DNA from: Roseibacterium elongatum DSM 19469
GTDB taxonomy: Bacteria; Pseudomonadota; Alphaproteobacteria; Rhodobacterales; Rhodobacteraceae
NCBI RefSeq assembly: GCF_000590925.1
Contig: NZ_CP004372.1
Coordinates: forward strand, 1,593,001-1,657,000
Length of the DNA stretch: 64,000 nt
Direction: 5' to 3'
The position numbers and the translations under genes are program-made. Shown here piece after piece: positions 1 to 64,000 of the stretch (the stretch's first letter is position 1; every line of letters begins with the position of its first letter). The notes below the pieces were generated by a model that worked only from the letters and a program-made list of their open reading frames with translations, did no database searches and had not been told where the DNA came from.

Positions 1-68
1 ATGTCGTACGCCACCCGATGGTCGCAAGGATCATCGAAGCCTATGACAAGGAGGCGCCGCAGGGCTGA
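1..68 (+). CDS. 3' end of an unidentified gene (partial)
   Basis: An open frame enters from the left edge and stops with TGA at 66-68. Its last residues read HPMVARIIEAYDKEAPQG, which looks like a genuine protein end rather than noise. Too little is present to assign a family. It lies on the same strand as, and 16 bases before, the amine oxidase remnant, so the two may once have been an operon. Confidence 0.4.
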   Translation, partial: VVRHPMVARIIEAYDKEAPQG

Positions 69-84
69 TGCGGGCGGCAGGCGC

Positions 85-695
85 ATGAACCAGCGTCGCC
101 GGTTCCTTGCCACCGCCTCAACTGCCATCGCAATGCCTGCTCGCCTTCATGCGCAGCCGGTCGTCGATACCGATGTTGCCGTCATCGGCGCCGGGGCCGC
201 CGGAATCGCCGCCGCCCGCCACATGCAGGCGCAAGGATGACGGGTTGTCATCGTTGAGGCGCGTGACCGGGTCGGGTACCCCGCCCGCTCCCTGGCGGGT
301 CTGGCGGTTGGCGACCGTTGGCAAGCGGCCGCGCGCCGCTGCGCGATGCGCCTGAATTCGCCCTCGATCTTGCCGCGTTGGAAACGGGACAGGGGGCCTT
401 GATCCACCTTTATCCAGATGCCCCGCGCCGCAGCCTCTCCGGGGCGCTCGGGGCCGTGATCGGCGCACAGGTGGAAACCGTGTTCTGGCACGATTGGGTC
501 GCCGACCCCTTGAGCCTCGGGGGCTGCTCTCGGGCGGTGCCTGGTGCCGGGGGCGCGCGTTTGGCGGCCATGGATCCCGTGGGGGAGCGGATATTTTTCG
601 CGGGCAAGGCCGCGCCGGGGCCACTTGCGACGACGGTGGGCGGCGCGTGTCTGTCAGGGCAGCGTGCAGCACGAACCATCGCCGCGCTGCTATAG
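85..695 (+). pseudogene. decayed flavin-dependent amine oxidase
   Basis: The N-terminus carries a signal-like stretch ending MPARLHAQP, then a Rossmann FAD-binding motif VAVIGAGAAGIAAARH. This is interrupted by an in-frame TGA at 238-240, after which the same frame reads RVVIVEARDRVG, the normal continuation of the dinucleotide-binding fold. The C-terminus, in another frame, reads HDWVADPLSLGG and then RIFFAGKAAPGPLATTVGG, typical of the FAD-contacting end of monoamine oxidase-like proteins. Family members are usually about 450 residues, and only about 200 codons' worth remains, so most of the middle (substrate domain) has been deleted. Stop, frame changes and a large deletion together indicate real gene decay, unlike the single-base lesions elsewhere in the window. 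Confidence 0.8.
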
Positions 696-713
696 CGCGC
701 TAGCTATGCCGAC

Positions 714-1286
714 ATGTCATCAGCACCTGCCCTTGAGCGTATCGAAATCACCGCCCCGTCCCAATTGTGGGAGTGGCTGGCCGAAAACCATACCGGGCCA
801 TCGGTCTGGCTGGTGACCTGGAAAGCCGCGCACCGGGCGAATTATGTCAGCCGCGAGCAGGTGCTGGATGCTCTGGTCGCTTATGGTTGGATCGACGGGC
901 GGCGCATGAAGCTGGACGAAAACCGCAGCATGCAACTGATCGCCCCGCGCAAGCAGAGCGTTTGGGCCCGCAGCTACAAACTCCGCGCCGAGCGTCTGAT
1001 CGCCGAGGGCCGAATGCGGCCGCCCGGACTGGCCGCCCTGCAGGCGGCGCAGGCGGGCGCGCTATGGCACACGTCGGACCCGGTCGATGACTTCGCCGTG
1101 CCCGAGGATCTGCGCGACGCGCTGGCGGCGCAGGGCGGGAAAGCGTGGTTCGCGAGCGCGGCCCCGTCCTATCGGCGCAACGTTCTGCGCTATCTTGCCC
1201 AGGCCAAGCGCCCCGAGACGCGCGCCAAGCGCGTCGCCCTGATCGCCGGTCATGCCGCACGGGGCGAGAAGCTGCCGCATTACTGA
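714..1286 (+). CDS. YdeI/OmpD-associated family protein
   Basis: This 190-residue soluble protein matches the YdeI/OmdA family by its overall pattern. An N-terminal DUF1801-like segment has SVWLVTWKAAH and EQVLDALVAYGWIDGRR, followed by PRKQSVWARSYKLRAERL. The C-terminal half has SYRRNVLRYLAQAKRPETRAKRV, the recurring helical signature of the OmdA domain. The biochemical function of the family is not established; members are named for association with porin expression or for bacteriocin protection. The ATG at 714 follows the amine oxidase remnant by 18 bases without a clear Shine-Dalgarno sequence. The next gene, ybeY, starts 36 bases downstream on the same strand. Confidence 0.8.
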   Translation: MSSAPALERIEITAPSQLWEWLAENHTGPSVWLVTWKAAHRANYVSREQVLDALVAYGWIDGRRMKLDENRSMQLIAPRKQSVWARSYKLRAERLIAEGRMRPPGLAALQAAQAGALWHTSDPVDDFAVPEDLRDALAAQGGKAWFASAAPSYRRNVLRYLAQAKRPETRAKRVALIAGHAARGEKLPHY

Positions 1287-1322
1287 CTGGCAGGACCCGT
1301 GGCCGGGATGCTAGGGGGCCGC

Positions 1323-1823
1323 ATGACCGAGATCGACATCCTTATCGAGACTCCGGACTGGGACGAGAACGCCCTGGCCGCACTGGCCCAGGCGGCCTTT
1401 GATGCGACACTGTCCGAGATGTCGCTCGACCCGGGCCTTTTTGCCGTCAGCCTTCTGGCCTGTGACGATGAACGCATCGCGGCGCTGAATGCCGATTTCA
1501 GGGGCAGACCCACGCCGACCAATGTCCTGTCCTGGCCATCGCAAGAGCGTGCCGCCCCGACCCCCGGCGCCATGCCCGACCTGCCCGCGCCCGGCCCGCA
1601 GGGCCCGCCCGAGGAGTTGGGGGATATCGCCCTGGCCTACGAGACCTGCGCACGCGAGGCGACCGAGGCCGGCAACTCCTTCGAGCATCATCTCGGCCAT
1701 CTGCTGGTCCACGGGCTGTTGCATCTGCTCGGGTTCGATCACGAAACCGACCCCGATGCCGAATTGATGGAGGGTCTTGAGACGCGCATCCTTGCCAGAC
1801 TGGGGGTCCCTGACCCATATTGA
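1323..1823 (+). CDS. ybeY: endoribonuclease YbeY (16S rRNA 3' maturation and ribosome quality control)
   Basis: This 166-residue single-domain zinc-dependent RNase acts in 16S rRNA 3'-end processing and late 70S quality control. The diagnostic metal site is visible near residue 120 as HHLGHLLVHGLLHLLGFDH, which contains the HxxxHxxxxxH zinc ligands. The conserved N-terminal half has LNADFRGRPTPTNVLSWPS. I chose the ATG at 1323 (MTEIDILIETPDW) because family similarity begins there; an upstream ATG at 1299 would add eight residues. The gene is followed by corC and lnt, the conserved ybeY-corC-lnt order of Proteobacteria. Confidence 0.93.
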   Translation: MTEIDILIETPDWDENALAALAQAAFDATLSEMSLDPGLFAVSLLACDDERIAALNADFRGRPTPTNVLSWPSQERAAPTPGAMPDLPAPGPQGPPEELGDIALAYETCAREATEAGNSFEHHLGHLLVHGLLHLLGFDHETDPDAELMEGLETRILARLGVPDPY

Positions 1824-1869
1824 TGCGACGGGCACATCTGGCCCGGTTTTGGATATCTGGAAAGGAGCA

Positions 1870-2761
1870 ATGAGCTCGAACCCCGATCCCTCGTCTCCCG
1901 CGGCGCATGGCGCGCAGGACTTAGAGGATGACACCCCCGCCCAGAGGCCGGGTTTCTTTTCACGGATCTTCGGCAGCACCCCCCCCGACGGTCGAGGCCG
2001 AGGACGACAGTTCCCAACAGCATGCATCCGAGGCGCAGCCTGCGGGCCAGCGTCCTTTCGGCATGTCCAACCTGCGGCATCTGCGGGTCGAGGACGTGGC
2101 CATCCCGCGGGTCGAGATCGTCTCGGTGCCCTGCGACATGGGATTGCCCGACCTGGTCGAGGTGTTTCGCGACTCGGGCCTGACACGCCTGCCGGTCTAT
2201 GACGGCACGCTCGACAGCCCGACGGGGATGGTCCACCTCAAGGACGTGGCGCTGAGATACGGGTTCAACGGAACGGCCACGGATTTCTCGCTGCGCACCA
2301 TGCTGCGCCCGCTGCTTTATGCGCCGCCATCCATGCCGATCGGCGTCTTGCTGGCCAAGATGCAGACACAGCGCACGCATATGGCGCTGGTGATCGACGA
2401 ATATGGCGGTGTGGACGGGCTGGTGACCATCGAGGACCTGATCGAACAGGTGATCGGTGAAATCGAGGACGAGCACGACATCGAAGAGGCGCAGCCCTGG
2501 ACGCGGGAAAAGGATGGATCCTTCATCGCGCTGGCTCGCGCGCCCTTGGCCGAGTTCGAAACCGAGATCGGCCTGTCCCTGACCGAAGACGAGGACGAGG
2601 AAGAGGTCGATACGCTTGGCGGTCTCGTCTTCTTGTTGACCGGCCGCGTGCCCGCGCGGGGCGAGGTCGTGCCCCATGAAGAGACCGGGGTCGAGTTCGA
2701 GGTGATCGACGCCGATCCCCGCCGGATCAAGCGGTTGCGCGTGCGCCTGCCACAGCGGTGA
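1870..2761 (+). CDS. corC: CorC/HlyC-type CBS-domain transporter-associated protein (frameshifted)
   Basis: The gene encodes a CorC-type protein with two CBS domains (about residues 55-190, including IPRVEIVSVPCDM, LPVYDGTLDSPTGMVHLKD and LVIDEYGGVDGLVTIEDLIEQVIGEIEDEHD shortened here) and a C-terminal transporter-associated domain around residues 200-290. The family is linked to Mg2+/Co2+ efflux. The N-terminus (MSSNPDPSSPAAHG to RPGFFSRIFGS) and the rest are in different frames. The break coincides with a run of eight C at 1979-1986. Seven C would join them as GSTPPTVEAEDD and give 296 residues. An AAAGGAG lies just before the ATG at 1870. The stop overlaps the GTG of lnt by four bases, implying coupling. 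Confidence 0.85.
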
Positions 2762-4302
2762 CGCATCCATCGGGCATCCATCGGGACGTTCCGGCCGGCC
2801 TGTTCGCGGCGCGCTGGCCGGCGCTTGGCATTGCCGTGCTCGGCGGGGTCGCGGCGGCGTTGGGCCAGGCCCCGTTCGATCTGTGGTGGCTGGCGCTGGC
2901 CGGCTTTGTCGCGCTGTGTGGCCTGATATCGGTGGCGGCTGCACCGGGGCGGGCCGCGCTTTTGGCATGGGTGGCCGGGACGGCGCATTTCGCGACGGCC
3001 CTGCATTGGATCGTCGAGCCGTTTTTCGTCGATGCCGAGCGTCACGGATGGATGGCGCCCTTCGCCCTGGTGTTGATGGCTGGCGGGCTGGCGCTCTTCT
3101 GGGCGGTGGCCGGGTGGATCGCGGCCAGGCTTGTGCCAAATGGCGAGTCGGCCCTGCGGGCGATCGCGTTCGCCGCGGCGCTGACCCTGTCCGAGGCCGC
3201 GCGCGGCGTCCTGTTCACCGGCTTCCCCTGGGCGCAGCCGGGGCATATCCTGATCGACACGCCGCTCTTGCCGCTATCGGCCCTAGTCGGGCCCCTTGGC
3301 CTGACGGCGCTGGTTCTGTTCACGGCGACCGCTCTGGTCGTGCTCGTCCACAGGGGGCGATCGCGGCTGGCGGTGGCTGTGTTCGGGGCCGTGGCGGTGG
3401 GCGTCGGCCTGCTGCCCGCGCCATCCGCGCCGCGGCCAGCCGCCGACGCCCCGGTCGTGCGATTGATCCAGCCGAACGCGCCGCAACATCTGAAATGGCG
3501 CCGCGACATGATCGAGGTGTTCTTTCAACGCGGCCTCGACCTGACCGCAACCGCGCCCGAGGGGCGCGCGCCGGATCTGGTGGTCTGGCCGGAAACCAGC
3601 CTGCCGCAATTGCTGGACCGCTCGGATGCCAGCCGCGCCCGCATCGCCCAGGCCGCCGGGGCGGCCCCGGTCGTCATCGGCGCGCAGCGCTTTCGCGACG
3701 ATCGGCCGGTCAACAGCCTGGCGCTGTTGGGGCCGGATGGCCGCGTTCAGGGCGTCTATGACAAGCATCGCCTCGTGCCCTTTGGCGAGTACCTGCCCTT
3801 CGGCGACAGGCTGGCCGATTGGGGGCTGCGGGGCCTGGCCGAGGTGCTGCCGGGCGGCTACACGCCCGGAGAGGGGCCAACGACCCTTGATCTGGGCGCC
3901 TTGGGTACCGCCTTTCCGATGATCTGCTACGAGGCGATCTTTCCCACTGATATCCGCCGGGTCGATACCCGGCCCGACTGGATGCTGCACATCACGAATG
4001 ACGCCTGGTTCGGCACGTTTTCCGGCCCGTATCAGCACCTGGCGCTGGCCCGCCTGCGCGCCGCCGAACAGGGTCTGCCGCTGCTGCGCGCGGCCAATAC
4101 CGGCATCTCGGGCGTGATCGACGCGCGCGGCCGGGTCGTGGCCGCCCTGCCGCTTGGCGAGGCGGGGGCGCTGGACGTGGCGCTGCCCCCGGCCTTGCCG
4201 CCCACGCTCTATGCGCGGACGGGCGATGTGCCGATCCTGATCGTCGTGCTTTTCGCCGGCCTTGCCACAATTGCCGCAGGCCGCAGGCGCGCACGGCATT
4301 GA
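2758..4302 (+). CDS. lnt: apolipoprotein N-acyltransferase
   Basis: Lnt transfers the third acyl chain onto the N-terminal cysteine of lipoproteins at the periplasmic face of the inner membrane. The 514-residue product has several hydrophobic segments in residues 15-215, then a nitrilase-fold domain. The catalytic triad is recognisable as Glu in VVWPETSLPQL (about residue 280), Lys in DKHRLVPFGEYLPF (about 340) and Cys in PMICYEAIFP (about 390). A last membrane segment (IVVLFAGLATIA) anchors the C-terminus. The GTG start at 2758 overlaps the corC stop as GTGA, so translation is probably coupled. Confidence 0.95.
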   Translation: MTHPSGIHRDVPAGLFAARWPALGIAVLGGVAAALGQAPFDLWWLALAGFVALCGLISVAAAPGRAALLAWVAGTAHFATALHWIVEPFFVDAERHGWMAPFALVLMAGGLALFWAVAGWIAARLVPNGESALRAIAFAAALTLSEAARGVLFTGFPWAQPGHILIDTPLLPLSALVGPLGLTALVLFTATALVVLVHRGRSRLAVAVFGAVAVGVGLLPAPSAPRPAADAPVVRLIQPNAPQHLKWRRDMIEVFFQRGLDLTATAPEGRAPDLVVWPETSLPQLLDRSDASRARIAQAAGAAPVVIGAQRFRDDRPVNSLALLGPDGRVQGVYDKHRLVPFGEYLPFGDRLADWGLRGLAEVLPGGYTPGEGPTTLDLGALGTAFPMICYEAIFPTDIRRVDTRPDWMLHITNDAWFGTFSGPYQHLALARLRAAEQGLPLLRAANTGISGVIDARGRVVAALPLGEAGALDVALPPALPPTLYARTGDVPILIVVLFAGLATIAAGRRRARH

Positions 4303-4334
4303 ACCTCTGGGAACAAGGGCGTAAGCCAAGTCAG

Positions 4335-4383
4335 CCTCGCAACGGCTTCCTGGCGCGGGGACCTTGTTTTCAATGGAGCAACC
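4335..4383 (+). promoter_or_regulatory. SAM/SAH riboswitch upstream of metK
   Basis: The leader contains CGCAACGGCTTCCTGGCG followed by a short linker and CAATGGAGCAA, matching the conserved core of the SAM/SAH riboswitch known from Rhodobacteraceae metK leaders. A P1 stem pairs CCTCGC (4335-4340) with GCGGGG (4355-4360). The loop bases GCTTCC can form a pseudoknot with GGAGC (4375-4379), which is also the Shine-Dalgarno sequence of metK. Ligand binding would therefore hide the ribosome site, giving translational feedback by S-adenosylmethionine (or S-adenosylhomocysteine). Confidence 0.9.
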
Positions 4384-4386
4384 TTC

Positions 4387-5568
4387 ATGGCCCGATCGAA
4401 CTATCTCTTCACCTCCGAGTCCGTCTCTGAGGGGCACCCCGACAAAGTCTGCGACCGCATCTCGGACGCCGTACTCGATGCCTTCCTTGCGGAGGAACCC
4501 GAGGCGCGCGTCGCCTGCGAGACATTCGCCACCACCAACCGCGTGGTCATCGGGGGCGAGGTGGGCCTGTCCGACAAGGCCAAGCTGCATGACTACATGG
4601 ATCACATCGGCGATATCGCCCGCGCCTGCATCAAGGATATCGGCTACGAGCAGGAGAAGTTTCACCACGAAACCGTCGAGGTGACGAACCTGCTGCACGA
4701 GCAATCCGCGCATATCGCCCAAGGCGTCGACGCGGCCGAGGACAAGGACGAGGGCGCCGGGGATCAGGGCATCATGTTCGGCTTCGCCGTCGATGAAACG
4801 CCCGAGTTGATGCCTGCGCCGATCCTGTATTCCCACGCGATTCTGCGCCGTCTGGCCGAGGTGCGCAAATCCGGGCAGGAGCCGACGCTCGGCCCCGATG
4901 CCAAAAGCCAGTTGACCCTGCGCTACGAGGATGGCCGCCCGGTCGAGGTTGCCTCGATCGTGCTGTCCACGCAGCATCTGGACGCAAGCATGACCTCCGA
5001 CGACGTGCGCGCCGTGGTCGAGCCCTATATCCGCGAGGTTCTGCCGACGGACTGGCTGAACGATCAGACCGTCTGGCACGTGAACCCGACCGGCAGGTTC
5101 GTCATCGGGGGCCCCGACGGGGACGCGGGCCTGACCGGGCGCAAGATCATCGTCGACACCTATGGCGGGGCCGCGCCCCACGGCGGCGGTGCCTTCTCGG
5201 GCAAGGACCCGACCAAGGTGGACCGCTCGGCCGCCTATGCCGCGCGCTACCTTGCCAAGAACGTGGTCGCCGCCGGCATGGCCAAACGCTGCACCATCCA
5301 GCTGTCCTATGCCATCGGCGTGGCCGAACCGCTGTCGATCTATGCCGAGACGCATGGCACGGGTGAGGTGCATGAGTCCGAGATCGAGAAGGCCATCCGA
5401 GACACGATGTGTCTGACGCCGCGCGGCATTCGCACGCAACTGGGTCTGAACCGCCCGATCTACACCCGCACCGCGGCCTATGGCCATTTCGGGCGTGCGC
5501 CCGAGGAAGATGGCGGGTTTTCGTGGGAACGCACCGATCTGGTCGAGGCGCTCAAGGCCGCCGTCTGA
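4387..5568 (+). CDS. metK: S-adenosylmethionine synthetase
   Basis: MetK makes S-adenosylmethionine from methionine and ATP in the cytoplasm. The 393-residue length is normal for the family. Signatures in order are the methionine/ATP loop [19 protein letters not shown] (residues 17-35), the hexapeptide [10 protein letters not shown] (about 121), and the phosphate-binding [19 protein letters not shown] (about 261). The start ATG follows a GGAG seven bases upstream which is part of the riboswitch pseudoknot. Expression is therefore likely to be repressed when SAM is plentiful. A strong inverted repeat follows the stop codon, between metK and the convergent gene. Confidence 0.97.
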
Positions 5569-5580
5569 TCGATGTTGCGC

Positions 5581-5606
5581 GCGCCGGCCCGCTACCGGGC
5601 CGGTGC
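5581..5606. terminator. GC-rich inverted repeat between convergent genes
   Basis: An 11-bp stem (GCGCCGGCCCG at 5581-5591 with CGGGCCGGTGC at 5596-5606, one G-U pair) closes a four-base loop 12 bases after the metK stop. It overlaps the stop codon of the convergent gene. It could end transcription from both sides, though neither side has a T-run, so intrinsic termination is uncertain. Confidence 0.5.
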
Positions 5607-6284
5607 GAAATCCGCCCAGATCGGCATATGATCCGAGGCATGGCGTGCCTCGCCGTGCCGGATCGTGCCGCTGTCGGTGACCCTCAGCGCCGCACCATGG
5701 GCGAAGCGATCCAGCGGGGCGACCGGATAGGCGGTGTGAAAGCTGCGCCCGGGCGACATGACCGTGAACTCGCGCCCCAGCGGCTCGAACCCGCCGCGCG
5801 GCGCCCATTCGTTGAAATCTCCGGCGATGATGGTGTGGGCCCGATCCTGGGGCGCGACATGCGAGCGGATCGCGGCCAACTGACGCCGCCGCCAGCGTCG
5901 CAGCAGGCCCAGATGCGCCCCGATCACGCTGATATCGCCCACACGCGGCGCGGCCAGTTGGACGCGCACCGCGCCGCGCGGTTCCAGCCCCGGCAGCATC
6001 AGCCGGTCAACCCCCAGGACGTCGATTCCCGGTTTGACCAGAACGGCATTGCCGTGCCAGCCAAGGCTCACATCGGTGGCGGCCAGGTCCACCACGTCAT
6101 AGTCGCTTTCCAGATCGATCAGATGTCGGGGGATCGCGGCGGGGCGCGGGGGCAGCCGCTTGTCCGCCTCTTGCAGGATCACCACGTCGGCCCCGCTTTC
6201 GGCGATGACGGACATGACCCGCTCGGGGTTGCGTCGCCGATCCAGGCCCACGGCCTTGCGGATGTTATAGCTCAGAACGCGCAT
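5592..6284 (-). CDS. endonuclease/exonuclease/phosphatase family protein
   Basis: This 230-residue protein belongs to the Mg-dependent EEP (DNase I-like) fold. The N-terminus has MRVLSYNIRKAVGLD and the metal-binding VVILQEADKR (the conserved Glu of the fold). Later come IIAGDFNEWAP (Asp/Asn of the active site, about residue 150) and the terminal SDHMPIWADF (catalytic Asp-His pair, about residue 218). No secretion signal is seen. The substrate cannot be told from sequence; nucleic acids, phospholipids and inositol phosphates are all possible in this fold. The neighbouring cardiolipin synthase gene ends eight bases upstream, so the two are probably co-transcribed and a lipid-related role is conceivable. 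Confidence 0.85.
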   Translation of the reverse strand: MRVLSYNIRKAVGLDRRRNPERVMSVIAESGADVVILQEADKRLPPRPAAIPRHLIDLESDYDVVDLAATDVSLGWHGNAVLVKPGIDVLGVDRLMLPGLEPRGAVRVQLAAPRVGDISVIGAHLGLLRRWRRRQLAAIRSHVAPQDRAHTIIAGDFNEWAPRGGFEPLGREFTVMSPGRSFHTAYPVAPLDRFAHGAALRVTDSGTIRHGEARHASDHMPIWADFAPAR

Positions 6285-6291
6285 CCGGGTC

Positions 6292-7701
6292 TTAAAGCAC
6301 AGGCGCCACCAACCGCGCCAGAGGCGCGCCCAGGCGGATGGTGAGGGGTTGTTCGCCCAAGGTCTTGGTCAGCCGCGTGGCGTTTGCGAAATCGGCGCTC
6401 AGCATGTCTTCGACCTGCTCGGCCAAGGGGTGATCCAGAAACACCCCCATCGTTTCGAAGTTCAGCCGGAACGAGCGGTTGTCGAAATTCGTGCTGCCGA
6501 TCCCGCACAGCCCGTCATCGACCAGAAAGACCTTTTGATGCACGAACCCGGCCTGATACCGCCAGATGCCGACCCCGGCCGCGGTCAACTCGTCGAAATA
6601 GGCAAAGGCCGCCAGCCAGGGCAAATGGTGGTCGATGCGCTCGGGCAGCAGCAGGCGCACGTCACAGCCGCGCGCAGCGGCCAGTTTCAACGCCGACAGC
6701 AGCGCCAGGTCGGGCACGCAATAGGGGGAACTGATCCAGACCCGTTGGCGGGCCGCCGAGATGGCCGCGAAATACATCGCCGATGCGCCGTCCTCGTCCT
6801 CGGTGGGGCCGGTGGCGACGGTCAGGCCCTCGACCGTGCCGGTCTCCTGCGGGCGCGACCAGCCGATCTCGTTGCGCAGCGATTGCCCGGTCAGCCAGTG
6901 CCAGTCTTCGGCAAACACGACCTGCAATTGCAGCACCATCGGCCCGGTGATGCGACAGAACGTGTCGCGCCACGCGCCGATCTCGGGGTCGCGTCCAAGG
7001 TATTCGTCACCCACGTTAAGCCCGCCGATGAAGGCCTCGCGCCCATCGACGATCAGGGTCTTGCGGTGGTTGCGAAAGTTGATCTGAAGCCGGCGTACAA
7101 GGGGTGTTCGGCGTCGGCCCGCGACCCCCTCGATCCCGGCCGCTTCCATGCGCCGGATGGCGGCGCGGCTCAACCCGCTGGAGCCGACCGCATCGGTATA
7201 AAGCCTGACGCCGACCCCGCGCTCTGCCGCGGCGATCAGCCGGTCGATCATCTCGGTTCCGATCCTGTCGTCGCGAAAGGTGTAGAACTGCACCAGCAGA
7301 TCCGTCTCGGCCCGGTCGATGGCCGCGAACATGGCGTCGAAGGCAGCCTGACCGTCGATCAGCAAGTCGACGCTGTTGCCGGCGACGAAGGGCAGATTGG
7401 CGATGCGTTCGAACGGACGGCGATCAAAGCCCCCCACGGCCACCGCGTCCGCCCGCGCCGGGTCCGGCCGCTTGTCGTCGAACAGGTCGCGGCTGGCCCG
7501 CCGCAGGCGGCTTTTGCGCATGTAGCGGTGCGGCCCGAAAATCGCGTAGACGAAGATACCGATATAAGGCGCGCTCAGCAGGAACACGACCCAACCCACC
7601 GCGCCCTGCGGGGTGCGCGCCGATTGCGCCGCCCGCCAGCTGAGCATAACGGCAAGGGCAAGCCCCAGGGTCGAGACGACAGCGATCAACAGTGGCAACA
7701 T
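6292..7701 (-). CDS. cls: cardiolipin synthase (phospholipase D family)
   Basis: The enzyme condenses two phosphatidylglycerols, or transfers between phospholipids, to make cardiolipin at the inner membrane. The 469-residue product begins with two membrane segments (LPLLIAVVSTLGLALAVML and GWVVFLLSAPYIGIFVYAIF), as in ClsA proteins. Both HKD catalytic motifs are present: NHRKTLIVDGREAFIGG (about residue 215) and VHQKVFLVDDGLCGIGSTNFD cut to its HxK core (about residue 395), the second with the conserved GSTNFDNRS. Length and order fit the ClsA type. It precedes the EEP gene with an eight-base gap. Confidence 0.92.
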   Translation of the reverse strand: MLPLLIAVVSTLGLALAVMLSWRAAQSARTPQGAVGWVVFLLSAPYIGIFVYAIFGPHRYMRKSRLRRASRDLFDDKRPDPARADAVAVGGFDRRPFERIANLPFVAGNSVDLLIDGQAAFDAMFAAIDRAETDLLVQFYTFRDDRIGTEMIDRLIAAAERGVGVRLYTDAVGSSGLSRAAIRRMEAAGIEGVAGRRRTPLVRRLQINFRNHRKTLIVDGREAFIGGLNVGDEYLGRDPEIGAWRDTFCRITGPMVLQLQVVFAEDWHWLTGQSLRNEIGWSRPQETGTVEGLTVATGPTEDEDGASAMYFAAISAARQRVWISSPYCVPDLALLSALKLAAARGCDVRLLLPERIDHHLPWLAAFAYFDELTAAGVGIWRYQAGFVHQKVFLVDDGLCGIGSTNFDNRSFRLNFETMGVFLDHPLAEQVEDMLSADFANATRLTKTLGEQPLTIRLGAPLARLVAPVL

Positions 7702-7730
7702 GGCCCAAGCCTTTCCTGTCCCAAGTCGAC

Positions 7731-8867
7731 CTAGCGGGGTGGGGAGCCGACGCCGCGCCCCAGTTCCTGCATGACACTGATATGGCCCATCAGGTCGCGC
7801 ACGCTCAGAACGCCCTGCAATCGGCGCCCATCGGCCACCAGCAGCTTGCGCTGGCCCCCGCCGGCAAGCTTGTCCAGTGCCTCGGCCGCCGGGGCATGCG
7901 CGGCGATCATCGTGCTGTCATCCAGTGGGGCAAAGACATCGCCCACCGCTGTCCGCGTCCACTCGGCGCGGGGGACCGCCCGCATCAGCGCGGTGTCCAC
8001 ATGCCCCAGCAGGACACCGTTCTCGACCACGGGCAGGAAGCTGACGCCATGGGCCAGCATCACGTGATCGGCCACATCGGCCAATGTCATGTCGGGCTGC
8101 GCGCAATAAGGATTGGACGTCATCAACTCGGACACGCGGACCCCGCGCAGGCTGGTCTGCGTGACGAGATGCTGATAGGTGCCGCGGCTGGCATTCAGCA
8201 CGAAGAGGCCGATCAGGCCCATCCAGACCCCGCCGATGCCGCCGCCCGACATCACCGAAAACAGCCCCAGACCCATCAGGAACAGGGCAAAGACGGTGCC
8301 CGCCGTGCTGGCCTTGCGCGTCGCCTCGAGCATGTCGCCCGAGCGGTTCCAGAGCCAGGCGCGCAGCACCCGCCCGCCATCGAGCGGAAAGGCCGGCACG
8401 AGGTTGAACACCGCCAGGATCAGGTTGATCGAGGCGAGGTAAGCGACAAGCATCCCGGCCACCCCGTCACCGGCAACGAGCGCGATCAGACCAAAGGCCC
8501 CGGCCAGCGCGAAACTCATCGCCGGCCCGGCGATCGCGATCCAGAATTCCGAGGCGGCGCTTTGCGGCTCGTCCTCCAACTGCGCGACGCCACCGAACAG
8601 GAACAGGGTGATGCCCCCCACGCCCAGACCGTAGCGCCGCGCGACCAGCGAATGCGCCAGTTCATGCAGGATCAGGCTGCCGAACAGGCCCAGCATCGCC
8701 ACCACCGACAGGATCAGATACCCGGTGGGGTCGAGTCCCGGCAGAACCTGCGGGAAATAGCCCGAGGACAGGCTCCAGACGATCAGGGCGGCGATCAGCA
8801 GCCAACTGGCATCGATGCGGATTTCGAACCCGAACAGGTCGAACAGACGGATCGAATGAGAAAACAT
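7731..8867 (-). CDS. site-2 protease family metalloprotease with CBS domains
   Basis: This intramembrane zinc metalloprotease of family M50 (378 residues) has about six hydrophobic segments in residues 15-225. The zinc motif HELAHS lies at about residue 64 and the third-ligand region FNLVPAFPLDGGRVLRAWLW at about 165. A pair of CBS domains follows in residues 245-370 (VSELMTSNPYCAQPD, FLPVVENGVLLG, LQGVLSVRDLMGHI), which in relatives are thought to sense adenosyl ligands. I prefer the ATG at 8867 over the GTG at 8873 because AGGAGGT lies seven bases before it. The substrate is unknown. The gene is divergent from asnB. Confidence 0.88.
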   Translation of the reverse strand: MFSHSIRLFDLFGFEIRIDASWLLIAALIVWSLSSGYFPQVLPGLDPTGYLILSVVAMLGLFGSLILHELAHSLVARRYGLGVGGITLFLFGGVAQLEDEPQSAASEFWIAIAGPAMSFALAGAFGLIALVAGDGVAGMLVAYLASINLILAVFNLVPAFPLDGGRVLRAWLWNRSGDMLEATRKASTAGTVFALFLMGLGLFSVMSGGGIGGVWMGLIGLFVLNASRGTYQHLVTQTSLRGVRVSELMTSNPYCAQPDMTLADVADHVMLAHGVSFLPVVENGVLLGHVDTALMRAVPRAEWTRTAVGDVFAPLDDSTMIAAHAPAAEALDKLAGGGQRKLLVADGRRLQGVLSVRDLMGHISVMQELGRGVGSPPR

Positions 8868-8954
8868 CCCCACACCTCCTTTCGTCTCGGGCCGAGACCA
8901 CTATGGTGGGTCCCTTGAAAACTAAGCACTCGCCAAAGGAAAGGAAGGCCCCTC

Positions 8955-10481
8955 ATGTGCGGCTTCGTCTGTCTCTGGAATGTCGGAGACGAAACGCTCG
9001 CGTCGAAAATGATCCACAAGATCGCCCATCGCGGGCCCGACGCTGTGCAGGTCGCGCGGCTTGAGGGCGCGCCCGTGGTCATGGCCCATTGCCGCCTGTC
9101 GATCATCGGGCCCGAGGATGGCGACCAGCCGATCTACCAGACGGGCGACATGCTGGTGGCCAATGGCGAGATCTACAACCACGCTGACCTGCGTGCGATC
9201 CTTGGCGAAAGCGCCTTCGAGACGGAAAGCGACAGCGAAACGATCCTGCACCTGTTCCGCTCGGGCGAAAGCCGCTGGATTTCCAAGCTGGATGGCATGT
9301 TTGCCTTTGTGTTGGCCACGCCCAAGCGCGTGATCGCCGCGCGCGACCCTTTGGGCATCAAGCCGCTTTACGTGGCCAGGATCGGGGGCGGCCATGCCTT
9401 TGCCTCGGAACTCAAGGCGTTTGACGGGGTGCCCGTCGAAAGCGTCGAGGCGATCCCGCCCGGCACCCTTTTCGACAGCCGCGATGGCTGGCGGCACTGG
9501 TATCGCACGCCCCATGGCGCCGCCGAGGCCGAGGCCGAGTTCGACGTGGACCGCACCGCGCGCGAGTTGCGGCTGGTTCTGGAAGAGGCCGTGGCGAAAT
9601 GGATGGTCGCGGATGTCGAAGTGGGCAGTTTCCTGTCTGGGGGGCTCGACAGCTCGATCATCGCGGCCATCGCGCAGAAGGGGCTGCGCGATCAGGGACG
9701 CGGGCCGCTCAAGACCTTTTCCGTGGGCACCGAAGGCTCGCCCGACCTGCTGGCCGCGCGGCGCGTCGCCGACCACATCGGATCGGACCACCGCGAGCAT
9801 GTCTTCACGGCGCAGGATCTGGCCGACGCCATTCCGCATGTGATCTACCATCTCGAATCCGCCGATATCGACCTGGTGCGTTCGGCCATTCCGACGCTGT
9901 TCGCCGCCCAACTGGCCGTCAAAGAGGTCAAGGCCGTCCTGACCGGAGAGGGGGCGGACGAGCTGTTCGCCGGCTACGCCTATCACCACGACTACGTGGA
10001 CAACCCCCGCGCCCTGGCCGATGAGCTGACCCGCAGCCTGGGCACGATGCACAACATCAACCTGCAACGGGTGGACCGCGTGACCATGTCCGAAAGCCTC
10101 GAGGCGCGGACACCGTTCCTGGACCGCGAATTGATCGACTTCGCCCAGTCGATCCCGGCCAGCCTGAAACTCTGCCGCACCGACCCGCAGGCCAAGGAAA
10201 GCACCGGCGAGACGACCGAGAAATGGATCCTGCGCAAGGCCTGCGCCGATCTTTTGCCCGCCGATCTGGTGTGGCGCAAGAAGGCCCAATTCGACGAAGG
10301 CTCGGGCACGGTCGATACGCTGGCCGAGGCGCTGCGCCTGCTGACCGGCGCGGTGGGCGAGGTGGATCGCGACGGCGAAGGGGCGCTTTACGAACGCATC
10401 CTGCGCCAGCGGTTCGAGACCCCCGAGCGCATCCTTGCCGCGGCCGGCACCTGGGACAGCAGCGCGCGCGTGGCTGTCTGA
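8955..10481 (+). CDS. asnB: asparagine synthetase B-type, glutamine-hydrolysing
   Basis: The enzyme amidates aspartate using glutamine and ATP. The N-terminal class II glutaminase domain starts with the catalytic Cys2 (MCGFVCLW) and contains HRGPDA and NGEIYNH. The synthetase domain from about residue 195 contains the pyrophosphatase loop SFLSGGLDSSIIAAIA and the conserved GEGADELFAGY at about 330, with SLEARTPFLDRELID at about 380. At 508 residues it is slightly shorter than the Escherichia coli protein. The start has a purine-rich AAAGGAAAGGAAGG upstream. It stands alone on this strand before trmB, 71 bases away. Confidence 0.93.
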   Translation: MCGFVCLWNVGDETLASKMIHKIAHRGPDAVQVARLEGAPVVMAHCRLSIIGPEDGDQPIYQTGDMLVANGEIYNHADLRAILGESAFETESDSETILHLFRSGESRWISKLDGMFAFVLATPKRVIAARDPLGIKPLYVARIGGGHAFASELKAFDGVPVESVEAIPPGTLFDSRDGWRHWYRTPHGAAEAEAEFDVDRTARELRLVLEEAVAKWMVADVEVGSFLSGGLDSSIIAAIAQKGLRDQGRGPLKTFSVGTEGSPDLLAARRVADHIGSDHREHVFTAQDLADAIPHVIYHLESADIDLVRSAIPTLFAAQLAVKEVKAVLTGEGADELFAGYAYHHDYVDNPRALADELTRSLGTMHNINLQRVDRVTMSESLEARTPFLDRELIDFAQSIPASLKLCRTDPQAKESTGETTEKWILRKACADLLPADLVWRKKAQFDEGSGTVDTLAEALRLLTGAVGEVDRDGEGALYERILRQRFETPERILAAAGTWDSSARVAV

Positions 10482-10552
10482 GGCCCCGGGGGATTGAGGC
10501 GCGGCAGCCCTTGGGCTAGAGGACGGGGCCGCCGCGCCAGAGGATCGTGACC

Positions 10553-11257
10553 ATGCAAGACCTGCCCAAGCGCCCGCACCGCAATTTCTACGGCCGCCGC
10601 AAGGGCAAGCACCTGCGCGACAGTCAGGAGGTCTATCTGGAACAGGACCTGACCGCCCTGTCGCCCGGGCCTGTCGGTTGGGACGAGAACCCCGAGCGGC
10701 GGCCGCTGGACCTTGGCGATCTGTTCGGCGGGCGCGAAGTCTGGCTCGAGGTCGGGTTCGGCGGTGGTGAGCACATGATCCATCAGGCCGAGCAGAACCC
10801 GCAGGTCGGGATCATCGGGGCAGAACCCTACATCAACGGCGTGGCCATGCTGCTGGGCAAGATCCGGGCGAGCGGTGTGGACAACCTGCGCATCCATCCC
10901 GGCGATGCGCGCGACCTGTTCGACGTGCTGCCGGATCAATCCATCTCCAAGGCCTTCCTGCTCTACCCCGATCCCTGGCCGAAAAAGCGCCACCACCGCC
11001 GCCGCTTCGTGACACCCGAACACCTTGAGCCGCTGGCGCGTGTTCTCAAGCCGGGGGCCGAGTTCCGCGTGGCGACCGATATCCCGGACTATGTCCGCCA
11101 GACGCTGGAGGAGGTGCCGCGCGCGGGGTTCGAGTGGCTGGCCGAGGGGCCGCGCGATTGGCGCGAACCCTGGGGCGACTGGATCTCGACCCGCTATGAG
11201 CAGAAGGCTCTGCGCGAGGGGCGCGTGCCACACTACCTGACCTTTCGGCGGCGCTGA
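10553..11257 (+). CDS. trmB: tRNA (guanine-N7-)-methyltransferase
   Basis: TrmB methylates G46 in the tRNA variable loop with SAM. The 234-residue protein has the SAM-binding EVGFGGGEHM (about residue 65) and the family-defining DPWPKKRHHRRRFV (about residue 142), with LARVLKPGAEFRVATDI and a C-terminal TRYEQKALREGR. An AGAGGA lies eight to nine bases before the ATG at 10553; the GTG at 10547 would place it too close. Confidence 0.95.
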   Translation: MQDLPKRPHRNFYGRRKGKHLRDSQEVYLEQDLTALSPGPVGWDENPERRPLDLGDLFGGREVWLEVGFGGGEHMIHQAEQNPQVGIIGAEPYINGVAMLLGKIRASGVDNLRIHPGDARDLFDVLPDQSISKAFLLYPDPWPKKRHHRRRFVTPEHLEPLARVLKPGAEFRVATDIPDYVRQTLEEVPRAGFEWLAEGPRDWREPWGDWISTRYEQKALREGRVPHYLTFRRR

Positions 11258-11455
11258 CACCGCAAAGGGATTGCGCCGCCTTCGGCGTCGCCCGGGGGAG
11301 GCGCGGCCTCACGCCCCGTTGGGGCGATCGCCCGCGCCTTGCGCCCGTACCGGGCGCTTGGCCGCACCAATTCACCGGCGCGTGTGTGCGGGGTGTGGAC
11401 GGGGCGCGCGCCCGCGTTTATCACCCCCGCGACTGACACGAGGGGAGGGCGGCGC
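11258..11455. other. intergenic region with inverted repeats upstream of aroA
   Basis: The 198 bases between trmB and aroA hold no convincing gene. They contain several GC-rich dyads, for example CGCCCCGTTGGGGCG near 11312-11326 and GCGCCCGTACCGGGCGC near 11341-11357. The first 45 bases resemble one arm of the long intergenic repeats seen at 23508-23619 and 53231-53348. An aroA promoter is probably here, but I could not identify it. Confidence 0.4.
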
Positions 11456-12802
11456 ATGTCCGGCCATGGCGATCCGGTTCCGATGATGGCCCGCAAGGGC
11501 GCCGCGCTGACGGGCGAGGCGCATGTGCCCGGCGACAAGTCGATTTCGCACCGATCCTTGATCCTGGGCGCGATGGCCGTGGGCGAGACGCGCATCACGG
11601 GTCTGCTGGAAGGGCAGGACGTGTTGGACACGGCCAAGGCGATGCGCGCCTTTGGGGCCGAGGTCAGGCGCGACGGCGACGGCACCTGGCATGTGCATGG
11701 TGTCGGCGTGGGCGGCTTCGCCGAGCCCGACGACGTGCTTGACTGCGGCAATTCGGGCACCGGCGTGCGCCTGATCATGGGGGCGATGGCCACGACCCCG
11801 ATTACCGTGACCTTCACCGGCGATGCCTCGCTGCGGTCGCGGCCGATGGCGCGGGTGACGGACCCCTTGGCGCTGTTCGGCTGCCGGTCGGTGGGGCGCG
11901 CGGGCGGGCGTTTGCCCATGACGCTGGTCGGCGCGGCCGCGCCGTTGCCGGTGCGCTACACCGTGCCCGTCCCCTCGGCGCAGGTGAAATCGGCCGTGCT
12001 GCTGGCCGGGCTGAACGCGCCGGGCCAGACCGTCGTGATCGAGGCCGAGGCGACGCGCGACCATACCGAACGGATGCTGGCGGGCTTCGGCGCCGAGATC
12101 ACCACCGAGGTCACGGATGAGGGCCGTGTCATCACCCTGACCGGCCAGCCGGAACTGAGGCCGCAGACGATCACCGTGCCGCGCGATCCCTCCAGCGCGG
12201 CGTTTCCGGTCTGCGCCGCGCTGATCGCCGAGGGCTCGGACGTGCTGGTGCCGAATATCGGGCTGAACCCCACGCGCGCCGGCCTGTTCGAGACGCTGAT
12301 CGAGATGGGCGCCGACCTGACCTATGAAAACCTGCGCGAGGAAGGGGGCGAGCCGGTCGCCGACCTGCGCGCGCGCTATTCGCCCGACATGACGGGGGTC
12401 GAGGTGCCCCCCGCCCGCGCCGCCAGCATGATCGACGAATATCCGATCCTGTCGGTCGTGGCGGCCAATGCCGCGGGGCCCACGGTCATGCGCGGCGTCA
12501 AGGAACTGCGCGTCAAGGAAAGCGACCGGATCGCCGCCATGGCTGACGGCTTGCGCGCCTGCGGGGTCGAGGTCGAGGATGGCCCCGATTGGTGGATCGT
12601 GCACGGGCGCGGCGCGGGGGGCGTGAAAGGGGGCGCGACCTGCGCCACTCATCTCGATCATCGGATCGCGATGTCGTTCCTGTGCCTCGGTCTTTCGACA
12701 CAGGCGCCTGTGGGCGTGGATGACGGCGGCCCCATTGCCACGAGCTTCCCGATTTTCGAGCCGCTGATGCGCGGCCTCGGGGCCGAGATCGACAGGGCTT
12801 GA
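11456..12802 (+). CDS. aroA: 3-phosphoshikimate 1-carboxyvinyltransferase (EPSP synthase)
   Basis: AroA joins shikimate-3-phosphate and phosphoenolpyruvate in the shikimate pathway. The 448-residue product starts at the ATG at 11456, which follows GAGGGGAGGG; longer in-frame starts upstream lack family similarity. Motifs are GDKSISHRS (about residue 24), NSGTGVRL (about 100), [13 protein letters not shown] (about 173), NPTRAGLF (about 272), [10 protein letters not shown] (about 355) and [10 protein letters not shown] near the end. GDKS, SAQVK and NPTR are the signatures of class II EPSP synthases. The PEP-site residue that is alanine in the glyphosate-insensitive CP4 enzyme appears to be glycine here. 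Confidence 0.95.
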
Positions 12803-12806
12803 GGCC

Positions 12807-13325
12807 ATGCGCCCCTTGCTGGCCAGCGTTGCGATCCTGCTGCTCGGGGGCGGGCTGCTACAGCTCTGGACGGTGCCGACGCTGCGGCAGATGGCCGGGG
12901 GCGCAGCGCTGCTCGATACCCGGATCGCGGGGTACGATCTGGCGGCGGTTAGCACCTATCTGACGGCCCTGGGGCCAGAAGGGCGGCGCTTTTACATAGG
13001 GCCGGAACGCATGGCCGACACGATCTTTCCGATCGGTCTGCTGGGGGTGCTTGGTTTCGGTACGGTGCTGGCGCTGCGCCCCGTGGCGCCGCGGCTGGCC
13101 CCCCTCGCGGCGCTGCCGGCGGTGATCTATTTCGCCCTCGACATGGCCGAGAACGCGGTCGTGGCGCGGTTGATGATGCAGGGGCCCGATGCCCTGCGGC
13201 CCGAGGCCGTCGCGCGGGCCAGCCTGCTGACGCTGTGGAAATTCCGGCTTGTGGGGGCGGCATGTGTCGTGTTGATCTCGGCCCTCGGCTTCGCGGTGTT
13301 TCACGCCAGAAGGGGAAGAAGATGA
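12807..13325 (+). CDS. small integral membrane protein of unknown function
   Basis: I do not recognise a named family. The 172-residue protein has four hydrophobic segments, at about residues 5-25 ([18 protein letters not shown]), 73-92 ([18 protein letters not shown]), 97-113 and 145-165 ([18 protein letters not shown]). A conserved-looking loop [17 protein letters not shown] lies between the first two. It sits four bases after aroA and overlaps cmk by ATGA, so it is part of an aroA-orf-cmk operon. Its role is unknown. Confidence 0.75.
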
Positions 13326-13933
13326 GCTTTACCGTGGCCATTGATGGCCCTGCCGCTGCGGGCAAGGGCACGATCAGCCGGGCTGTTGCTGCGCATTTCG
13401 GCTTTGCCCATCTCGATACCGGGCTTCTTTACCGGGCCGTGGGCGCGCGCATGCTGCGCGGCGAAGACCCCGTTGGCGCGGCGGAGGGCCTGACGCAAGA
13501 GGACCTTGCCGATCCCGATGCCCTGCGCGGCCCGGACGTGGCGCAGGCCGCGTCGAAGGTGGCCGTCATCCCCGAGGTGCGCGCCGCGCTGGTCGATTAT
13601 CAGCGCGCCTTTGCGCGGCGGGCAGGGGGGGCGGTGCTGGACGGGCGCGACATCGGCACCGTGATCTGCCCCGAGGCCGAGGCCAAGCTGTTCGTGACCG
13701 CCAGCGCCGAGGTGCGCGCGGCCCGCCGCCACAGCGAATTGACCGAACGCGGGATCGCGGCCGACTATGCCGATGTGCTGTCCGATGTGCGCGAGCGCGA
13801 CGCGCGCGATGCCAACAGGGCTGTCGCGCCCCTGCTCCCCGCCGAGGATGCGGCGATCGTCGATACATCGGACCTGAGTATCGAGGCGGCGGTGGCCCGG
13901 GCCGTGGCCGAAATCAGGGCGCGCCGCGGCTGA
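13322..13933 (+). CDS. cmk: cytidylate kinase
   Basis: Cmk phosphorylates CMP and dCMP for nucleotide synthesis. The 203-residue protein has the P-loop [17 protein letters not shown] (residues 6-22), the CMP-binding [11 protein letters not shown] (about 34), [20 protein letters not shown] (about 107) and the lid-region [10 protein letters not shown], followed by [19 protein letters not shown]. The ATG at 13322 overlaps the previous stop as ATGA. In Proteobacteria cmk is often directly followed by rpsA; here one unrelated membrane gene intervenes. Confidence 0.95.
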
Positions 13934-14004
13934 CTCGAAGGGCTTGCAAAGCGTCACGTCTATTGGCCATGTTCATTATTGAGGGGCGAATTGGAGGTGA
14001 TGCC

Positions 14005-15314
14005 TTGGCACCTGTTTCCAAAGAAATGGGCGCACGGCCGGCAGTACGCGATATCGGACGTGACGAAACCGGAAAGGCTTGGGTAACGATCCCGCTGAAG
14101 GCCAAGGCAGGTCTCGTTCTGATCGCTACATTGGTGCTCATTACACTGGTGTGTTTTGCGGCGACTTGGCTCGTGGTGGAGTTCTGGTGGCGGGAACAAA
14201 TGGATTGGCAGGATTGGCCGCTTGCCTACAGGCTCTTGCTGCAAGGGAACCTGGCGCAGGAAAACGTCCTCGGGGTCTGGTTTTCGTCCATGGTGCTGCT
14301 CATGGCCGGGTCTGCGTTCCTGCTGTGTTTCGCGGCCGAGCCCCGTGACGAGAGGCGATCCGTCTTTCGGTTCGGTTGGCTTTTCCTGGGGCTCGTGTTC
14401 GTGGGTCTTTCCTTGGACGACTCGGATCATTCCACGAAAGACTGGCCCTATGGCGGCCCGACACCGCGTGGGGCGTGATGATCGCGGCGTTCATCCTGGT
14501 GGTGCCCGCATACATGACCGCCTTTGGCCTCGTGCAGCTTTCCCGCAGCCGGTTGGGGGCCGGCCTGATCGTTCTGGGCGTTGTCTGTTTCACCTTGATC
14601 CCCGTGTTCGAGCATTTCGAAATCGCGGGTCTGGACGAGGCGGGCGTCCCAAGACGTGCCAGCCACGCCTTCTGGGCCGCCGCCGAGGAAACCACCGAAC
14701 TCTTCGGCATGATCGCCTTTCTGGCGGCGGCGTTGACCTTTGCGGCGACCTTCGCCGACCGTCCGCTGGCGGGTGTGCTCCGTCTCACCCTAGGCCTCAG
14801 GCCGCGCGCATTGGCGGGCGCATTTCTGGTGATCCTCGCTTGTGCTGCGGCGGGCGCCGTCGCATCGCAAACATGGCTGGCTGTGCTCGAGGAAGACGGC
14901 GTCAACGGCCGTCCCGAAAACTGGTTCGTCAGCGCCCCGTTGTTCCTGTCGGCCTTGATCGTGCTTGCCATTTCGTACGGCCGCGTCGCGGCACGGTTCG
15001 GTTGGGCGATGGCGTTTGCCTCGGTCGTGGTATCGGCTGTGATCGGCGCGGATATCCAGAAGTTTTTCTGGGTCGAGGCAATGGCCTGGCTCAAATGGAG
15101 TATCGTCGTCGCCTTGGTGTTCGCGGGACTGGCGGTGCTGACAACCAGTGTCACGGCCGCGCTCCGCCTTGCCGCCTGTGGTGCCCTCGCGGCCTTGGCC
15201 CTGACGGTTGCGGCCATGCCGGGTCCACATGCGCTTGCGATCGGGCTGGTGGCGGTTGCAGGGCTTGGGGCCTGCGGGGTGCTGCTGCTGGCGCGCGCGC
15301 AGGGGGTGCGATGA
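14005..15314 (+). CDS. multi-pass membrane protein of unknown function (frameshifted)
   Basis: Two overlapping frames make one protein if a single base is restored just after 14421. The first frame ends GLVFVGLSLDD and the second continues LGSFHERLALWRPDTAWG, a typical SLD..HERL pattern of a conserved membrane family. The repaired product has 436 residues and about ten hydrophobic segments. I chose the TTG at 14005 because GGAGGT lies six bases before it; an ATG at 13969 lacks a ribosome site. The gene lies between cmk and rpsA, an uncommon place that suggests insertion. Function is unknown. Confidence 0.6.
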
Positions 15315-15487
15315 TCCGCTTCGCGGCCGTCGCCGTGCTGATGGACGGCACCGGAGAGCTGCGCGGGGTGGATTGCCAACCTACGCGCCAAGGCTTGCAT
15401 TGCAGGGATGTCCGGCCTATACCGCGCGCGTCAAGCCGATGGTCAACATCGCGGATTCGAGCAGGGTCGGGCATTCCCCGGCCCTGA
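15311..15487 (+). CDS. possible small ORF overlapping the membrane gene
   Basis: A 58-codon frame begins with ATGA overlapping the previous stop. It starts MIRFAAVAVLMDGTGELRG and contains two cysteines in VDCQPTRQGLHCRDV. The C-terminal half is arginine- and serine-rich and looks less like a protein. No family is recognised. The overlap supports translation by coupling, but it could equally be a remnant. Confidence 0.3.
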   Translation: MIRFAAVAVLMDGTGELRGVDCQPTRQGLHCRDVRPIPRASSRWSTSRIRAGSGIPRP

Positions 15488-15500
15488 TTGTTTGCGTTGA

Positions 15501-15558
15501 TCTGGCCGCCAAGAGACCAACCCGTTGAAAGACCGGCGGAGACAACCGCTCGGCCAGA
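15501..15558 (+). promoter_or_regulatory. candidate structured leader of rpsA
   Basis: TCTGGCCG (15501-15508) pairs perfectly with CGGCCAGA (15551-15558), enclosing a 42-base region that can itself fold around CCGGCGG. It lies 28 bases before the rpsA start. S1 synthesis is autoregulated through its leader in enterobacteria, so a similar role is possible here but is only inferred. Confidence 0.35.
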
Positions 15559-15586
15559 ATAGAACCGAAAAGGATCTGATTGCCGT

Positions 15587-17269
15587 ATGTGCGCTAAAGC
15601 AACCATGGAGGAATTCGAAGCCCTCCTGAACGAAAGCTTCGAAATCGACACGCCCGAAGAAGGCTCGGTCGTGCGTGGCAAGGTCATCGCCATCGAGGCG
15701 GGCCAGGCCATCATCGACGTTGGCTACAAGATGGAAGGCCGCGTCGATCTCAAGGAATTCGCAGCCCCCGGTGAAGCCCCCCAGATCGCCGTTGGCGACG
15801 AGGTCGAGGTTTACCTGCGCAACGTCGAGAACGCGCGCGGCGAGGCTGTCATCAGCCACGAAATGGCCAAGCGCGAAGCCGCCTGGGACCGTCTGGAAAA
15901 AGCCTATGCCGACGAAGAGCGCGTCGAAGGCGCCATCTTCGGCCGCGTCAAGGGTGGCTTCACCGTCGATCTGGGCGGTGCCGTGGCCTTCCTGCCCGGC
16001 TCTCAGGTCGATGTGCGCCCGGTGCGCGATGCCGGCCCGTTGATGGGCCTCAAGCAGCCGTTCCAGATCCTCAAGATGGATCGCCGCCGCGGCAATATCG
16101 TGGTCTCGCGCCGTGCCATCCTTGAAGAAAGCCGCGCCGAACAGCGCGCCGAGGTCATCGCCAAGCTCAACGAGGGCGACGTGGTCGACGGCGTGGTCAA
16201 GAACATCACCGAATACGGCGCCTTCGTCGATCTGGGTGGTGTGGACGGCCTGCTGCACGTCACCGACATGGCGTGGCGCCGCGTCAACGACCCCAAGGAA
16301 ATCCTGTCGATCGGCGAAACCGTCAAGGTGCAGGTCATCAAGGTCAACAAGGAAACCCACCGTATCAGCCTGGGCATGAAGCAGCTGCAGGCCGACCCGT
16401 GGGATGCCGTCGAAGCCAAGTACCCGCTGGATTCGGTGCATACCGGCCGCGTGACGAACATCACCGACTACGGTGCCTTCGTCGAGCTGGAGCCCGGCGT
16501 CGAGGGTCTGGTCCACGTGTCCGAGATGTCTTGGACCAAGAAGAACGTGCACCCCGGCAAGATCGTCTCCACCTCGCAAGAGGTCGAGGTCATGGTGCTG
16601 GAAATCGACACCGCCAAGCGTCGCGTGTCGCTGGGTCTCAAGCAGACCATGCGCAACCCGTGGGAAGTGTTCGAAGAACAATACCCCGTCGGCACGCAGG
16701 TCGAGGGCGAGGTCAAGAACATCACCGAGTTCGGTCTGTTCGTGGGTCTCGACAACGACATCGACGGCATGGTCCACCTCTCCGACCTGACCTGGGAAGG
16801 TCGTGGCGAGGACGCCATCCAGAACTACCGCAAGGGCGATGTCGTCCAGGCGGTCGTGACCGAAGTCGACACCGACAAGGAACGCATCTCGCTGTCGATC
16901 AAGGCGGTTGACGGCGATCCCTTCGCCGAGGCCGTGGACGGCGTGAAGCGTGGCTCGATCATCACTGTCGAGGTCACCGCGATCGAGGATGGCGGCATCG
17001 AGGTCGAGTATGAGGGCATGAAGTCCTTCATCCGCCGCTCGGACCTGTCGCGTGACCGCGCCGAGCAGCGCCCCGAGCGCTTCCAGGTGGGCGACAAGGT
17101 CGACGTGCGCGTCACCAATGTCGACGCCAAGTCGCGCCGTCTGGGCCTGTCGATCAAGGCCCGCGAGATCGCCGAAGAGAAAGAGGCCGTGGAACAGTTC
17201 GGCTCGTCCGATGCCGGCGCCTCGCTTGGCGATATCCTCGGCGCTGCCCTCAAGCAGAACAACGACTGA
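15587..17269 (+). CDS. rpsA: 30S ribosomal protein S1
   Basis: S1 binds mRNA on the small subunit and helps initiation on weak ribosome sites. The 560-residue protein begins MCAKATMEEFEALLNESFEI and contains six S1/OB repeats, seen as recurring VDLGG or FVELEPGVEGLVHVS-type units and D..RR.SLG.K ends (for example KRRVSLGLKQ and SRRLGLSIKA). The ATG at 15587 has only a distant AAAAGGA about 13 bases upstream, common for self-regulated rpsA. An insertion sequence lies 45 bases after the stop, inside the terminator. Many relatives have ihfB next; it is not here. Confidence 0.96.
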   Translation: MCAKATMEEFEALLNESFEIDTPEEGSVVRGKVIAIEAGQAIIDVGYKMEGRVDLKEFAAPGEAPQIAVGDEVEVYLRNVENARGEAVISHEMAKREAAWDRLEKAYADEERVEGAIFGRVKGGFTVDLGGAVAFLPGSQVDVRPVRDAGPLMGLKQPFQILKMDRRRGNIVVSRRAILEESRAEQRAEVIAKLNEGDVVDGVVKNITEYGAFVDLGGVDGLLHVTDMAWRRVNDPKEILSIGETVKVQVIKVNKETHRISLGMKQLQADPWDAVEAKYPLDSVHTGRVTNITDYGAFVELEPGVEGLVHVSEMSWTKKNVHPGKIVSTSQEVEVMVLEIDTAKRRVSLGLKQTMRNPWEVFEEQYPVGTQVEGEVKNITEFGLFVGLDNDIDGMVHLSDLTWEGRGEDAIQNYRKGDVVQAVVTEVDTDKERISLSIKAVDGDPFAEAVDGVKRGSIITVEVTAIEDGGIEVEYEGMKSFIRRSDLSRDRAEQRPERFQVGDKVDVRVTNVDAKSRRLGLSIKAREIAEEKEAVEQFGSSDAGASLGDILGAALKQNND

Positions 17270-17294
17270 GGCAATCCCCTCGTTCGACATGTGG

Positions 17295-17314
17295 AAAGGC
17301 CCCGCGATGCGCGG
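17295..17314 (+). terminator. left half of the rpsA terminator, split by an insertion sequence
   Basis: AAAGGCCCCGC followed by GATGCGCGG forms the ascending arm and loop of a hairpin. Its partner, GCGCGGGGCCTTTTTCTTT, is now at 19212-19230 on the other side of the insertion element. Removing the element and one copy of the 9-bp duplication rebuilds a stem of about 10 bp followed by a T-run, a textbook Rho-independent terminator. Confidence 0.8.
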
Positions 17315-17340
17315 CCAGCCCTTTGCAGTAAATGATGCAG
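17315..17340 (+). repeat. left terminal inverted repeat of the insertion sequence
   Basis: This end begins CCAGCCCTTTGCAGTAAATG and continues ATGCAG. It matches the inverted right end at 24 of 26 positions. An inside dyad (AGGTTGGCCA at 17350-17359 with its complement at 17365-17374) follows and could block transcription entering from rpsA. Confidence 0.92.
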
Positions 17341-17418
17341 TGATTTCTTAGGTTGGCCAGATTTTGGCCAACCTTCCCCCTGACCACACAGTATGTGGCG
17401 GTTTTCCAGGGGTTTTCG

Positions 17419-19149
17419 TTGAACGCACTCTCGAAAATATCTTCGACAGATCCGAAACGGCGGTTGCCGCAGCCTTGCCTTGGGATCGACATCAACTTCT
17501 GCCGCAATCCGCAATGCGGGCTATTTACGGTGCCGCCAGACCCTTATGACAGAAGAGGGAAAAACCGCAGCACTGTCAAATCGAACCAACCGCACGGAAA
17601 GGTGATAGGCTCTGGATCTGAGAAATCGTATGCGTGCGGAGCCTGCGGCCATCATTCCATTCTCAAGAACAACCGGGCCATCGTTCAGGAATACAAACGC
17701 CTGCGGAAGGTTTATGTAGCGGCGACGCCGAAAGATGCCTGCCAGAACGAGGGATGCTGTAATCACGGCAAGGGCCGCGATGCGTATCCTGACCTCTATC
17801 GCAAGTCGGGGAAGACCGCGAACGGCGCACAGCGGTGGAAGTGTAAGGCCTGCCTGAAGTCCTATTCAGTGGGATCGAGTATCCGCCGGCAGAAGCGCAG
17901 CCACACCAACCGCGACATCCTATGGCTTTTGACGAACGGCACCCCGATCTCGAAGATTTGCGATTTCACGGAGATGTCGGCGCGGGATGTGTATGCCAAG
18001 ATCGACTTCATCTACGACCAGGTCATCGACTTCAACGCCACGCGCGAAAGGATGTTCGAGGTCGTGCGCTGGGAAACCGTCGGCCGCCGCTTTGCCACCG
18101 ACTCCCAAACCTTGCATCTCAACTGGCCGAATAAGCGCACTCGGGCACAGATCGCCGCACAGCACCTCTGCACGGCCCACGCGAATAGCGGATACATCAT
18201 GGCCGCTCATCTTGCACTCGATCCCGATGTTGATCTACCAGATGTCGAGGCAGAGATGATTGCCGTCGGGGATTTCGCCTTACCCCGCGCGTTCCGCCAA
18301 CAGGCACGGGTATGGCCTGAGTCTGAGTTCAAAAAATACATAGACAAGATCACCCAGAAGGTCTCCATCCATCCTTTGGAGGCACCTGAAGTCGATCTCG
18401 GCCTCCAACTACCCCATCGCGGTGCCTTGGTGCGTCAAGACATTCTGCAAGCCGCTCACGCCTTCTATTTGCGTCGATGCCTCGGAAAGGGAGATGAGCG
18501 ATTTGTTTTCGTTCTCGACGGGGATTCCGGTCTGGCGCTGTCCTTCATTTCCGCCTTCGCGCCCCGGATCAAAGAAGGAAAGGCCGACATTGCAGTCGTC
18601 GCGTTCGACAAGCACAAGTCCAACGATCAACGGAATATGATCGTCAATGACGGCAAGATCGCGTTGGAACTCGCGTCAGGCATTGGAAGATCTCAATGGA
18701 GCACAATGCCCGCGGAAGACGCGATTAAGATCACTGATCATATCATCAGCCAGATGCTCGTCGGTCATCCTCTCGACGCTCCGTTCGATTGGCCGTTTCA
18801 TACCAAGGCAGAGCCAAACCGAAAGGTGCGGATCCTGACAGATCGGCCCGAGATGGACCCAGATCGGCGAGCCCGTCTAATGCGCCTCGCAACCCTACGC
18901 AGCGTCGATCAATACTTTCACAAAGTGCGCAGTAATCTGCGCTTCGCCGCGCGTCCGGGGCATACACCCAGCAACAATGGCCGGGCTTGGGACCGACACT
19001 ACCTCTACAATCCTGGGACAATGGTGAAAATCATCGAGATCTACCGCTTCGTCCATAACTGGATGGGGCATCACAAGACCAAGGAAACGCCGGCGATGAA
19101 ATTGGGGCTGGCGAAAGGTAGAATCTACGCGAAAGACCTCTTCGCCTGA
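17419..19149 (+). CDS. transposase with N-terminal zinc ribbons
   Basis: The product (about 576 residues) carries several cysteine clusters: CRNPQC near the N-terminus, CGACG, CQNEGCCNH and WKCKACLKSYS. The last resembles the IS1-type zinc ribbon followed by a helix-turn-helix (TNRDILWLLTNGTPISKICDF). Acidic residues for a DDE active site are plausible in FATDSQTLHLNW and FVFVLDGDSG, with a later glutamate not fixed. I chose the TTG at 17419, six bases after AGGGG; a GTG at 17395 and TTG at 17353 are alternatives. The gene is full-length and intact, so the element may be active. Confidence 0.85.
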   Translation: MNALSKISSTDPKRRLPQPCLGIDINFCRNPQCGLFTVPPDPYDRRGKNRSTVKSNQPHGKVIGSGSEKSYACGACGHHSILKNNRAIVQEYKRLRKVYVAATPKDACQNEGCCNHGKGRDAYPDLYRKSGKTANGAQRWKCKACLKSYSVGSSIRRQKRSHTNRDILWLLTNGTPISKICDFTEMSARDVYAKIDFIYDQVIDFNATRERMFEVVRWETVGRRFATDSQTLHLNWPNKRTRAQIAAQHLCTAHANSGYIMAAHLALDPDVDLPDVEAEMIAVGDFALPRAFRQQARVWPESEFKKYIDKITQKVSIHPLEAPEVDLGLQLPHRGALVRQDILQAAHAFYLRRCLGKGDERFVFVLDGDSGLALSFISAFAPRIKEGKADIAVVAFDKHKSNDQRNMIVNDGKIALELASGIGRSQWSTMPAEDAIKITDHIISQMLVGHPLDAPFDWPFHTKAEPNRKVRILTDRPEMDPDRRARLMRLATLRSVDQYFHKVRSNLRFAARPGHTPSNNGRAWDRHYLYNPGTMVKIIEIYRFVHNWMGHHKTKETPAMKLGLAKGRIYAKDLFA

Positions 19150-19158
19150 AGAGGAAAC

Positions 19159-19185
19159 AACCGCCGAAGAACATCTTCGGCGGTT
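19159..19185. terminator. perfect inverted repeat after the transposase gene
   Basis: AACCGCCGAAGA (19159-19170) and TCTTCGGCGGTT (19174-19185) form a 12-bp stem with a three-base loop, nine bases after the transposase stop and just inside the right terminal repeat. It probably ends transposase transcription or shields the element from outside readthrough; there is no T-run. Confidence 0.55.
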
Positions 19186-19209
19186 GCAACATTTACTGCA
19201 AAGGGCTGG
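19184..19209 (-). repeat. right terminal inverted repeat of the insertion sequence
   Basis: Read on the minus strand this end begins CCAGCCCTTTGCAGTAAATG then TTGCAA. It pairs with the left end and is followed outside by the second copy of GATGCGCGG at 19210-19218. Confidence 0.92.
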
Positions 19210-19443
19210 GATGCGCGGGGCCTTTTTCTTTGGGTTTTGCGATTAGTTGTGGATAAGCGGCGCGCAGCGCCGGACCTGTCGCAAAGCTGTTACCGGTGGC
19301 GTGTTCCCTTCGCCCCGCAGCGGGGGTGATCCCGCGATGACATCCGGTCTGTCCCCACAGCCCTGCCGGATGTCACCAATACCGGCCAGCCCTGCACATC
19401 AAGCCCCTGTGCAGGGCTGTGCCCCGCCAACCGGGTTGGCGGC
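19210..19443. other. gene-free spacer with DnaA-box match and two long dyads
   Basis: After the target duplication and the T-run of the old rpsA terminator, this spacer holds TGTGGATAA at 19248-19256, a perfect DnaA-box sequence on the minus strand. Two strong dyads follow: a 10-bp pair at 19338-19347 and 19366-19375, and a 10-bp pair AGCCCTGCAC/GTGCAGGGCT at 19388-19397 and 19409-19418. The latter is the best candidate terminator for mipZ, which ends at 19444 on the minus strand. I see no gene here. Confidence 0.55.
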
Positions 19444-20253
19444 TCAGAAATCCACCTCGACACCGGGCAGGTTCAACGCACGGACAAGGTCGCGCAACTC
19501 CTGCCGGGCCGCGAGGTTCGAGATGTTCAGCCGTTCGACCCCCAGTTCGCGCAGGTCCAGCAATGTCATGCCCGTGGGGAACAGTTCGCGGAAAATCACG
19601 CGCTCGTTGAAACCCGGCGCGACGCGGAAGCCGATGCGTTTCGACAGGTCCTCCATCGCGCGCCCGACCTTGCGCTTGTTGTGCATTTCCTGCGCGCCAA
19701 GGCGGTTGCGCACCACGATCCAGTCCATCGGCTCCAGCCCGGCGCGGGCGCGCAACTGCCGGGCATGCCAGACCATCTCGGAATAGACGCTGGGGCCCTT
19801 TATCTCGTAGGTCTCGGGGTCGATGCGCGCCAGCAGGTCGAAATCGACGAAACTGTCGTTCATCGGCGTGATCAGGGTATCGGCAAGGCTGTGGGCCACT
19901 TGGCTGAGGCGCGTGTGACTGCCGGGGCAGTCGATGACGATGAAATCGCAACGCGCCTCGTGCTCGGCCACGGCAGCCGACAGGCGGCGATCATAGATGT
20001 TCTCGCCCGGCGCCAGATCATCGGGGCTGAGATCGGGCAGATCCATCAGGATCGGACAGGCCAGATCCATCTCACGTTTGGCAATGGTGTTCTGCCGGTT
20101 CTCGACATAGCGACCGAAACTGCGTTGTCGCAGGTCCAGATCCAACGCGCCCACGACATGCCCCAAACGCGCCAGAGCCGTCGCCACATGCATCGCGGTG
20201 GTCGATTTCCCAGACCCGCCCTTTTCGTTCCCAAGGACGATGATATGTGCCAC
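19444..20253 (-). CDS. mipZ: MipZ-type division-plane positioning ATPase
   Basis: MipZ is a ParA-family ATPase which in Caulobacter forms a polar gradient through ParB and inhibits FtsZ assembly away from midcell. The 269-residue product opens with the deviant Walker A GNEKGGSGKSTTAMHVA (residues 8-24), then LDLDLRQRSFGRYVENR, a close match to the MipZ signature. It has a Walker B-like FIVIDCPGSHTRL (about residue 107) and PMNDSFVDFDLLARIDPETY (about 130). The start is a GTG at 20253. It is a single gene, divergent from the TPR gene. Plain ParA is excluded by the extended LDLRQRS region. Confidence 0.9.
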   Translation of the reverse strand: MAHIIVLGNEKGGSGKSTTAMHVATALARLGHVVGALDLDLRQRSFGRYVENRQNTIAKREMDLACPILMDLPDLSPDDLAPGENIYDRRLSAAVAEHEARCDFIVIDCPGSHTRLSQVAHSLADTLITPMNDSFVDFDLLARIDPETYEIKGPSVYSEMVWHARQLRARAGLEPMDWIVVRNRLGAQEMHNKRKVGRAMEDLSKRIGFRVAPGFNERVIFRELFPTGMTLLDLRELGVERLNISNLAARQELRDLVRALNLPGVEVDF

Positions 20254-20419
20254 GGCCCGTTCCCCAACATATGGGCGCCCTCGTGCAATGGGGCGCGATT
20301 TATGGGCCGAATATACGAAAACGGGTGCAGAAGGTTAAGCTTGTCCCGTCTGAATTTCGCCGCTGTGCGACTCCGCTGCATCGGCACTTGGACAGGCGCA
20401 TCGACAGGGGAGGATATCG

Positions 20420-21699
20420 ATGACCCGCTCGGATCGCTACGGCAATGCCCTCGGGACAGGGTCCGAAAGGGCGACCGAGGCCTATTGCAGCGGTATCGAT
20501 CATGTTCTGGCGGCATCTTGGGGGGCATGCGATGCGTTCGAAGAGGCCATCGCCGCCGATTGCGGGTTCGCGCTGGCCCATGCCGGTCTCGCGCGGGCCG
20601 CCATGTATGAAAACGATGCGCCACGGGCAAAGGCCGCCATGGCCCGCGCCCGCGCTTTGACCGGCGGCCTCAGTGACCGCGAAAAGGCCCATATCGCCGT
20701 ATTGGGCTTGCTTGTCGATGGGCGCATGCCAGAGGCGCGAGCCGCCGTTCTCGCCCATATCGACGTGTTTCCGCGCGACGCGTTGGTGGCTCAGATCTGC
20801 ACCAACATCTTCGGTCTCATCGGCTTTTCGGGCGTTGTCGGGCGGGAGGCCGAGTTGCTGGCCTACAGGCCCGTCTTTTGCCCGCCTATGGCGAGGATTG
20901 GTGGATGATGTCGATGCACGCCCTGTCGCTATGCGAGGTGGGCCGCCTGGACGAGGCGCTAACCCTGATGGACCGGTCGCTTGCCCTGAATGACTCAAAT
21001 GCCAATGGCGCGCATTTCAAGGCCCATACATTATCCGAGACTGGCGAGGCGGAGGCCGGCCGATCGTTTCTGGATCGTTGGATCGCGGGCTATGATCGCC
21101 GCGCTGTCCTGCATGGGCACCTGAGTTGGCACCGGGCGCTCTGGGCGCTGGACCGGGGCGACTTCGCCGCCATGTGGGATACGCTGGACACGGCGATCAA
21201 GCCGGGGGCGTCGAGGTCGTTGCCAATCAACATCCTGACGGACACATCCGCACTTCTGTGGCGGGCCGAGATTGCCGGAGCCGTGGTCGCACCCGACCGC
21301 TGGCACGACATCAGCGCCTATGCCGCCCGTTTCTTTCCCGAGCCGGGCCAGAGCTTTGTCGATATGCATGCGGCGCTCGCCCATGCCATGGCGGGCGAGG
21401 GGGATCGATTGGGGGTGCTTGTCGATGTGCAGAAAGGCTATGCGGCTGACCTCGTTCGACCGGTGGCGCGGGCCTGGGGCGCCATTGCCCGGGGCGAATT
21501 CGAGACTGCACTGGACCAGCTTGCACCCGTGATGGGGCAGCATGAACGTCTCGGCGGCAGCCGAGCGCAGCGCGACCTGCTGGAACTGACGTGGCTGACT
21601 CTGCTGTTGCGGCTGCGCCGGGCGGAGGAGGCACAGCGCAGCATGCTGGGGCGACGCCATGTGTTCGCGACCCACGCTCCGGTCGCGGGATACGCGTGA
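20420..21699 (+). CDS. TTC38-like tetratricopeptide repeat protein (frameshifted)
   Basis: The N-terminal part has TPR-like helices (FEEAIAADCGFALAHAGLAR, AKAAMARARAL) and the C-terminal part, in another frame, has LPAYGEDWWMMSMHALSL, then DEALTLMDRSLALNDSNANG. The conserved SWHRALWALDRGDF is typical of TTC38-like proteins. One base is missing near 20872 in the stretch CCCGTCTTTTG; restoring a C or T gives 426 residues. No signal peptide is evident. Function in bacteria is unknown. It is divergent from mipZ with a 166-base gap. Confidence 0.7.
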
Positions 21700-21731
21700 T
21701 ACCGCCCGAAACAGGCGCGCCGCGGTGAACG

Positions 21732-21764
21732 CAAAGAAAAACGCCGCCCCGAAGGACGGCGTTT
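21732..21764 (-). terminator. Rho-independent terminator of rplS-rpmE
   Basis: On the minus strand ACGCCGTCC and GGGCGGCGT form a stem around a TTCG tetraloop, followed by TTTTTCTTT. It lies about 27 bases after the rpmE stop and is a classic intrinsic terminator. Confidence 0.85.
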
Positions 21765-21790
21765 GAAAACATCCAGCGCGGCGATACGGC

Positions 21791-22012
21791 TCAGAAGCCG
21801 AGGCCTTCGTATTTCTTCTTGAACTTCGACACGCGGCCGCCCTGGTCCATCAGGCGGGTGCCGCCGCCGGTCCATGCCGGGTGCACCGAGGGGTCGATGT
21901 CGAGCGACAGGGTGTCGCCTTCCGAACCCCAGGTCGAGCGCATCTGCACGATGTCGCCGTTCGTCATTTTCACGTCGATGACGTGATAATCGGGATGGAT
22001 ATCCTTTTTCAT
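21791..22012 (-). CDS. rpmE: 50S ribosomal protein L31
   Basis: The 73-residue protein starts [19 protein letters not shown] and has [27 protein letters not shown], the standard L31 pattern. It lacks the CxxC zinc motif, so it is the C-minus form (type B-like metal-free). It follows rplS by 11 bases and is the last gene before a strong terminator. Confidence 0.96.
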
Positions 22013-22023
22013 CTCGCCGCTCC

Positions 22024-22407
22024 TTACGCTTCGGCGCCCGGCTTGGGCTTGTAGGTGCTGTCCTCGGCGATCCGGGCGGATTTGCCCCGACGCGAGCGCA
22101 GGTAGTACATCTTGGCGCGGCGCACGCGGCCGCGGCGGACCACCTCGATCGACTCGATGTTGGTCGAGTAGAGGGGGAAGACACGCTCGACGCCCTCGCC
22201 GAACGAAATCTTGCGCACGGTGAACGACCCGGCGATGCCGCTGCCGTTCTTGCGTGCGATGCAGACGCCCTCGTAATTCTGCACGCGGGTGCGGGTGCCC
22301 TCGGTCACCTTGTAACCGACGCGCACGGTGTCGCCTGCCTTGAAATCCGGGATGGATTTGCCGAGCTCGGCGATCTGCTCGGCCTCCAGTTGTGCGATCA
22401 GATCCAT
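22024..22407 (-). CDS. rplS: 50S ribosomal protein L19
   Basis: L19 lies at the interface of the two subunits. The 127-residue product has [27 protein letters not shown] sequence ([18 protein letters not shown]), [19 protein letters not shown] and the basic [23 protein letters not shown]. The order trmD-rplS-rpmE on the minus strand is conserved in Rhodobacterales. A 257-base spacer separates it from trmD, so it may have its own promoter. Confidence 0.97.
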
Positions 22408-22664
22408 TGGACCCGTCTCCTATCTATCGATGCTCGCGGTTGTGCCCGCGAAGGTGTCTCGTCAACCCAGAGCTCCGAACTTCGACCGGGTCCGCCTTGA
22501 TCCCGTTTCGGGGGCGCCCGCCGGAGATGCGGTCAATCCTTGCCTTGTCATGTCGCTCCCGCCTTTGCGGTCGCCGAAGGTGCGCACGCGGTAAAAAGAA
22601 CGACGATCCGGCTGACCGATTCCGGCCCCGGACCTGCGCCGTATAAGGGGGGCGGGGCGGGCGA
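22408..22664 (-). other. trmD-rplS spacer, possible leader with a 29-codon ORF
   Basis: No established gene is seen. On the minus strand a 29-codon frame (22462-22551) starts MTRQGLTASPAGAPETG after GGGAG; it could be a leader peptide but has no recognised homologue. TTGACG occurs near 22450 on the minus strand and might be a -35 element for rplS. Autoregulatory leaders exist for several ribosomal protein genes, but I see no specific known fold. Confidence 0.3.
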
Positions 22665-23471
22665 TCAACCCTTTCGTTTCAGGTACTCCGCCCAAAGATC
22701 GGGGCGGCGCGCCCGCGTCAGGCGCTCGGCCTCGGCGCGGCGCCATTTTTCGATCTCGCCATGATGCCCCGACAGCAGCACATCGGGGATCTTGCGGCCC
22801 TTCCATTCGGCGGGCTTGGTGTATTGGGGGTGTTCCAGCAAACCGTCGGAGAAGCTCTCTTCCTCGGTCGAGGCGGCGTTGCCCAGAACGCCGGGGATCA
22901 GCCGCACCGTGGCGTCCAGCACGGCCTGCGCGGCGATCTCGCCGCCGGTCAGGACGAAATCGCCAAGGCTGATTTCCTCCAGCCCGTATTCTTCGATCAC
23001 GCGCTCATCAACGCCTTCAAAACGGCCGCAGAGCATCGTCATCCCCTCGGCCCGTGCAAACCGCCGTGCGTCGGCTTGCGTGAAGGGTTTGCCGCGCGGG
23101 CTGAGATAGACGCGCGGCCAGCGGGCGGGGTCGTCGGGCGTGCCCCTGGCCGCCATCGACAGCGCACGGCCCAGCACGTCCGCGCGCATCACCAGGCCCG
23201 CACCGCCGCCAGCCGGCGTGTCATCGACCTGCCGGTGCTTGCCCGTACCAAAGGGACGCAGGTCGATCGGTTCGAGCGCCCAAAGCCCATCCTTGAGGGC
23301 GCGGCCGGTCAGCGACGCCCCCAGCACACCGGGAAACACGTCGGGGAAGAGGGTCACGATCTTGGCGCACCACGCCCCGTGCAGGCGTTTGCTCTCGTCC
23401 ATCAGATCGCGGGGCGTCAGATTGGCCGAGATCGACAGGCGACCATGGGATTTCGACGGCGGGTTTGTCAT
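22665..23471 (-). CDS. trmD: tRNA (guanine-N1-)-methyltransferase
   Basis: TrmD methylates G37 next to the anticodon and prevents frameshifting. The 268-residue protein has an N-terminal extension of about 35 residues ([16 protein letters not shown]) common in this order, then [33 protein letters not shown] cut within the conserved active loop, [12 protein letters not shown], and the SPOUT knot [11 protein letters not shown] followed by IPGVLGN. The C-terminus PEYTKP-like motif is [12 protein letters not shown]. It is preceded by rimM, with a 149-base gap holding a repeated sequence. Confidence 0.96.
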
Positions 23472-23507
23472 GAGGTGGGATTAAGATGGGTTGCCGCCCT
23501 GCGCAAT

Positions 23508-23619
23508 GGGCAGGGTTTGCGCCGGCCCTGCCGTCGCCCGGGAAAGCGCGCAAAGGGGCATCGAGCCCCATTGGGCGCTGGCGCGGTCCGCGCGGGCATA
23601 TTTGAGGGATAAAGATGGG
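23508..23619. repeat. long intergenic repeat, copy 1
   Basis: Read on the minus strand this spacer contains ATCTTTATCCCTCAAATATG, then GGGGCTCGATGCCCC, and later a GCGCAAACCCTGCC block. The same three blocks in the same order lie at 53231-53348 on the plus strand. The middle block contains a dyad (GGGGC..GCCCC). The sequence lies between rimM and trmD, so it would be transcribed within that operon. Confidence 0.65.
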
Positions 23620-23620
23620 A

Positions 23621-24130
23621 TCAGTCGTCGAAGAGACCCTCGGGCGGGTCGATGACGATCCGACCCTGGGCCAGATCCACGGTGGGCACGATCTCGAGCG
23701 TGAAGGGGACGAGGACGGTGCCTTTCTGCCCGGGCACGCGCAACTCCAGCAGGTCGCTGGCGCCATGGTTCAGGACGGCCGAGACCTTGCCGCGGGGCTG
23801 GCCGCCGGTGTCCTGAGCGGACAGGCCGATCAGGTCGGCATGGTAATATTCATCGTCGGGCAGGCTGGGCAGGGCGCTGCGCGGGGCGAAGAGGCGGGTG
23901 CCGCGCAGGGCGTCGGCCGCCTCCTTCGAGGTGACGCCCGAGAGGCGGGCGGCGAAACCCGCCTTGACGGGGCGCGTCAGCTGGATATCGAAGCTGCGGC
24001 GGCCGTCCTCGGTGCTCAGCGGGCCGTAGGTGGCGATGTCGTCGGGGGTGGCGCAGAAGCTCTTCAGCCGCACCTCGCCGCGCACGCCGAAGGAACCGGC
24101 GATTGCGCCGACACAGACCTTGTCAGCCAT
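23621..24130 (-). CDS. rimM: ribosome maturation factor RimM
   Basis: RimM binds S19 and helps 30S head maturation. The 169-residue protein begins [25 protein letters not shown] truncated here to its conserved GxIxxxFGVRGEV core. It has a PRC-barrel domain with [12 protein letters not shown] and a C-terminal [19 protein letters not shown] and DPPEGLFDD. It overlaps the upstream small membrane gene by eight bases, so the two are probably co-translated. Confidence 0.95.
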
Positions 24131-24341
24131 GGACAGCTCCTCTCGCGGTCGGGGGCGGGGGCAGTGCGGCGCGGTCCTGTGTCAGGGCCACCCACATAAG
24201 GAAGGCGAACACCGCCGCGATTGCGATGAACACGACCCCGACAAGGCGCGCGGGCGCATCTCCGAAGACAAGGAAATAGATGCCTATGGCGGCAAGGCCC
24301 AACGCCACGAGGATCATGTAACCCTCCGGCGGCAGAGCCAT
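24123..24341 (-). CDS. small two-helix membrane protein
   Basis: I do not recognise a named family. The 72-residue product has two hydrophobic helices, [19 protein letters not shown] and [21 protein letters not shown], and a proline-rich tail. It overlaps rimM and lies 90 bases after rpsP within the rpsP-rimM-trmD operon. The overlap and the helix pattern support a real gene of unknown function. Confidence 0.65.
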
Positions 24342-24431
24342 GACGCGCTTTGGCGCTGGGTGTCGGATCGTGCCAATATGCCCGGTCGCACCGGGCGCGC
24401 CCGAATGGGTGCGCGCCCGATAATGGCCTGA

Positions 24432-24803
24432 TCAGTCGGCCGTTTCTTCGGCCGGCGCCTCGGCGGCGGCGGCCTTGGCGGCCTTTTCCTCGGCGCGTTC
24501 CTGCGCCTTCTTGCCGGGCTGGGCCTTTTTCATGTTGGCGCGCTCTTTCTTTTCGACGACGCCGGCGGCCTCGAGGAAGCGGCTGATCCGGTCGGTGGGC
24601 TGGGCGCCCTGGTCGAGCCAGTACTGAACGCGCTCCATGTTCATCTTCACGCGCTCTTCGCTGTCCTTGGGCAGGAGCGGGTTATAGGTGCCGAGCTTTT
24701 CGATGAAGCGGCCATCGCGGGGCATGCGGCTGTCGGTGGCCACGATGCGGTAGAAGGGACGCTTTTTCGAGCCGCCGCGGGCCAGTCGGATTTTCATTGC
24801 CAT
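24432..24803 (-). CDS. rpsP: 30S ribosomal protein S16
   Basis: The 123-residue protein starts [20 protein letters not shown] and contains [22 protein letters not shown], the S16 core. Beyond about residue 80 it has a lysine/alanine-rich extension ([20 protein letters not shown]) common in alphaproteobacterial S16 proteins. It is the first ribosomal gene of the rpsP-orf-rimM-trmD-rplS-rpmE run. Confidence 0.96.
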
Positions 24804-24849
24804 GGTGTAACTCCTTGATATGGCTTGTGAAGGCGGGATAAATTCCGCC

Positions 24850-25146
24850 CTACGATTGGTGTTGTTCGTGGTGACGGATGACCTCGTCGATGACGAAGCG
24901 CAGGAATTTCCTAGCGAAAACCGGGTCGAGATCGGCCCGTTCGGCCAGGTCTTCGAGACGTGCGACCTGGGCGGCTTCGCGCGCGGGGTCGGACGGGGGA
25001 AGGTCGTGTTCGGCCTTGAGCTTGCCGACGGCCTGGGTGTGCTTGAACCGTTCGCCGAGCGTGTAGATCAGGATCGCGTCGAGGCGGTCGATCGACTCGC
25101 GGTGGCCCTTGAGGATTTCGGCGGCGCGGGTGGTGGCATCGGTCAT
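24850..25146 (-). CDS. chorismate mutase (AroQ class)
   Basis: The enzyme turns chorismate into prephenate for phenylalanine and tyrosine synthesis. The 98-residue all-helical product matches monofunctional AroQ-type mutases: [38 protein letters not shown] and [16 protein letters not shown]. The ATG at 25146 gives the family length. A chorismate mutase between ffh and rpsP is a known arrangement in Rhodobacterales. Confidence 0.9.
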
Positions 25147-25237
25147 GGGCGGGCCTCTGACAGGGCGGTGGGGCGGGGGGCACAGGGCGTACACACCCCG
25201 TACACGGGCCGTACATACACAGGCGGCTGGCGGCGGG

Positions 25238-25786
25238 TCATTGGCCGCCCTCCTCGGCCGGGGCGGGGTGACGCCAGACCTGCAGCGGCTCGTCGCGGTC
25301 GGGGCGGGTGGCGTCCAGGTCACGGGTGCAGCCAAGCCGGCGGGCCAGCGCCAGCGAGCGGTCGTTGCGCTCGTCGATATAACTGACCGCCGTTTGCCAG
25401 CCGAGATCGTCATAGGCATGGGCGCGCACGCGCATCACCGCCTCGAAGGCACAGCCCTTGCCCTCGGCCTCGGGGGCCCAGATCGTCCAGCCCAGTTCGT
25501 GCTCGGGCCAGTCCCCGGGATACCACGGCCCGACGGACCCGATGGGTGTGCCGGTGCGAGCGTCTTCGGCGACGAACAGGCCAAAGCCGCGCAGATGCCA
25601 GTGGCCCGCAAAGATCGCGAGAATGCGCCACGCATCGCCGAGCGTCTTGTCCGCGCCACCGCCGACAAAGCGCGCCCGGTCGGAGGTGATGAACGGGACC
25701 AGGGCGTCGAAATCCGACGCCTTGGGCGCGCGCAGAACCAGCCGCTCGGTCCGCAGGACCGGTGTATCGGTCAGATGCGCGATCAT
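25238..25786 (-). CDS. GNAT-family N-acetyltransferase
   Basis: The 182-residue protein resembles the RimJ/RimL-like GNAT group: it begins with LRTERLVLRAPKASDFDAL and has GSVGPWYPGDWPEHELGWTIW and WQTAVSYIDERNDRSLALARRLGC, the acetyl-CoA site and final strand of the fold. The substrate is unknown. The ATG at 25786 overlaps the ffh stop by four bases, so it is translated with ffh. Confidence 0.88.
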   Translation of the reverse strand: MIAHLTDTPVLRTERLVLRAPKASDFDALVPFITSDRARFVGGGADKTLGDAWRILAIFAGHWHLRGFGLFVAEDARTGTPIGSVGPWYPGDWPEHELGWTIWAPEAEGKGCAFEAVMRVRAHAYDDLGWQTAVSYIDERNDRSLALARRLGCTRDLDATRPDRDEPLQVWRHPAPAEEGGQ

Positions 25787-27285
25787 TTCTTCTTGCCGAA
25801 CCCGCCGAGGCCCGGGGGCAGGGCGCCGCCACCAAGGCCGGGCAGGCCGCCCATGCCCATCTGGCGCGCGGCCTTTTCCATTTCGGCGGGGTCCATCTTG
25901 GACGGGTCCATGCCCTTGAGCGCCTCGGGCGCGCCCTTGCCCATCAGCGCGCCAAGGCCGCCCTTCATCATGCCCTTCTTGCCCATCTTGCCGAGCTTTT
26001 TCATCGCGTCAGACATCTGGCGCTGCATCTTGAGCAGTTTGTTGAGGTCGGACACATCCTGCCCCGCGCCGGCGGCGATGCGTTTCTTGCGGCTGGCCTG
26101 CAACAGGGCGGGGTTGGCGCGTTCCTTTTTCGTCATGGACTGGATCAGCGCGATCTGGCGCTTGATCACCTTGTCGTCCATGCCGGCGTCATCAAGCTGC
26201 TTTTGCATCTTGGCCATGCCGGGCATCATCGACATCATGCCCTGCATGCCGCCCATCTTGAGCATCTGTTCCAGCTGGCCCTTGAGGTCGTTCATGTTGA
26301 ACTGACCCTTCTGGAAGCGCTTCATCATGCGCTCGGCCTGTTCGGCCTCGAGCACTTCCTGCGCCTTTTCGACAAGCGATACGATATCGCCCATGCCGAG
26401 GATGCGGCCGGCGATGCGCTCGGGCTCGAAGGTCTCGATCGCGTCCATCTTTTCGCCCAGGCCCACGAAGCGGATGGGCTTGCCGGTGATGGCGCGCATT
26501 GACAGGGCGGCCCCGCCGCGCCCGTCGCCGTCCATCCGGGTCAGGACGACGCCCGAGACGCCGATCTTGTCGTCAAACTCCTCGGCCACGTTCACGGCGT
26601 CCTGACCGGTCAGGCCGTCGACCACCAACAGCGTCTCGCGCGGGTTGGCCACGTCGCGCACGGCGGCGGCCTGGGCGATCAGTTCCTCGTCGATATGCAA
26701 CCGGCCCGCGGTATCGAGCATGTAGACGTCATAGCCGCCAAGGCTGGCCTGCGTCTTGGCGCGCCTGGCGATGGCGACGGGGTCCTCGCCCCTGACGATG
26801 GGCAGGGTGTCGACGCCGATCTGGGTGCCGAGAATCGCCAACTGTTCCATGGCCGCGGGGCGGTTGGTGTCGAGCGAGGCCATCAGCACCTTCTTGCCCT
26901 CGCGCTCTTTCAAACGCTTGGCCAGCTTGGCGGTGGTCGTCGTCTTGCCCGAGCCCTGCAGGCCGACCATCAGGATCGGCGCGGGCGGGCTGTCGATCTT
27001 CAGCTTGCCGGGGTCTTCGTCGCCGGTCAGGACATGGACCAATTCGTCATGGACGATCTTGACGACCTGCTGGCCGGGCGTGACCGATTTTGTGACGGCC
27101 GCGCCGGTGGCCTTTTTCTCGACCGCCTTGATGAATTGCCGCGCGACGGGCAGCGAGACATCGGCCTCGAGCAGGGCGACGCGCACCTCGCGCATGGCGG
27201 TGCGCACGTCATCCTCGGACAGCGCGCCCTGTTTCGTCAGGCGATCAAAGACGCCACCAAGGCGTTCTGACAGGTTCTCGAACAT
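25783..27285 (-). CDS. ffh: signal recognition particle protein Ffh
   Basis: Ffh with 4.5S RNA delivers nascent membrane proteins to FtsY and SecYEG. The 500-residue product has the N domain (MFENLSERLGGVFDRLTKQG), the GTPase with P-loop GLQGSGKTTTTAKLAKRL (about residue 107), DTAGRLHIDEELI (about 190), TRMDGDGRGGAALS (about 248), and a methionine-rich M domain from about 330 (MQGMMSMMPGMAKMQK). The C-tail is rich in Gly and Met. I placed the start at MFENLSER, since the frame upstream lacks family similarity. Confidence 0.97.
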   Translation of the reverse strand: MFENLSERLGGVFDRLTKQGALSEDDVRTAMREVRVALLEADVSLPVARQFIKAVEKKATGAAVTKSVTPGQQVVKIVHDELVHVLTGDEDPGKLKIDSPPAPILMVGLQGSGKTTTTAKLAKRLKEREGKKVLMASLDTNRPAAMEQLAILGTQIGVDTLPIVRGEDPVAIARRAKTQASLGGYDVYMLDTAGRLHIDEELIAQAAAVRDVANPRETLLVVDGLTGQDAVNVAEEFDDKIGVSGVVLTRMDGDGRGGAALSMRAITGKPIRFVGLGEKMDAIETFEPERIAGRILGMGDIVSLVEKAQEVLEAEQAERMMKRFQKGQFNMNDLKGQLEQMLKMGGMQGMMSMMPGMAKMQKQLDDAGMDDKVIKRQIALIQSMTKKERANPALLQASRKKRIAAGAGQDVSDLNKLLKMQRQMSDAMKKLGKMGKKGMMKGGLGALMGKGAPEALKGMDPSKMDPAEMEKAARQMGMGGLPGLGGGALPPGLGGFGKKK

Positions 27286-27533
27286 GGGCCATTGCCCCCT
27301 TTTCGTCTCGGGTGCCCCAAAGGTAAGGGGCGGTCCGGGTTGCACCAAGGCCCTGTCAGCCGATCCGGCAGGCTCCGATGGGCGATGCCCGAACGGACCT
27401 TGACCCCCGTGGGCGAATCCTCGCTGACGGGGGGCGATCCTGCCGAATGGCACAGGACCGGAAAGCTGGCGCGTTCCGGGTTGTCGGCGGGTCGTTACGC
27501 GCACAGGCGCCGCGAGTCAAGCGTGGCGGGCGG

Positions 27534-28049
27534 TCAGCTGCATTGCGCGATCAGGCGCGTGACTTCGCCCGAGAGCATGTCGCGCCCGCTGCGGTGGGAA
27601 TGGAGCGTAAAGGCGCGGCGCAGGTTCATCAGGTCGAAATCGGCCTGCGTGCTGGGCGGATCGTTCGTGGCGCGCGCGCCCGGTTCGCCGAACAGGGTCA
27701 GTTGCATGGGGCCGTCGAATTCGACCCCGGCAAAGCTGAACCCCTCGGCGCGGGCCACGTAAAGGCCCACGAGATCTGCGGCCTGTGCGCGCGACGTGGT
27801 GATGAGGGTCCAGACATCGCCGTGGCTGAGCCCGTCGAGCACCATCTCGCCCTCGACCATATGGGCGGTGGCGCCCCCCTCCTGCCGGAAGGAGCGCCCT
27901 TCGGCGGTATAGGTGGCATGGCCCTGCACCTCGGCCCCGGGGGGGAAGGGGCCGACCCCTTGCGTGATGGTCACGGTGAAATCCAGCGTGCAGGTTTGCG
28001 CCGCTGCGGCCAGCGGCAGGGTGACAAGGGCAAGGGCCAGTTTCCACAT
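27534..28049 (-). CDS. exported protein of unknown function
   Basis: The 171-residue product has a clear signal peptide, MWKLALALVTLPLAAAAQ, cleaved probably after AAAAQ. The mature part contains TCTLDFTVTITQGVGPFPPG and VEGEMVLDGLSHGDVWTL, mostly beta-strand in character, with cysteines near each end that could form a disulfide. No family is recognised. It lies between azoR and ffh on the minus strand with gaps on both sides, so it is probably a separate transcript. Confidence 0.75.
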   Translation of the reverse strand: MWKLALALVTLPLAAAAQTCTLDFTVTITQGVGPFPPGAEVQGHATYTAEGRSFRQEGGATAHMVEGEMVLDGLSHGDVWTLITTSRAQAADLVGLYVARAEGFSFAGVEFDGPMQLTLFGEPGARATNDPPSTQADFDLMNLRRAFTLHSHRSGRDMLSGEVTRLIAQCS

Positions 28050-28111
28050 GCCCCGGAGCCTAGCACGCGGCGCGCCCCGCGAGAACGGGGCGCGTGCGGC
28101 AGGGTGCGGGA

Positions 28112-28699
28112 TCAGGCCGCGCGCAGGGTGTCGACCTGTGCGCTGGCCTTTTTCAGGCTGCTGTCGGCATCCAGCATCAGCCGGTCGGCGGCGACCACCT
28201 CGACCTCGGTGATGCCGATGAAGCCCAGCACATGCCGCAGGTAGCCGGTGGCGAAGTCGATTTCGGACCCGGCCTCGGTTCCGCCCGAAGCGACGGCGAC
28301 GATGGCGCGTTTGCCGGTCAGCAGCCCCTCGGGGCCGGCTTCCGTGTAGCGAAAGGTGACGCCGGCACGCGCGACCTGATCCACCCAGGCCTTGAGCGCG
28401 GCCGGCACGCCGAAATTGTAGATCGGTAACCCGATCACGATCAGGTCGGCGGCGGTCAGTTCGGCCACCAGCGTGTCGGACAGCGCCAGGGTCTGGCGCT
28501 GCGCCGGGGTGCGGGCCTCGGCCTGGGTGAAATTGGCCTCGACCCAGTCCGCGTCGATCAGGGGCAGGCCATGGGCCAAGTCGCGCACGGTCACCTGCGC
28601 CTCGGGGGCGAGGCGGGCGAGGATGCGGTCGGTCAGGTCGCGCGACACGGAGCCTTCGCGGCGGGCGGAGGCATCTATGCGGAGAACGGTCTGGGGCAT
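28112..28699 (-). CDS. azoR: FMN-dependent NADH-azoreductase
   Basis: AzoR is a flavodoxin-fold quinone/azo reductase. The 195-residue protein has VLRIDASARREGSVSRDLTD (FMN phosphate loop), IVIGLPIYNFGVPAALKAWVDQVARAG cut to the conserved PMYNF-like PIYNFGVP (about residue 92), and AVASGGTEAGSEIDFATGYLR (about 138). It is divergent from the LysR-type gene 203 bases away, which probably regulates it in response to quinone or electrophile stress. Confidence 0.93.
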   Translation of the reverse strand: MPQTVLRIDASARREGSVSRDLTDRILARLAPEAQVTVRDLAHGLPLIDADWVEANFTQAEARTPAQRQTLALSDTLVAELTAADLIVIGLPIYNFGVPAALKAWVDQVARAGVTFRYTEAGPEGLLTGKRAIVAVASGGTEAGSEIDFATGYLRHVLGFIGITEVEVVAADRLMLDADSSLKKASAQVDTLRAA

Positions 28700-28902
28700 G
28701 TGAAGATCCTTGTGACAGGGTGGGATGAGCACTGCCGTCAAACTTGGCCTGTTCGCGGGGGCGTGCAATTTGCGAAAAGGCGCGGCCAACCCTGCAAAAA
28801 CGCACGAATGGCCCGGGGCGCGTGTCCTGCGCTTCTCTATTGCATCGCCGAACAGGACAGGCGACATTCCGGCCGAGTTGTGAGCAGTTGCACGGTGACC
28901 GC

Positions 28903-29781
28903 ATGGACAATTGGGACGAGATCCGCACCGCGTTTCAGGTGGCGCGCATGGGGACGGTCTCGGGTGCGGCCGAGGTTCTGGGCGTGCATCACGCGACGGT
29001 CATCCGCCATATCGACGCGTTGGAGGGGCGGCTGGGCGCAAAACTGTTCCAACGCCATGCGCGCGGCTACACCGCGACCGAGGCCGGTCAGGACCTGCTG
29101 TCGGTGGCGGGGCAGGCCGATGACCAGTTCACGCAACTGGCCGGGCGCATCAGGGGGCGCGGCGACGAGGTGACGGGCGATCTGCTGGTCACGTCGCTGG
29201 CCTCGCTCTCGCCGCTCCTGGTGCCGACGATCGCCCAGTTTCAGGATCGCCACCCCGATGTGCGCGTCAGGTTGATCTCGGACGCGCGGCTGTTCCGGCT
29301 GGAATATGGCGAGGCGCATGTGGCCATCCGCGCGGGCAAGCTGCCCGATCAGCCCGACAATGTGGTGCAGCCGTTTTTCACCCAGACGATCCGCCTGGTC
29401 GCCAGCCCCGACTATGTCGCCAGGCATGGCATGCTGACCGAAGACAGCCTGGATGCGCACCGCTTCATCGGGCCGAACGAGGATACGCCGCGCGCGCCCT
29501 TCTATCGCTGGCTGATGGAAACCGTGCCCGACCAGGCGGTGGTCTTCCGCGCCTCGCACATGGAAACGGTGAAAGAGGCTGTTCTGGCCGGGATCGGCAT
29601 CGGCTTTGTCGCCGGCTGGGATCAGCGCAACACCGGCGATCTTGTCGACATGCTGCCCCCGATGGAGGATTGGTCGGCCAAGGTCTGGCTGGTCACCCAT
29701 ATGGACCTGCACCGCACGGCCAAGGTGCAGACCTTTCTCAAGCACCTCAAGGAACAGGTGAAGACCTGGCCCGTGGAGTGA
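28903..29781 (+). CDS. LysR-family transcriptional regulator
   Basis: The 292-residue protein has an N-terminal winged helix-turn-helix (VARMGTVSGAAEVLGVHHATV) and a substrate-binding domain (LLVTSLASLSPLLVPTIAQF, RLVASPDYVARHGM). The ATG at 28903 aligns with usual LysR length, although the frame is open farther upstream. It is divergent from azoR, the likely target. Its stop overlaps the GTG of the next transporter gene, which may be part of its operon. Confidence 0.9.
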   Translation: MDNWDEIRTAFQVARMGTVSGAAEVLGVHHATVIRHIDALEGRLGAKLFQRHARGYTATEAGQDLLSVAGQADDQFTQLAGRIRGRGDEVTGDLLVTSLASLSPLLVPTIAQFQDRHPDVRVRLISDARLFRLEYGEAHVAIRAGKLPDQPDNVVQPFFTQTIRLVASPDYVARHGMLTEDSLDAHRFIGPNEDTPRAPFYRWLMETVPDQAVVFRASHMETVKEAVLAGIGIGFVAGWDQRNTGDLVDMLPPMEDWSAKVWLVTHMDLHRTAKVQTFLKHLKEQVKTWPVE

Positions 29782-30680
29782 GCAGCACCGCCTTCGCAGA
29801 CCCATCGGCAGAGGGGCGGCGCGGGCATCTGGCGATGCTGGCCTTTTCGGCGCTCGTGGCGGGGTCGTTTTCGCTGGGTGGGCAGATCGCCAACGAGATC
29901 GCCCCGACCGCACTGAACGCCACCCGCTTCGTCATTGCCGCCGTCGCGATCTGGGCGGTGGTGCGGGTGCGGGGTGGGGTGCCGGGTTTTGCCTGGGCCG
30001 CGCCGTGGCGTTACCTGATCCTTGGCGGGTTCTTTGCCGTCTATTTCGTGACGATGTTCGAGGGGCTGAAAACCGCGCCGCCCGTGTCGGCGGCCGCCGT
30101 GTTCACCCTGACCCCGGTGATGAGCGCGGGCTTTGGCTGGCTGATGCTGCGCCAGGGGGTCAGCCCGCGCATCGTCGCGGCGCTGGGCATCGGGGCGCTG
30201 GGCGCGCTGTGGGTGATCTTTCGCGCCGACTGGGCGGCCTTGACCGCTTTCGAGGTCGGGCGCGGCGAGGCGATCTTTTTCTGGGGCTGCGTCGCGCATG
30301 CGGCCTATACACCCGCCGTGCGCTGGCTGAACCGGGGCGAGCCGGTGCTGGTCTTTACCCTGCTGACGCTGTCGGCCTGTGCCGGCATCCTGTTGATCTA
30401 CGGCGCGGGGGATATCCTGGCGACCGACTGGATGGGCCTGCGCCCGCTGGTCTGGGTGACGTTGATCTATGTCGCGCTGATCGCCAGTTCGACCACCGTC
30501 TTCCTGGTGCAATACGCGTCGATGCGCCTGCCCTCGGCCAAGGTGATGGCCTATACCTACCTCACGCCCAGCTGGGTGCTGTTGTGGGAACTGGCGCTGG
30601 GTCAGCCGGTGCCGCCGGGTCTTGTGCTGGTCGGGGTGGGGTTGAGCTTTGGCGCGGTGGCGTTGCTGCTCAAGGAATAG
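29778..30680 (+). CDS. DMT-superfamily (EamA) transporter
   Basis: The 300-residue protein has about ten membrane helices and two EamA repeats, the first from LAMLAFSALVAGSFSLGGQIA and the second from AIFFWGCVAHAAYTPAVRWL. Conserved ALNATRFVIAA and AKVMAYTYLTPSWVLLWE mark the DMT fold. Such proteins usually export amino acids or metabolites; the substrate is not visible. The GTG at 29778 overlaps the LysR stop as GTGA, suggesting coupled translation. Confidence 0.9.
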   Translation: MSSTAFADPSAEGRRGHLAMLAFSALVAGSFSLGGQIANEIAPTALNATRFVIAAVAIWAVVRVRGGVPGFAWAAPWRYLILGGFFAVYFVTMFEGLKTAPPVSAAAVFTLTPVMSAGFGWLMLRQGVSPRIVAALGIGALGALWVIFRADWAALTAFEVGRGEAIFFWGCVAHAAYTPAVRWLNRGEPVLVFTLLTLSACAGILLIYGAGDILATDWMGLRPLVWVTLIYVALIASSTTVFLVQYASMRLPSAKVMAYTYLTPSWVLLWELALGQPVPPGLVLVGVGLSFGAVALLLKE

Positions 30681-30752
30681 CCGGGGGCTTGCGCCGGATC
30701 ATGGCGCGCCTTGCGCGTGCTCCCTAGCATCCGCGGCACAGTAGGATGCACC

Positions 30753-31259
30753 ATGCCCGCAGCCACGACAAAAACCGGGTTGATCGCGATCACGGAAAAG
30801 GAATGGGCCAAGCTGACCCGCCTGATCGAGGCGTTGCCCGAGACCGATGCTAGCCGGCCCGATGCCGAGGGCACCACGATCAAGGACGTGCTGGCCCATC
30901 GCGCCCATTGGATCGGCCTGTTCTTTCAGTGGTTGGAGGAGGGGGCCGGCGGCGGCCCGGTCGAGATGCCCGACCACGGGGTGAAATGGAACCAGCTGAA
31001 ACCCTACAACGCGGCGCTGCGCGAAACATATGCCGGCCTGTCCTGGGACGAGGCGCGCGCATGGCTGAGCGCGCAGCACAGGCGCCTGCTCGACTGGATC
31101 ACGGCGGCGTCCGACGACACGCTCTATGGTGGGCCGATGCCGGGCGGCACCGGATGGACCACGGGGCGCTATGCCGAGGCCTCGGGCCCCAGCCATTACC
31201 GCAGCGCGGCCAAGTTCATCCGGGCGTCCTTGCGCGTGGGCGACGGGCCTGGGGCCTAA
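30753..31259 (+). CDS. ClbS/DfsB-family DinB-like four-helix protein
   Basis: The 168-residue protein matches the ClbS/DfsB family: it starts around TKTGLIAITEKEWAKLTRLI and has the conserved IKDVLAHRAHWIGLFFQWLEEG, KWNQLKPYNAALRE and SGPSHYRSAAKFIRA. Histidines at the helix ends (in AHRAHW and PSHYRS) recall the DinB metal site. ClbS itself hydrolyses the colibactin cyclopropane, but most relatives are uncharacterised. The end overlaps the convergent ArsR gene by four bases. Confidence 0.85.
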   Translation: MPAATTKTGLIAITEKEWAKLTRLIEALPETDASRPDAEGTTIKDVLAHRAHWIGLFFQWLEEGAGGGPVEMPDHGVKWNQLKPYNAALRETYAGLSWDEARAWLSAQHRRLLDWITAASDDTLYGGPMPGGTGWTTGRYAEASGPSHYRSAAKFIRASLRVGDGPGA

Positions 31260-31603
31260 CCTTCGGGCCCCTCGTCGGGGGTGTCGCGCAACTGCTGCGC
31301 CAGAAAGGCCTCGAACGCATCGAGGTTGACCGGCTCGAACTGGCCAAAGCCCTGCATCCAGACCGACGCCTCTTTCAGGGCGTCCGGGTCCAGCTTGCAC
31401 CATTTCACGCGCCCGCGCTTTTCCTGCGTGATCAGGCCGGCCCCGGCGAGGATGGTCAGGTGTTTCGAGATCGCGGCCAGCGACATCTCGAACGGCTCGG
31501 CCACGTCGGTGACGGCCATGTCATCCTCGAGCAGCATCGACAGGATCGCCCGCCGCGTCGGGTCGGCGAGGGCCGCAAAGACATGATCGAGCCGCCTGGA
31601 CAT
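31256..31603 (-). CDS. ArsR-family transcriptional regulator
   Basis: The 115-residue protein is a typical winged-helix ArsR/SmtB regulator: LDHVFAALADPTRRAILSML, then the recognition helix region EMSLAAISKHLTILAGAGLI and the wing EKRGRVKWCKLDPDALKEA. It lacks the metal-binding CxC motif of classical ArsR, so it likely answers to another signal. The 16-bp perfect inverted repeat 31 bases upstream is probably its own operator. Relatives with this sequence type often sit next to SRPBCC-domain genes; here the neighbour is a DinB-like protein. Confidence 0.9.
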   Translation of the reverse strand: MSRRLDHVFAALADPTRRAILSMLLEDDMAVTDVAEPFEMSLAAISKHLTILAGAGLITQEKRGRVKWCKLDPDALKEASVWMQGFGQFEPVNLDAFEAFLAQQLRDTPDEGPEG

Positions 31604-31634
31604 TGCCGCAGTTAGCGAGGCCGGGCGGGTTTGG

Positions 31635-31650
31635 TCAACCGAACGGTTGA
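31635..31650. promoter_or_regulatory. probable ArsR operator
   Basis: TCAACCGAACGGTTGA is a perfect palindrome of two 7-base arms around AA, just upstream of the ArsR-family gene. TCAACC..GGTTGA operators are known for this subgroup of ArsR regulators, so autoregulation is likely. Confidence 0.7.
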
Positions 31651-31751
31651 ATATGGATTTGCGGCGGCGCAGGTGTGGCCGTTTGGCCGCGGATGAAAAT
31701 AAGCATTCAAAAGCAATGGGTTGTCGTGAATTTGACTCACTCTAATGCGCG

Positions 31752-31780
31752 TTGACTCCGGACGGGTCCCTGCCTAGGTT
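31752..31780 (+). promoter_or_regulatory. candidate sigma-70 promoter of the F0 operon
   Basis: TTGACT (31752-31757) and TAGGTT (31775-31780) are spaced by 17 bases, 31 bases before the atpI start. A second TTGACT lies exactly 20 bases upstream at 31732. The -10 box is weak, so the assignment is tentative. Confidence 0.45.
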
Positions 31781-31811
31781 CCGCTCGACTTCCCCAGGGG
31801 TGTCTTTTGCC

Positions 31812-32159
31812 ATGTCCGAGCCGACCCAAAGCGACCGCCTGAAGGCGCTGGAGGAAAAGCTGGCGCAGGCAAAAGCCCGGCAAGCGCCGGAGAAACCCCA
31901 CACGGAAGAGCATTATTCCCAGGCGCAACTGGCCTGGCGGATGGTGATCGAGCTGGTGGCCGGTTTGGGCCTCGGGTTCGGGATCGGCTACGGCCTCGAT
32001 GCCCTGTTGGGCACACGGCCATGGCTGATGGTGGTTTTCACGATCCTGGGCTTCATCGCCGGGGTCAAGACGATGATCCGCTCGGCCGAAGAGGTACAGC
32101 GGAGCGAAATTGACAGGGCCGCGGCACGGGACGCGGCCGATGGGCAAGACAAGGGGTAG
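31812..32159 (+). CDS. atpI: AtpI/AtpZ-type ATP synthase assembly protein
   Basis: The 115-residue protein has a charged N-terminus and two membrane helices, LAWRMVIELVAGLGLGFGIGYGLDAL and WLMVVFTILGFIAGVKTM in part, with the conserved GxGFGIGYGLD. AtpI assists c-ring assembly or Mg2+ supply to the synthase. It is the first gene of the F0 operon, six bases before atpB. Confidence 0.9.
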   Translation: MSEPTQSDRLKALEEKLAQAKARQAPEKPHTEEHYSQAQLAWRMVIELVAGLGLGFGIGYGLDALLGTRPWLMVVFTILGFIAGVKTMIRSAEEVQRSEIDRAAARDAADGQDKG

Positions 32160-32165
32160 AGGGAC

Positions 32166-33017
32166 GTGGCGAGCGAAAGCACCAATACGCAAGGCAAGGC
32201 CGGCTCGGGCCGTATCGTCTTTTTCGTGCTGATCGCGATCGCGGCAGTGCTCTTCATCCTCGGCCTGGTGGACGAATACACCATGGACGGCCCGAACATT
32301 CACCCGATGGACCAGTTCATTGTGAGCCCGCTGTTCGGCGACGGCCCGGTGCATTGGTACACGCCGACCAACGTGACCTTGTGGATGGCGCTGGCCATCG
32401 CCTCGGTCGCGGCGTTGATGGTGCTGGGCACGCGCGGGCGGGCCGTGATCCCCTCGCGCAGCCAGTCGATGGCGGAATTGGCCTATGGCTTCGTGCGCAA
32501 GATGGTCGAGGACGTGGCCGGCAAGGACGCGCTGCCGTTCTTCCCCTACATCTTCACGCTGTTCCTGTTTATCCTGTTCGCCAATTTCCTCGGGCTGATC
32601 CCGATGAGCTTTACCACCACCTCGCACATCGCGGTGACCGCGATCCTGGCGGCGGCGGTATTCATCACGGTGACCGCGGTCGGCTTCATCAAAAACGGTG
32701 CCGGGTTCCTGAGCCTCTTCTGGGTGGCATCGGCCCCGCTGGCGTTGCGCCCCGTCCTGGCCATCATCGAGGTGATCTCGTATTTCGTGCGCCCGGTCAG
32801 CCACTCCATTCGTCTGGCCGGCAACTTGATGGCCGGTCACGCCGTGCTCAAGGTGTTCGCGGGCTTTGCCGGGGCCATGGGCTTGGCGGGCATCGCCCCC
32901 ATCCTCGGCGTCGTGGCGATCTACGGGCTCGAGGTGCTGGTGTCGGCCATCCAGGCCTACGTGTTCACCATTCTTACCTGCGTCTATCTGAAAGACGCCC
33001 TGCATCCGCATCACTGA
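32166..33017 (+). CDS. atpB: ATP synthase F0 subunit a
   Basis: Subunit a forms the proton half-channels. The 283-residue protein starts with GTG at 32166 and has about six helices. The essential arginine lies in [14 protein letters not shown] (about residue 217), and the later [22 protein letters not shown] carries the conserved Glu/Gln of the channel. [10 protein letters not shown] in the N-terminal region is typical of alphaproteobacterial subunit a. Confidence 0.96.
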
Positions 33018-33086
33018 GGGATCGGGCTGCATTTGGCCCGCCCCCCTCACCGATTTCTCGAACTTCCAACGTAAGGAGATAGGACA

Positions 33087-33323
33087 ATGGAAGGCGATAT
33101 CGCACAAATGGGTCAGTTCATCGGCGCTGGCCTCGCCGCAATCGGTTCCGGCGCCGCCGCCATCGGTGTGGGCCACGTGGCCGGCAACTTCCTCGCCGGT
33201 GCCCTGCGCAACCCGTCGGCCGCCGCCGGGCAGACCGCGACCCTCTTCATCGGCATCGCATTCGCCGAGGCGCTGGGCATCTTTGCCTTCCTCGTCGCCC
33301 TGCTGCTGATGTTCGCCGTCTAA
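33087..33323 (+). CDS. atpE: ATP synthase F0 subunit c
   Basis: The 78-residue hairpin forms the rotor ring. Helix 1 carries the glycine-rich [18 protein letters not shown], the polar loop is [10 protein letters not shown], and helix 2 has the proton-carrying glutamate in [11 protein letters not shown] (about residue 59). There is no Na+ signature. AAGGAG lies nine bases before the ATG. Confidence 0.97.
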
Positions 33324-33407
33324 GGCACCTTCCGAACCTTCCTTACGGCCGGGGCGTGGCCGAGATATCGCCTCGCCCCGCAGTAACCCCGGTTCCAGGA
33401 GGACATC

Positions 33408-33980
33408 ATGGCCGAAGACGCCACACATAGCGCAGCAGACGCCGCGCACGGGGCCGCGGACGCCGCGCATAGCGCGGGGCCGGGAATGCCGCAGCTCGAT
33501 TTTTCGACCTTCCCGAACCAGATCTTCTGGCTGGTCGTCACGCTCTTGGCGATCTGGCTGATCCTCGACAAGGTCGCGCTGCCGCGGATCGCGGCGGTTC
33601 TGGCCGAACGTCAGGGGACGCTGACCAACGACCTTGCGGCAGCCGAAGACCTCAAGCGTCAGGCGGCCGAGGCCGAAAAGGCGTATGACAAGGCCTTGGC
33701 CGATGCCCGCGCCGAGGCGCACCGCATCGCCGACGAAACCCGCGCCGAGATTCAGGCCGGGCTGGCCGAAGCCACCGCACGCGCCGATGAACAGATCGCC
33801 GCGAAAGCCGCCGAAAGCGAAGCCCGGATCGCCGAGATCCAGGCCAGCGCGGCGCAATCGGTTGAAGAGGTCGCCCGGGACGTCACCGCCGAGATCGTGG
33901 CGGCCGTCGCGCCCGGTAAAACGGTCGACGCCAATGCCATCAACGCCGCGATCACGGCCCGGATGAGGGGACAAGCCTGA
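33408..33980 (+). CDS. atpX: ATP synthase F0 subunit b'
   Basis: Phototrophs and most alphaproteobacteria have two different b subunits; this is b'. The 190-residue product has one membrane helix ([20 protein letters not shown], about residues 42-61) and a long coiled coil rich in Ala and Glu. The N-terminus has a repeated [17 protein letters not shown]. It overlaps atpF by one base (TGATG). Confidence 0.93.
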
Positions 33981-34549
33981 TGCGTACTGCTCTGACCCTG
34001 ACCCTTGCCATGGTCCTGGCTGGTCCGGCGCTTGCTGCCGGCGAGTCGGGCTATGACTTCACGTCGCTGTTCAACACCGATTTCGTGGTGTTGATCGGTT
34101 TCCTTCTGTTCCTTTCGATCCTGTTCTATTTCAACGTGCCGTCGATGCTGGGGGGCATGCTGGACCAGCGCGCCGAAGGCATCAAATCGGAACTGGACGA
34201 GGCCCGCGCCCTGCGGGAAGAGGCCCAGACCCTGCTGGCCAGCTACGAGCGCAAGCAGCGCGAAGTGGCCGAGCAGTCCGAGCGGATCGTGGCGCAGGCC
34301 CGCGCCGATGCGCAGACGGCGGCCGATCAGGCCAAGCTGGACCTCGAAGCATCGATCCAGCGGCGTCTGCAAGCTGCCGAGGAGCAGATCGGCAGCGCCG
34401 AGGCCAAGGCCGTCCGCGCGGTACGCGATCGGGCCGTCGAAGTGGCGATCAGTGCCGCCGGCGAACTGATCCAGGGCCAGTTGGCCGCCGCCGATGCCAA
34501 CGCGTTGATCGACCAGTCGATCACCGAGGTAAAGGCGCGCCTGAACTGA
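33980..34549 (+). CDS. atpF: ATP synthase F0 subunit b
   Basis: The 189-residue subunit joins F0 to F1 as the stator. It has a short signal-like N-terminus (TLTLAMVLAGPALAAG), a membrane helix (FVVLIGFLLFLSILFYF) and the characteristic PSMLGGMLDQRAEGIKSELDEA start of the coiled coil. It is the last gene of the F0 operon. The F1 genes are not in this window, as usual in this order. Confidence 0.95.
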   Translation: MRTALTLTLAMVLAGPALAAGESGYDFTSLFNTDFVVLIGFLLFLSILFYFNVPSMLGGMLDQRAEGIKSELDEARALREEAQTLLASYERKQREVAEQSERIVAQARADAQTAADQAKLDLEASIQRRLQAAEEQIGSAEAKAVRAVRDRAVEVAISAAGELIQGQLAAADANALIDQSITEVKARLN

Positions 34550-34584
34550 GCGTGGTCCGACCCGACCGCCTTTGAGATGTGGAG

Positions 34585-34616
34585 ACCGCCCCGGCCATTC
34601 TGGTCCGGGGCGGTTT
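34585..34616 (+). terminator. Rho-independent terminator of the F0 operon
   Basis: ACCGCCCCGG (34585-34594) and CCGGGGCGGT (34605-34614) form a perfect 10-bp stem followed by TTTTCGTTT, 35 bases after the atpF stop. Confidence 0.9.
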
Positions 34617-34645
34617 TCGTTTCAGGTGAGTGATAGCCCGCGCCT

Positions 34646-35209
34646 CTACTGGCTGAAACTGCCAAGCGCGTCGAAATCGACCTGTTCGAGATGCGCGATC
34701 ATCGCCTCGGTCGGGCTGCCGCTGGCCTGAATCAGGACGCGCCCGCCGATCAGCGCCGACAACTCGCCATCGGCCTGGAGGAAGTTTTCGCCATTGATGC
34801 GTTCGATACGCCCCATGGCGGCCATCAGCGAGGCATTGCCCAGCATCCCGGCCATTGCGCCGACCATCGGATTGTCGGCGACATAGGTGACGGTGAAACT
34901 GCCGGCGGCGCCGGAATAGCTGGCCTCGGCCGCGGATCCGCCGCCCATGAAGCCGAGCGCGGTGGCGGACTCGTCCGAGATGGTGCGGGTCCAGCCATCC
35001 AGAGCGGCGGGCAGGAACGTCTCGAGCCCCTCGGCCTGCAATTCGTTGAGCAATTGGGTGGCATAGGCGATTTCGCCGAGCGCATCCTGGATCTCGCCAT
35101 TTTCATAGGCGGCGATCGCGGCAGAGAGCGCATCGGTGATGTCATCGGCCTGGGCCGAGACCGGGGCGCAGAGGGCGGTGGCGGTAAGAGCGAGGAACAA
35201 GCGGCGCAT
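34646..35209 (-). CDS. exported protein of unknown function
   Basis: The 187-residue product has a signal peptide, MRRLFLALTATALCAPVSAQ. The mature region begins ADDITDALSAAIAAYENGE and continues with a helical segment, then ADNPMVGAMAGMLGNASLM and LEQVDFDALGSF. No catalytic motif is seen. It resembles small periplasmic proteins of unknown role conserved in roseobacters. It is convergent with the F0 operon and has its own upstream region. Confidence 0.75.
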   Translation of the reverse strand: MRRLFLALTATALCAPVSAQADDITDALSAAIAAYENGEIQDALGEIAYATQLLNELQAEGLETFLPAALDGWTRTISDESATALGFMGGGSAAEASYSGAAGSFTVTYVADNPMVGAMAGMLGNASLMAAMGRIERINGENFLQADGELSALIGGRVLIQASGSPTEAMIAHLEQVDFDALGSFSQ

Positions 35210-35308
35210 GGTAGGCTTTCCGAAATGAGGCAGGTGGGTCAGTGTACCGCGTCCGCTGGCGTCTCGATAGGGATGGAAAGCCCAACTTGCCGCCCCCCGC
35301 AGGCGAGG

Positions 35309-36305
35309 TCAGCCGAAGCGGTCCTGCCATGTGGGCATCACGTCACCGCCGCGGCCCGTCGCGGCATAGACGCCGCGCGCGATCGCCCGCGCCATGCACA
35401 ATGCCGCCACATGCCCGAGGATCAGCGGATCGCCGAGGGGGTCGGCCAGCGAGCGTGCGCCGGTCGCGGCCACGAAGACCAGGTCGCCGTCCATGGGCGT
35501 GTGGCTTGGCCAGATGGCGCGGGCAAAACCGTCATGGGCGGCCACGGCCATGCGGGTGGCCTGTGCCTGGGTCAGGGCGGCATCGGTGGCGACGATGGCG
35601 ATTGTGGTGTTGCGCGCCTCGCCACCTTTCACGGGCGGAATCTCGTTTGGGTCGAACGCCTCTGGTGGCGCCGGGCCCCGTCCGCCGAACTCGCCCCCCA
35701 TCTCGAACGGGGCGGCCCCAGAAATGGGCGCTCTCGCCGACCGTCACGCGCCCCAGCGCATTGACCGCTGCCAGGGCGCCGACCGTGACCCCGTTCACCA
35801 CGGCCGATGTGGACCCAAGCCCGCCCTTGAGATCGGCGATCAGAGCACCCGTGCCCGCGCCGACACTGCCGAGCGCGAATGCCTCTCCCGCGGCCCCCAA
35901 CGCGGCTTGGCCGAGCGCCTTGTACGGGTTTTCCGGCCAGGCCTTGTCGCCGCCATTGATCAGGTCGAACAGGATCGCGCCGGGCACGATGGGCACGGTC
36001 TGGTCCCCCACGACAAAGCCGCGCCCCTGCGCGCGCAGGGCATCGGCCACCCCCGAGGCGGCGTCGAGGCCAAAGGCCGATCCGCCAGACAGGACCAACG
36101 CGTCCGCCTCCTGCACCGTCTTGTCGGGGGCCAGGAGGTCGGTTTCGCGCGTGCCCGGCGCGCCGCCCATGACATGCACGGCGGCGGTAAAGGGACGCTC
36201 GCCCACCAGAACCGTGACGCCTGTCTTGATGCGCTCATCCTGCGCGTTGCCCACGCGCAGCCCCGCGACATCGGTGATCAGGTTGCGCGGGCCGGGCCGG
36301 ATCAT
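35309..36305 (-). CDS. P1-family (DmpA-like) peptidase (frameshifted)
   Basis: The protein resembles the self-cleaving P1 aminopeptidases (DmpA, BapA). The start MIRPGPRNLITDVAGLRVGN is canonical, followed by VLSGGSAFGLDAASGV and LGSTSAVVNGVTVGALAAVN. The frame breaks at a run of four G (35709-35712). Removing one base gives HFWGRPFEMGGEFGGRG and 331 residues, ending in the region with NTTIAIVATDAALTQAQ and MARAIARGVYAATGRGGD. The family nucleophile is a serine at the N-terminus of the small subunit. It ends a coupled five-gene operon. Confidence 0.8.
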
Positions 36306-36643
36306 GGCGTGATGCCTTTCCGGATCAGCTGGGGCACCTGCCCCCGGATCGGACCGAGGGCCGTCAGGCGGTCGGTCGCGCCCAGGGGGCAATCGGGCGT
36401 GGCATGGGCGGCGGGCAGGACGAGGATCAGGGTATCCTGCGGATGGGCGGTCAGGCGCGCGATGGTGGCCGCGTCGAAATAGGGGGCGAGGCGTTTTGCG
36501 GCATTCGCACGGGGGATCACCTCGACATGGTCGAGGTCGAGATCGGGCGCGACATCCCACAGATGTGCGAAGGCCAGGGGTTGGCTGGCGAAATCGCCCG
36601 CAAAGACAGTGATCTCGGCGGGCAGGCGGGCGAGGCGGGGCAT
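36302..36643 (-). CDS. conserved-looking protein of unknown function
   Basis: The 113-residue soluble product is not recognised. It starts MPRLARLPAEITVFAGDFAS and has HVEVIPRANAAKRLAPYFD. The start overlaps the stop of the upstream dehydrogenase gene as ATGA, and its stop overlaps the next start the same way. Such overlaps on both sides, along with normal codon use, support a real gene working in this operon. Confidence 0.65.
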   Translation of the reverse strand: MPRLARLPAEITVFAGDFASQPLAFAHLWDVAPDLDLDHVEVIPRANAAKRLAPYFDAATIARLTAHPQDTLILVLPAAHATPDCPLGATDRLTALGPIRGQVPQLIRKGITP

Positions 36644-37383
36644 CAGATGCAGCGCCCCCCGTCCACCTCCATCGCGACGCCGGTGATCATCGAGGCCGCG
36701 TCGGAACACAGGAACGCCGCCGCCTCGCCCATATCGTCCGGCGTCGAAAACCGCCCGATCGGGATGGTCGACAGGAATTTCGCCCGCATCTCGGGCGTGT
36801 CCTCGCCCATGAAACTGGACAGAAGCGGGGTTTCACCAGCCACGGGGGCCAGCGCGTTGACGCGGATGCCGGCGGGGGCAAGCTCCACGGCCATGGCCTT
36901 GGTCGCGGTGATCATCCAGCCCTTGGAGGCATTGTACCAGTTCAGCCGGGGGCGCGGCGAAAGGCCGGCGGTCGAGGCGATGTTGAGGATCGCGCCCGCG
37001 CCCTGCGCCTTCATCTGCGGCACGATTTCGCGCGCGGTCAGGTAGACGGACTTGGCGTTGACGGCGAGGACGCGGTCGAACTCTTCCTCACTGACGTCTT
37101 CCAGGGGCTTCGGCAGGTGGGTGATGCCCGCGTTGTTCACAAGGATGTCGATCCGGCCCCATGCGGTCAAGGCGGCCTGTGTCATCGCGGCGACCGAGGC
37201 GCCGTCGGCCACATCCACCGTTTGCGCGATGCCGCCCACCTCTTCGGCTATGGCGCGGGCGGCCTCGGCGTTGATGTCGGCGACCATCACCTGCGCGCCC
37301 TCGCGGGCGAAGATGCGCGCGATCCCGGCACCAAAGCCCGATCCGCCGCCGGTGACGATGGCGTTTTTGCCCTCAAGCCGCAT
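36643..37383 (-). CDS. SDR-family oxidoreductase (FabG-like)
   Basis: The 246-residue short-chain dehydrogenase has the NAD(P) motif TGGGSGFGAGIARIFAREGA, NNAGITH, the catalytic Ser in NIASTAGLSPRPR and the YxxxK in WYNASKGWMI. An aspartate after the second strand (MVADINAEA) favours NAD over NADP. The substrate is unknown. The operon with a thioesterase and P1 peptidase suggests catabolism of an acyl or amide compound, but this is inference. Confidence 0.9.
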   Translation of the reverse strand: MRLEGKNAIVTGGGSGFGAGIARIFAREGAQVMVADINAEAARAIAEEVGGIAQTVDVADGASVAAMTQAALTAWGRIDILVNNAGITHLPKPLEDVSEEEFDRVLAVNAKSVYLTAREIVPQMKAQGAGAILNIASTAGLSPRPRLNWYNASKGWMITATKAMAVELAPAGIRVNALAPVAGETPLLSSFMGEDTPEMRAKFLSTIPIGRFSTPDDMGEAAAFLCSDAASMITGVAMEVDGGRCI

Positions 37384-37825
37384 CGGCCTCTCCTTTCGTG
37401 CCGAGCAGATCCTGCAAGGCCGCGCGAATGTCATCGGGAAAGGGCGCGGCGCGGCGGGCGTCGAGGTCGAAAAAGACCGAGACATGGCTGGCCTCGAAGG
37501 CCAGCGCGGCGGTATCGACACGGTAGAGCCGGTGCGCGAAGCGGGCCGATTTCGTGCCCACATGTTCGACCCTGCTTTGCATCACCATCACGTCGCCCGA
37601 GAGCAGTTCGGCCCGGTAATCGGCTTCGAGATGGGCAGCAACGAGGCCGACGCGCTTTTCGGCCATGGCGATGCGCGACAGGCCAAAGCGCGTCATCAGC
37701 GAAAACATCGCATCAGAGACGGCATCGACGTAGCGCGCCACGTTCATGTGCCCGAGGATGTCGCAATCGGCGGGCTGGACCGGCCGGCGCAGCGTCTCGA
37801 TGCCGAAATGGGGGAGTTGGGTCAT
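37373..37825 (-). CDS. 4HBT-family acyl-CoA thioesterase
   Basis: The 150-residue hotdog-fold protein resembles YbgC/FcbC-type thioesterases: DCDILGHMNVARYVDAVSDAM holds the conserved Asp-x-x-x-His-Met-Asn region, followed by GLVAAHLEADYRAELLSGD and RVEHVGTKSARFAHRLYR. It overlaps the next dehydrogenase gene by 11 bases and the preceding membrane gene by four, so all are translated together. Confidence 0.88.
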   Translation of the reverse strand: MTQLPHFGIETLRRPVQPADCDILGHMNVARYVDAVSDAMFSLMTRFGLSRIAMAEKRVGLVAAHLEADYRAELLSGDVMVMQSRVEHVGTKSARFAHRLYRVDTAALAFEASHVSVFFDLDARRAAPFPDDIRAALQDLLGTKGEADAA

Positions 37826-38388
37826 TCGTTCGGGGCCTTTTCCTGTCGGGCGTGACGCATCGCGTCGATCTGGCGGGCGCGGCGCATGGGCCAGAAGGCA
37901 AGGATCGCCCCCAGCCCCGCGCCGATAGTGCTGGCATCGTGCATGAAGCCCGCGCGCAGGAACTCTGCCCGGTCGACACCCTCGGGCAGGGACACGGCCC
38001 CCTCCAGCCAGCCGGTCGCGGTCACGATGATCCCGCCGAGCATGCCGGCGATGGCGGCAAAGGTGGCCAGCACCACGACCAGCCCGATGGCGCCGATCCC
38101 GGCGGCGAAATAGCTGACATTGCGTGGCACGGCGACCAACCCGAACAGAAAGGCCGGCAGCGCCACAAGCGCCCCGACCCACCAACTGGCCTGAGCGCCC
38201 ACCAGGGCGGCGGCCAGGCGCGGGGCCATCTGGGGATCGGTGCCGAACTGTGTGAACTTGAAATCGGTGAAATAGCTGGGGCCGACGGAATAGCTGATCT
38301 GGTTGTGCAGCGCCCCGAACAGCGCCGCGGCCAGCGCCGCAAGCGCAATCAGCAGCGCGAAGATGGGGAATTTGCCGAAGCGTGACAT
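37822..38388 (-). CDS. four-helix membrane protein of unknown function
   Basis: The 188-residue protein has four hydrophobic segments, at about residues 8-28, 70-90, 98-125 and 155-170. The region between helix 1 and 2 contains HNQISYSVGPSYFTDFKF, a pattern I have seen in other Rhodobacterales proteins of unknown function. It is the first gene of a coupled minus-strand operon with thioesterase, SDR dehydrogenase, a small protein and a P1 peptidase. Confidence 0.75.
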   Translation of the reverse strand: MSRFGKFPIFALLIALAALAAALFGALHNQISYSVGPSYFTDFKFTQFGTDPQMAPRLAAALVGAQASWWVGALVALPAFLFGLVAVPRNVSYFAAGIGAIGLVVVLATFAAIAGMLGGIIVTATGWLEGAVSLPEGVDRAEFLRAGFMHDASTIGAGLGAILAFWPMRRARQIDAMRHARQEKAPNE

Positions 38389-38495
38389 GGTGCCTCCAGA
38401 GGGTCGTTATGAGGCTAGCGGGCGCGCGGGAAGAGGGAAAGCCCCCGCGAGGCCGGTGTGCCCTGCCGGGCCAGCGCGGGCCTTGGCGATGGGTA

Positions 38496-39940
38496 TTACC
38501 CGTGATGGGCGGCGACGGTTTTCAGGGCCGAAAAGCCATAGAGCGCCTCGAACCCCTTTTCGCGCCCGTGTCCCGAATGCCCGACCCCGCCAAAGGGCAG
38601 CTCGACCCCGCCCGCGGCGCCGTAGTTGTTCAAAAAGACCTGCCCCGCGCGCAGGCGTTTGGCCAGCCGCATCTGCCGCCCGCCATCCGATGACCAGACC
38701 GAGGCGACGAGGCCATAGGCCGTGCCATTGGCGATGCGTACGGCGTCCTCCTCATCCTCGAAGGGCAGCAGCACCTGCACGGGGCCGAAGATTTCCTCTT
38801 GCGCAAGGCGGTGGTCGGGGGCGAGGTCCGAGATCAGCGTGGGCGCGACGTAGTGGCCGCCCTTGGGGGCGTTATCCAGCACAGTGCCCTGCGCGGCAAT
38901 CTGTGCGGGGTCGGCCAGCGACAGGTAGCTTTCCACAATCTCTTTCTGGCGGGCCGAGATCAGCGGGCCGACATTCAGATCGGCCATCGCCGGGCCGACC
39001 CGCAGGCCGCGATAGGCCTCGGCCATGCGCTCGGTCACCTCGTCCATGCGGTCGCGTTGCACGAGGATGCGGGAGGAGGCCGAACAGGTCTGGCCCGCGT
39101 TCTGGATGCCCGCATTGACGAGGAAGGGCAGCGCCTTGTCCAGATCGGCATCCTTGAACACGAGCTGAGGCGATTTCCCGCCCAGTTCGAGCGTGACGGG
39201 GATCAGGTTTTCGGCCGCCGCCGCCTGCACCTTGCGCCCCGTGGCGACGGAGCCGGTAAAGGACAGGTGACGCACGCCCGGATGGGCGGTCAGCGCCGCG
39301 CCGGCCTCGTCCCCCAGGCCCGCCACCACGTTCAGCGCACCGGGCGGGAACCCGGCCTGCCGCGCGAGATCGGCAAAGGCCAGCGCTGTCAGACACGCCT
39401 CCTCGGCCGGTTTCAGCACGCACGCATTGCCCATGGCCAGCGCCGCGCCGATCGAGCGCCCGATGATCTGCATCGGGTAGTTCCACGGCACGATATGGCC
39501 GGTCACGCCATGGGGTTCGCGCAAGGTATAGACGGTGAACCCGGTCTGAAACGGGATCGTTTCGCCCATAACCTTGTCGGCGGCACCGCCGTAGAATTCG
39601 CAATAGCGCGCAGCGCGGTGACGTCGTTCTTGGCCTGTTGCAGGGGTTTGCCGACATCGGTCGCCTCCATCTCGGCCAGTTGGTCGAAATGCTCGGTCAC
39701 CAACTGGCCCAGATGCAGCAGCAGCCGACCGCGCTCGGCTGCGGTCAGGGTGCCCCATTCGCCCTGCAACGCCGCCTCGGCGGCCTGCACGGCGGAGTCG
39801 ACGTCGCGGTGGTCGCCGCGCGCGATGCGCCCGATCTCTTCGCCGGTCGAGGGGTTTTCGAGGGGCAGGGTCTGGCCACCGGCACAGGGCCGCCAGCGGC
39901 CGCCGATGAAGATTTGGGTCGGGTCAAACCAGGGTGTCAT
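38496..39940 (-). CDS. aldehyde dehydrogenase (frameshifted)
   Basis: The NAD(P)-dependent aldehyde dehydrogenase has an N-terminus [18 protein letters not shown], a Rossmann region with HIVPWNYPMQIIGRSIGAA, FTGSVATGRKV, catalytic Glu in VTLELGGKSPQL and catalytic Cys in NAGQTCSASSR. The family is close to betaine- or aminobutyraldehyde dehydrogenases. One base is missing near 39606-39611 in a CGCGC stretch, between KNDVTALRA and RYCEFYGGAADKV; repair gives 481 residues. It overlaps the ABC ATPase gene by 17 bases, so it belongs to the transporter operon. Confidence 0.88.
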
Positions 39941-41513
39941 GGGATCCTCCGATATGGTCGGGCAGGCGTGGGGCGGCCCGAAGAAGGGTCTGCGTGTAGG
40001 CGTGGCGCGGCCTGCTGAAGACGGCTTCGGTCGCCCCTTCTTCGACGATCTTGCCCGCCTGCATGACCATGACGCGGTCGGTGATGGCGCGCACCACGGT
40101 CAGGTCATGGCTGATGAAAAGGTAGGACAGGTGAAAGGCGTCCTGCAACTCGGCCAGCAGATCGAGGATACGCGCGCGGACCGAGACGTCGAGGGCCGAT
40201 ACCGCCTCGTCCAGCACCAGGAGTTTGGGGCGGGTGATCAGCGCGCGGGCGATGGCGATGCGCTGCCGCTGGCCGCCCGAAAACTCGTGCGGGTATTTGT
40301 GCATGTCGTCGGGCGACAGGTGGACGGCCGACAGTGCCTCGGCCACGCGGTCGCGGCGTTGCGTCCCGCGCGGCGGATCGGGCAGCAGGTGGAAGGGTTC
40401 CGCGATCAGCCGCTCGACCCGCCAGCGGGGATTGAAACTGCCATATGGGTCCTGAAACACGACTTGGATATCGGCGCGCGCAGCGCGCGGCATTTGCGGA
40501 TTGACCGGCGTGCCGTTGAGGCGGATCGCACCGCCCTGGATCGGGTCGAGCCCCAGGATCGCGCGCGTGAGGGTGGATTTTCCGCAGCCGGATTCCCCGA
40601 CAAGGCCAAGGCTTTCGCCCTGATGCAGCGCAAAGCTGACCCCATCGACGGCATGAAGGGGCGGGCCACTGCGAAACCCCTGACGCGGGCCGGGATAGCT
40701 GCGGGTGACGTTTTCGACGGCCAGCAAGGGGGCCGGGTCGGGATGCGCGGCGCGCTGGGGCTGATGCGAGGAGGCGGCGAAGAGCGCGCGAGTATAAGGG
40801 TGGTCCTGCCGTGTGAGGACGGTCTCGGTCGGCCCGGTTTCCACGATCTCGCCCTTTTGCATCACGGCGATGCGGTCGGCCATGTCGGCCACCACGGCGA
40901 GGTCATGGGTGATGAGCAGGAGCGACATCCCCTCGTCCGCCACGATATCGCGCAGCAGGTCGAGGATCTGTGCCTGCGTGGTCACGTCCAGCGCGGTGGT
41001 GGGTTCATCGGCGATCAGCAGACGCGGGTGCAGCGCGATGGCGGCGGCGATGCAGACGCGTTGTCTCTGGCCGCCCGACAGCTCGTGCGGATAGCGGTCC
41101 ATCGGGATATGCTTGAGGCCGACGCGGTCCAGCCGGTCGCGGGCGATGGCGCGGGCCTCGGCCCGGCTTTCGGTGCCATGGATCAGCAGCGTCTCGGCCA
41201 CCTGCGCGCCGATGGTCTGCACCGGGTTCAGCGCCGTCATCGGTTCCTGAAAGATCATGCCGATCTCGTTGCCGCGCAGGCGGCACAGCGCGGCCTCGGA
41301 CAATGCCAGAAGGTCGGTGCCGTCGAGATTGGCGCGGCCGGTGGTTTCCGCGCCGGTGGGCAGCAGGCCCATCAAGGCCAACGCGGTCATGGATTTGCCC
41401 GAGCCAGACTCGCCCACCAGCCCGAAGATCTCGCCCGGCGCGATGTCCAGCGACAGGTCGTGCAGGATCGGCTGGCCGTGGATGGACAGCGACAGGCGGT
41501 CGAGCGCGATCAT
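39924..41513 (-). CDS. fused double-ATPase of a peptide/nickel-type ABC importer
   Basis: The 529-residue protein joins two DppD/DppF-type ATPases. The first has [29 protein letters not shown] and [13 protein letters not shown]; the second [29 protein letters not shown] and [13 protein letters not shown]. In the second Walker B motif the usual Glu-Pro is Glu-Ala. The protein drives import through the permeases encoded just upstream, with which it overlaps by four bases. No binding-protein gene is in the operon; the nearest candidate is at 49109-50581. Confidence 0.92.
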
Positions 41514-42334
41514 GACCGCCCCCGCCTGAGCCGCGGGTCGAGCACGTCGCGCAACCCGTCGCCCATCAGGTTCAGCCCCAGCACCATCAGCACGATGGCC
41601 AGACCGGGCAGGACGGCCAGCATCGGGTGGGTGTAGATCATCGTCTGCGCCTCGGCCAGCATGCGGCCCCAACTGGGCGTGGGCGGTTGCGCGCCAAGGC
41701 CCACGTAGCTGAGCGCGGCCTCGGCAAGGATGCCCAAGCTGAACTGGATCGTCGCCTGCACAATCAGCAGGTTGGCGATATTGGGCAGGATGTGTTCCGC
41801 GCTGATGCGGATGCGGCCCTTGCCGGCGGTGCGGGCGGCAAGGATGTAATCCAGCGTCCAGAGCGGCAGCGCGCCCCCGCGCGCCACGCGGGCGAAAACG
41901 GGGATGTTGAAGATGCCGATGGCGATGATCGCGTTGGTGGCCGAGGGGCCGTAGCGCGCCGTGATCAGGATGGCGATGACCAGCGACGGGAAGGCAAAGA
42001 TCAGGTCGTTGCCACGCATGATGACCTCGTCCAGAAGGCTGCCGCGCCGGGCGGCGGCGGCCAGGCCCAGCGGCACGCCAAGGCCCATGCCGATGCCCAC
42101 CGCAAGGATCGCCACCGCGATCGAGGTTTGCGCGCCCACCATTAAAAGCGACAGCACATCGCGGCCCAACTGGTCGGTGCCGAGCGGGTGCGCAAGGCTG
42201 GCGGGTTGCAGTCGGTCCGCGATGGAGACGCCATCGACCGGGTAGGGCACCCAGACGAGCGAGATCAGCGCGACGATCAGAAAGGCCCCGGACAGGACCC
42301 CTCCGAGGATAAGGGCAGGGGGCAGGCGTCTCAT
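41510..42334 (-). CDS. DppC-type ABC permease
   Basis: The 274-residue permease has five to six helices and the binding-protein-dependent transport signature in VRGGALPLWTLDYILAART then GKGRIRISAEHILPNI. The N-terminus LPPALILGGVLSGAFLIVAL is typical of DppC. It is coupled by ATGA to both neighbours, forming a heterodimer with the DppB-type permease. Confidence 0.92.
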   Translation of the reverse strand: MRRLPPALILGGVLSGAFLIVALISLVWVPYPVDGVSIADRLQPASLAHPLGTDQLGRDVLSLLMVGAQTSIAVAILAVGIGMGLGVPLGLAAAARRGSLLDEVIMRGNDLIFAFPSLVIAILITARYGPSATNAIIAIGIFNIPVFARVARGGALPLWTLDYILAARTAGKGRIRISAEHILPNIANLLIVQATIQFSLGILAEAALSYVGLGAQPPTPSWGRMLAEAQTMIYTHPMLAVLPGLAIVLMVLGLNLMGDGLRDVLDPRLRRGRS

Positions 42335-43272
42335 CTGCGGCGCAACCTCGGGTCGACCAGCGCATAGGTGATATCGACAAGGAAGGTCACGAGGATCACG
42401 GAGAAGACCAGCAGCATGGTCACGGATTCCACCACGATCAGGTCGCGCTGGGTGATGCCCTGAAAGATCAGCCGCCCGAGGCCGGGAAGGAAGAAAACGT
42501 TCTCGATGATGATGGCGCCGGCCAGCAGAAAGGAAAATTGCAGGCCGATGATCGTCAGCACCGGGATCAGCGCGTTGCGCAGGGCATGGCGGCGGATGGT
42601 CTGCCCGCGCGTCAGCCCCTTGGCCCGCGCCGTGCGCATGTAATCCTGCGAGAACGTCTCCAGCAATGCGGAGCGCATGACGCGCGCAAGGATCGAGGCC
42701 TGCGGCAGGGCCAGCGCGATGGCGGGCAGGGTCAGGGATTTCAGCGCCAGAAGGGGGTCCTCCCAGCCGGGAAACCCACCTGCCGAAAACCAGTGCAGCG
42801 TCACCGCGAACAGCAGCACAAGCAGCATCGCGAACCAGAAATTCGGCACGGCGATGCTCAGTTGTGTCGCGCCCATGATGCCGTAATCCACCACGCCGCC
42901 CCGGTTCGATGCCGCAAGGATGCCGATGGGAAAGGCGATCAGCGTGGACAGCGCCAGTGCCATCGCCGCCAGCGGCAGCGAGACCTGCAACCGGTCCAGC
43001 ACCAACTCGGCCACCGGAACGCGGTAGGTGTAGGAGATGCCGAAATCCCCCGTCAGCATGCCCCCGACCCAGTCGAGATAGCGGCCGAGCGCGCTGCCCC
43101 CGAGGCCAAGCTCATCCCGCAGGGCGGCCAGTGTCTCATCGGTTGCGTTCAGACCCAGCATGTAGGTGGCGGGATCGCCGGGGATCACCTCGATCACCGC
43201 GAAGATCACCACGCTGGCCACGATCAGGGACAGCGTCAGAGACAGGGCGCGGGTCAGGAGGTAACGCAGCAT
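42331..43272 (-). CDS. DppB-type ABC permease
   Basis: The 313-residue permease begins MLRYLLTRALSLTLSLIVAS and has EVIPGDPATYMLGLNATDE, the DppB extracytoplasmic segment, and the cytoplasmic loop DYMRTARAKGLTRGQTIRRH. It is the first gene of the transporter-dehydrogenase operon and is divergent from creatinase with a 161-base gap. Confidence 0.93.
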   Translation of the reverse strand: MLRYLLTRALSLTLSLIVASVVIFAVIEVIPGDPATYMLGLNATDETLAALRDELGLGGSALGRYLDWVGGMLTGDFGISYTYRVPVAELVLDRLQVSLPLAAMALALSTLIAFPIGILAASNRGGVVDYGIMGATQLSIAVPNFWFAMLLVLLFAVTLHWFSAGGFPGWEDPLLALKSLTLPAIALALPQASILARVMRSALLETFSQDYMRTARAKGLTRGQTIRRHALRNALIPVLTIIGLQFSFLLAGAIIIENVFFLPGLGRLIFQGITQRDLIVVESVTMLLVFSVILVTFLVDITYALVDPRLRRR

Positions 43273-43433
43273 GGCCCCGACGTTAGACGCCGCGCGTGCC
43301 CCGTGCCAGAGGGGACTTGCGCAGGCGTGCGCGCCTTGGATAATGACGCTTGGCCGGGGCGATGGCGTCGCTCCACCTCATGGCCCCTCCGCCCTGAACG
43401 CCGGGGCATGTCTTGTACAAGGAGGGTCGGCCG

Positions 43434-44636
43434 ATGGAGCGCCCCCAGTTCTTCCGATTTCACAATGGCGAAAAGGCCCCGCTGCCGTTCACTCTGGCCG
43501 AGTATGACAGCCGTCTGATGGGCCTGCGGTCGATCATGGATGCGCATGGTCTGGACGCGGTCGTCCTGACCTCGATGCACAATATCGCCTATTACTCCGG
43601 CTTCCTCTACTGCGCCTTCGGGCGGCCATATGGCCTTGTCGTGACGGCCTCGGACGCGGTGGTCATCAGCGCGGGCATCGACGCGGGCCAGCCGTGGCGG
43701 CGCTGTGCCTGTGATGCGATCACCTACACCGATTGGGAGCGTGACAATTACTGGCGCGCGGTGGCCCATGTGGCGGGCACCGGGCGGCGCATCGGCATCG
43801 AAGAGGATCACATGACGCTGGCGCAATGCGAAAAGCTGCGCCATCTGCTGCGGCCGCAATCCACGCTCGATATCGCGCCGCAGACGATGCGCCAGCGCAT
43901 GGTGAAATCCGAAGCGGAACGCGAATTGATCCGTGCGGGCGCCAAGGTGGCCGATGTCGGTGGCTACGCCATCCGTGATGCCATCCGCGAAGGTGCGCGC
44001 GAGATCGACGTGGCCATGGCGGGCCGCGACGCGATGGAGGCCGAGATCGCCGCGCGCTTCCCCGATGCCGAGTACCGCGACACATGGGTCTGGTTCCAGT
44101 CCGGCATCAACACAGATGGCGCGCATAACCCGGTGACAGCGCGCAAGCTGGCGCGCGGCGATATCCTGTCGCTGAATACCTTCCCGATGATTTCGGGCTA
44201 CTACACCGCGTTGGAACGCACCCTTTTCGTGGGCGAGGTCGATGACGCCTCGCTCGCCTATTGGCAGGCGAATGTCGGCGCGCACGAGTTGGGCATGAGC
44301 CTGATCAAGCCGGGCGCGACCTGTGCCGGGATCACCCACGCGATCAACGATTTCTTTGCCGAACGTGACATGCTGCAATATCGCAGCTTCGGCTATGGCC
44401 ATTCCTTTGGCGTGCTGTCGCATTACTATGGCCGCGAAGCGGGGCTGGAACTGCGCGAAGACATCGACACCGTGCTGGAACCCGGCATGGTCATCTCGAT
44501 GGAGCCGATGCTGACCATCCCCGAGGGGCAGCCGGGCGCGGGCGGCTACCGCGAGCATGACATCCTGATCGTGACCGCAGACGGCGCCGAGGACATCACC
44601 GGTTTCCCTTATGGCCCGGACCACAACGTGATCTGA
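43434..44636 (+). CDS. creatinase (creatine amidinohydrolase)
   Basis: Creatinase hydrolyses creatine to sarcosine and urea. The 400-residue protein matches the Pseudomonas enzyme throughout: CAFGRPYGLVVTASDAVVIS, AGQPWRR, YTDWERDNYW, WFQSGINTDGAHNPVTARKL (with the catalytic histidine), SGYYTALERTLF, GYGHSFGVLSHYYGREAGLE and GGYREHDILIV. These pita-bread enzymes need no metal. AAGGAGGG sits seven bases before the ATG. The divergent ABC importer and aldehyde dehydrogenase may supply or process the substrate. Other amidinohydrolases of the same fold cannot be fully excluded. Confidence 0.88.
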   Translation: MERPQFFRFHNGEKAPLPFTLAEYDSRLMGLRSIMDAHGLDAVVLTSMHNIAYYSGFLYCAFGRPYGLVVTASDAVVISAGIDAGQPWRRCACDAITYTDWERDNYWRAVAHVAGTGRRIGIEEDHMTLAQCEKLRHLLRPQSTLDIAPQTMRQRMVKSEAERELIRAGAKVADVGGYAIRDAIREGAREIDVAMAGRDAMEAEIAARFPDAEYRDTWVWFQSGINTDGAHNPVTARKLARGDILSLNTFPMISGYYTALERTLFVGEVDDASLAYWQANVGAHELGMSLIKPGATCAGITHAINDFFAERDMLQYRSFGYGHSFGVLSHYYGREAGLELREDIDTVLEPGMVISMEPMLTIPEGQPGAGGYREHDILIVTADGAEDITGFPYGPDHNVI

Positions 44637-44696
44637 TCGGGCCCTGGCGCTCGCGGGGCAGGGCGGCGCGCCCACGCTTGCGATCCATGCCCCGTG

Positions 44697-44736
44697 CCGT
44701 CATGAAACTGACATGTGGCCGTAACGTCACCGTCAT
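44697..44736 (+). promoter_or_regulatory. tandem PHO boxes (PhoB sites)
   Basis: Four 7-base half sites, CCGTCAT, CTGACAT, CCGTAAC and CCGTCAT, start at 44697, 44708, 44719 and 44730, exactly 11 bases apart. This equals two consecutive PHO boxes of the CTGTCAT-N4-CTGTCAT type bound by PhoB. They lie 56 bases before a phytase-like gene, so induction by phosphate limitation is likely. Confidence 0.75.
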
Positions 44737-44791
44737 GGCCATGCGCCAAAGGAAGCGGGTGCAATTCTGCGACAACCCCTGGGGGATCCGT

Positions 44792-46930
44792 ATGACCACC
44801 CGCTTTCTGACGCTGACCTCGGCGCTGGCCCTGACGGCCGGCCCGGCCTTCGCGCAAGACATGAACTTCAACCGCATCGCCTCGTTCCGCGTGGCTGACA
44901 ACATGCCGGCGGCGGACGAATCCTCGGCCGAGATCATTTCCGCCACGGCGGATGGCATGACGCTGGTCTATACCGACAGCCCCGCGGGCGTGGTCGGGTT
45001 CATCGACATCACCGACCCGGCCAATCCCGCCGCCGCCGGTGTGATCGAGCTGGAGGGCGAGCCGACCTCGGTCGCCGTGATGGGCCAGATCGCCTACCTG
45101 GGCGAGAACACCTCGGCGGATTACGTCAACACGTCCGGCGTGCTGCACGCGATCGACGTCGACAGCCGCGAGGTCCTGGCCACCTGTGATCTGGGCGGCC
45201 AGCCCGACAGCGTCGCCGTCGCCCCCGACGGCAGCTTTGTCACCGTCGCCATCGAGAACGAGCGCGACGAGGATCTGGGCGATGGCCGCACCGGTCAGAT
45301 GCCCGCCGGTTTCGTCGCCATCGTCGAGACCGCCGAGGATGGGCTGGTTTGCGACAGCCTGATCATGGCTGACGTCACGGGACTGGCCGAGGTGTCGCCC
45401 GAAGACCCCGAGCCGGAATTCGTGGCGATCAACGCCGAGAACGAGATCGTCGTGACGATGCAGGAGAACAACCACATGGTTGTCCTGAATGCGGCGGGAG
45501 AGGTGCTGAGCCATTTCTCTGCCGGTGAGGTCACGCTCGAAGGTGCCGACACCGAGGAAGAGGGCGCGCTGGTCTTCGACCAGACCATCACCGTGCCGCG
45601 CGAGCCGGATTCGGTCGCCTGGATCGACGCAGATCATTTCGCCACCGCCAATGAGGGCGACATGGATGGCGGCAGCCGCGGCTGGACGATCTTTCACCAG
45701 GACGGCACCGTGGTTTACGAAAGCGGCCTCGATTTCGAACGCGCGATCATTGAGATCGGCCACTACCCCGAGGGGCGCTCGGCGAACAAAGGTGTCGAGC
45801 CCGAGTCGATCACGGTGGACACGTTCGGCGGCACGCCGATGGTCTTCGTCGGCTCGGAACGTGGCTCGGTCGTGGGCGTCTATGACGTGACCGACCCCGC
45901 CGCGCCCGTGCTGATGCAGCTGCTGCCCTCGGGCATCGGGCCGGAAGGCTATGTAACCATCCCCGAGCGCAACCTCCTGGTCTCGGCCAACGAAACCGAC
46001 GATGCCGGCCCCCGCGCCCATGTCATGTTGTTCGAATACCAGGAAGCGCCCGCGGTCTACCCGCACCTGACCAGTGCCGGCATGGACGAGTTGACCGGCT
46101 GGGGTGCGATCTCGGGTCAGGTCATGGCCGAGGATGGCACGATCTACGCCGTCTCCGACAGCTTCTACGGGATGCAGCCGACGATCTTCCACATCGATGT
46201 CAGCCAAACCCCGGCCCGCATCGTCAATGCCATCCGCGTCACGCGCGAAGGCCAGCCTGCCCAACTGCTGGACATGGAAGGCATCACGCTGGACGCCGAG
46301 GGTGGTTTCTGGATCGCCTCGGAAGGGCGCAGCGACCGTTTGGTGCCGCACGCGATCTACCACGTGGGTGCCGATGGCGCGATCGAGGACTACATCACGT
46401 TGCCCGACGCTTTGCTGGCCGTCGAACGCCGCTTCGGCTTCGAGGGGATCACCCGCGTCGATGACATGCTCTATATCGCGGTGCAGCGCGAATGGCGCGA
46501 CGACCCGGACAACCACGCCAAGGTTCTGGGCTACAACCTGGAGACCGAGGACTGGTCGGTCATCCACTACCCGCTGACCGATCCCGACACCGGTTGGGTC
46601 GGCCTGTCGGAGATCGTGGCGCATGGCGATTTCGTCTACTTCATCGAGCGCGACAACCAGCTTGATACCCGCGCGGTGACCAAGATCATCACCCGCGTGC
46701 ACTTGTCGGCACTGGACGGCATGGTTGCGCTGGGCGAAACCCCCGCCGTGCTGGAACCGGACCTGGTGGTCGACCTGCTGCCTTATCTGACGTCGACGGG
46801 CGGTTATGTCCTCGACAAGGTCGAGGGTCTGGCCATCGCGCCCGACGGCACGATGTGGATCTCGACCGACAATGACGGGGTCGACGACCATTCGGGCGAG
46901 ACGATGTTCTTCGCCATCCCGCCGATGTAA
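44792..46930 (+). CDS. exported phytase-like beta-propeller protein
   Basis: The 712-residue protein has a signal peptide (MTTRFLTLTSALALTAGPAFAQ) and acts outside the cytoplasm. The N-terminal 420 residues form a repeat-rich propeller (VVGFIDITDPANPAAAGVIE, EPTSVAVMGQIAYLG, DSVAVAPDGSFVTVAIENE). The C-terminal part from about 440 (GWGAISGQVMAEDGTIYAVSD to KVEGLAIAPDGTMWISTDND) matches the esterase-like phytase family. Acidic loops such as ISTDNDGVDDHSGE could bind Ca2+. Together with the PHO boxes upstream this suggests phosphate release from organic phosphates. A strong terminator follows. Confidence 0.85.
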   Translation: MTTRFLTLTSALALTAGPAFAQDMNFNRIASFRVADNMPAADESSAEIISATADGMTLVYTDSPAGVVGFIDITDPANPAAAGVIELEGEPTSVAVMGQIAYLGENTSADYVNTSGVLHAIDVDSREVLATCDLGGQPDSVAVAPDGSFVTVAIENERDEDLGDGRTGQMPAGFVAIVETAEDGLVCDSLIMADVTGLAEVSPEDPEPEFVAINAENEIVVTMQENNHMVVLNAAGEVLSHFSAGEVTLEGADTEEEGALVFDQTITVPREPDSVAWIDADHFATANEGDMDGGSRGWTIFHQDGTVVYESGLDFERAIIEIGHYPEGRSANKGVEPESITVDTFGGTPMVFVGSERGSVVGVYDVTDPAAPVLMQLLPSGIGPEGYVTIPERNLLVSANETDDAGPRAHVMLFEYQEAPAVYPHLTSAGMDELTGWGAISGQVMAEDGTIYAVSDSFYGMQPTIFHIDVSQTPARIVNAIRVTREGQPAQLLDMEGITLDAEGGFWIASEGRSDRLVPHAIYHVGADGAIEDYITLPDALLAVERRFGFEGITRVDDMLYIAVQREWRDDPDNHAKVLGYNLETEDWSVIHYPLTDPDTGWVGLSEIVAHGDFVYFIERDNQLDTRAVTKIITRVHLSALDGMVALGETPAVLEPDLVVDLLPYLTSTGGYVLDKVEGLAIAPDGTMWISTDNDGVDDHSGETMFFAIPPM

Positions 46931-46957
46931 TTCCCCAAAGTCATTTCATGACGATCC

Positions 46958-46984
46958 GGCCCCCGCCCCGGCGGGGGCCTTTTT
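46958..46984 (+). terminator. Rho-independent terminator of the phytase-like gene
   Basis: GGCCCCCGC (46958-46966) pairs with GCGGGGGCC (46971-46979) around CCCG, followed by TTTTT. It is 28 bases after the stop codon. Confidence 0.9.
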
Positions 46985-47008
46985 CGTCGGGTTGTCAGGG
47001 GGAGCGTT

Positions 47009-47050
47009 GTCCTCGAGGAAAACGGGACGGAAAACTCGAGTTTTCCGGCT
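47009..47050. repeat. double-palindrome CTCGAG repeat, copy 1
   Basis: GGAAAACTCGAGTTTTCC (47029-47046) is a perfect 18-bp palindrome, next to TCCTCGAGGA (47010-47019). The inverted copy of the whole block aligns with 55747-55791. The block lies directly after the stop of the minus-strand LysR gene and may also act as its terminator. Confidence 0.6.
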
Positions 47051-47051
47051 G

Positions 47052-47957
47052 TCACCCGGTTTGCACGGTGCGAGCAATCTCCTCGGCCAGACGGTCATAA
47101 ACCAGCCGCACACGGCGGGAATTGTGGACCTCGCGATGGGCGACCAGCCAGACGGGGAACCGCACCAGCGGGTCGGTGCCGGGCAGCACGCGCACGAACT
47201 CCGACTCGGCATCGCCCAGCCAGGCCGGTGCCGCGATCATGCCGACCCCAGCCTGCGCCAGTGCCCATTGCACGTGGTGATCCTCGGTCAGGACGGGGAA
47301 ATTGTCAGGCGTCAGGCTGTACCCCTGCTCGCCCAGAAGGCGCAGATAGGTATCGGTCGCGTCATAGCCGATGAAGGGCGCATCCCTCAGGTCCGCCGGG
47401 TTTTGCACCGGCCCCAGCCGCGCGATCAGGTCGGCGGATGCGTAAAGCCACGCCTCGTCATGGGTGATTAGGCGCGCGGTCAGGTCGGGCTGGGTGGGGC
47501 GCACATGGCGAATGGCGATATCGGCCTCGCGCCGCATCAGGTCGCGTACGGCGTTCGAGGCGATGACGGTGATGCGTAGCCCCGGCGCATCGTCCCGCAG
47601 ACGGGCGATCACCGGCGGCAGGATATGCGCGGCATAAAGATCCGAAGCGGTGACCGTCACCTCGCCTGCGATCTCGTCCGACTGTCCGCTGGCCGCCAGC
47701 GACAGGGCGTTGGCCGCCGCGCCCATCGCGCGCACATGATCGATCAGTTTCAGCCCGGCCTCGGTCAGGTCCATCCGCTTGCCCGCGCGGGTGAACAGCG
47801 TCACGCCAAGCTCCTCTTCGAACGCCGCCACCTGCCGTCCCAGCGTGGGCTGGGTCAGGCCAAGGGCGCGGGCGGCGGCCGACAATGATCCCTCCTCGGC
47901 CGTGACGAGGAACGCGCGCGCGCGGGTCCAGTCGAAGGTGATGCTCCGCCAATCCAT
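47052..47957 (-). CDS. LysR-family transcriptional regulator
   Basis: The 301-residue protein has the helix-turn-helix LVTAEEGSLSAAARALGLTQ followed by PTLGRQVAAFEEELGV, and an effector domain (VTVTASDLYAAHILPPVIARL, ADIAIRHVRPTQPDL). I chose the ATG at 47957 (MDWRSITFDW); an upstream ATG at 47969 adds four residues. It is divergent from the oxidoreductase gene at 48062, which is the likely target. Confidence 0.9.
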   Translation of the reverse strand: MDWRSITFDWTRARAFLVTAEEGSLSAAARALGLTQPTLGRQVAAFEEELGVTLFTRAGKRMDLTEAGLKLIDHVRAMGAAANALSLAASGQSDEIAGEVTVTASDLYAAHILPPVIARLRDDAPGLRITVIASNAVRDLMRREADIAIRHVRPTQPDLTARLITHDEAWLYASADLIARLGPVQNPADLRDAPFIGYDATDTYLRLLGEQGYSLTPDNFPVLTEDHHVQWALAQAGVGMIAAPAWLGDAESEFVRVLPGTDPLVRFPVWLVAHREVHNSRRVRLVYDRLAEEIARTVQTG

Positions 47958-47974
47958 GCATAAACGCATAACAT

Positions 47975-48016
47975 GAATGCCATATTCGTCAATTTATTCA
48001 ATTTTGGCGCATGAAT
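47975..48016. promoter_or_regulatory. AT-rich divergent promoter with LysR-like dyads
   Basis: The 104-base gap between the divergent LysR and oxidoreductase genes is unusually AT-rich. GAATGCCATATTC (47975-47987) is a short dyad. ATTCA (47996-48000) and TGAAT (48012-48016) form an inverted repeat with an 11-base spacer. Either may be the regulator's binding site. Confidence 0.4.
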
Positions 48017-48061
48017 ATATCCACCTCCAAGGCAGACGGAGATTTTGAAAGGAGGCCGATC

Positions 48062-49057
48062 ATGAAAGCGGCAGTTTACAAGACCTACGGCCCGGCCGAT
48101 GTGGTCCATATCACCGACATCGCACGCCCAGACCCAAAGGCCGGCGACATTCTGGTACGCGTCGGCGCGGCAGGGGTGACGACGGCGGATTGGCGGCTGC
48201 GCGCGGCGGCCTTTCCCGGCCTGATCAGCAAACTGGCGGGGCGGATGATGTTCGGCCTGTTCGCACCGCGCAACGCGGTGCTCGGCTCGGATTATGCCGG
48301 CGAGGTCGTTGCGGTGGGCACGGGCGTGACCGGGTTTCGGCCGGGCGACCGTGTCTTTGGCTTCGCCTGGGGCGGGGCGCATGCCGAGTACATCGCCGTA
48401 AAGGCCGAGGGTGCGGTCCTTGCCACCCCCGCCGGGTTGACCGACACGCAGGCGGCGGCGATCCCCTTCGGCGCGCAGGCGGCGCTGGAATTCCTCGACC
48501 GTTTCGCGCAGGTCAAACCGGGCGAGCGGGTGCTGATCGTCGGTGCCTCGGGCGGTGTCGGGGCGTATGCGGTGCAGATCGCCAAGGCGCTGGGGGCGCA
48601 TGTGACGGGTGTGGCGAGTGGCGCAAACCGCGCGCTAGTCGAGGGGTTGGGGGCGGATGCCTTCGTCGATTACCGCAAGAGCGATCCGGCGGCGCTGACC
48701 GGCCCCTTCGACGTGGTGCTGGAAACGATCGGCGTCATGGAGTACCGAACCGCGGCCCCGATGCTGGCCGATGGCGGGCGGTTTGTTCCGCTGAATTTCG
48801 GGCTTGGCGACGTTTTGGCCGCGCGCAAGGCGAGGCGCAGTGGGCACACCCTGATCCTGAAGGTGAATGGTGACAGCAAGGCCGGTCTGAAACGCCTGTC
48901 GGACATGATCGAGGCGGGGCGCCTGCGTCCGGTGATCGACCGCGTCTATCCCTTCGATCAGATCCACGCCGCCTATGCCCATGTCGAAAGCCGCCGGCGC
49001 AAGGGCGCGGTGGTGCTGAAACTGCCCGAGGCAGAGGACATCGTACAGGCGGCCTGA
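48062..49057 (+). CDS. zinc-independent MDR-family NAD(P)H:quinone oxidoreductase
   Basis: The 331-residue medium-chain reductase starts MKAAVYKTYGPADVVHITDI after GGAGG. It has SDYAGEVVAVGTGVTGFRPGD, the nucleotide-binding VLIVGASGGVGAYAVQIAKAL (cut at its core GASGGVG) and DVVLETIG. Zinc-ligand cysteines are absent, which places it in the quinone reductase or enoyl reductase-like group. Divergent LysR suggests induction by a small molecule. A hairpin terminator follows. Confidence 0.9.
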   Translation: MKAAVYKTYGPADVVHITDIARPDPKAGDILVRVGAAGVTTADWRLRAAAFPGLISKLAGRMMFGLFAPRNAVLGSDYAGEVVAVGTGVTGFRPGDRVFGFAWGGAHAEYIAVKAEGAVLATPAGLTDTQAAAIPFGAQAALEFLDRFAQVKPGERVLIVGASGGVGAYAVQIAKALGAHVTGVASGANRALVEGLGADAFVDYRKSDPAALTGPFDVVLETIGVMEYRTAAPMLADGGRFVPLNFGLGDVLAARKARRSGHTLILKVNGDSKAGLKRLSDMIEAGRLRPVIDRVYPFDQIHAAYAHVESRRRKGAVVLKLPEAEDIVQAA

Positions 49058-49062
49058 ACATG

Positions 49063-49088
49063 AAAAGCCCAGCACAGGCCGGGCTTTT
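49063..49088. terminator. bidirectional hairpin terminator
   Basis: AAAAGCCC (49063-49070) and GGGCTTTT (49081-49088) form a stem with A- and T-rich ends between the convergent oxidoreductase and binding-protein genes. It could stop transcription from either side. Confidence 0.75.
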
Positions 49089-49108
49089 CGGCGACAGTCA
49101 CGCGGCGG

Positions 49109-50581
49109 TCACTCGACCCAGCGCACGCCGGTCAGATCGTTGGCCTGCGTGGGCGAGTTCTCCCACAAGCCTTCGATATCGGCATTCGCCACGCCCGTCT
49201 TGGCCAGCTGGAACAGATAGCCGTTGACGAAATCCGCGGCGATCATCTGCTGGGCCTGCTGGTTCAACGCGGTCCGCGCGGCGGGGTCCGAGGTCGTCGC
49301 CAGCTCTTCCATCAACGCCTGGAAGGCGTCGTTGTCGTATTGGAAGTAATACTCGGGATTTGCGTAGATGTTGATGTCGGCGGGTTCGGTATGGCTGACG
49401 ATGGTCAGGTCGAAATCATAGCCACGGAACACCTGTTCCAGCCACTGCGCCCATTCCAGGTTGGTGATCTCGGTCTCGATCCCGACCTCGCGCAGTTGCG
49501 CCGCGATGATCTCGCCGCCGCGCCGCGCATAGGACGGCGGCGGCAGCATCAACCGCAGGGTCAGATCGGTGGCCCCGGCCTCCTCCAGCAGGGCGCGGGC
49601 GGCGTCGGGGTCGTAGGCCGAATTGGCGGTCAGATCGACATAGTCGGGATTGTGCGGCGCGAAATGCGTGCCGATGGGCGTGCCATAGCCGAACATCGCC
49701 CCATCGATGATATCCTGACGGTTGATCGCGTGGCTGATCGCCTGCCGCACCCGGATGTCATCCAGCGGCGGTTGAGCGTTGTTCATGGCAAGGATCGTTT
49801 CGCCCTCGGTCGAACCGACGATGACCGAAAACCGCGGATCTGCCTCGAAACTCGACAGCGTTTCGGGCGCGGGGAAGTTCGGGAAGGCATCGACATCGCC
49901 CGCCATCATCGCGGCGAAAGCGGCGTTGGGGTCCGAGACGAAACGGAAGGTCGCGTCTTCGAGCGCTGGGGCATCGCCCCAATAGGCGTCATAGCGCGTC
50001 AGCTCTACCCGGTCGCCCTGCGCCCATTCCACGAACCGAAACGGGCCGGTGCCGATGGGGTTGGTCGCGTTGGTCTCGGCGCTGTCGGGCGACACGATCA
50101 CCGCATCCCCCCAGGCCATATCGAACAGAAACGCCCCGTCCGGCCCATCCAGCGTAACCTCGACGGTCGTGTCATCCACGGCCTCGACCAGGACGATGTT
50201 GGCGAAAAGCGACGGCTGCGCGTTGGTCGATCCCTCGGCACGCGCGCGATCCAGGCTGAAGACGACATCATAGGCCGTCATCGCCGAACCGTCGTGAAAG
50301 GTCACGCCCTCGCGCAGGGTGAAGGTGTAGGTCGTGCCATCCTCGGAGATCTCCCAGCTTTCGGCGAGGCCGGACACGATCGACCCGTCCGAAGCAAAGC
50401 GCGTCAGCCCTTCGAACACATTGGCATAGACCACCTCGTCGATGGCGGCGGCCGCCCCGCCCGTGGGGTCGAGATTTGGCGGCTCCAGAACCATCCCGAT
50501 GGTAATGTCGGTCTGTTGTGCAAGCGCGGTGCCTGCCGTCAGCGCAAGGATCGCGGCGCCGGTGCGAAGCGAACGGATCAT
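49109..50581 (-). CDS. peptide/nickel-type ABC transporter substrate-binding protein
   Basis: The 490-residue periplasmic protein has a signal peptide (MIRSLRTGAAILALTAGTALAQ) and the SBP family 5 pattern: EPPNLDPTGGAAAAIDEVVY, LAESWEISEDGTTYTFTLRE, VTFHDGSAMTAYDVVFSLDR, NPIGTGPFRFVEWAQGD and RVRQAISHAINRQDII truncated. No permease genes are beside it. The importer at 39924-43272 has permeases and ATPase but lacks a binding protein, so the two may work together. The ligand is unknown. Confidence 0.92.
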   Translation of the reverse strand: MIRSLRTGAAILALTAGTALAQQTDITIGMVLEPPNLDPTGGAAAAIDEVVYANVFEGLTRFASDGSIVSGLAESWEISEDGTTYTFTLREGVTFHDGSAMTAYDVVFSLDRARAEGSTNAQPSLFANIVLVEAVDDTTVEVTLDGPDGAFLFDMAWGDAVIVSPDSAETNATNPIGTGPFRFVEWAQGDRVELTRYDAYWGDAPALEDATFRFVSDPNAAFAAMMAGDVDAFPNFPAPETLSSFEADPRFSVIVGSTEGETILAMNNAQPPLDDIRVRQAISHAINRQDIIDGAMFGYGTPIGTHFAPHNPDYVDLTANSAYDPDAARALLEEAGATDLTLRLMLPPPSYARRGGEIIAAQLREVGIETEITNLEWAQWLEQVFRGYDFDLTIVSHTEPADINIYANPEYYFQYDNDAFQALMEELATTSDPAARTALNQQAQQMIAADFVNGYLFQLAKTGVANADIEGLWENSPTQANDLTGVRWVE

Positions 50582-50769
50582 GATGTGCGTCTCTCCCTAT
50601 GGTGGCACGTCGCCGCATATTGGCGCGGCAGAGTGCAAAAATCTTGGGGAAAATGCATGTTTTCGCGGCGGCGCACAGCATTGCAATTGTCGCATTCCTG
50701 TCGTGCGGTGACTCGCGCGGCGGAAAATGCGTTAACCTTTGGGCAGGGCTATCACGATTCGGGGGACAG

Positions 50770-50967
50770 ATGAGCGTGCCGAATTCCGAGGACATCCTGG
50801 CCGTCGCCAAGGAAAACGTCGCCGCCTTCATCCGCGATCAGACCAGCGCCCGCGCGCTGTCGCCGATGATCCGCCACCTCAATGACGATCTGCTCAGCGG
50901 CGATCAGGCCGCACGCGAGATGGCGGCCCGCGCGCTGGCGCATCTGGGCTTTGTCGAACGCGCCTGA
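50770..50967 (+). CDS. small protein of unknown function
   Basis: The 65-residue helical product starts MSVPNSEDILAVAKENVAAF and continues with IRDQTSARALSPMIRHLNDD. It is short, soluble and not recognised. GGGGGACAG precedes the ATG. It is convergent with the M20 peptidase gene, whose stop is five bases away. Good codon use and a helix-rich sequence support a real gene. Confidence 0.6.
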   Translation: MSVPNSEDILAVAKENVAAFIRDQTSARALSPMIRHLNDDLLSGDQAAREMAARALAHLGFVERA

Positions 50968-50971
50968 GGCG

Positions 50972-52250
50972 TCAGCCCAGCAACTCCTTCAATGTCAGCG
51001 CCATGACCGCTGCCGCATCGACCATATCGTCGATGCCGACCCATTCGTCCGGCTGGTGGGCCAGGTCCAGGATGCCCGGCCCGTAGGCGATGCAGTTCTG
51101 CAACTTGCCGATACGATCGATGTGTTTCTGATCGTATGTGCCCGGAGACACGACGAAATCGGCCTGCCGATGCAGCACGCGGGCGATGGCCTCTTCGACC
51201 GTGCGCACCACGGGCGCGTCGCGGTCGGTCATCGTCGGCTGCACCTCGAACAGGTCGCGAATCTCGTAGGAAAACCCGGGCCGTTTGGCGCGCACGCGCT
51301 CCAGCAGGGTCGTCATCTCGGCCTTCACCTCGGCGATGTCCTCTTCGATCAGGAAACGCCGGTCGATGGTGATGCGGCAACGGTCGGGCACGCAAGGGGC
51401 GGGCAGGCCGGTATAGTCGGGGTCCTGCTCGGGCTCGCCGCCATGGATGGCGTTGATGTTCAGGGTCGAATGCCGCGCGCCCTCGGGCACCACCGGCATC
51501 TCGGTGGTTTTGCCCATCAACGAGGGGGAACAGCGTCGCCTCCATCTCGGCCAGAACGGCCCCCATATGGCGCACCGCGCAATCGCCGAGAAAGGGCATC
51601 GAGCCATGGGCGATTCGGCCATGGGTCTCGATCTCGGCCCACCAGACGCCGCGATGCCCCAGGCAGATGCGATCCTTGTTCAGCGGTTCGGGGATGATGA
51701 CATGCTGAACGCGGTCCGGGGCGAAATAGCCCCGTTCTGCCAGATAGGCGACACCGCCATACCCCCCCGATTCCTCGTCTGCCGTGGCGCTGATCTCGAT
51801 CGCGCCGGCAAAATCGGGCTGGGTCGCGACAAAGGCTTCGGCCGCGATCACCGCGCTCGCGAGGCCGCCTTTCATGTCGCAGGCGCCGCGCCCGTAGACG
51901 CGCCCGTCCTTCACCTCGCCGCCAAAGGGGTCGACCGTCCAGCCATGGCCGACCTCGACCACATCGTGGTGGCCGTTGAAATGCACGCAATCGCCGGGCC
52001 GCGCGCCCTCGATCCGCGCCACAAGGTTCCAGCGCGGATGGCGGTCGCTATCGGCCGGTGCCCCCTTGGCGCGGATCATCTCGCAGGCGAACCCGCGCGC
52101 GGACAGATACGCCGCCAGATAATCGCAGATCTCGCGATAGCAGCGGCCCGGCGGGTTCAGCGTGGGAATACGGATCAGGTCGCGGGTCAACGCGACCAGG
52201 TCGGCCTTGCGCGCGGTGACCGCATCGAGAAAGGGCGTGTCGGCTGTCAT
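50972..52250 (-). CDS. M20-family deacylase/peptidase, ArgE/DapE type (frameshifted)
   Basis: This zinc hydrolase resembles acetylornithine deacetylase or succinyl-diaminopimelate desuccinylase. The metal motifs are VHFNGHHDVVEVGHGW and VYGRGACDMKGGLASAV, then the catalytic ATADEESGGYGGVAYL. The dimerisation domain region continues in another frame with LMGKTTEMPVVPEGARHSTL and SPGTYDQKHIDRIGK. The break is at five G (51524-51528); deleting one gives LFPSLMGKTTEM and 425 residues. The substrate cannot be fixed. It stands alone on the minus strand. Confidence 0.85.
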
Positions 52251-52350
52251 GGCCCCACACTGCGCCCGCATGACGCGACCGGCAAGCCCTGCCATTCACC
52301 GACCGGATGGCTTATATCTTGGGTAACGCCAATGAAGGGACCCGTGGCTG

Positions 52351-52611
52351 ATGCTGAATCTGGGCCGATTGTCGATCTTCCTGCTCGTCGGGCTGACGGT
52401 CGTCTACATAAGCCTCTATTTCTACTTTCGCGCCGGCGCGAAAATGCAGCTGGAAGAGGATTGGGTGATGGAAGGGCGACCGGGCGACCGCGCCGAATGG
52501 GTTGCCGAACGCCTGGAGCCGCGCGCCGCGAGCCTGCGGAAATGGCTTGTGTTTCTGGTATATGTTCTGCCCCTGTCGGGGCTGACACTGACCGTGTATC
52601 TGACCAACTGA
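52351..52611 (+). CDS. small two-helix membrane protein
   Basis: The 86-residue protein has two membrane helices, LSIFLLVGLTVVYISLYFYF and WLVFLVYVLPLSGLTLTVYL, separated by a charged loop with MEGRPGDRAEWVAERLEPR. It is 13 bases before the DUF1523 gene, with which it probably forms an operon. The pattern is conserved in roseobacters, but no function is known to me. Confidence 0.72.
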   Translation: MLNLGRLSIFLLVGLTVVYISLYFYFRAGAKMQLEEDWVMEGRPGDRAEWVAERLEPRAASLRKWLVFLVYVLPLSGLTLTVYLTN

Positions 52612-52624
52612 AGGATCGCTTCCC

Positions 52625-53230
52625 ATGCATTGGCCCCGGATCATCTTCCTGTCGCTGCTGGCCCTTTTCCTCGGGGCATTCCTCCACTACACGCTGCCCC
52701 AACGCGATATCGTCCGGGTCACGGATACCGAGATCATTCGAACCGATTTCTCGGGTCTGAACCGCATCTTCTATGCGCAAGGCGACAGCGGCGGTGCAAA
52801 TCCCGATAGCCGGGACTTGCGCCTGATCAATACGATCGCGCCGAATGGCGATGTGCGCGTGTATCGCAACGAGGATACCGGCTTCGGCTGGCCCCCCTAT
52901 TTCAAGCTCGATTCGGCCGACCTGCAGGCCGAGGCCGCCAGCCTGTCCTCGGCCGCGGACAACCCCACCTGGGTGGCGGTCACCCATTACGGGTGGCGGT
53001 CGCGCCTGCTGACAACCTATCCCAACGCGGTCGGCATGGAACAGGTGGACGGGCCCGACACCGCCTTGTTCCCATGGCTCAACATCGTGATCCTGCTGGC
53101 CATGGCGCTGATCCTGTTCATGGCCTGGCGCATCTGGGAGCGGTTCGAAGATCGCGTGCTCGTGCCCATCGCGGATCGCAGCGCCGTGCGGTGGGCCAAG
53201 CTGAAAGACTGGGCCGCGGGCCGCGGCTGA
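52625..53230 (+). CDS. DUF1523-family membrane protein
   Basis: The 201-residue protein matches DUF1523: MHWPRIIFLSLLALFLGAFL, then HYTLPQRDIVRVTDTEI, RLINTIAPNGDVRVYRNEDTGF cut to its core, and FGWPPYFKLDSADLQAEA. A second helix (IVILLAMALILFMAWRIWERF) near residue 160 places most of the middle in the periplasm. The function is unknown. It follows a small membrane gene. Confidence 0.85.
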   Translation: MHWPRIIFLSLLALFLGAFLHYTLPQRDIVRVTDTEIIRTDFSGLNRIFYAQGDSGGANPDSRDLRLINTIAPNGDVRVYRNEDTGFGWPPYFKLDSADLQAEAASLSSAADNPTWVAVTHYGWRSRLLTTYPNAVGMEQVDGPDTALFPWLNIVILLAMALILFMAWRIWERFEDRVLVPIADRSAVRWAKLKDWAAGRG

Positions 53231-53348
53231 TCCCGCGACTCTCGATCTTTATCCTTCAAATATGCAAACCAGCGGCGAAAGGGGCTCGATGCCCCTTGAG
53301 CCGCTTTGCCGAGCGACGCGGCAAGGCCGCGGCGCAATCCCTGCCGCG
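53231..53348. repeat. long intergenic repeat, copy 2
   Basis: The spacer contains ATCTTTATCCTTCAAATATG, GGGGCTCGATGCCCCTTGAG and GGCGCAATCCCTGCCGCGG, in the same order as in the rimM-trmD gap at 23508-23619 (opposite strand). It lies between the convergent DUF1523 and aldehyde dehydrogenase genes. Confidence 0.65.
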
Positions 53349-53349
53349 G

Positions 53350-55697
53350 TCATTCGCCATAGGGCACCCAGATCGTTTTCACCTCTGTGGCCGCCTCGAG
53401 AAAGGCACGCCCCTCGCCCGCGCTGCCGCGCCAATCGGGGCTGCCCGCAGGCGCCCAGACGCGCTTGAGGTTCCCGGCCGAGGCGCTGTCGATCACCGCC
53501 TGATCCGCGGTCGAGAAATTCCACAGCGCATCGACCTCCTGATGCCCGGCCAGCGCCGTGGCGATATCCGCCGCATCGCCCGTTACGATATTGACGACGC
53601 CCCCCGGTACGTCCGACGTGTCGAGTACCTGGTACAGGTCGGTTGCGGCCAGCGGGTACGGGCCCGAGGGCACCAACACCACGCGGTTGCCCATGGCGAT
53701 GGCCGGCGCGATCAGCGACACTGCCCCAAGCAGGGGTGCGTCCTCAGGCGCCAGGGCGCCGATGATCCCGACCGGCTCGCGCATGGCCATGGCCACGCCC
53801 CGGATCGGCACGGATTTCACTGCGCCATCGAATTTGTCCGCCCAGGCCGCGTAGCTGAACAGCCGCGCGATCGAGACCTCGACTTCCGCCTCGGCCTTGG
53901 CCGCGTTGATGGCGGTCAGGGCGCGGACACGCTCGGCAAACTCTTCGGCGCGGGCCGACAGGTTTTCGGCGATGTAATACAGGATCTGCGCGCGCAGATG
54001 CCCGGTGGTCTTTGACCAGCCCGCGGCGCCGCGCGCCGCCTCGACCGCGTTGCGGATATCCTTTCGGTTGCCAAGTCCGACATGGCCCAAAAGCTCTCCT
54101 CGTTTCGACCAGACGGGCCGCGAATAGCCGCTGTCGGGGCGCGCCTGTTTGCCGCCGATATACATCTTGGCGGTGCGGTCCAGGCCCGGTGCCTCGACCG
54201 TATCGGGGGCGGGAAAGGGCGCGACCGGCTTGCGCGGCATCAGCTTGGTCGTGGGTTTCAGGTAGGCCGACACCCCCTCCCACCCGCCTTCGCGGCCGAA
54301 CCCGCTCTCGCGCACACCGCCAAAGGGGGCGGCCGCGTCGAACAGGTTGGTGGCGTTGACCCAGACCACGCCGGCGGCCAGTTTTGGCGCGATGTCGAGC
54401 GCGAGGTTCAGGTTCTCGCTCCAGACTGTCGCGGCCAGCCCGTAACGCGTGTTGTTGGCCAGGTCCACCGCCTCGGACGGCGTGCGGAAGGTGGTCGAGA
54501 CCAACACCGGGCCAAAGATTTCCTCCTGCATCAGCGGCGCGGCGGGGCTGAGGCCGGTGATCAGCGTCGGCGGATAGAAACAGCCCGTCTCGGGCTCGCC
54601 ACCTGCGCGCGATAGACCTGCCCTTCGCTATTGGCCTCCACCATGCGCGTGATCGTCTGGTGCTGGATGGGGTCCACCAGCGCGCCCACGTCGATGCATT
54701 TGTCCAGCGGGTCGCCGACGCGCAAGCGATCCATGCGGGTCTTGAGCCGCGTGTGGAAATCCTCGGCGATGCCTTCCTGCACCAGCAGGCGCGAGCCCGC
54801 GCAGCAGACCTGCCCCTGGTTGAACCAGATGGCATCGACCAGCCCCTCGATGGCGCTGTCGATGTCGGCGTCGTCGAAGACGATGTAGGGGGATTTCCCG
54901 CCCAATTCGAGCGTCAGCGACTTGCCCGATCCCGCCGTCGCCTCGCGGATGCGGCGACCCACGGCGGTCGATCCGGTAAAGGCGATCTTGGCCACGTCCG
55001 GGTGGGTGACCAGCGCCTCGCCGGTTGCGCCGTCGCCGGTGACGATATTGACTACACCCTTGGGCAACCCCGCCTCGCGGCAGATATCGGCGAACAGCAG
55101 AGCCGTCAGCGAGGTGTATTCGGCCGGTTTCAGAACCACCGTGTTCCCGGCGGCCAAAGCCGGCGCGATCTTCCACGCCAGCATCAGCAGCGGAAAGTTC
55201 CAGGGGATGATCTGACCGCAGACGCCAAGGGGCGCATGACCCGGCATCTCGCTGTCCATCAATTGCGCCAGACCGGCGTGATAGTAGAAATGACGCTGCG
55301 CCAGCGGCACGTCGATATCGCGGCTTTCGCGGATCGGCTTGCCGTTATCGAGCGATTCCAGCACCGCGAACAAGCGCGCGTGTTTTTGCAACAACCGCGC
55401 CAGGGCATAGAGGTATTTCGCCCGCGCATGCCCCGGCAGGTTCGACCATTTTGGAAATGCCTTGGACGCGGCGGCAACGGCCACCTCGACGTCATGGGCG
55501 CTGCCCTGGGTCAGTCGCGCCAACTCCTCGCCGGTTGCCGGGTTCTTCGCGGCGAACCCCTGCCCGGCATCGGTGAACGCGCCTTCTACGAAATGCCCGA
55601 AATCCGGGCCGCGCGTGGCGATCCACTCGCGCGCCTCCGCGTCGCTTTCGGGCGCGGGGCCATACTCCATCGTGTCGAAAATCTCGCGGGCGGTCAT
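53350..55697 (-). CDS. tandem aldehyde dehydrogenase, 782 residues (frameshifted)
   Basis: A complete aldehyde dehydrogenase domain (residues about 30-490) is followed by a second, degenerate domain. The first has IIPWNFPLLMLAWKIAPAL, FTGSTAVGRRI, catalytic Glu in LTLELGGKSPYIVF, and Cys in NQGQVCCAGSR. The second (from about MYIGGKQARPDSGYSRPVW) ends early and lacks the ELGGK and catalytic cysteine motifs. One G is missing near 54597; repair gives YRAQVAEPETGCFYPPT. Downstream coupling to deoC suggests oxidation of the acetaldehyde that DeoC releases. Confidence 0.88.
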
Positions 55698-55746
55698 TTG
55701 CGATCCTCATCCTTTTGCCGGACACGGAAATCTTCAGGTTTCCGAC

Positions 55747-55791
55747 CCGAAAAACTCGAGTTTTTCGGCGTGTTTTCCTGCAGGAAAACAC
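55747..55791. repeat. double-palindrome CTCGAG repeat, copy 2
   Basis: Two perfect 22-bp palindromes lie one base apart: one centred on AAAACTCGAGTTTT (55747-55768) and one centred on TTTTCCTGCAGGAAAA (55770-55791). The block is related to 47009-47050. Between deoC and the aldehyde dehydrogenase it could limit downstream transcription. Confidence 0.65.
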
Positions 55792-55803
55792 ACCCCACTC
55801 CAA

Positions 55804-56817
55804 TCATCCCATCGGATGCCGGTAACTGGCCGAATACTGGCCCGTGGCGTGATGTTCCAACTGCCGCTCGATATCGCCAAGCAGCGACGACGCGCCGAAG
55901 CGGAACAGGTCGGGGCGCAGCCAGCGGTCGCCCAACTCCTCCTTGATCATCGAGAGATAGACCAGCGCGTCCTTGGCCTTGGAGATGCCGCCAGCAGGTT
56001 TGTAGCCCACCTTGAACCCGGTCGCGGCCTCGTAGGCCCGGATGGCGCGGATCATGGTCAGCGTCACGGGCAGGGTTGCGTTCACGCTTTCCTTGCCGGT
56101 CGATGTCTTGATGAAATCGGCCCCCGCCATCATGCACACGAGCGAGGCGCGCGCCACATTGCGCAGCGTGCCCAACTCGCCCGTGGCAAGGATCGCCTTG
56201 ACATGCGCATCCCCGCAGGCGGCGCGAAACTCGGCCATTTCGTCATAAAGCGCCTGCCAGTTCCCGGTCAGGACATGGCGGCGCGAGATGACGATGTCGA
56301 TCTCTTTCGCGCCGGCCTTCACGCTTTCCTCGATTTCCTTCACCCGCAGATGATAGGGCGACAAACCGGCGGGAAAGCCGGTGGACACGGCGGCGATGGG
56401 AATGCCCGTCCCCTCAAGCGCCTCGACCGCCGTGGGCACCATCTCGTGATAGACGCAGACGGCGCCGGTCGTGATCGCGGGCAGGTCGAGCGCATCCAGA
56501 ATGTCGGCGCGCACCGGTTGGCGGGCCTTGGCGCAGAGGCGCCGCACGCGCCCCGGCGTGTCATCGCCCGCCAGCGTCGTCAGGTCGATGCATGTGACCG
56601 CGCGGGCCAGCCACGCGGCCTGGTAGGCCTTTTTCACGCTGCGGCGGCCGGGCAGGGTGGCGGCGCGACGTTCGATGGCCGAGGTGTTGGCCTGCACCCG
56701 CGCGACCCAGTCGAGGTCGAGCCCAGTGCCTGCATTGCGCGGTAGATGGAGTTGCGGCAACTGGTCGGACGGAGCGGTCCGCACGCTGGCATCCGTGGCG
56801 GTCTGGGCGTCGGTCAT
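55804..56817 (-). CDS. deoC: deoxyribose-phosphate aldolase
   Basis: DeoC splits 2-deoxyribose-5-phosphate into glyceraldehyde-3-phosphate and acetaldehyde. The 337-residue protein is the long class I type: CIDLTTLAGDDTPGRVRRLC, VSTGFPAGLSPYHLRVKEIE (cut), DIVISRRHVLTGNWQAL, VKAILATGELGT, and the Schiff-base lysine in DFIKTSTGKESVNATLP. A second lysine is in GFKVGYKPAGGISKAKDAL. The aldehyde dehydrogenase follows after 106 bases, and deoD lies 6.5 kb away at the window end. Confidence 0.95.
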   Translation of the reverse strand: MTDAQTATDASVRTAPSDQLPQLHLPRNAGTGLDLDWVARVQANTSAIERRAATLPGRRSVKKAYQAAWLARAVTCIDLTTLAGDDTPGRVRRLCAKARQPVRADILDALDLPAITTGAVCVYHEMVPTAVEALEGTGIPIAAVSTGFPAGLSPYHLRVKEIEESVKAGAKEIDIVISRRHVLTGNWQALYDEMAEFRAACGDAHVKAILATGELGTLRNVARASLVCMMAGADFIKTSTGKESVNATLPVTLTMIRAIRAYEAATGFKVGYKPAGGISKAKDALVYLSMIKEELGDRWLRPDLFRFGASSLLGDIERQLEHHATGQYSASYRHPMG

Positions 56818-56857
56818 GATCTGTCGCGCTGTCTTGGATCGGTCGGGCGAAACCGTG

Positions 56858-57280
56858 TCACGGGCGGCGGGCGAAGGCAAGCTTGACCAAACGGTCAAAA
56901 CATGGGTGCGGGCGCCCCTCCAGTAGGGCACTGTGAACGGGGCGCACCGCCCGCACATGTCCGCCCTGCCAGCGGCCGCGGTCGCGGACAATGTCGGCGT
57001 TCAGCTTCCGCAGCGCCTCCAATTCGGACATGCCGCGCGCGCGGTAGGTTGCGACGAACCGTGCGATTGCGGCGTCCGGGATGTGGAGCGTTCGGGCGCG
57101 CCGCCGCTCTGCCGCGATGGCACGTTGCCCCGGCGCAAATGGAAAGGCCCGCTGGACCACACGGGCCCTTGCCGGAGCGGGCGACCGTATGCGCCGCCGC
57201 CGCCCAATGCGGGTCGCCAAGCGTCTAAGCGTCACGACACTCAACAAGATACCAACCACAATGAAACCGGTGTCGCCCAT
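56858..57280 (-). CDS. membrane-anchored basic protein of unknown function
   Basis: The 140-residue product starts with a hydrophobic helix (GFIVVGILLSVVTLRRLAT), followed by a very arginine-rich region and a helical part with IPDAAIARFVATYRARGMSE and LEALRKLNADIVRDRGRW. No family is recognised. It lies 40 bases before deoC on the same strand and may share its promoter region. The basic composition partly reflects high GC, so certainty is moderate. Confidence 0.55.
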   Translation of the reverse strand: MGDTGFIVVGILLSVVTLRRLATRIGRRRRIRSPAPARARVVQRAFPFAPGQRAIAAERRRARTLHIPDAAIARFVATYRARGMSELEALRKLNADIVRDRGRWQGGHVRAVRPVHSALLEGRPHPCFDRLVKLAFARRP

Positions 57281-57376
57281 GACGCCCCCGCATAGCTCGA
57301 GTCACGCCGGTCCTACCGCCCGGTGTTGACGGAAACGGGGCGGATTTGAGGGAATTCTGCTGCGCAGCGCGGGCGC

Positions 57377-57419
57377 AAAAAAATCAGCCCCGCGCCTTGG
57401 TGAGGATGGGCGCGGGGCT
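57377..57419 (-). terminator. Rho-independent terminator of ccr
   Basis: On the minus strand AGCCCCGCGCC and GGCGCGGGGCT form an 11-bp stem with a 12-base loop, followed after GA by a run of seven T. It lies about 47 bases after the ccr stop. Confidence 0.88.
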
Positions 57420-57465
57420 GGTGTGACGCCGCCGGTGAGGGTGACGGCGTATCGATGTCAGGTGA

Positions 57466-58761
57466 TCATGACGCGGTCGGGCCGGCCTCGAGCACATCCT
57501 CAAGCGTGCGCAGCCCGGTCTTGGGGGCCTGCACCAGAACCGCCATGTTGCCGGGTTTGTGTTCGTTGCGGCGCATCTTCATATGCGCCTCGGGCAGGTC
57601 GTCCCAGGGAAAGACTTCGGACATGCAGGGGTCGAGGCGACGCTCGAGCATCAGCTTGTTGGCCGCGGACGCCTGCTTGAGATGCGCGAAATGGCTGCCC
57701 TGCAGACGTTTCTGGTGCGACCACATGTGGCGCACGTCGAAGGTGCAGTTATAGCCCGAGGTGCCGGCGCAGATCACGACCATGCCGCCGCGCTTGACGA
57801 CAAAGGTCGAGACGGGAAAGGTTGCCTCGCCCGGATGCTCGAAGACCATGTCGACATTCACGCCCTTGCCGGTGATGTCCCAGATCGCCTTGCCGAATTT
57901 GCGGACCTCGCCGAACCATTCCTTGTATTCCTCGGTGCCGACTTCGGGCAGGCGGCCCCAGCACTTGAAATCCTTGCGGTTGATCACGCCCTTGGCGCCC
58001 AGGTCCATGACGAACTGGCGCTTGTCCTCCTCGGAGATCACGCCGATCGCATTGGCGCCGGCCGTGTTGATCAACTGGATTGCGAACGAACCAAGGCCGC
58101 CCGACGCGCCCCAGACGAGAACGTTCTGGCCCGGTTTCAGGTCGTGCGGCTCGTGGCCGAAAAGCATCCGGTAGGCCGTGGCCAAGGTGAGCGTGTAACA
58201 GGCCGACTCTTCCCAGCTCAGGTGCTTGGGCCGCGGCATCAGCTGTTGCGCCTGCACGCGGGTGAATTGGGCAAAGCTGCCATCGGCGGTCTCGTAGCCC
58301 CAGATACGCTGCGACGGTGACAGCATCGGGTCGCCGCCGTTGCATTCCTCGTCGTCGCCGTCATCCTGGTTGCAGTGGACGACGACCTCGTCGCCAACCT
58401 TCCAGCGTGTGACCTTGTCGCCCACGGCCCAGACGATCCCCGCCGCGTCCGAGCCGATCACCGCATAGGGCGCCTTGTGCTGCAGGAACACCGATACCGG
58501 CTGCCCCAGACAGGCCCAGACACCGTTATAGTTCACGCCCGCTGCCATCACGAGAACCAGCACGTCATGGCTGTCGAGCTTGGGGGTGTCGATGACTTCG
58601 ACCTTCAGCGCCTCGGTCGGTTCGCCATGCCGTTCCTGCCGCAGCACCCAGCCATACATCTGCGCCGGGACATGCCCGAGGGGCGGGATCTCGCCCATCT
58701 CGTAAAGGTCTTTCTTGGGCGCATCGTAGTCCGCGATCGCGGGGTTGCTGTCGAGTGCCAT
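57466..58761 (-). CDS. ccrA: crotonyl-CoA carboxylase/reductase
   Basis: Ccr reductively carboxylates crotonyl-CoA to (2S)-ethylmalonyl-CoA with NADPH and CO2, the key step of the ethylmalonyl-CoA pathway. The 431-residue MDR-family protein is full length: MYGWVLRQERHGEPTEALKV (cut), VMAAGVNYNGVWACLGQPVS, VVVHCNQDDGDDEECNGGDPM in part, VLVWGASGGLGSFAIQL, and TFDVRHMWSHQKRLQGSHF. The motif with NYNGVWA and the acidic DDGDDEEC loop is specific to Ccr. ecm lies 2.2 kb away. A TGCCGCAAT/CCGCAATGCGG dyad upstream resembles sites at ecm. Confidence 0.95.
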   Translation of the reverse strand: MALDSNPAIADYDAPKKDLYEMGEIPPLGHVPAQMYGWVLRQERHGEPTEALKVEVIDTPKLDSHDVLVLVMAAGVNYNGVWACLGQPVSVFLQHKAPYAVIGSDAAGIVWAVGDKVTRWKVGDEVVVHCNQDDGDDEECNGGDPMLSPSQRIWGYETADGSFAQFTRVQAQQLMPRPKHLSWEESACYTLTLATAYRMLFGHEPHDLKPGQNVLVWGASGGLGSFAIQLINTAGANAIGVISEEDKRQFVMDLGAKGVINRKDFKCWGRLPEVGTEEYKEWFGEVRKFGKAIWDITGKGVNVDMVFEHPGEATFPVSTFVVKRGGMVVICAGTSGYNCTFDVRHMWSHQKRLQGSHFAHLKQASAANKLMLERRLDPCMSEVFPWDDLPEAHMKMRRNEHKPGNMAVLVQAPKTGLRTLEDVLEAGPTAS

Positions 58762-58789
58762 GACCGGGCGTCCTCCTTGGTCGGTGCGA

Positions 58790-58802
58790 TGCCGCAATGC
58801 GG
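58790..58802. promoter_or_regulatory. candidate operator upstream of ccr
   Basis: CCGCAATGCGG (58792-58802) is a palindrome 31 bases before the ccr start. It includes ATGCCGCAA, one base different from the TTGCCGCAA found twice near the ecm promoter. Confidence 0.35.
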
Positions 58803-58896
58803 AATCGTGTCTTGATGCTGCAGCAACTCATAGATTCAGCCGCGCAACAAAGCAAACAGGAAAATGCCGGTTCGTGAAATATTATGTCGCAAGCGG

Positions 58897-59361
58897 TCAG
58901 CGGTAGCCTGCCGCCTTCAGCCACTGCCGGATCTCGCGGCCGACCGTTTGCGCCTCGGGATTGTGGTGGTTGGGATCCGTCACTTTGACCACCGTGCCAC
59001 TGGCCAGTTCAAACGCGAGGCCATGGCCGCCGGAGTCCAGACAGCGCCCGCTCATCACGTCGTCGACCTCGGCCAATGGGTAGGTTTCCGTCTTGGTGCC
59101 CAGCGGTTTGTGCCGGCTGACCGTTGCCAGACCGTTGGTTCTGCTCAGATGCAACTGGTTCGGCCCGGCGTGCCAGGCTGCCGCCGCCCCAAAGCCCGCA
59201 AAGATCAGGCCAACCAGAATGGCAAGGAAATTCGGCGGGTCCGCCAATCCGGCCAGAATAGCCAGGAGCGCCCCCATCCCGCCGAAGAAAAACAGGAACA
59301 GACCGCCCCTGCGCGGACAATCCACAATCAGGCTGTCATCAGTCTGTACGGTTATTCGCAC
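58897..59361 (-). CDS. membrane protein of unknown function
   Basis: The 154-residue product starts with a GTG at 59361 (MRITVQTDDSLIVDCPRRGG) and has two helices around residues 22-58 (LFLFFFGGMGALLAILAGL and FLAILVGLIFAGFGAAAAW). The rest is a beta-rich PH-like region (LATVSRHKPLGTKTETYPLA, GLAFELASGTVVKVTD). It overlaps the acyltransferase gene by 10 bases, so the two are coupled. The function is unknown. Confidence 0.7.
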   Translation of the reverse strand: MRITVQTDDSLIVDCPRRGGLFLFFFGGMGALLAILAGLADPPNFLAILVGLIFAGFGAAAAWHAGPNQLHLSRTNGLATVSRHKPLGTKTETYPLAEVDDVMSGRCLDSGGHGLAFELASGTVVKVTDPNHHNPEAQTVGREIRQWLKAAGYR

Positions 59362-60749
59362 GACACCACCTTGGGCGTTTCAGAGATGGGATCGAGCAGA
59401 TGCGCGACGGAATTGGCATAGAACGCCACGATGGGGCGGCCGGGGTCGGTGACCTCGATCCGGTCCCCATCGCGCGTGATCATGCGACGCTCCATCAGGC
59501 CGCGCAGCCCGACCTCGACCGTATAGTCAGGGTCGGCGCGGGGCACGTGAACCGTGATGCCGGCCGCGTCAGCCGCGGCGATCTGCGCGGCGACCCGACG
59601 CGTCAGGGCGGCGTGGCTGGTGACGCCCTGGGCCAGGGCATGCGCCACCAGAGGCACCGGCGTCACGGGCATGACACGCGCGATCCGGTCCATCAGGTTC
59701 GCCCCCAGCGCCTCGGCGTCGTCCACGTGACCCTGCGACAGGAACTCGGTCAGGCTGAGCGGGTCGCCGAAACTGACCGCGGCATAGCCATAGCGGTGGA
59801 ACCGGCCCGTCAGGCGCAACCAGATCTGCCGCCGCAGATAGCGATAGATCGGGCGGACGGAAAACCGAAAGCGCCGCGTGCCGTTCAGATGCGCGTCGAT
59901 CAGATTGCGGTCTTCCATCACCCGGTCGTAATTCAGCGCCACCGGCACAAAGACCACGTCGCGCGAGACGCCCGGCTGGAACCCGTCGAGGATGTACGAG
60001 ATCAAACCCAGCTTCGGTTTGCCAAGCGCACCGGTCCGGCTGAGCCCGCCTTCGGGAAAGACCGCCTGCGTGACGCCCGCCTCGGTCGCCATCTGCACAT
60101 AGCGGGCCAGCACCCTGCGATAGAGCGCGTTGTTGTAGCGGCGGCGGATGAAATAGCCGCCCATGGCGCGCACCAGTTGCCGCAGAGGCCAGACCCGCGC
60201 CCATTCCCCCACCGCATAGGCCAGCGCCGAGCGTTCGGCCACCAGCCACGTCACCAGCACGTAATCCATGTTCGAGCGGTGGTTCATCACGAAGATGACG
60301 GTGGAGGTCGTCGGCACCGATTCGAGCGCCGGGTCATTGGCATGGGCCAGACGCACGCGATAGAGTGACTGGCTGAGCAGGCGCGCGACACGGATGGCAA
60401 AGCTGAAATAGGTAAAGGCGGAAAAGCCGGGCACGATCTCGCGGGCGTAGCGTTCGGCCTTCTGGAAGGCGACATCCTCGCGGATGCCGTTTGCATGGGC
60501 ATGATCCGCGATCGCCTGCGCCACCTCAGGGTCGTAGATCAGCCGCCGAACCGTATCCATGCGGCGCGCCAGTTTGAAGGGCTGGATCGGGCGGGCCAGC
60601 CGCGTGTTGAGCTGCTCGACCGCCGCCTCGAGCCTACGCCGCAGGAACCAGCGCACCGACGGAAACAGAAAGTGCGAGGCAAAGGTAACTGCGGCGAACA
60701 GCAGGATCAGGATGAACAGCCAGAGCGGCAGGGTTACCGGGGTCGTCAT
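59352..60749 (-). CDS. glycerol-3-phosphate acyltransferase-like (PlsB-type) protein
   Basis: The 465-residue protein has one N-terminal membrane helix (WLFILILLFAAVTFASHFLF) and a PlsC-fold acyltransferase domain. The catalytic HxxxxD is in VIFVMNHRSNMDYVLVTWL, with the glycerol-phosphate site in TQAVFPEGGLSRTGALGKPK and VFVPVALNYDRVMEDR. It is much shorter than E. coli PlsB (about 807 residues) but has the PlsB order of blocks. It likely acylates glycerol-3-phosphate or a lysolipid. It is divergent from ecm. Confidence 0.85.
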   Translation of the reverse strand: MTTPVTLPLWLFILILLFAAVTFASHFLFPSVRWFLRRRLEAAVEQLNTRLARPIQPFKLARRMDTVRRLIYDPEVAQAIADHAHANGIREDVAFQKAERYAREIVPGFSAFTYFSFAIRVARLLSQSLYRVRLAHANDPALESVPTTSTVIFVMNHRSNMDYVLVTWLVAERSALAYAVGEWARVWPLRQLVRAMGGYFIRRRYNNALYRRVLARYVQMATEAGVTQAVFPEGGLSRTGALGKPKLGLISYILDGFQPGVSRDVVFVPVALNYDRVMEDRNLIDAHLNGTRRFRFSVRPIYRYLRRQIWLRLTGRFHRYGYAAVSFGDPLSLTEFLSQGHVDDAEALGANLMDRIARVMPVTPVPLVAHALAQGVTSHAALTRRVAAQIAAADAAGITVHVPRADPDYTVEVGLRGLMERRMITRDGDRIEVTDPGRPIVAFYANSVAHLLDPISETPKVVSCE

Positions 60750-60872
60750 GGCCTGCAAGCTGGCAGTATTGCGCGCGCAAAACAATCGCTGCCGTTGCGC
60801 CGGCCAAAGGATCGCGGCACGATGGTTCAACTTTTTCGTGCTACGGTTCCGCCTGAGCCCTGCATCCCCGGC

Positions 60873-60947
60873 TTGCCGCAACGCAGCGAATTGACAGGGA
60901 CAGATTGTTTTACATATATCCCACTGTGCGCAATGAAATTGCGGCAA
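60873..60947 (+). promoter_or_regulatory. ecm promoter flanked by TTGCSGCAA sites
   Basis: A -35 box TTGACA (60891-60896) and a weak -10 TATATC (60915-60920) lie 49 bases before the ecm GTG. TTGCCGCAA (60873-60881) and TTGCGGCAA (60939-60947), the same 9-bp palindrome read on opposite strands, flank the promoter on both sides. This suggests control by a dimeric regulator. Confidence 0.5.
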
Positions 60948-60968
60948 ACTGATTCAGGAGGCCCGCCC

Positions 60969-62937
60969 GTGACCGCCCAAACCCGTGACAAGCCATGGCT
61001 CATCCGTACCTATGCCGGTCATTCCACCGCCAAGGCGTCGAACGCGCTTTACCGCGGCAACCTGGCCAAGGGTCAAACGGGCCTGTCGGTCGCGTTCGAT
61101 CTGCCGACCCAAACGGGCTATGACAGCGACCATGTCCTTGCACGGGGCGAGGTGGGCAAGGTCGGGGTTCCGATCTGCCATCTGGGCGACATGCGAACGC
61201 TGTTCGACGAGATCCCGCTTGAGCAGATGAACACCTCGATGACGATCAACGCCACCGCGCCGTGGCTGTTGTCGCTCTACATCGCCGTGGCCGAGGAACA
61301 GGGCGCCGACATTTCCAAGCTTCAGGGCACGGTGCAGAACGACCTGATCAAGGAATACCTCAGCCGCGGCACCTATATCTGTCCGCCGAAACCTTCGCTG
61401 CGCATGATCGCGGACGTGGCCGAGTACTGCTATACCAACGTGCCCAAGTGGAACCCGATGAATGTGTGTTCCTACCACCTGCAAGAGGCCGGCGCGACGC
61501 CCGAGCAGGAACTGGCCTATGCGCTGGGCACCGCGATTGCCGTGCTGGATGAGTTGCGCCCGTGCGTCCCGGCGGAAGACTTCCCGCGCCTGGTCGGGCG
61601 CATCTCCTTCTTCGTGAATGCCGGCATCCGCTTCGTCACCGAGATGTGCAAGATGCGCGCCTTCGTCGATCTGTGGGATGAAATCTGCGCCGAACGTTAT
61701 GGCGTCGAAGATGCGAAATACCGCCGCTTCCGATATGGGGTGCAGGTCAACTCGCTCGGCCTGACGGAACAGCAGCCGGAAAACAACGTCTACCGCATCC
61801 TGATCGAGATGCTGGCCGTGACGCTCTCGAAAAAGGCCCGCGCCCGCGCCGTGCAGCTGCCCGCCTGGAACGAGGCGCTGGGCCTGCCGCGCCCCTGGGA
61901 TCAGCAATGGTCGATGCGCATGCAGCAGATCATGGCCTTTGAAACCGACCTTCTGGAATATGGCGATCTGTTCGACGGTAACCCCGTTGTCGATGCCAAG
62001 GTCGAAGAGTTGAAAGCGGGCGCGCGCGCCGAACTGGCCAATCTCGACTCGATGGGCGGGGCCGATCGCCGCAATCGAATACATGAAGTCGCGGTTGGTC
62101 GAGTCCAATGCCGATCGCGTCGGCGGGATCGAACGTGGCGACACGACCGTTGTCGGCGTGAACAAGTACACCCAATCCGAACCCTCGCCGCTGATGGGCG
62201 AGGATGGCGGCATCATGACCGTCGATCCCGGTGTCGAGGCCGACCAGATTGACCGCCTGAACGCCTGGCGCGAGGCGCGGGACGAAGCCGCAGTGCAAGG
62301 CGCGCTGGCCGATCTGCGCGCCGCCGCCACCGAGGGGCGCAACATCATGCCCGCTTCGATCGCCGCGGCCAAGGCGGGTGCGACGACCGGCGAATGGTCG
62401 GGCGTCATGCGCGCGGTTCACGGTCAGTATCGCGGGCCCACCGGCGTGTCGAAATCGGTGTCGAACAAGACCGAAGGGCTGGATGACATCCGCGCCGCCG
62501 TGGATGCCGTCAGCGACAGCCTGGGACGCCGGCTGAAATTCCTCGTGGGCAAGCCGGGGCTCGACGGCCATTCCAATGGTGCCGAGCAAATCGCCTTCCG
62601 TGCGCGCGATTGCGGCATGGATATTTCCTACGAAGGGATTCGCCTGACCCCGGCCGAAATCATCGAAGCCGCCAAGACCGAAGAGGTTCATGTCATTGGC
62701 CTGTCGATCCTGTCGGGCAGCCACATTCCCCTGATCCGCGAGGTCATGGACCGTCTGCGCGCCGAAGGCATGGATCATATTCCCGTCCTTGTCGGTGGCA
62801 TCATTCCGGACGAGGACGCGCAAACCCTGTTGGGCTATGGCGTGGCGCGCGTGTACACGCCCAAGGACTTCGAATTGAACCGGATCATGATGGATATCGT
62901 GGCCTGCGCCGACCCGGAATCCATTGCGGCCGAGTGA
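60969..62937 (+). CDS. ecm: ethylmalonyl-CoA mutase (frameshifted)
   Basis: This coenzyme B12-dependent mutase converts ethylmalonyl-CoA to methylsuccinyl-CoA. The GTG at 60969 follows CAGGAGG by seven bases. The N-terminal half has LIRTYAGHSTAKASNALYR, GLSVAFDLPTQTGYDSDH, and VGRISFFVNAGIRFVTEMCK. The cobalamin-binding domain has GKPGLDGHSNGAEQIAFRAR with the DxHxxG motif, then VIGLSILSGSHIPLI and VLVGGIIPDEDA. An extra C at 62062-62063 shifts the frame in DSMGGA; removing it gives IAAIEYMKSRLV and 655 residues. Confidence 0.92.
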
Positions 62938-62981
62938 CTCCGGAATATTTGGCCAAGTCGACCAGTTAACCTTTTGCCTTG

Positions 62982-63007
62982 CCCTTGCGACAAAAACGTC
63001 GCAAGGG
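62982..63007 (+). terminator. perfect 10-bp hairpin between ecm and hvrA
   Basis: CCCTTGCGAC (62982-62991) and GTCGCAAGGG (62998-63007) pair perfectly around AAAAAC. It lies 45 bases after ecm and 45 bases before the start chosen for hvrA. No T-run follows, so it may be an ecm 3' end or a leader structure of hvrA. Confidence 0.5.
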
Positions 63008-63051
63008 AAATGAAGTATGACTTTACGGCAATGGGAATTGGGACGAAACGA

Positions 63052-63366
63052 ATGGCCAAGAACCTCGAAAAGATGTCGCTTGAAGAGTTGAAGGCCCACC
63101 GCAAGGAGGTGGATGCCGCGATTGCCGATTTCGAAAAACGAAGGAAACAGGAAGCCCTGATTGCCGCGCAAAAGGCGGCGCAGGAGTTCGGGTTTTCCCT
63201 TGAGGATGTCATGGGCGCAAAAGGCGCAAAGACCAAGACCAAGGGCGTTCCGAAATACGCCAACCCCGACGATGGCAGCCAGACCTGGACCGGGCGTGGC
63301 CGTCAACCGCAATGGATCAAGGATGCCCTTGCCGCAGGCAAGTCGCTGGACGATCTGGCAATCTGA
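63052..63366 (+). CDS. hvrA: H-NS family nucleoid protein (HvrA-like)
   Basis: The 104-residue protein has an N-terminal coiled coil (LEKMSLEELKAHRKEVDAAI) and a C-terminal H-NS DNA-binding motif in YANPDDGSQTWTGRGRQPQW, which includes the AT-hook-like TWTGRGRxPxW. HvrA in Rhodobacter tunes photosynthesis and nitrogen genes. I prefer the ATG at 63052 (MAKNLEKMS), where family similarity begins. An ATG at 63010 after AAGGGAA is an alternative. It is followed by deoD, three bases away. Confidence 0.9.
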   Translation: MAKNLEKMSLEELKAHRKEVDAAIADFEKRRKQEALIAAQKAAQEFGFSLEDVMGAKGAKTKTKGVPKYANPDDGSQTWTGRGRQPQWIKDALAAGKSLDDLAI

Positions 63367-63369
63367 ACC

Positions 63370-64000
63370 ATGACCATTCACATTGGCGCCAAGCCGGGCG
63401 AGATCGCGGAAACCGTTCTCATGCCCGGCGACCCGCTGCGTGCGAAATGGGCGGCGGAAACCTTTCTGGAAAACCCGGTCTGCGTGAATGAAATCCGCGG
63501 CATGCTGGGCTTTACCGGCACCTGGCGCGGCAATCCCGTCACGATCCATGGATCGGGCATGGGAATGCCCAGCCTGTCGATCTATGCCAATGAATTGATC
63601 CGCGATTACGGGGCCAGGACGCTGATCCGCATCGGCTCGACCGGCGCTATGCAGGATTATGTCAAACTGCGCGACGTGGTTCTGGCAATGACCTCCTCGA
63701 CCCTGTCGACCCCATCGCGGGGTATCTTTCGCGAATTGAATTTCGCCCCTTGTGCCGATTACGGATTGCTCGAAGCGGCGAATGCAGCGGCACGGGCGAA
63801 GGGCATCACGACCCATGTTGGCGGAATCTATTCCTCGGATGTCTTCTATGATGAACGCCCCGATCTGAACGAGCAGATGACCCGCCACGGTATTTTGGCC
63901 GTCGAAATGGAGGCGGCCGAGCTGTATACCCTCGCCGCGCGCCACGGGTGCCGCGCGCTGGCGGTGCTGACGGTGTCGGATCATCTGCTGACGCACGAGG
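63370..64000 (+). CDS. deoD: purine-nucleoside phosphorylase, DeoD type (cut by window end)
   Basis: DeoD phosphorolyses purine (deoxy)nucleosides to base and (deoxy)ribose-1-phosphate. The frame is open to the window end, so only 210 residues of about 235 are present. Motifs are [20 protein letters not shown] (start), [46 protein letters not shown], and [18 protein letters not shown]. The active-site SDH is SDHLLTHE at the edge. It fits with deoC and the aldehyde dehydrogenase in deoxynucleoside salvage, though an operon with hvrA is unexpected. Confidence 0.93.

Follow-up and report, generated by a model that had tools for sequence, protein, structure and literature searches.

A 1,895-bp insertion sequence, at positions 17315-19209 of the window (the whole 64-kb stretch of DNA analysed here), interrupts the predicted terminator of the gene that we take to be rpsA, and the comparison of insertion sites among its relatives lends good support to the targeting of terminator hairpins by this family of elements. 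The best overall explanation of these observations is probably that the element, which has a DDE-like transposase, belongs to a family not characterised so far that seeks out terminator hairpins and exchanges the host terminator for hairpins of its own.

The element has the attributes of an insertion sequence, namely terminal inverted repeats, a target duplication and a single transposase gene (Table 1), and this status is also backed by a relative present as identical 1,900-bp copies at two sites of one genome. The size and the perfect 9-bp direct repeats given in the original prediction hold, but the 26-bp inverted repeats described there are imperfect, with matches at 24 of 25 positions (24/26 over 26 bp). 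A longer transposase frame of 598 aa opens at 17353.

Table 1. Features of the insertion sequence and of its surroundings in the window.
Feature	Positions	Strand	Basis
rpsA (presumed 30S ribosomal protein S1) frame, 560 aa; its terminator is the target	15587..17269	+	open reading frame
Upstream (5') arm of the interrupted rpsA terminator (AAAGGCCCCGCG)	17295..17306	+	inverted repeat, 12/12
Left copy of the 9-bp target duplication (GATGCGCGG)	17306..17314	+	sequence
Left terminal inverted repeat	17315..17340	+	24/25 match
Left inner hairpin, position conserved in relatives; candidate inward terminator with a weak T-tail	17350..17374	+	repeats, stem counts, fold
Transposase, 576 aa, TTG start	17419..19149	+	open reading frame (P0001)
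Right inner hairpin, terminator-like, facing inward	19158..19186	-	repeats, terminator scan, fold
Right terminal inverted repeat	19184..19209	-	inverted-repeat match
Right copy of the target duplication	19210..19218	+	sequence
Downstream (3') arm of the interrupted terminator (CGCGGGGCCTTT); further T behind it	19214..19225	+	sequence, inverted repeat
Convergent gene downstream of the element	19444..20253	-	open reading frame

The name rpsA reflects our reading of a protein with S1 repeats and has no database match behind it, and the product of the convergent gene is presumably a ParA/MipZ-like ATPase. The duplication starts 36 bp after the rpsA stop codon, and the two arms that now lie on either side of the element are complementary at 12 of 12 positions. 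Rejoined, the empty site is predicted to fold at -24.8 kcal/mol (z -4.65), a value equalled by none of 200 shuffles. Behind the rpsA stop, all four other genomes available for the genus (L053-L056) have a GC-rich hairpin with no interruption, with a run of TTTTTT behind it in L053, TTTTT in L055, TTT in L056 and TT in L054; in L053, the downstream DNA matches, by eye, that at the convergent gene. The intact hairpin in these four relatives and the fold of the rejoined site together indicate that the terminator reading is right and that the element is a newcomer. Thus, the split of the rpsA terminator proposed in the original prediction is confirmed, and the check on empty sites suggested with it finds the reconstructed hairpin where it was expected.

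Since the element is present only once in its own 3.56-Mb genome, the suspected habit of entering terminators was assessed in relatives. Among 56 loci examined, 34 (the window included) have two ends and a 9-10-bp duplication, 18 contributed the left end only and four were unusable (L086, which has two ends and no duplication, L119, L051 and L062). Ends were called from a tip profile, inverted repeats and duplications while ignoring hairpins; calling from repeats alone missed many copies and was replaced by the tip profile. The score of a target is that of its best stem whose midpoint lies no more than 5 nt from the middle of the duplication, with score cut-offs chosen after the sites had been seen. 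At a score of at least 21, a strong hairpin is split by 27 of the 34 two-ended copies (26/33 without the window's own), as against 152/5,100 random positions of the same loci (Fisher 2.6e-34), 99/3,982 intergenic positions and 348/9,546 positions lying 10-80 nt past predicted stops of the same loci (p 1.7e-32), the gene prediction behind this last control being crude, with 9/34 sites inside a predicted frame, for which reason its counts of gene context were set aside. At cut-offs of 18, 21, 24, 27 and 30, the sites that pass number 28, 27, 24, 18 and 11 of 34, respectively. The left-only copies agree, with an A-run and a GC arm at the expected distance in 13/18 as compared to 9,446/341,701 positions (2.8%). 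For example, split targets include AAAAGGCGACCCCCGAGAGGGTCGCCTTTT (L101), AAAAGGGAGGCCTCGCGGCCTCCCTTTT (L120) and AAAGGCCCTGTATCGCTACAGGGCCTTT, the last from a Pseudomonas plasmid (L049) that carries a relative at 29% identity. These counts bear out the suspected habit, so that both checks put forward with the original prediction favour it.

The insertions are also placed with precision, as the hairpin axis is offset from the duplication centre by 0.1 nt with an sd of 1.2 nt (28 sites scoring at least 20, in a measurement that allowed 8 nt either way). Genome G1085 has two copies (L114 and L115) with no difference over 1,900 bp, each of which interrupts a terminator of its own, and a copy in another genome (L113), like them at 1,891/1,900 positions, sits in a third. 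Near-random insertion, from which the copies in terminators persist as the least harmful, would make use of the facts that intergenic DNA, in which terminators are located, tolerates insertions and that surviving copies alone are visible; but so few of the post-stop positions carry such a hairpin, so narrow a placement around the axis would not result from selection, and the identical elements in different terminators suggest recent events. We therefore regard survivorship on its own as extremely improbable.

No column of the aligned targets exceeds 0.91 bits (29 sites, omitting L046, L047, L099, L116 and L124, which were chosen as hairpin-less and are likewise left out of the junction test below), and the family thus has no fixed target sequence; what the targets have in common is self-complementarity, GC-rich arms and A- or T-runs. 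The two arms pair at 9.7 of 13 positions within a site as compared to 7.8 between sites (p 8e-10, all 34 sites). The element might simply favour a GC-rich palindromic composition at its 9-bp cut, as described for Tn5 and with no hairpin formation. This has in its favour that the best structural matches of the transposase are those of ISCth4 and Tn5 and that the targets of Tn5 are often palindromes according to one report (PMC1525189). Yet the self-complementarity extends far past 9 bp on each side and above that of sites of like composition, and the low column information also speaks against such a preference, which we consider unlikely. A run of at least four T on the right or A on the left lies near 29/34 sites as against 6,649/113,911 positions, as would be expected of active terminators, and it could be argued from this that targets are found via transcription, through a paused polymerase, a nascent RNA hairpin or an R-loop, and not through DNA structure. 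However, the cut has its midpoint at the dyad, away from the 3' end, where polymerase pauses, and the runs occur on the right at 21, on the left at 16 and on both sides at eight of the 34 sites, so that no single direction of transcription is prominent; this route appears quite unlikely.

Targeting is a strong preference and not a rule. Seven of the 34 sites have a stem score below 21, of which L046 (Rhizobium plasmid), L047 (Marinobacter plasmid), L099, L116 and L124 show no good hairpin, and the remaining two are L109, with a score of 20, and the nested L088, with a score of 17. The pattern of A-run and GC arm is absent from 5/18 left-only flanks; it is missing from the left flank of L122, even though this element equals L121 at 1,899 of its first 1,900 bases. 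Genome G1130 holds two copies (L116 and L117) alike at 2,349/2,354 bp with a common right flank and different left flanks, and one of the pair is without a matching duplication. In L088 (~6460-9080 in transposase orientation; the same place as L006), a second element adjoins the tip of a first and sits in a hybrid hairpin made of that tip and the rest of the terminator.

The hairpins noted earlier at both ends of the element are real by the folding criterion, the left one lying within a fold of z -4.5 and the right one within a fold of z -8.3 on the minus strand. Comparable stems recur in the relatives, as examined in 49 left ends (without the near-copies L115, L117, L122 and L123) and 36 right ends (with the near-copies L113, L114 and L115 included). 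A perfect left inner stem of at least 8 bp is present in 35/49 elements as against 78/980 windows inside the transposase gene, and 34 of these 35 stems begin 30-39 nt from the tip; at the right end, a stem of at least 8 bp that reads inward is present in 29/36 as against 97/980 control windows. Such an inner stem is absent from 14/49 left and 7/36 right ends. For stems of at least 8 bp, the only ones for which tails were counted, the inward tail holds 4.5 T of 8 on the left, with 2.6 T before the stem and 2.8 in the outward tail, and 4.5 T of 8 on the right, with 0.9 and 1.2, respectively (inward tail versus T before the stem, p 6e-6 left and 4e-6 right). In an alignment (A4) restricted to 23 of the 49 left ends, which were selected for a hairpin of the GGTTGGCC type, 98.3% of cells pair, partly by choice of the sequences; compensatory cells number 17 as compared to 5.0 in shuffles, above all 500 of them, and pairs with a compensatory change number 3/10, which is no excess, as 306/500 shuffles reach three. 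Other subclades have unrelated stem sequences at the same place inside the left tip.

These features of the inner hairpins fit terminators that would stop transcription from outside the element. They could instead be transposase-binding or translation-blocking leader structures, given that they lie just within the inverted repeats and that the left hairpin of the window stands ~45 nt before the TTG start and lacks a good T-tail. The T-rich tails directed inward at both ends, which exceed the outward tails, and the unrelated stems kept at the same distance by different subclades count against such a role, which we find somewhat unlikely. Reading the inner hairpins as terminators, we infer an exchange, wherein the element cuts the host terminator at its dyad and brings new ones. 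The original suggestion that hairpins at the ends may stand in for the lost terminator gains support from the fixed distance and the inward T-rich tails in most relatives, but for the left side of the window copy the case for exchange is weak. The left inner hairpin there is stable with a poor T-tail (TCCCCCTG), and a terminator scan calls the right inner hairpin and not the left (five calls in total versus 2.1 in shuffles), leaving its strength as a terminator doubtful; given this poor tail, rpsA readthrough into the element is possible.

The tips of the element might also re-pair with the split arms and thereby re-form terminators, or targets might resemble two abutted tips. The hairpins at the junctions are better than the average for shuffled tips, in shuffles that preserve single-base content only, at 21/29 left and 23/29 right junctions (Wilcoxon 1.8e-4 and 4.4e-5; 23/34 and 26/34 over all sites), and the second element of L088 in its hybrid hairpin would agree with such pairing. 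Against this, L088 is one case, and the effect is modest and partly expected for any tip ending in GCCCTTT beside generic terminator arms. The left junction of the window is no better than its shuffles (-13.8 versus -14.5; z -0.6), and restoration of the terminator by pairing of tip and arm was therefore dropped for this copy. We consider re-pairing doubtful as a general account.

Exchange of the host terminator for inner hairpins, the reading that we prefer, would proceed as follows. The transposase would recognise a terminator by its palindromic or hairpin DNA and make a staggered cut of 9-10 bp around the hairpin tip. The host terminator would be destroyed, and the inner hairpins would halt transcripts arriving from either side, such that transcripts of the genes alongside would keep a proper end and the transposase gene would be protected from transcription that starts outside the element. 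The host would thus pay little for an insertion, even for one that lies 36 bp past the end of an essential gene. As a weaker addition, the tips and the host arms may partly re-pair. It is possible, though a little short of likely, that a large and unnamed family works in this manner throughout, with a transposase that reads a DNA hairpin or cruciform and not a sequence and cuts at the dyad, ends that carry inward substitute terminators, and terminators that serve as safe docking places for toxin-antitoxin or defence-like cargo.

The 34 two-ended elements range from 1,282 to 3,987 bp in length, and several longer relatives, L109 among them, have passenger genes behind the transposase, including toxin-antitoxin pairs. 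Pfam matches were obtained for 7/10 cargo proteins scanned and include a Gp49/HTH_37 pair (L127), RelE (L125), PIN_3 (L129), Abi_C (L103), DUF6338 (L105) and part of Glyoxalase_8 (L087); by eye, a frame in L003 resembles the DUF6338 protein of L105. A PADLOC scan of three of the 10 cargo proteins gave no match. A compound arrangement is seen in plasmid pEP1 of Acidovorax temperans (L135, 6815-12896), where 6.1 kb between two matching tips hold the gene of a copper-binding protein and others, and where the outer flanks resemble terminator halves with no common duplication, which looks as if two copies had recombined.

The predicted structure of the transposase has an RNase H-like, DDE-like fold. 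Foldseek gave no match at E <= 0.001, and the best structural matches, obtained by re-alignment of Foldseek's own list and hence confined to the families on it, are the ISCth4 (IS256-type) and Tn5 (IS4-type) transposases, at ~10% identity, which denotes likeness of fold only and leaves out the N-terminal zinc-ribbon part. Eight conserved cysteines at residues 26-145 of P0001 suggest two zinc ribbons ahead of the catalytic domain as a candidate DNA- or hairpin-binding part. Pfam has no match to the transposase. Among NCBIfam models, the IS256_N_4Cys domain scores 25.5 bits against a cut-off of 27, and IS1 (NF033558) scores 30.6 bits against a cut-off of 100, over 70 residues of a 199-residue model; membership of IS1 was rejected, with scores of 25.5-39.8 bits against this cut-off in 8/8 proteins. 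No IS1182 model is among the NCBIfam matches at E <= 0.01, and an outcome of the IS1272 (IS1182) type, in which the hairpin is partly deleted with no duplication, was likewise rejected in view of the 9-10-bp duplications at 34/56 loci.

Protein alignments were built from 17 (A1) and 59 (A2) of 117 sequences found and from 11 (A3) of 120 among the matches listed; the wider family accounts for 1,069 of the 7,996 candidate proteins scored. A scan of genome contigs found one locus, viral contigs scanned with two alignments yielded no relative, and plasmid searches with P0186, P0131 and P0050 gave no further copies. A distant relative (L062), at ~26% identity to the L049 transposase, occurs in Enterococcus and Staphylococcus plasmids (90 and nine, respectively, of 131 records with a match), and its element ends were not found by end-calling. 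Several plasmid copies are annotated as 'hypothetical proteins', and current models (NCBIfam, Pfam) barely detect the family. No description of it was found in the open-licence literature, which leaves subscription journals and ISfinder outside the scope of this statement, and the available portion of PMC3281130 holds nothing on terminator targets.

If the proposed exchange is correct, it raises the testable question of target choice by DNA structure in a DDE transposase and may explain a low-cost spread of cargo by such elements. Several known systems share some of its features. The IS1 family has a zinc-ribbon/HTH stretch similar to residues 127-196 of P0001, but the protein studied here is much longer. 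In Group IIC introns, a rho-independent terminator stem-loop is part of target choice (PMC7923331); these are retroelements that insert downstream of the stem-loop, whereas the present family has a DDE-like transposase and inserts in the loop. The REP-targeting ISPsy8 is described (PMC1525189) as entering a predicted hairpin on its axis of symmetry and duplicating 3 bp, and its targets form a repeated family with a consensus, in contrast to the unrelated terminator sequences and 9-10-bp duplications seen here. The nearest published habit is that of IS1272/TnSha1 (IS1182 family; PMC4923244), which enters hairpins with no primary sequence consensus, several of them terminators confirmed by RNA-seq, makes a blunt cut that leaves the hairpin partly deleted with no target duplication, and may carry a passenger gene. 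Entry into hairpins or terminators without a consensus and the presence of passenger genes are thus common to both, but the elements described here differ in that they cleanly duplicate 9-10 bp around the dyad and have inward-facing end hairpins. Dyad duplication combined with replacement hairpins would then represent a second manner in which terminators are exploited by insertion sequences, beside the stem deletion published for IS1272.
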